A DNA stretch of 17,521 nt. Origin: Candidatus Auribacterota bacterium (lineage in GTDB: Bacteria > Auribacterota > JAFGBW01). Under the pieces are notes generated by a model that was given only the letters and a program-made list of their open reading frames with translations, had not been told where the DNA came from and made no database searches. The position numbers and the translations under genes are program-made. The stretch lies in assembly GCA_016932965.1 (NCBI GenBank), contig JAFGBW010000061.1, positions 1-17,521 of the forward strand, in the 5' to 3' direction. Within the stretch, counting starts at the first letter, position 1, and each line of letters opens with the position of its first letter. Below are positions 1 to 17,521 of this stretch, piece by piece.

Positions 1-1103
1 AGTTCATCCAGATTGATGGTTGGATGAATCACATTATCCATGAAGGATGGCAGATTTCCGGCCAGTTCAAGGGCCCCTGCTGCTCCCATGCAATGACCGA
101 TCATGCTTTTGGTATTGTTGATATGAGTTTTAGGGCAATCGTGGAAGACTTCTTTGATGGCTTTAGCTTCTTCGATATCTCCTGAAATAGTGGAAGTCGC
201 ATGCGTGCTGATCAGATCTACTTCTTGAGGCCCGAGTCCCGCCATTTTCAGGGCATTTTGGATGCACTGAACCTGCCTTGGAGCATAAGGCAGGACAAAA
301 TCATGGGCGTCTGATAAAATGGAGTGTCCGATCAGTTCCCCGTATATCTTTGCGCCTCTTTTGACTGCATCATCGAGTCTTTCTAGTATAAACAGGCATC
401 CGCCTTCCGAAATCACGATGCCATTTCTGTTTTTATCGAAGGGTCTGCTGGCTTTTTGCGGATCGGTATGTTCCGCAAGGGCTCCCTGGCTTTTAAATGC
501 AGCAAAGATGCCGAATGTGTGAATGGCTTCTGAAACGCCTCCGGCTATGGCGGCATCGATTTCATCCAGGAGCAGCATCTGCGCCCCCTGAATCAGTCCG
601 AGATTTCCGGCAGCACAGGCTCCCCCCAGGCAGTAATGCGGGCCGGTGATCCCCATATTCAGGGTGAGTTCTCCTGCAGGATTGTTCGCCACAGTCCTTG
701 GATTATGGTGATGTGTCCAGAAGCGGACATCATGGTTGTACTGGGAAAACTGGTATATCTCATTTTCGGTTTCTACATTGCCGTGTTCGGTGATGCCGAT
801 ATACACACCGATCCTGGATGGATCAAGGGAGGTTTTATCCAGAGAAGAGTCTTTGAGAGCTTCATGGGCGCAATAGATTGAGATGGAGCCTGCCCGGGTT
901 CCTCTACGAAGCGCCTTTTTGCTCTGATAAAGGGTATCCGGGAAGGAACATATTCCGGCAACGGTTTTCCCGACATATCGGATTTCATAGGGTGAAATCC
1001 CGCTTCTACCGTCTATTAGCGCCTGACGGAACTGGGAAAGATTGTTGCCATTCGGGGCTGTCAGGCCGATTCCGGTGATCACGATTCGTTTAGGATAGTG
1101 CAT
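1..1103 (-). CDS. beta-ketoacyl-ACP synthase (KAS I/II, FabF-like), 3' end cut by window
   Basis: This frame is open from ATG at 1103 down to the window edge (367 codons), so about 45 C-terminal residues of a ~410-residue family are missing. The product is a thiolase-fold condensing enzyme that extends acyl chains with malonyl-ACP in the cytoplasm. It starts MHYPKRIVITGIGLTAPNG, typical of the family. The full Cys-His-His triad is visible: C163 in GGACAAG, H301 in STHATST and H337 in SMIGHCMGAAG. The glycine-rich AAGA stretch after H337 is also typical. The start has only a weak purine-rich AAGAAA upstream. The sequence departs from housekeeping FabF in the region around residues 105-140 (ENEIYQFSQY, then a His-rich HHHN), so a secondary-lipid or polyketide-type role is possible. 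That role is inference; the family assignment is firm. Confidence 0.93.
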   Translation of the reverse strand, partial: MHYPKRIVITGIGLTAPNGNNLSQFRQALIDGRSGISPYEIRYVGKTVAGICSFPDTLYQSKKALRRGTRAGSISIYCAHEALKDSSLDKTSLDPSRIGVYIGITEHGNVETENEIYQFSQYNHDVRFWTHHHNPRTVANNPAGELTLNMGITGPHYCLGGACAAGNLGLIQGAQMLLLDEIDAAIAGGVSEAIHTFGIFAAFKSQGALAEHTDPQKASRPFDKNRNGIVISEGGCLFILERLDDAVKRGAKIYGELIGHSILSDAHDFVLPYAPRQVQCIQNALKMAGLGPQEVDLISTHATSTISGDIEEAKAIKEVFHDCPKTHINNTKSMIGHCMGAAGALELAGNLPSFMDNVIHPTINLDE

Positions 1104-1120
1104 AATTTTTCTTTAGTATG

Positions 1121-1143
1121 CATGGGAATATTTTATTCCCATG
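1121..1143 (-). repeat. perfect 9-bp inverted repeat with 5-nt loop, 5' of the KAS gene
   Basis: CATGGGAAT and ATTCCCATG flank a 5-base ATTTT loop. The element ends 17 bases before the KAS start codon. No U-tract follows on either strand, so it does not look like an intrinsic terminator. A leader hairpin or an operator for the KAS gene fits better. The symmetry is directly visible; the function is inferred. Confidence 0.55.
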
Positions 1144-1177
1144 AAAGTACCTATAAAATTTTTTGAAAAAAGGATGG

Positions 1178-1203
1178 AAAAACTTTTTTGCAAAAAAGTT
1201 TTT
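1178..1203 (-). terminator. perfect 26-bp A/T-rich palindrome downstream of gpmA, possible terminator
   Basis: The two halves are exact reverse complements centred between 1190 and 1191: AAAAAC, TTTTTT, G, then the mirror image. It lies about 30 bases past the gpmA stop on the minus strand and contains T-runs on both strands. The stem has only two types of G/C position and almost no loop, so it would be a weak intrinsic terminator. It could instead be a binding site or simply tract symmetry. Confidence 0.35.
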
Positions 1204-1230
1204 TGCATATTTTATTCTCTTTGTAAAAAA

Positions 1231-1980
1231 TCATTTCTTTGCCTTGCCCTGGTTGGCAACAGAGAGCATGGCTTCGTTGATTTTTTCCTGGTCGCCGAGA
1301 TAGTAGTGCTTGATGGGTTTCAACTCGGCATCCAGTTCATAAATGAGGGGAATGCCAGTGGGGATATTCAGCTCGACAATCGCTTCATCCGAGACGTTAT
1401 CCAGGTATTTCACCAGGGCGCGCAGAGAATTTCCATGCGCAGCAATAAGGACTCTTTTTCCGGATTTAACATCGGGTGCGATCTGATCATGCCAGGCAGG
1501 AAGAAAACGGGACACCGTGTCTTTCAGGCATTCGGTGAGCGGAAGCTCCGTTGAAGAAAGCCCGCTGTAGCGGGGTTCATTGCCGGGGAATCGGGAATCG
1601 GTTTTTTCCAGCATCGGTGGAGGGATGCCATAACTCCTTCTCCAGATGAGCACCTGTTTGTCCCCGTATTTTTCCGCGGTTTCCGCCTTGTTCAGGCCCT
1701 GCAGAGCGCCATAGTGACGCTCATTCAGCCTCCAGTTGCGGTAAACAGGAATCCACATGAGGTCCATTTCGTCCATGACTGACCATAATGTCCGGATCGC
1801 TCTTTTTAAGACAGACGTGTAAGCCACATCAAAAATATAGCCCTCCTTTTTCAGAAGCAAACCCGCGTTTTTTGCCTCTTCTTTTCCCTTGTCGGATAAA
1901 TCAACGTCTGTCCAGCCGGTAAAACGGTTTTCCTTATTCCATGTACTTTCGCCGTGTCTCAATAAAACCAGTTTGTGCAT
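1231..1980 (-). CDS. gpmA: 2,3-bisphosphoglycerate-dependent phosphoglycerate mutase
   Basis: Interconverts 3- and 2-phosphoglycerate in glycolysis/gluconeogenesis, cytoplasmic. The 249-residue length is standard for bacterial dPGM. Family signatures are complete: LLRHGES at 6-12 with the phosphorylated H9, the [12 protein letters not shown] segment, R60 in the LKRAIRT stretch, the catalytic Glu87 in [10 protein letters not shown], and the second active-site His182 in [10 protein letters not shown]. The start ATG at 1980 has an ideal AAGGAGA ribosome binding site about 5 bases upstream. No frameshift or missing catalytic residue is seen. It is a housekeeping gene and gives no functional link to the matrix genes on the other strand. 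Confidence 0.98.
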
Positions 1981-2071
1981 AATGTCTCCTTATATAGTGT
2001 CTCTCCCACCCATGATGACCTATCGTCATTTTTACGGGGAAAAGACGATTAAAACATTAAAATAATAAAAG

Positions 2072-2099
2072 ATGATATGTTCATTATGTGCAAAATCAA
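2072..2099 (-). promoter_or_regulatory. possible sigma70-type promoter for gpmA
   Basis: On the minus strand TTGATT (2099-2094) is followed after 16 bases by TATCAT (2077-2072), four and five matches to the consensus hexamers. Transcription would begin near 2065 and give a leader of about 85 bases. The region is AT-rich, so chance matches are likely and this is a tentative call. Confidence 0.3.
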
Positions 2100-2126
2100 A
2101 GTGTTATAACATCCTTTAAATAGGAT

Positions 2127-2152
2127 TCACCACGAAGGACACGAAGAGCACG
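2127..2152 (+). repeat. left arm of perfect 26-bp inverted repeat
   Basis: The arm begins TCACCACGAAGGACACGAAG and ends AGCACG. It is an exact reverse complement of 2256-2281. Inside the arm the ACGAAG word recurs, so the unit is itself quasi-periodic. From memory, ACGAAGGACACGAAGAGCACG-like words are dispersed in many environmental bacterial genomes; I could not verify this here. Confidence 0.85.
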
Positions 2153-2255
2153 CAGATTTTTTATGAAAGCAAAAAATATTAATTTTTTATATGAAAATTT
2201 TTACTGGTCACACGCTTCCATGGAAATGACTTTTCAATCATGATTATTTTTTTTT

Positions 2256-2281
2256 CGTGCTCTTCGTGTCCTTCGTGGTGA
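2256..2281 (-). repeat. right arm of perfect 26-bp inverted repeat
   Basis: Exact reverse complement of 2127-2152, separated from it by 103 AT-rich bases. No target-site duplication is visible outside the arms and no transposase lies between them. It could be a small non-autonomous element, a REP-type repeat pair, or a long transcribed hairpin downstream of the 575-residue gene. Confidence 0.85.
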
Positions 2282-2373
2282 TAAAAATATTATTTCGTTT
2301 TTTGCTCAAAATCAGGGTAAACGGGACAAGCTCTATATAAATTTTCTAAGATGATACGCAGCTTTCTCATTAT

Positions 2374-4101
2374 TTATCTTTTCAGTCTGCTCAAATCCAG
2401 CACTTTCTTGTTCCCTTCAGAAAAGATGACTGTGAACGGAAGCTGACGAAGCACTTCAAATTGTTTCTCTTCAGCGGCACTAAAAGCCTCCTTAATCCAT
2501 TGACGGAACGGATTGAAATAATGAGGGGGCGTTATATAATGACCTGTGTCGATCACCAGATATTGAACTCTCCCGATATCCCGAAGCAAAATAAGGGGGG
2601 ACACCTCAGTTGCAAAATAAGCTTCAATGAGCATTCGCATCCGTGTCCGCATTTCATCCGCGTATTTTTTATGATAGGCGTAATGAGTCTCAAAGCTGAC
2701 CCAGACCGGACGCATGGAGAGATACGGCACAGGTGCCATCAGGTTCGGCCAGCCTGCAATGAGAGAATCCCTGGGCAGGGTCCCGATAAAATCATAGAGT
2801 TTTTCATTTTTGGGTATGCTCACGGTGATCCCGGCGGAAGGATTGATTTCTCCACCGAAAAATAGAAGACAGGAACCGCATATGAGAGAGGTTGAAAAAG
2901 CGCGTAAGAAAGAAACCCATTTTTTTAGAGAAGAGAGTGAAACGGATAACAGATCCGGCAAAGCAGATGAAGCAATCGGAAGAAGGATCACGGTAAAAAC
3001 CGGGATGGGGTAAGCCAGAACACGCTGGGGCCAGAATAAATAGGGAGTAAAAATCCTGGAAAGGATGTATCCGACGGATACTGCCAGGATGAGCGCGGTG
3101 AGACGGCGGATAGAGGAGTCATTCAGAACCAGGTATATCCATCCTGCGGCTATGACCATCCAGTAAAAAAGGAGCAGTAATTTTTTCCGGGCAGCCCCTT
3201 TTTCCGGATGGCCATCCCCATTGATCCATTTTCTCAGATGATGGTTCCACGGTCTCCCCTGGGAGCCGGTTAGGGTGCTTTCTGTGAATGCCTTGAAACC
3301 CTCCTGGAGTGGAAAATGATAGTCCGGCCTGTCGCTGGCTCTGCATCGCCCTCCTTCTCCTGCTTCCGGATAAGTCTGCACATCAGAAGGTGTTAGAAGC
3401 GGGCCGTAATGGTTTGAAGAAAGAAATGTCGGTGTCAGAATCAGCACAAAAAAATAGCCGGTCAGAAGAAAGAGGGTCATGCGGTATTTTTTTGACCAGA
3501 ATAGAGCCTGTCCAAGGTCTTTTTCAGGAAAGAGAAAAAAGATGATGAACAAAGCGAGGCCGGCCGGCACTGCCATGACTGGATAAAACGTGCCTGACAG
3601 AAGAATCAAAGCGATCAGCCGGTCCATGCGACCCCATATACATGCCGCGGCAATCCATGCGAAAAGAGGGAAAGCGAAACTCCTGGGGAAACCTCCTTCT
3701 ATCCTTGATAAAAAGGTGTCCGTGGACAGGGTGAGGGCGAGTGTCCAGAAAGCGGGGATAAAACCGCCCAGTTTATAGGCAGCCGCAGTCAAGCCGGTCA
3801 GTAGGAGCAATAAAAGAACATAAGACAGGATTTTTCCAAAAATTCTGGGATCAATGAAATGCGATGCCATGGAATATACCGCCTTGTATCCGACAGGGAA
3901 ACAGGCCATGAAATAGCTTGAAGCATGATCATTTACAAGAAGTTCCGGATCATAACAGGATAAAAAAGGCACAATATGCTGTGTCGCATCGTCATTGAAA
4001 TTTGACGGATCAAAAGACCGTTTTATGTGAACGATAAGGGAAGGTCCGTATAGATATCCTATGATCAGGACCATTATTCCGATTTTCAATCCTGTCCGCA
4101 T
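2374..4101 (-). CDS. polytopic membrane protein, unknown function (GT-C-like layout)
   Basis: A 575-residue protein with roughly ten hydrophobic segments (first at about 7-25, then clusters at about 90-230 and 312-415) followed by a soluble C-terminal part of about 150 residues. Residues 36-38 are N-D-D just after the first membrane segment, in the first external loop. GT-C lipid-phosphosugar glycosyltransferases carry an acidic pair there, so a GT-C-type transferase is a possibility, but I do not recognise a named family. The start ATG at 4101 has AAGGAAA upstream. The gene is transcribed divergently from the curlin operon and shares its 111-bp upstream region. Confidence 0.85.
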   Translation of the reverse strand: MRTGLKIGIMVLIIGYLYGPSLIVHIKRSFDPSNFNDDATQHIVPFLSCYDPELLVNDHASSYFMACFPVGYKAVYSMASHFIDPRIFGKILSYVLLLLLLTGLTAAAYKLGGFIPAFWTLALTLSTDTFLSRIEGGFPRSFAFPLFAWIAAACIWGRMDRLIALILLSGTFYPVMAVPAGLALFIIFFLFPEKDLGQALFWSKKYRMTLFLLTGYFFVLILTPTFLSSNHYGPLLTPSDVQTYPEAGEGGRCRASDRPDYHFPLQEGFKAFTESTLTGSQGRPWNHHLRKWINGDGHPEKGAARKKLLLLFYWMVIAAGWIYLVLNDSSIRRLTALILAVSVGYILSRIFTPYLFWPQRVLAYPIPVFTVILLPIASSALPDLLSVSLSSLKKWVSFLRAFSTSLICGSCLLFFGGEINPSAGITVSIPKNEKLYDFIGTLPRDSLIAGWPNLMAPVPYLSMRPVWVSFETHYAYHKKYADEMRTRMRMLIEAYFATEVSPLILLRDIGRVQYLVIDTGHYITPPHYFNPFRQWIKEAFSAAEEKQFEVLRQLPFTVIFSEGNKKVLDLSRLKR

Positions 4102-4124
4102 ATTATATTTCCTTTAAAAAAAAC

Positions 4125-4154
4125 TTGACTTTAATTCATCCGTTAAATTATTAC
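4125..4154 (+). promoter_or_regulatory. candidate sigma70-type promoter of the curlin operon
   Basis: TTGACT at 4125-4130 matches the -35 consensus in five of six positions. TATTAC at 4149-4154 (18-base spacing) matches the -10 in four of six. Transcription would start near 4161, giving a leader of about 50 bases. It is the best hexamer pair in the region, but AT-richness makes it provisional. Confidence 0.45.
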
Positions 4155-4162
4155 TATCAAAA

Positions 4163-4181
4163 TTCTTTGTAGATCAAAGAA
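4163..4181 (+). promoter_or_regulatory. dyad TTCTTTG-N5-CAAAGAA, possible operator or leader hairpin
   Basis: A perfect 7-bp inverted repeat with a 5-base spacer (TAGAT) sits immediately downstream of the predicted -10 box. The spacing of the half-sites suits a dimeric regulator, and the position would allow roadblock repression. As RNA it could form a small hairpin at the 5' end of the mRNA. The symmetry is seen; the role is inferred. Confidence 0.5.
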
Positions 4182-4212
4182 CTTCTCATATCTCTACTCA
4201 AGGGGGAATCTG

Positions 4213-4983
4213 TTGAAAAAGACGCTTGTTTATGAGGCATATTCTCAAAACAGCTGTAACTGCACTTCGTTTATAAACTGCGGATTTCTAATAAAAGAAA
4301 TAAGATTCAACCGATCTGATTTATTCCAAATCCTGTTATTACCCTTTTGCGTTTTTCTCTTACTTATCCCGATGCGGCCTGTTTCGGCTGAAGATTCTTC
4401 GTCTTTCATACAGCAGAACGGAACCATGAACCTGGTTCAGGTCAGTCAGATCTCGGATTTAAATTTTATTCAGATTCAGCAGACAGGAAATGACAACGCC
4501 ATTACAATCCATCAGACGGGCCAGGCCAATATTTTTACAGCATTGCAGACAGGCGGGTTTCAGACTGCGGATATTGAGCAGAACGGAATCGATAACGAAA
4601 TTGAAATCACCCAGAATCTGGCGGAAAATCAGGCGCAGATTTCACAAAACGGAAGCCTGAATCTTGCCCATTGCATCCAAAACGGAAATTTCAATGAACT
4701 GTTTCTCTCTCAGCAGGGCAGTTCCAACCAGTCCAGCATCATTCAGGAGGGGGATTATCTGCGGGTCAACCAGGAACAGACAGGCGATTTCAATCAGGCT
4801 GAATCCAGCCAATGGGGAACAGACAACATCATTCATCAGATTCAAATCGGGAACTATAATAAGGCTTTTTGTCTCCAGGACGGGATGCATAACGAATGCA
4901 CCCAGATCCAGATGGGGAATGGTTATGAAATCAATATCAGTCAAAAAGGTTCTTATATGCAATGTCTGATTATTCAAAGTTAA
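4213..4983 (+). CDS. curlin-repeat amyloid protein 1 (CsgA/CsgB-like)
   Basis: Secreted curli-type fibre subunit. The TTG start at 4213 is preceded by AGGGGGA; no alternative ATG lies before residue 54. The N-terminus is unusually long for a signal peptide: a ~36-residue leader with three Cys, then a hydrophobic core (37-53) and a likely cleavage after PVSA (59). Residues 66-252 are 17 consecutive 11-residue units with pattern xxQxGxxNxxx, plus a final IIQS. Q is kept in all 17 units, G in 15 and N in 13. This is the strand-turn-strand register of curlin, predicting a long amyloid beta-solenoid. Four Cys remain in the mature part (154, 220, 229, 251), whereas E. coli CsgA has none. Whether it is major subunit or nucleator cannot be told from sequence. 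It is first in the operon with csgEFG. Confidence 0.9.
   Translation: MKKTLVYEAYSQNSCNCTSFINCGFLIKEIRFNRSDLFQILLLPFCVFLLLIPMRPVSAEDSSSFIQQNGTMNLVQVSQISDLNFIQIQQTGNDNAITIHQTGQANIFTALQTGGFQTADIEQNGIDNEIEITQNLAENQAQISQNGSLNLAHCIQNGNFNELFLSQQGSSNQSSIIQEGDYLRVNQEQTGDFNQAESSQWGTDNIIHQIQIGNYNKAFCLQDGMHNECTQIQMGNGYEINISQKGSYMQCLIIQS
4408..4968 (+). repeat. 17 tandem 33-bp units encoding 11-residue curlin half-repeats
   Basis: Codons 66-252 of the first curlin gene form 17 units in unbroken 11-residue register. Units are degenerate at DNA level but keep Gln at position 3, Gly at 5 and Asn at 8. The most divergent are those at residues 77-87 (S for G), 132-142 (L for G) and 176-186 (L for N). Confidence 0.9.
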
Positions 4984-5023
4984 GATGATCAATAGGTAAA
5001 TATAAAATAAGGAGGGAAAGAAA

Positions 5024-6073
5024 ATGAACACAAAAATCGGATCTTTAATCGTGAATTTTGCCTGTCTGGCCTGCCTGTCCGTCTATGCCTGCGCTGAAGG
5101 CAATCAGGCGACCAGCGATCAGAATGGCACCGGTAATCAGAGTGTGCAGACTCAAACAACCGGCAGCGGACATGGAATGGTGATGATTATCAGACAAAAC
5201 GGAGATTATAATACTGCAACTCAAAATCAAAATAATGACATCTCCACTACAGCCGAAATTTATCAATACTATGGGAACAATAATGCAGACCAGATACAGT
5301 TGGATTGTCAGAATAATCACGCTTATATTTACCAGGGTTATTATAACGGATCATGGTATTATGCATCATATAATTGTAATGCATTTCAGGAACAGAGTTC
5401 AGGGCATGATAACACTGCCCGTATTTATCAATACCCTTCAAACGATTCAAATGCGGGCCAATGGCAGAATTTAGGGCATAATAATTCAGCCACCATTGAT
5501 CAAATATATACAAACGGAGCGAGCGCCAGTCAATGGCAGGACAGTTCCGATACAACTTCTTCTGTATTATATATCATGCAGTACTACCAGAATCATGAGG
5601 CCTTGCAGCATCAGAATATGGGGAGCACGGGGGATGTGGCATACATAGAGCAATTCAGTTATAATGGCGGCGCGTGCTTTGCTGACCAGACTTTTATCAA
5701 TACGGCCAATATTCATACAAACATTCTGCAGTATGCAGGCAACGCGCTTGGCGAGAAAATGCATGCGGATCAAACTTTTGAGGATGCGACTTCCTGTACG
5801 GCTTTTATTTATCAGAACGGCAATCAGCTTGACGGGTTAAACTGGGCTACACAGGATATCCACGGCTACGGAAATTCGGCTACCATCTATCAATACGGCA
5901 GCAATTATAACGGCATCAGCGCTCTGCAGATCCAATATGGGGATCAAAATACCGCTTATATTACTCAAACCGGTATAAACAATATTGCCGATCAGGAACA
6001 ATATAACTTTCATGACAGCGCGACAACATTACAAAACGGCAATGCAAATAATAGTTCAATTTTCCAGCAATAA
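5024..6073 (+). CDS. curlin-like amyloid protein 2
   Basis: A 349-residue secreted protein with a short signal peptide (cleavage likely after YACA, residue 24) and ATG preceded by AAGGAGG. The mature part is rich in Q, N, G and Y with repeated curlin-type motifs such as QNGDYN, YQYYGNNN, YQYGSNYN, TQTGINN and LQNGNANN. Spacing between units is longer and less regular than in the preceding gene, with insertions between strand pairs. It is paralogous to the next gene over its whole length; the C-terminal ~95 residues align almost without gaps (for example GINNIADQEQ against GINNIAEQEQ). Four mature Cys (95, 118, 218, 258), of which three align with Cys of the paralogue. Likely a fibre subunit exported through CsgG; major versus minor role is unknown. 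Confidence 0.87.
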   Translation: MNTKIGSLIVNFACLACLSVYACAEGNQATSDQNGTGNQSVQTQTTGSGHGMVMIIRQNGDYNTATQNQNNDISTTAEIYQYYGNNNADQIQLDCQNNHAYIYQGYYNGSWYYASYNCNAFQEQSSGHDNTARIYQYPSNDSNAGQWQNLGHNNSATIDQIYTNGASASQWQDSSDTTSSVLYIMQYYQNHEALQHQNMGSTGDVAYIEQFSYNGGACFADQTFINTANIHTNILQYAGNALGEKMHADQTFEDATSCTAFIYQNGNQLDGLNWATQDIHGYGNSATIYQYGSNYNGISALQIQYGDQNTAYITQTGINNIADQEQYNFHDSATTLQNGNANNSSIFQQ

Positions 6074-6101
6074 TTAAAGAATGACAAGAAAGGAGACAAA
6101 A

Positions 6102-7400
6102 ATGAAAAAAAATGTTTGCTCGTCATTTTTTACACTCGTGTTTTTAATCTGCCTGTGCGGCATGGCGAATGCGGACGGCAACTGGACTTCGGTCAATCAG
6201 TCAGGAGCCTATAACAGTGTGATACAGTCTCAGATAACAGGCGGGGGAAGTAATATGGGAATGTCCGCCACTCAAACAGGAGACTACAATACCGCTTCTC
6301 AAGATCAGATAAACAACCAGACTTCTGTCTGCTGTTCTAACCAGCAGGGAAACGATAATCAGGCAACCCAGACTCAGACTGATTCTTCTATCATAGATAT
6401 GAATGCAAGGCAGGAAGGCAATAATTTAACCGCTGTCCAGAGTCAATCAGCTGTCGGAGATTCCTACATAGCCTGTCTGCAGAAAGAAGAAAATAACACG
6501 ATCACCCAGAATCAGTCCAATTCAGTGAATGTCAGTCTTGATGCGTTCCAGGCAGGATACTTCAACAGTATCAGTCAGGTTCAGGTGAATGCAACCGGTT
6601 CCAGTCTTGGAAGCTGTCATGAGTACTCGGGCCAGAACAACACCTCGATCCAGACACAGGCAGATTGCCAGAATAGTTCCGCGCTTATTTACCAGTCAGG
6701 AGTGCTTAACAATGCCAGTCAGGATCAAAGCAACGGACATGATAACCATGCGGAAATAGCCCAGGTCGGCGAGGCAAACGTCGCGCTTCAACTGCAAAAC
6801 AGCCCTCTCACTTCTTTTTCCTCCGCGTATATTTATCAGGCAAATTCCGGCCAAAATGCGGTACAATATATGGATCAGGGAAGTGTTGGAGACATAGCTT
6901 ATATAACACAATATGCTTATGGAGGATATTGCTACGCCGAGCAAAGATTTATCAATACATCGGGCAATACGGCTAACATCTGTCAGATAGGTGGTTTTTC
7001 TGTTTCCAATGCGTCTTCAGCGGTTCAACTCTTTCAAGGAGCTTCAGCCTGTACCAGCACCATTTATCAATGTGGTAATGAGTCTGACGGACTGAACCTC
7101 GCTTCCCAGGAAATCTGGGGGACCAATAATCATGCTTCCATCATTCAGTATGGAAATAATTACAGTGATCCCGTCATCAATGCCCGGCAGATTCAATATG
7201 CCTTTGATAATAACGCTGAAATTGAACAGTACGGCATTAATAATATTGCCGAGCAGGAACAAGTCGGCTATGGCAATACGGCTGTCCTTACCCAGAACGG
7301 CATCAATAATTATGCTCGTGAAGAGCAGTTTTCTTTTCAGGATACGGCAACCTATCATCAATCCGGAGAAGGGAACCATATTTTAAGCACACAGGGATAA
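6102..7400 (+). CDS. curlin-like amyloid protein 3, tandem paralogue of protein 2
   Basis: A 432-residue secreted protein. I chose ATG at 6102 over the in-frame ATG at 6081 because AAAGGAGA sits 6 bases before 6102 and the resulting N-terminus is a clean signal peptide (MKKNVCSSFFTLVFLICLCG, cleavage after GMANA, residue 24). The mature part carries many curlin-type QxGxxN motifs (NQSGAYN, TQTGDYN, QQGNDN, EQYGINN, TQNGINN). It aligns with the preceding gene at both ends and in the middle; extra repeats in the first half explain the greater length. Nine mature Cys, including an adjacent pair at 77-78; Cys 189, 277 and 317 align with 95, 218 and 258 of protein 2. Its TAA is immediately followed by the csgE ATG. 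Confidence 0.87.
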   Translation: MKKNVCSSFFTLVFLICLCGMANADGNWTSVNQSGAYNSVIQSQITGGGSNMGMSATQTGDYNTASQDQINNQTSVCCSNQQGNDNQATQTQTDSSIIDMNARQEGNNLTAVQSQSAVGDSYIACLQKEENNTITQNQSNSVNVSLDAFQAGYFNSISQVQVNATGSSLGSCHEYSGQNNTSIQTQADCQNSSALIYQSGVLNNASQDQSNGHDNHAEIAQVGEANVALQLQNSPLTSFSSAYIYQANSGQNAVQYMDQGSVGDIAYITQYAYGGYCYAEQRFINTSGNTANICQIGGFSVSNASSAVQLFQGASACTSTIYQCGNESDGLNLASQEIWGTNNHASIIQYGNNYSDPVINARQIQYAFDNNAEIEQYGINNIAEQEQVGYGNTAVLTQNGINNYAREEQFSFQDTATYHQSGEGNHILSTQG

Positions 7401-7811
7401 ATGAGCGTCTTATTATTAAAGGAACATCCAGCCAGAAGAAAAGACATCCTCTTCTACTGGCTGGTATTGGTTTTGTTATCTTTCTATGGGAATGGAAAGG
7501 AGCTGGATTTTTTTCTCCTGGATCAGACCCGGACCAGGAACGGCCATGAATTTTATTATGAATTCAGCCGTTTATTGATGGCTGAAGGCTTATTGAAGGA
7601 TGAAACTGTTCTGATCCGGGAATTCCCTCATCCGGTATGGGGGAATAAGTTGATTGTTTTCCTGAATGATATTCCGGTTTATCAAACTACGGTCTATCGT
7701 CGCGGGAACACCGTATCAACGATGGCGGTTCGGGGGGTGGAAGCGACAAAAAAAATATTAATCATGAAGGCGTTAAACAAGGAATTGAACGAAATAGGAG
7801 TGAAAGGCTAA
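7401..7811 (+). CDS. csgE: curli secretion accessory protein CsgE
   Basis: Periplasmic chaperone/gate that caps CsgG and delivers curlin subunits. The 136-residue length is close to E. coli CsgE (129). After a hydrophobic segment (about 16-29) the family core is recognisable: FLLDQTRTRNGHEFYYEFSR (38-57), the REFPHPVWGN stretch (73-82) matching the NERPSARWGS region of E. coli, and IVFLNDIPVYQTTVY (85-99) matching ITVNQDVIFQTFLF. The start codon directly abuts the stop of the previous gene with AGGGA upstream, so translation is probably coupled. The hydrophobic segment is preceded by an atypically long N-terminus with Glu and His, so cleavage by signal peptidase is less certain. Confidence 0.92.
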   Translation: MSVLLLKEHPARRKDILFYWLVLVLLSFYGNGKELDFFLLDQTRTRNGHEFYYEFSRLLMAEGLLKDETVLIREFPHPVWGNKLIVFLNDIPVYQTTVYRRGNTVSTMAVRGVEATKKILIMKALNKELNEIGVKG

Positions 7812-8236
7812 TGAAAGAAAATAATGATTCAACGCTATTTTTGAAGTGTTTATTAATCACAGGACTGGCATCTGTGTTTTTTTTCCAGCAAGGAACAGCA
7901 TCCGAACTGGTTTACACCCCCAAAAACCCCGCTTTTGGGGGTAATCCCAATAACGCGTCCTGGCTTCTCAACGAGGCTAATGCCCAAAATACTTATAAAG
8001 AGGAAATAGATCCGATTGAGGAATTTAAACAGCAACTGCAGCGCCAGATATTTTATCGGCTTTCCCAGGCCATGGTGACCCGCGTGTTTGGATATAATCA
8101 GGAGTTGCAGGACGGTGAATACATCATTGGAGATTATACCATCCGGGTGGATTCAAGCGGAGATTCAGGCGGAATCGATGTTGAGATCATCAGCCAGGAT
8201 GGAAGCTCAACGACCATAGAAATTCCAGGCATATAA
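7811..8236 (+). CDS. csgF: curli assembly protein CsgF
   Basis: Outer-membrane-associated factor that plugs into the CsgG channel and couples secretion to surface nucleation. The 141-residue precursor has a signal peptide (about 1-30, cleavage after QQGTA). The mature N-terminus contains the conserved block NPAFGGNPNNASWLLNEANA (39-58), the part of CsgF that binds inside CsgG, almost identical to E. coli NPNFGGNPNN. A helical middle (about 66-92) and a C-terminal beta domain (about 103-139, GDYTIRVD then SSTTIEI) follow, as in the family. Its ATG overlaps the csgE stop by one base (TAATG). Confidence 0.95.
   Translation: MKENNDSTLFLKCLLITGLASVFFFQQGTASELVYTPKNPAFGGNPNNASWLLNEANAQNTYKEEIDPIEEFKQQLQRQIFYRLSQAMVTRVFGYNQELQDGEYIIGDYTIRVDSSGDSGGIDVEIISQDGSSTTIEIPGI
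7916..7942 (+). repeat. 10-bp perfect stem with 7-nt loop inside csgF
   Basis: ACCCCCAAAA at 7916-7925 and TTTTGGGGGT at 7933-7942 are exact reverse complements within the codons for the conserved TPKNPAFGGN region. The mRNA could form a stable hairpin just after the signal-peptide codons. No U-tract follows, so it is not a terminator. Confidence 0.5.
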
Positions 8237-8250
8237 AAGGGGGGGGATTT

Positions 8251-9102
8251 TTGTTGAAACGGTTTATTGCTTTTATATGTATCGGGATGAATCTGTGTCT
8301 GGTGAACGGATGCTATTTTTCCAGACTGATTCCCAGAGAACTCAAAAAAAACAAGGCCGCTCTGTGCGCCCCCACTTCCTCATACAAGGATTTGATCTCT
8401 TTGCCCAAACCCAAAGGAAAAATCGTTGCCGCTGTTTACAATTTCAGGGATCAGACAGGCCAGTATAAGATGTATCAGGACAATGTTTCGACTTTCTCGT
8501 CCGTGGTGACCCAGGGAGCCACATCCATGCTCATCAAGGCCCTGGATGAAAGCGGATGGTTTATTCCTGTGGAAAGGGAAGGGCTTCCTGATCTCATAAA
8601 CGAAAGGAAACTCATCCATTCCTTTTCAAAAGACAATCTCTCTTCATCCTCTATTCCGTCCCTTCTTTGCGCCAATATTCTTTTTGAAGGCGGAATCATC
8701 GCTTATGAAACGAATTATTTCACGGGCGGAATCGGAGCCCGTTATTTAGGAATTGGAGCGTCAGGTCAGGTCCGTCAGGATCAGGTCACGATTTATTTAA
8801 GGGCTGTTTCTGTTATTGATGGAAGGATATTGAAGTCCGTTTCAGTGACAAAATCCATCTTTTCCAAAAGTCTTGACCTGAATGTATATAAGTATGTCTC
8901 ATTTAAAAAATTACTGGAAGCCGAAACCGGCTATAGCACTAATGAACCGCCGCAGATGTGTGTTCTGGCCGCGATTGAAAAAGCGGTGACCAGTTTAATC
9001 ATTGAGGGGATCCTGGATAATCTCTGGAGCTTGGAAAATCCTCTTGATAGCCAGTGTCCCCTGATTCAGGAATATCAGAAAGAAAAAAGGGATCTTGCCT
9101 AG
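8251..9102 (+). CDS. csgG: curli secretion pore lipoprotein CsgG
   Basis: Outer-membrane nonameric channel for curlin export. The 283 residues match the family length (277 in E. coli). Lipoprotein signal with VNGC, lipidated Cys at 21. Strong matches to E. coli CsgG include YKDLISLPKPKGKI (45-58), YNFRDQTGQ (63-71), GWFIPVEREGLPDLINERK (102-120), GGIGARYLGIGA (159-170) and LLEAETGYSTNEPP (221-234). In the constriction loop, Y75 and F82 correspond to Y51 and F56 of E. coli, but they are seven residues apart instead of five and the N55 position is Thr. Start is TTG at 8251 or the adjacent TTG at 8254; the upstream AAGGGGGGGGA suits either. Confidence 0.96.
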   Translation: MLKRFIAFICIGMNLCLVNGCYFSRLIPRELKKNKAALCAPTSSYKDLISLPKPKGKIVAAVYNFRDQTGQYKMYQDNVSTFSSVVTQGATSMLIKALDESGWFIPVEREGLPDLINERKLIHSFSKDNLSSSSIPSLLCANILFEGGIIAYETNYFTGGIGARYLGIGASGQVRQDQVTIYLRAVSVIDGRILKSVSVTKSIFSKSLDLNVYKYVSFKKLLEAETGYSTNEPPQMCVLAAIEKAVTSLIIEGILDNLWSLENPLDSQCPLIQEYQKEKRDLA

Positions 9103-9152
9103 ATTGGACTATTGTTCTCAGAAATTAACGGTCTTTGGTTTGTCAAACACAA

Positions 9153-10076
9153 ATGAAGAAAATAAAAAACATGTTTTTCTTTTCCATGAGATCATCGGGG
9201 ATTTTCATTATCTCGATATTCCTTATATTCGTGATCCACGACCAATATAAATATATCACCAGCGAACAGGCCATCATTAATGCCAGATTGACGACTTTAA
9301 GGTCGCCTATTTCAGGATATGTTCATTTTAATGACCGCATAGCTATTGGGAGCCTCTTCAAGGCCAATGAAACCTTATTCGAAGTGACCAATCCATTTTT
9401 CTGCAATTCTGAGATATACGCTCAATGCAATAATATTGAAAATCTGGCTGACGGCCTGAAAATCGAGATACGCAAGAATAATATTCAGATACAAAAATAC
9501 AAAAGGGATTACGCGCGTTCCAAAAGACTTGCCGCCATAGGGGGGGTCCCTGAAATGGATTTGGAAGATATTGCTACTTCCCTTGATATTTTACACAGCA
9601 CGGTCAAAAGCCAGTCACGACAGTTGAGAAATTTATATCGCCGTTTATCAGAGATAAAAAAACAGGTCCAGCTCCAAAAAAAAGCCGTCATCTCGTCAAA
9701 ATACCAGGGAGTGGTTTGGACAATGTTGATTAAGGAAGGCGAATACGTAAAAGCAAATGAAGATATTATACAAATGGTCAATCCTGAGGACATTACCGTG
9801 GATGCTTTTTTTAACGAAAAATATGCTTCTAGAATCACCCCCAACATAGAGGTTATGGTAAAAGATATCAGTAAAAATACTACATCAACGGGTAAAATCA
9901 TATTTATTCGCGGCGGATCAGGCAGGGTGATGTATAATTCAGTGGTCGAAAATCCTCCTGAAACCTTATCCAGACGGCTCATGGCCGTGAGAATACAAAC
10001 ACAAATAAATGATGACTATAATCATTCTGAGTTTTACGGCATTGGCCGCAGCATGAAGGTGATAATCAAACGCTGA
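9153..10076 (+). CDS. HlyD-family membrane fusion protein (periplasmic adaptor)
   Basis: An inner-membrane anchored periplasmic adaptor of 307 residues. It has one transmembrane segment (about 16-28), an N-terminal lipoyl half with NARLTTLRSPISGYV (about 44-58), an alpha-helical coiled-coil hairpin (about 90-180, rich in K, Q, R), a second lipoyl half (about 188-215, YQGVVWTMLIKEGEYVKA) and a beta-barrel end. This order is classic for EmrA/HlyD-type proteins. Neither the ATG at 9153 nor the in-frame TTG at 9135 has a good ribosome binding site; I prefer the ATG because it gives a normal Lys-rich cytoplasmic end. The gene ends two bases before the glycosyltransferase start, so the two are probably co-translated partners, comparable to the BgsB-BgsA and Alg44-Alg8 pairs of polysaccharide systems. 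Confidence 0.88.
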   Translation: MKKIKNMFFFSMRSSGIFIISIFLIFVIHDQYKYITSEQAIINARLTTLRSPISGYVHFNDRIAIGSLFKANETLFEVTNPFFCNSEIYAQCNNIENLADGLKIEIRKNNIQIQKYKRDYARSKRLAAIGGVPEMDLEDIATSLDILHSTVKSQSRQLRNLYRRLSEIKKQVQLQKKAVISSKYQGVVWTMLIKEGEYVKANEDIIQMVNPEDITVDAFFNEKYASRITPNIEVMVKDISKNTTSTGKIIFIRGGSGRVMYNSVVENPPETLSRRLMAVRIQTQINDDYNHSEFYGIGRSMKVIIKR

Positions 10077-10078
10077 GT

Positions 10079-12190
10079 ATGCCTTTGAAAAGAGATCATA
10101 TTCGTTTTGTAATATTATTGCTTATTTGTTCGGGTATAGCTTATCTTTGGTCCGACCAGACGGCTTTCTATGACATCTTGTCCACAGTGAAATATTTTTT
10201 TGATTTCATCCGATATCAGTTTCAATCGCTGCAGGATTATGACACTAATTTTTCGGTGAAATTGCCCTTTTATATTACGTTAGCGTTAACTTTATTAGGG
10301 ATTTTTATTTTTCCGAAACCCCCAAGAATAATTTCCATTTTAGCCGTGGCATTATTAGCGGTCAGCCATACCCTATATATTTTGTTCAGAACATGCTGCA
10401 CCCTATCCTATACGGATACCTTCGATTTTATTTTAATGCTTCTGCTGTGGTTTACCGAGGCGGTTATTTATTTATGCTCGGTTTCTTTATATGTTCAGAT
10501 TTTTTTTAAGGTGAACCGCAGCAGACAGGCTGATCAGTATTCAAGAGATGTCATCAGCGGCAGGTATGCACCCCCTGTGGATGTATTCATTACAACTCAT
10601 TCAGAACCTATCGATATGATTAAACGCACCGCGGTTGGCTGTCAGGCAATGACCTATGCCAATAAACGGGTCTATATTTTAGATGACGGCAATCGCGACT
10701 CGGTGAGGCTGCTTGCTGAAGAACTGGGGTGTCATTATATCTCAAGAAAAAATAATATTCACGCAAAAGCAGGGAATATCAATCATGCTTTAGCTCAAAC
10801 TGATGGCGAGTTCATCGCCCTCTTTGACGCGGATTGTATTCCGCTTAACCATTTTCTTATTCGTACCGCGGGTTTTTTTCAGGAGAATGATGTGGGGATG
10901 GTGATAGGGTCCCAGGCATTTTATAACGGGCAAATAGTCGAACATAATATCATGTCTCTTATGGAATTTTCCCGGTTTTTCCAATTGACCCAATCCGGCC
11001 GTGATTATTTTAACGCCATTTTATGTTATGGAACCTGTTACGTTGTACGCAGGACAGCAATAGAAAAAATAAAAGGGATTCCGACAGAAACATTGTCAGA
11101 AGACTGGGCCACTTCGATTAAATTACAGGGCAGCAACTATAAAACCTATGCTTTGAATGAAATCCTAGGCGCCGGAGCTGTAGCTGAATCCATGAGTGAA
11201 TTCCTGAAACAGCGCATCCGATGGACCCAGGGCACATTGCAATCCCTGTTCTCTAGTACCAATCCTTTGACACATAAAGGTTTATCCTTGATGCAAAGAG
11301 CCATACACAGCTATGGTCTGCTTCATTATCTGATCAATCCCTTTTATCTTTGTATTATCATCCTGCCTATTCTGTACTTTTTTCTGGGTTTCTCCCCGTT
11401 CAATATTTCTTATGAACAATTCTGGATCATTATCATGCCTTTTTTTTGTTTGAATTTTTTTGTGTTTTCCTGGTTGTGCAATGAATTCACCTCCAAAATC
11501 AGCATTTTTGTAAGCGAAAGTTATCTGAGTTACCATCTCACTATCGCAATCATGAAAACGTTATTGAGGCCTTTTGGATGGAAATTCCGCGTAACAAATA
11601 AAAATATGCATAGGAAGGATCCCCATTTTAATGCCGATATCGGCGTTCCTCAGATTATCTTCATCATTTTTACCTTGATCGGGATCAGTTATGGTTATAT
11701 CCACAAAGACTGGCAAACATCAGAAGCGTTGTTTTATTTTTTGGCGATATTTTCAATTGTTCGGATTTTATTTTTATGGATTGGTCTATATGCGTCATTT
11801 GATTTACCTCAATTGCGCAAAGCGGTTCGGATGCCCCAGGTCATTGATTGTGTGTTAGACACGAAAACAGGTTCTGAGGCATGCACGACGGTCAATATTT
11901 CTGAGAACGGAGTGTTATTAAAGTGTCATTCTCTGAATAAGATCAACTTGGAGACGGATGCCTTATGCTCACTGAATATATTTCATTTGACTATTCCGGT
12001 TAAATTTATCCGCTCACAAGGCTCATGCATTGCCTTATCTTTTATCGATCTTTCATTGATGGCCTATCGTATTATTATTGAGCAGTTGTACTGTAAGCCC
12101 AGTCAATGGGATGATCAGGGAAATCTGGATATGAAAGTCCTTCACGCTCTATTTCATGCGTTAACTTTCAAGAAAATAGCACGGCCTTGA
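10079..12190 (+). CDS. BcsA-like processive glycosyltransferase (GT2) with PilZ domain
   Basis: Inner-membrane polysaccharide synthase, 703 residues. N-terminal membrane segments (about 8-24, 64-80, 84-104, 114-142) precede the cytoplasmic GT-A domain (about 165-390) with DDGN (202-205), DAD (250-252), the acceptor loop CYGTC (316-320), SED (340-342) in place of the usual TED, and QRIRW (378-382). More membrane helices follow. FRVTNK (503-508) matches the FxVTxK gating loop of cellulose synthase. The C-terminal PilZ domain keeps both c-di-GMP motifs: R580-x3-R584 (RKAVR) and NISENG (606-611). Substrate is probably a UDP-hexose and the product a beta-glucan-type polymer, but linkage cannot be read from sequence. 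No bcsB, bcsC or bcsZ gene is in the window; the HlyD-type gene upstream takes the partner position. Confidence 0.92.
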   Translation: MPLKRDHIRFVILLLICSGIAYLWSDQTAFYDILSTVKYFFDFIRYQFQSLQDYDTNFSVKLPFYITLALTLLGIFIFPKPPRIISILAVALLAVSHTLYILFRTCCTLSYTDTFDFILMLLLWFTEAVIYLCSVSLYVQIFFKVNRSRQADQYSRDVISGRYAPPVDVFITTHSEPIDMIKRTAVGCQAMTYANKRVYILDDGNRDSVRLLAEELGCHYISRKNNIHAKAGNINHALAQTDGEFIALFDADCIPLNHFLIRTAGFFQENDVGMVIGSQAFYNGQIVEHNIMSLMEFSRFFQLTQSGRDYFNAILCYGTCYVVRRTAIEKIKGIPTETLSEDWATSIKLQGSNYKTYALNEILGAGAVAESMSEFLKQRIRWTQGTLQSLFSSTNPLTHKGLSLMQRAIHSYGLLHYLINPFYLCIIILPILYFFLGFSPFNISYEQFWIIIMPFFCLNFFVFSWLCNEFTSKISIFVSESYLSYHLTIAIMKTLLRPFGWKFRVTNKNMHRKDPHFNADIGVPQIIFIIFTLIGISYGYIHKDWQTSEALFYFLAIFSIVRILFLWIGLYASFDLPQLRKAVRMPQVIDCVLDTKTGSEACTTVNISENGVLLKCHSLNKINLETDALCSLNIFHLTIPVKFIRSQGSCIALSFIDLSLMAYRIIIEQLYCKPSQWDDQGNLDMKVLHALFHALTFKKIARP

Positions 12191-12265
12191 AATGGGTAAT
12201 TCTTTTTCTTTTTTCTTTGTAAGGCGATATAAAAAAATGTAATTTAGGATAAAAAGGATAATGAT
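12191..12265 (+). other. 75-bp spacer before the small PilZ gene
   Basis: AT-rich, with no hairpin-plus-U-tract terminator. An AAGGAT ribosome binding site lies 6-7 bases before the ATG at 12266. Read-through from the glycosyltransferase gene is likely. Confidence 0.5.
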
Positions 12266-12670
12266 ATGCAGTCTGTCAGAAAAAGAAGGATCAGTAAAGC
12301 CAGTCATCCGAAAATGGAGACTCCTCCATCTCTTATTCGGGAAGAACGGAAAAAAGATATACGAAGAAAAATACGGGTCATTTGCAAAATTACGGATGAT
12401 ACTCTGTTTGAGAGCGTTACGTACGATATCAGCCTGACGGGTCTGTTTGTCATGGTGCATAGTCCCAAAGTACTCAATAAGATTTGTGTCGGTATGGAAC
12501 TCCATTTTTACGTGGAATATGATTTCGATACGATGATACGGCTGAAGGGTATTGTTTCCCGTGTGCAGCGTGATGATCCTTCTTACGAAAAGAACGGTTT
12601 TGCCATTGCTATTTCTGAAATTTCTTCGGACAGTGTTCATTTGTTGAAAAAAATAATAGCATCTCTTTAG
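12266..12670 (+). CDS. small stand-alone PilZ domain protein (c-di-GMP receptor)
   Basis: A 134-residue cytoplasmic protein with no signal peptide or membrane segment. The basic N-terminus (1-37) ends in the first c-di-GMP motif, R33-x3-R37 (RRKIR), and the second motif is DISLTG (54-59), matching DxSxxG. The rest follows the six-stranded PilZ barrel, with G75-M-E-L-H-F near the middle and NGFAIAISEIS near the end. Both motifs are intact, so ligand binding is expected. It lies directly downstream of a synthase that already has its own PilZ domain, so it probably controls a different step of the same matrix pathway. Start ATG follows AAGGATAATGAT. Confidence 0.9.
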   Translation: MQSVRKRRISKASHPKMETPPSLIREERKKDIRRKIRVICKITDDTLFESVTYDISLTGLFVMVHSPKVLNKICVGMELHFYVEYDFDTMIRLKGIVSRVQRDDPSYEKNGFAIAISEISSDSVHLLKKIIASL

Positions 12671-12768
12671 TATCAATCCGTGTAATGAGACGGTCTTGTA
12701 ATTTTGGTCAGGCCGGGTGATAAAGAAAAAAAATTGCATTTTTTTGCGTATGTGGTATTAAAATAGGC
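12671..12768 (+). other. 98-bp spacer with possible internal promoter
   Basis: AT-rich spacer. TTGCAT at 12734-12739 and TATTAA at 12756-12761 have 16-base spacing, but this promoter would place the transcript start almost on the ATG at 12769 (leaderless). An A-run/T-run dyad around 12725-12747 has too little GC to count as a terminator. Nothing else is evident. Confidence 0.3.
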
Positions 12769-13434
12769 ATGAGAATAATACGAAAGTTAATCCTGTTTGG
12801 CCTTTTTTGTTTCTTCACGGGAGCATGGGGGATCTGTGAAACAGTGAAAGATTCCCTGGAAATGCGGATGGAGATTGCCCCCCGTTACGAGCTGCGGATT
12901 GAAACATTTCTAAGCGCATTAGAAAAATCATACGCCGGCGGTGAATTATTGACTCCATCCAAAAATGTGATTACACCGGATAAGGATCTGAACGGCATGA
13001 TTGATCTGGGGCACTTGATAGCCAGGAAACAGGGCGACAAGGTTCTTCCTCTGATCAGTGAATATCATGTTTTGATGAAGGTATATTGCCTTACCAACAA
13101 AAACAAGTCCTATGTCCTGACCCAGAAAATGAATTCTCCTCTGACAGGTGTGCTGACCAATGAAACCATTCCAGGCAAAGCATTTGTTTCCCAGGCCCAG
13201 ATTGATCCGAAAGAAGGACAAAACAAGGGGAATATTGTGATTGTTTCTGAGACCCCCGTCACTCCTGGCGACCTCCAGACTGTTTATGAATCAGCCCAGA
13301 CGGGAGAGGAATATCTGGGGAATGTGATCGATATTCGGTATTGGATCAGTGATCAGCAGGAGGAGAATGTCCCGCCGACTCAGAGGGCGGATACCTATAA
13401 AACAACGATCACTTTAACCATGGTTGAATTATGA
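12769..13434 (+). CDS. secreted protein of unknown family, first gene of a coupled trio
   Basis: A 221-residue protein with a signal peptide (hydrophobic core about 7-20, cleavage near residue 22-24). I do not recognise the family. The body looks beta-rich: alternating strands such as EYHVLMKVYCLT and GNIVIVSETPV, and it ends in TYKTTITLTMVEL. This last strand resembles the GxYxxxxxxxV terminal strand of fimbrial-type subunits, so a pilin-like or adhesin-like beta-sandwich is possible. Only a weak TAGG lies upstream of the ATG. Its TGA overlaps the next gene's ATG (ATGA), so the two products are probably made in linked amounts. Role is inferred from context only. Confidence 0.82.
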   Translation: MRIIRKLILFGLFCFFTGAWGICETVKDSLEMRMEIAPRYELRIETFLSALEKSYAGGELLTPSKNVITPDKDLNGMIDLGHLIARKQGDKVLPLISEYHVLMKVYCLTNKNKSYVLTQKMNSPLTGVLTNETIPGKAFVSQAQIDPKEGQNKGNIVIVSETPVTPGDLQTVYESAQTGEEYLGNVIDIRYWISDQQEENVPPTQRADTYKTTITLTMVEL

Positions 13435-14900
13435 AACGTTTTTATGTCAGCAGTTGTCTGTTCTTGATGGTATTTTTTCATATTACCGTTTCCGGTTTCG
13501 CTGTGCCTATGATCGACTGTTCCCCCCAGGAAATCAATATCGTTTACGATACACGGCAAATCAGTGATCCTTTCTCTGAAAAAATTGTAAATAGTGACGG
13601 AAGCCTTGCCACTTCCTTGAAAACAGATGAAAAGGTGTCTTCTTTAAATAATAATAATTTGAATATCCCGTTGAACATGACTGTCTATGAAGACATGAAA
13701 GCTTATAAACTTTCTGTTATTCAGGATTTCCCTTTCTCCATGGATCAGAATATTCAGATTTCCATCCACCTGCCTGCTTTGATGAATCCCATGACAGACG
13801 GTGAGTTTATGGTTTCTTCTCCCTTGAATGTTTCAACCGTTGAGCAGGTCTTTTTTTCAAATACCGCGCCGGCTTTTCAGATGCAGCAGTTTACTTTTTA
13901 TGTGGATGTTCTTATTCCGGAAGATATCCGCTCAGGGAATTATCAAGCCAACATGAAATTTATTTTATATCAGGATGAACTGCCGGTTGCTGAACGTTCT
14001 ATCCGTGTTACTGTGGATGTTTCCGGATTCATGGCTATGGAAGTTTTTTTTATGGATTCCAATTACAAGGGACTGGATTTCGGATTGGTCAATGCGGACC
14101 TTCTCCGTCAGGATAAGTTCATGAAAATCCGGGTTATGTCCAATATGCAGACCCCGTACCGTCTCCTCCAGCGTCGCGGCAAGGATATGAAAAGTAATCT
14201 GACTGGGGTTGATTTTAATGAAGAAGGAATTTATTATCAAGTAGATAAGACAGGTCTTAAAGGGAGTATTGTGACTGAACAGGCCCAGCAGCTTAAAGCC
14301 GAGGATGAACTGATTTATGAATCCGATGCCGAGGGTTCTTCTGACCTTTTATCTCTTGTTTATTCTGTTGTGAACCTGAATTTACTGAAGGCGGGAAAAT
14401 ATAAGACAACGTTGACTTATTTTATTGAGTCTACTTCTTCAAGTCAGTCGATACCATCTTTGGTTCTCACATTTGATCTGATTGTGGAGATTGAGAAAAT
14501 CCTGCGTTTCAGCGTCTATCCGGAAAACAATGAAATCAATCTTGATTTTTCGCCAAAAGGGATGGAAGAACCCGTCACCGACCGTCTACTGAAGATTGAA
14601 GTGATTTCCAATACGGGGAAAACGTATCGTTTTTACCACTCACTTCCTAATGGACTCCTCAACAAGGATGGGGGGGTTGTTCCGCCTGAAAAAATCACGT
14701 TTGCGAAATGTGACGCAACCGGAATTATTTTGAGCGGATATGATTTCCAAACCGTCTCTCCATCAGATCATCTCATCTATGAATCCAATATCACAGGTGA
14801 TTCCGATCAGTTTTTTGTCCGGTATCGTGTTGAATATGATCAAAGCCAGATGGCGGGTGTCTATCGTTCGGACCTCCAGTTTATTCTGACCGATGATTAA
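13431..14900 (+). CDS. secreted protein of three beta-rich modules, unknown family
   Basis: A 489-residue protein with a signal peptide (about 1-24, SGFA). No named family recognised. The body reads as three modules: about 30-200, 201-352 and 355-489. The second and third are clearly homologous to each other: LDFGL and LDFSP near their starts, KIRVMSN and KIEVISN, then ELIYESDAEGSSD and HLIYESNITGDSD, then LLKAGKYKTTLTYFI and QMAGVYRSDLQFIL. The first shares the last element (IRSGNYQANMKFILY). The AGxYxxxLxFxL strand is like those of fimbrial and spore-coat-U type subunits. After that strand modules 1 and 2 have a further strand, while module 3 stops. This suggests a tip or shaft subunit completed by a partner, but that is inference. 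Overlaps both neighbours. Confidence 0.82.
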   Translation: MKRFYVSSCLFLMVFFHITVSGFAVPMIDCSPQEINIVYDTRQISDPFSEKIVNSDGSLATSLKTDEKVSSLNNNNLNIPLNMTVYEDMKAYKLSVIQDFPFSMDQNIQISIHLPALMNPMTDGEFMVSSPLNVSTVEQVFFSNTAPAFQMQQFTFYVDVLIPEDIRSGNYQANMKFILYQDELPVAERSIRVTVDVSGFMAMEVFFMDSNYKGLDFGLVNADLLRQDKFMKIRVMSNMQTPYRLLQRRGKDMKSNLTGVDFNEEGIYYQVDKTGLKGSIVTEQAQQLKAEDELIYESDAEGSSDLLSLVYSVVNLNLLKAGKYKTTLTYFIESTSSSQSIPSLVLTFDLIVEIEKILRFSVYPENNEINLDFSPKGMEEPVTDRLLKIEVISNTGKTYRFYHSLPNGLLNKDGGVVPPEKITFAKCDATGIILSGYDFQTVSPSDHLIYESNITGDSDQFFVRYRVEYDQSQMAGVYRSDLQFILTDD

Positions 14901-17521
14901 GAGGCTTTTTTTCAAAACTTTCGGGTATGTCTTTTCTTTGTTTTTTTTGACTTTTTCTATTCAATCCCAGGAAGAAGAATCGAATATTCCCATCATTCCG
15001 ACTACCTTGACGTTAGAATATCATAAAGAGGCGAGGGTCCCTCTGCAGAATTATAAACGGCATTTGTTGATGAATCCTAACGTGGCGAGCGTTTCGAGAG
15101 CCGAGAACTTTCTCATTGTTAGGGGAGAAAATATTGGTGAAACCTCGTTGATTATCTGGCTGGACAGACGTTACAGTATTATCGTCAAGGTGATCACGCC
15201 TCCTGTCCAGATTTCAAACCAGCAAAAGATGTTGGAGCGTAAAAGGATGGAAGCAACCGCCGTGATTTTTCAAATTGACTACTCGTTCGGCAGAACTGCG
15301 ATTGGGGAGGAGTACAGCGAGCTTGAGGAAGATAGCAAGAGCCAAAATGCCAAATTCACCATGGAAAGCCCTTTTATAAAAAATACGAGAATAGGACTCA
15401 ATGGGGAATGGCTGGATGTTTCGGCAAGGGATGCAAATTTTGAATTGTTTTCCGGTTATATTTCCAATATTCGCTGGCCTGAATCTCAAACTTACCGTAT
15501 CGATGTCGGCAGTGTGTCTTCTTTTGGTGGAAATTATTCCAATCCGGGGGCTTTCCAGGGAATCAGTTTGTATCCGTTGAGATTAGGACAAACCAAGAGT
15601 TTCAGTCTAGGATTATGTATGGGCAGACTGGAAGAAGATAAAAACCGTTACTGGTCAGGCACGTTCTATGCTCCGGGAAGCGTTCAAACTTCCTGGTATA
15701 CATCATCCCTGCTGATTCCTGAAATAGATAAAAGGGATTTTTTAAAAATTAGAACGAGATATTCAAAGGGCCGTTCCACTATATGGGGGATGCAGCATAT
15801 CTGGATATTTGACTGGCTGAATTTTTTTCAATCTTCTGATGATCCCAAGAATGAAAGCGGTTCTTTGAAATCTTTTTATGATTTGAATTTGAAATTATCT
15901 GACCGGAAGCAAAATTATGAAATCATGCTTGGCGGGGCAATGGAGGAGACACCCTATTATTCTGTTACTTATTCACGGATGTTGGGGAATTTACACATGA
16001 AAATTTCAAGACAGGAGGTAACCGATAATACTCATAGCATCAGACAGACACTGGTTGGCTCTGCAAGAAATGAGTTATCCCTTCTTTATTCAAAGATCTG
16101 GACCGTCCATAAATGGCTGAAGTCTTTTAAAACGGGCTGGACCATCACCGATCAATCTCAAAATATTTTGTCTTCTTTCTCACGGGACACGGAAAATCGG
16201 GTTCTTGTAAATCAATTGTTTGCGGAGAGTGTCATCAAGGATAACCGTATCCGTCTTTTCACCAATCAGACAGATGCGAGTGATAATGTCAACAATCCGT
16301 ACCAGAAATTGGATTACGGAATCCAGATATACAAGCCTTTCGTTTTTTTGATCCAGGGAAACTTGGGACTGAGTTATACCCACTCCTCCATGGAACGCAC
16401 TACCAATGAAACCTTGACGTCTGATTTGACTTATCTCGGCGGATCACTGAATTTGAATTTATTTAAATATCTTTCTTATGGACTCAATATCTCCCAAAAT
16501 ACGGATGAGGAACAGGAGAGGGACAGCAAGACTCAATCGGTCACTCAAACCCATTCATTATACAGTTATTACCCGTTTTCGGAAAAAATTTCGGCAAGTT
16601 TAGGGTACAGCTATTCTTTGTCCAATACGGACACGCAATACCTGTTTACCTCCAATGAAGCCCAATCGCATCATATCAGTTCCTCTGTTGCTGCACGATT
16701 GAATGATTCCAGTTCCTGCAGAGTCAATTACATGGTCACATTACAGGAACAGACGGATGATACCCGTCAGGTCAGATCTCAGCTCTCAGCCACTTTCAGC
16801 AGCCGTTTTTATACCCTTTTTGGATGGAAACCTAAGACTGAAATCAGCGTGATCGCTTTCATTGATATAAATGGGAGCGGCACCTATGAGGAGGAGATAG
16901 ACAAGCCTGTGCCTGACCTGCCCATCTTTTTGAATAATAAGGATATCGGGCATACCAATCCAAGAGGAAAGCTGTTTCTGGGAAAAATCAGAGGGTTTAA
17001 AAAGACCGTATCAACTGAGATGCCGAGTTTTCTGGAGGGGTATATTTTTTCGACGCAATCCAAGTATGAATTGCATGTTTCCGGGCATGGTACTGAAACC
17101 TGTCTGTTTGGATTTGCATTGAATACCTCTGTATCCGGAACGGTTTATAACAACGTGAATAGGAATGATGAGTTGGACGAAGAAGATGAATTTTTACCCA
17201 ATGTTTTTGTGACTCTTTCAAATGGGATGTCCGCCAGAACCGATTTAAGAGGAAGATTTTATTTCAGCCCTGTTCCTGAAGGGGATTTTGAATTGGCCGT
17301 TGATTCATTCAGTCTTCCTGAAGGTTATATCTCTGCCGAAGCTTTGAAAAGAACCATCTCAATCAGTAAGGGATCTTCAATCCGTTCCGATTTTTGTCTC
17401 AATGCCATGCGTATTCTTAAAGGGCAGATCATGGTCATACAAAAGAGAAGACCGGTTCCATTCAAGGGATTGCTGTTGAATCTGGCCGGTCAGAAGAAAG
17501 TCACGAGTGAAAAAGGAGGAT
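14893..17521 (+). CDS. large outer-membrane usher-like protein: pilus/secretin N-domain, predicted barrel, SdrD-B-like modules (3' end cut)
   Basis: The frame is open from ATG at 14893 to the window end (876 codons, incomplete). The start overlaps the previous stop by 8 bases; no ribosome binding site is evident, so translation is probably coupled. Signal peptide about 1-25. Residues 37-102 resemble the N-terminal domain of pilus-assembly secretins of the CpaC/RcpA type: NPNVASVSRAENFLIVRGEN followed by IGETSLIIWLDR. Residues about 120-645 are long alternating amphipathic, aromatic- and Ser/Thr-rich strands, as in a large outer-membrane barrel. Two SdrD-B/carboxypeptidase-regulatory-like modules follow, with DINGSGTYEEEIDKPVPDLP (658-677) and NVNRNDELDEEDEFLPNVFV (about 753-772), then TDLRGRFYFSPVPEGDFEL. 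A third begins near 840. The layout recalls fimbrial ushers without usual usher motifs. No secretin channel domain is visible. Confidence 0.88.
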   Translation, partial: MIKRLFFKTFGYVFSLFFLTFSIQSQEEESNIPIIPTTLTLEYHKEARVPLQNYKRHLLMNPNVASVSRAENFLIVRGENIGETSLIIWLDRRYSIIVKVITPPVQISNQQKMLERKRMEATAVIFQIDYSFGRTAIGEEYSELEEDSKSQNAKFTMESPFIKNTRIGLNGEWLDVSARDANFELFSGYISNIRWPESQTYRIDVGSVSSFGGNYSNPGAFQGISLYPLRLGQTKSFSLGLCMGRLEEDKNRYWSGTFYAPGSVQTSWYTSSLLIPEIDKRDFLKIRTRYSKGRSTIWGMQHIWIFDWLNFFQSSDDPKNESGSLKSFYDLNLKLSDRKQNYEIMLGGAMEETPYYSVTYSRMLGNLHMKISRQEVTDNTHSIRQTLVGSARNELSLLYSKIWTVHKWLKSFKTGWTITDQSQNILSSFSRDTENRVLVNQLFAESVIKDNRIRLFTNQTDASDNVNNPYQKLDYGIQIYKPFVFLIQGNLGLSYTHSSMERTTNETLTSDLTYLGGSLNLNLFKYLSYGLNISQNTDEEQERDSKTQSVTQTHSLYSYYPFSEKISASLGYSYSLSNTDTQYLFTSNEAQSHHISSSVAARLNDSSSCRVNYMVTLQEQTDDTRQVRSQLSATFSSRFYTLFGWKPKTEISVIAFIDINGSGTYEEEIDKPVPDLPIFLNNKDIGHTNPRGKLFLGKIRGFKKTVSTEMPSFLEGYIFSTQSKYELHVSGHGTETCLFGFALNTSVSGTVYNNVNRNDELDEEDEFLPNVFVTLSNGMSARTDLRGRFYFSPVPEGDFELAVDSFSLPEGYISAEALKRTISISKGSSIRSDFCLNAMRILKGQIMVIQKRRPVPFKGLLLNLAGQKKVTSEKGG

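Follow-up and report, generated by a model that had tools for sequence, protein, structure and literature searches.

A cluster of three overlapping genes (P1, P2 and P3) in a genome of Candidatus Auribacterota probably encodes the subunits and the gate of a chaperone-usher-like pathway for a surface pilus or polyadhesin, with a chaperone of the WxLIP type and with P3 serving as the gate. The argument rests on the recurrence of the gene order, on a pilin-like module common to P1 and P2, on the family to which the chaperone belongs, and on the company that P3-type genes keep in a second phylum.

The three genes and their recurrence

I will use "the window" for the whole stretch of DNA analyzed, which is an entire contig of 17521 bases. 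Because the contig stops at 17521, P3 is truncated, and both its C-terminus and the genes downstream are out of view. The three open reading frames lie on the + strand, and a signal peptide can be read at the start of each. The overlaps between them, 4 bases for P1/P2 and 8 bases for P2/P3, were given in a preliminary description of this DNA, and the coordinates of the reading frames confirm them. The features considered in this study are as follows.

12769..13434, + strand: P1, 221 aa, candidate pilin (signal peptide, N-terminal extension and one pilin-like module)
12856..12876, + strand: LEMRMEI, hydrophobic at strictly alternating residues and donor-strand-like, in the mature N-terminal part of P1 (direct reading, weak evidence)
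13431..14900, + strand: P2, 489 aa, candidate multi-domain (tip) subunit (N-domain and two pilin-like modules)
14031..14435, + strand: middle pilin-like module of P2, aa ~201-335 (hhalign to the P2 C-terminal module 97.1%, E 6e-11)
14517..14897, + strand: C-terminal pilin-like module of P2, aa ~363-489 (hhalign to P1 95.7%, E 9e-9)
14893..17521, + strand: P3, 876+ aa, reading frame running off the contig, candidate outer-membrane protein of usher-like type
15004..15168, + strand: pilus-N-like domain of P3, aa 38-92 (PF13629, E 0.0024; score 18.0 bits, cut-off 23)
15220..16827, + strand: putative outer-membrane barrel region of P3, aa ~110-645 (suggested by aromatic-rich alternating strands)
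16840..17520, + strand: SdrD-B / CarboxypepD-like modules of P3, aa ~650-876, incomplete (weak, E 0.0044-0.019)

Upstream in the window lie a curli operon (CsgA/B-like repeats, CsgE, CsgF and CsgG, at 4213-9102), a HlyD-like adaptor, and, directly before the trio, a gene for a glycosyltransferase with a PilZ domain and one for a PilZ protein.

The nearest genome with the trio is a metagenome-assembled genome of Ca. Auribacterota from Zodletone spring (JAFGJP010000265.1; hereafter the Zodletone MAG), which belongs to the same order as the genome of the window. Its P1 and P2 are 31% and 24% identical to those of the window, and its P3, a full-length homologue, has 911 aa. Since the gene order is kept in this second genome, with identities of 24-31%, P1, P2 and P3 are not chance reading frames. 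The two genomes are the only ones among 44 from Auribacterota in which P1, P2 and P3 were found, which counts against the reading proposed here. The one further occurrence comes without a match to CsgF (in a genome 77% complete), and a link to curli is therefore rejected: curli is a neighbor of the trio and not its partner. The contig of the Zodletone MAG also carries exopolysaccharide genes, which run divergently from the P operon. A search of PHROGs produced no match, nor did a scan of genome contigs with P3 alone.

A pilin-like module common to P1 and P2

P1 and P2 are built from one type of module, present once in P1 and twice in P2 (E 1e-7 to 6e-11 by profile comparison). The module of P1 aligns with those of P2 at hhalign probabilities of 94-96% (E 1e-7 to 9e-9), and the negative comparisons in the same runs reached a few percent, with a maximum of 15.8% (the chaperone discussed below against EcpB). 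An AlphaFold2 model of P1, made from a six-row alignment of the module with rows from the window and the Zodletone MAG only, has a pLDDT of 73.6 and a pTM of 0.73. When the model was used in a fold search (VIA-align), 17 of the 50 PDB entries listed were chaperone-usher pilin subunits: CsuE, CsuA/B, FimH, FimG, FimI, the pilin domain of PapG, PapK, PapA, CfaB, CS17 and CS20. The matches to such domains have Z scores of 5.0-6.3 (CsuE: Z 6.3, 3.2 A, 105 residues aligned; FimH pilin domain: Z 6.0, 3.3 A, 113 residues aligned), and their alignments start at about residue 14 of the mature protein. The top row of the 50 entries was TLP-1a (9ikj), and AP2 mu2 was also among them. As all Z scores are below 7, and the range below 8 also holds unrelated sandwiches, such as those listed here, the likeness of P1 to pilins is support and not proof. 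Foldseek matches to CfaB were set aside, since a probability of 0.99 was accompanied by TM scores of 0.35/0.43 and an rmsd of 12 A.

The stretch LEMRMEI has a counterpart, ISFTFDM, at the equivalent position in P1 of the Zodletone MAG, each with a probability of about 6% of arising by chance. It falls within the low-confidence tail of the P1 model, before mature residue 14, and may thus be placed as a donor strand would be, a suggestion for which the evidence is weak.

Searches of the PDB with profiles of P1, P2, P3 and the six-module alignment produced no significant match, and Pfam found no WxL domain in P1, P2 or their homologues. The C-terminus of P2 resembles NF058581, "Pam pilus system pilin subunit", over 42 residues (E 0.0016), at 18.5 bits as compared to a cut-off of 55. 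The same model did not match the P2 homologue in the Zodletone MAG, and a search for the Pam pilus model in the window's own genome (E 0.001) came back empty, with the positive control silent as well. No paper on the Pam pilus system was found in the literature searched. Taken with the model, the common module supports the view, already put forward in the preliminary description, that P1 and P2 look fimbrial.

A WxLIP-like chaperone in Auribacterota and on Deinococcus plasmids

In the Zodletone MAG, a fourth gene, encoding a secreted two-domain protein of 270 aa that is a candidate chaperone, lies between P2 and P3. The four genes share a strand in the order P1-P2-chaperone-P3; the first junction is an overlap of 1 base, and the next two are gaps of 17 and 20 bases. 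The genome of the window (an assembly ~93% complete) holds one copy that could be found of a homologous gene (31% identity, E 5e-36), on another contig and between two genes whose products, of 260 and 215 aa, are secreted as well. Its position outside the operon counts against the reading proposed here. In other Auribacterota, large proteins adjoining such chaperones were compared with P3 as possible relatives and rejected; they are TPR-SLBB or TIG proteins.

The family of the chaperone was assessed with a profile of 18 such proteins, searched against all PDB sequences. There was one clear match, EfmWxLIP1 of Enterococcus faecium (9i25, 9i1y; E 6e-10), covering positions 37-267 of the 272 in the profile and hence both domains. 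With a profile of only the seven chaperones from P3-type loci or their genomes, EfmWxLIP1 still came first (E 0.002, first domain), and the fimbrial chaperone EcpB appeared at E 0.55. No PapD-family structure was matched at a significant E value, no chaperone candidate matched the Pfam pili-chaperone family, and PF06030 was found in relatives of the chaperone only below threshold. By these profile comparisons the predicted chaperone belongs to the WxLIP-like family, whose other solved structures come from Gram-positive surface-protein clusters only.

Complexes modeled with AlphaFold2 have led to the proposal that a strand of WxLIP fills a gap in the WxL domain and so completes its sandwich (PMC10599100). 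This would be strand donation in all but name, and by analogy the chaperone may do likewise for P1 and P2.

A search of plasmids with the full-length P3 of the Zodletone MAG led to Deinococcus. Five plasmid records encode a P3-like protein (839-1090 aa) together with one or more small secreted proteins and a chaperone of the same family; the chaperone gene directly adjoins the P3-like gene or lies one gene before it. In four of them the genes follow the order secreted protein (~290 aa), chaperone, second secreted protein (~175-190 aa), P3-like protein (1013-1090 aa). In D. deserti, a secreted protein of 164 aa and the chaperone accompany a P3-like protein of 839 aa. Full-length homology links the chaperones of the two phyla (99.6%, E 1.4e-23), and the P3 modules of the two align at 97.5% (hhalign, E 5e-12). 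These operons, annotated "hypothetical" or "carboxypeptidase regulatory-like", thus resemble those of Auribacterota in the chaperone, in the architecture of the P3-like protein and in the presence of small secreted proteins. They differ in that the secreted proteins have no detectable homology to P1 or P2, nor the barrel regions to that of P3, and in that the P3-like proteins begin with Ig-like domains in place of pilus-N. Because SdrD-B modules are generic and the barrel regions are unmatched, the homology of P3 across the phyla rests mainly on company and architecture. Chaperone matches were also obtained in Streptomyces and Nonomuraea; at the one Streptomyces locus examined, the annotation shows no P3-like gene beside the chaperone, and the Nonomuraea record is nearly unannotated.

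The contig end and the placement of the gene account for the absence of a chaperone from the preliminary description, which had deduced a logic different from that of chaperone-usher pili. With a candidate between P2 and P3 in the Zodletone MAG, another on a separate contig in the window's genome, and chaperones paired with P3-like genes on five Deinococcus plasmids, that deduction is not supported. The presence of a chaperone beside P3-type genes in relatives makes the logic chaperone-usher-like; it is the parts that differ.

P3, the proposed pathway and its alternatives

P3 matches no known gate family. Pfam found no PF00577 usher in P3 or its homologues, nor in any of the 44 Auribacterota genomes (an E. 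coli control was positive), and hhalign detected no homology between the putative barrel regions of the two phyla, nor of either to FimD/EcpC. The pilus-N domain proposed for P3 in the preliminary description holds up in part: the match to PF13629 is below threshold and the domain is absent from the Deinococcus proteins, but its position is kept in the alignment with the Zodletone MAG homologue. Similarly, the SdrD-B modules are weak in the P3 of the window (SdrD_B, E 0.016) but clear, together with CarboxypepD, in the full-length homologue (E 4e-14, 5e-10 and 1e-9).

The barrel of about 500 residues in the same description could not be confirmed. AlphaFold2, given two sequences, produced a model with a pLDDT of 28, which carries no information. 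The amphipathic alternation of residues in the barrel region, expressed as z relative to shuffled sequences, is a mildly raised 1.7 for the window, 2.6 for the Zodletone MAG, and 4.1 and 6.1 for Deinococcus, as compared to 3.3 for the control FimD, but soluble P2 (z 1.8) and the N-terminal Ig region of a Deinococcus P3 (z 3.1) also score, and so the test discriminates poorly. On both counts the barrel remains putative, which weighs against the reading proposed here. A role for P3 as the usher of P1 and P2, as first suggested in the preliminary description, still fits its architecture and its neighbors best.

The pathway may be pictured as follows. P1 and P2 would be exported by Sec into the periplasm, where their pilin-like sandwich modules would lack, or be able to exchange, one strand. 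The periplasmic chaperone, with its two Ig domains of the WxLIP type, would lend a strand and so hold them, and would then pass them to P3 in the outer membrane. P3 would begin with a docking domain in the periplasm, continue as a barrel, and carry the SdrD-B/CarboxypepD-like modules as plug or C-terminal docking domains. At P3, the N-terminal extension of P1 would take the place of the chaperone's strand, and P1 would polymerize; P2 would be a multi-domain subunit, probably at the tip of the fiber.

P3 might instead be an outer-membrane anchor or displayed adhesin, fixed in the membrane by its barrel and with its SdrD-B stalk pointing outward, to which P1 and P2, as secreted surface proteins, would bind but not polymerize. 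I consider this unlikely, though it survives best among the alternatives. SdrD_B/CarboxypepD modules are best known as stalks or spacers of surface adhesins, those of the Deinococcus P3-like proteins match SdrD itself (E 8e-14), and the P3 model, at pLDDT 28, gives no width for the putative barrel. However, a WxLIP-like chaperone and secreted sandwich proteins constantly accompany P3, and the C-terminal modules of real ushers are sandwiches as well (the P3 of D. deserti also has a faint match to CooC_C, an usher domain, but E 0.27 is not significant).

It is less probable still that the operon belongs to the true chaperone-usher systems, whether classical, archaic or alternative, and that divergence has taken it past the reach of Pfam. 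By convention, chaperone-usher pili form a single family, recognized by its PapD chaperones and PF00577 ushers. The system around the trio shares with its members (classical Fim/Pap, archaic Csu, and CFA/I and ECP of class 5/alternative) secreted sandwich subunits with module repeats, a gene for a two-domain periplasmic chaperone, a large outer-membrane candidate and a compact operon. The same division of labor, the resemblance of the P1 model to the pilin domains of FimH, CsuE and CfaB, and the faint match of EcpB to the chaperone all speak for a diverged member. Nevertheless, PF00577 is absent from P3 and from the 44 genomes, the chaperone profile picks WxLIP at significant E values and not the many solved chaperones of the PapD family, and the N-domain of P3 is pilus-N-like (Ig-like in Deinococcus) and not PapC_N; the domains at both ends of P3 are different. 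As tests for a PapD-family chaperone and for a PF00577 usher both came out negative, the trio is not filed as a member of the family.

Least probable is that P3 is an outer-membrane porin for exopolysaccharide and P1 and P2 accessory matrix proteins, for although the PilZ-related genes lie directly upstream in the window and exopolysaccharide genes share the Zodletone MAG contig, the latter are divergent from the P operon, none lies beside the Deinococcus sets, and P1, P2 and a chaperone suit protein assembly and not the export of sugar.

The reading of the trio as the subunits and gate of a chaperone-usher-like pathway also invites comparison with the WxL/WxLIP (DUF916-DUF3324) clusters of Gram-positive bacteria, in which small and larger sandwich proteins are likewise encoded beside a chaperone of a homologous family. 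The clusters differ in that the present hosts are diderm, that a P3-type protein stands in place of wall attachment, and that Pfam finds no WxL domain; furthermore, the chaperones of the operon type stop after the second domain, whereas WxLIP has a C-terminal membrane helix. More tentatively, and with rather less than even confidence, I propose that Auribacterota and Deinococcus possess a separate diderm pilus pathway, in which a chaperone of the WxLIP family replaces PapD and the gate, a barrel with SdrD-B modules, is unrelated to known ushers. No description of this system was found in the literature searched, which left out most subscription papers and preprints; if the Pam pilus of NF058581 is the same kind of pilus, then part of the system is already known.

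If the proposal is true, the chaperone-usher mode of pilus construction has originated, or been refitted with new parts, on more than one occasion, and the WxL system of Gram-positive bacteria and the chaperone-usher pili of Gram-negative bacteria would be two outcomes of one family of strand-donating chaperones, which would offer an origin for the former. It would also give a function to the "hypothetical" operons on the plasmids of Deinococcus, whose hosts include cultured species.

Genes beside the trio

4213-9102: curli operon (three curlin-repeat proteins of 256, 349 and 439 aa, CsgE, CsgF and CsgG)
9135-12670: HlyD-like adaptor; glycosyltransferase-2 that ends in a PilZ domain; separate PilZ protein

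The curli operon of this Ca. Auribacterota contig appears complete; judged by a search for CsgF, curli is absent from both of the order's other genomes. The second set, flanked by the curli genes on one side and the trio on the other, looks like c-di-GMP-controlled exopolysaccharide genes.

WxLIP-like chaperones on contig C11 and in D. deserti

L010:2584-5273 (contig C11, same genome as the window): WxLIP-like chaperone with two flanking secreted proteins (260 and 215 aa)

This locus adjoins fliH/I/J-like flagellar genes. The two secreted proteins, which belong to no Pfam family, are possibly further clients of the chaperone. The D. deserti chaperone (L068:6423-7193) is annotated as a "FimB/Mfa2 family fimbrial subunit", apparently a wrong name for a WxLIP-like protein.

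Chaperone copies in other Auribacterota

Three other Auribacterota genomes, which belong to a single family, carry 3 to 7 copies each of the WxLIP-like chaperone (loci L054-L064). Its neighbours are small sandwich-like secreted proteins and much larger ones, either of 1260-1660 aa with TIG domains or of 1085 aa with a TPR-barrel-SLBB layout (the barrel uncertain). The chaperone family is expanded here, with a partner of another kind. One four-gene set is conserved.

L056:5082-11043 and L062:6084-12030: 233-aa secreted protein, chaperone, ~347-aa secreted protein, ~1085-aa protein

The ~1085-aa protein has TPR, a middle part rich in strands and, at its C-terminus, a Poly_export/SLBB domain; each set is a chaperone-pilin operon into which a polysaccharide-export-type domain is fused.
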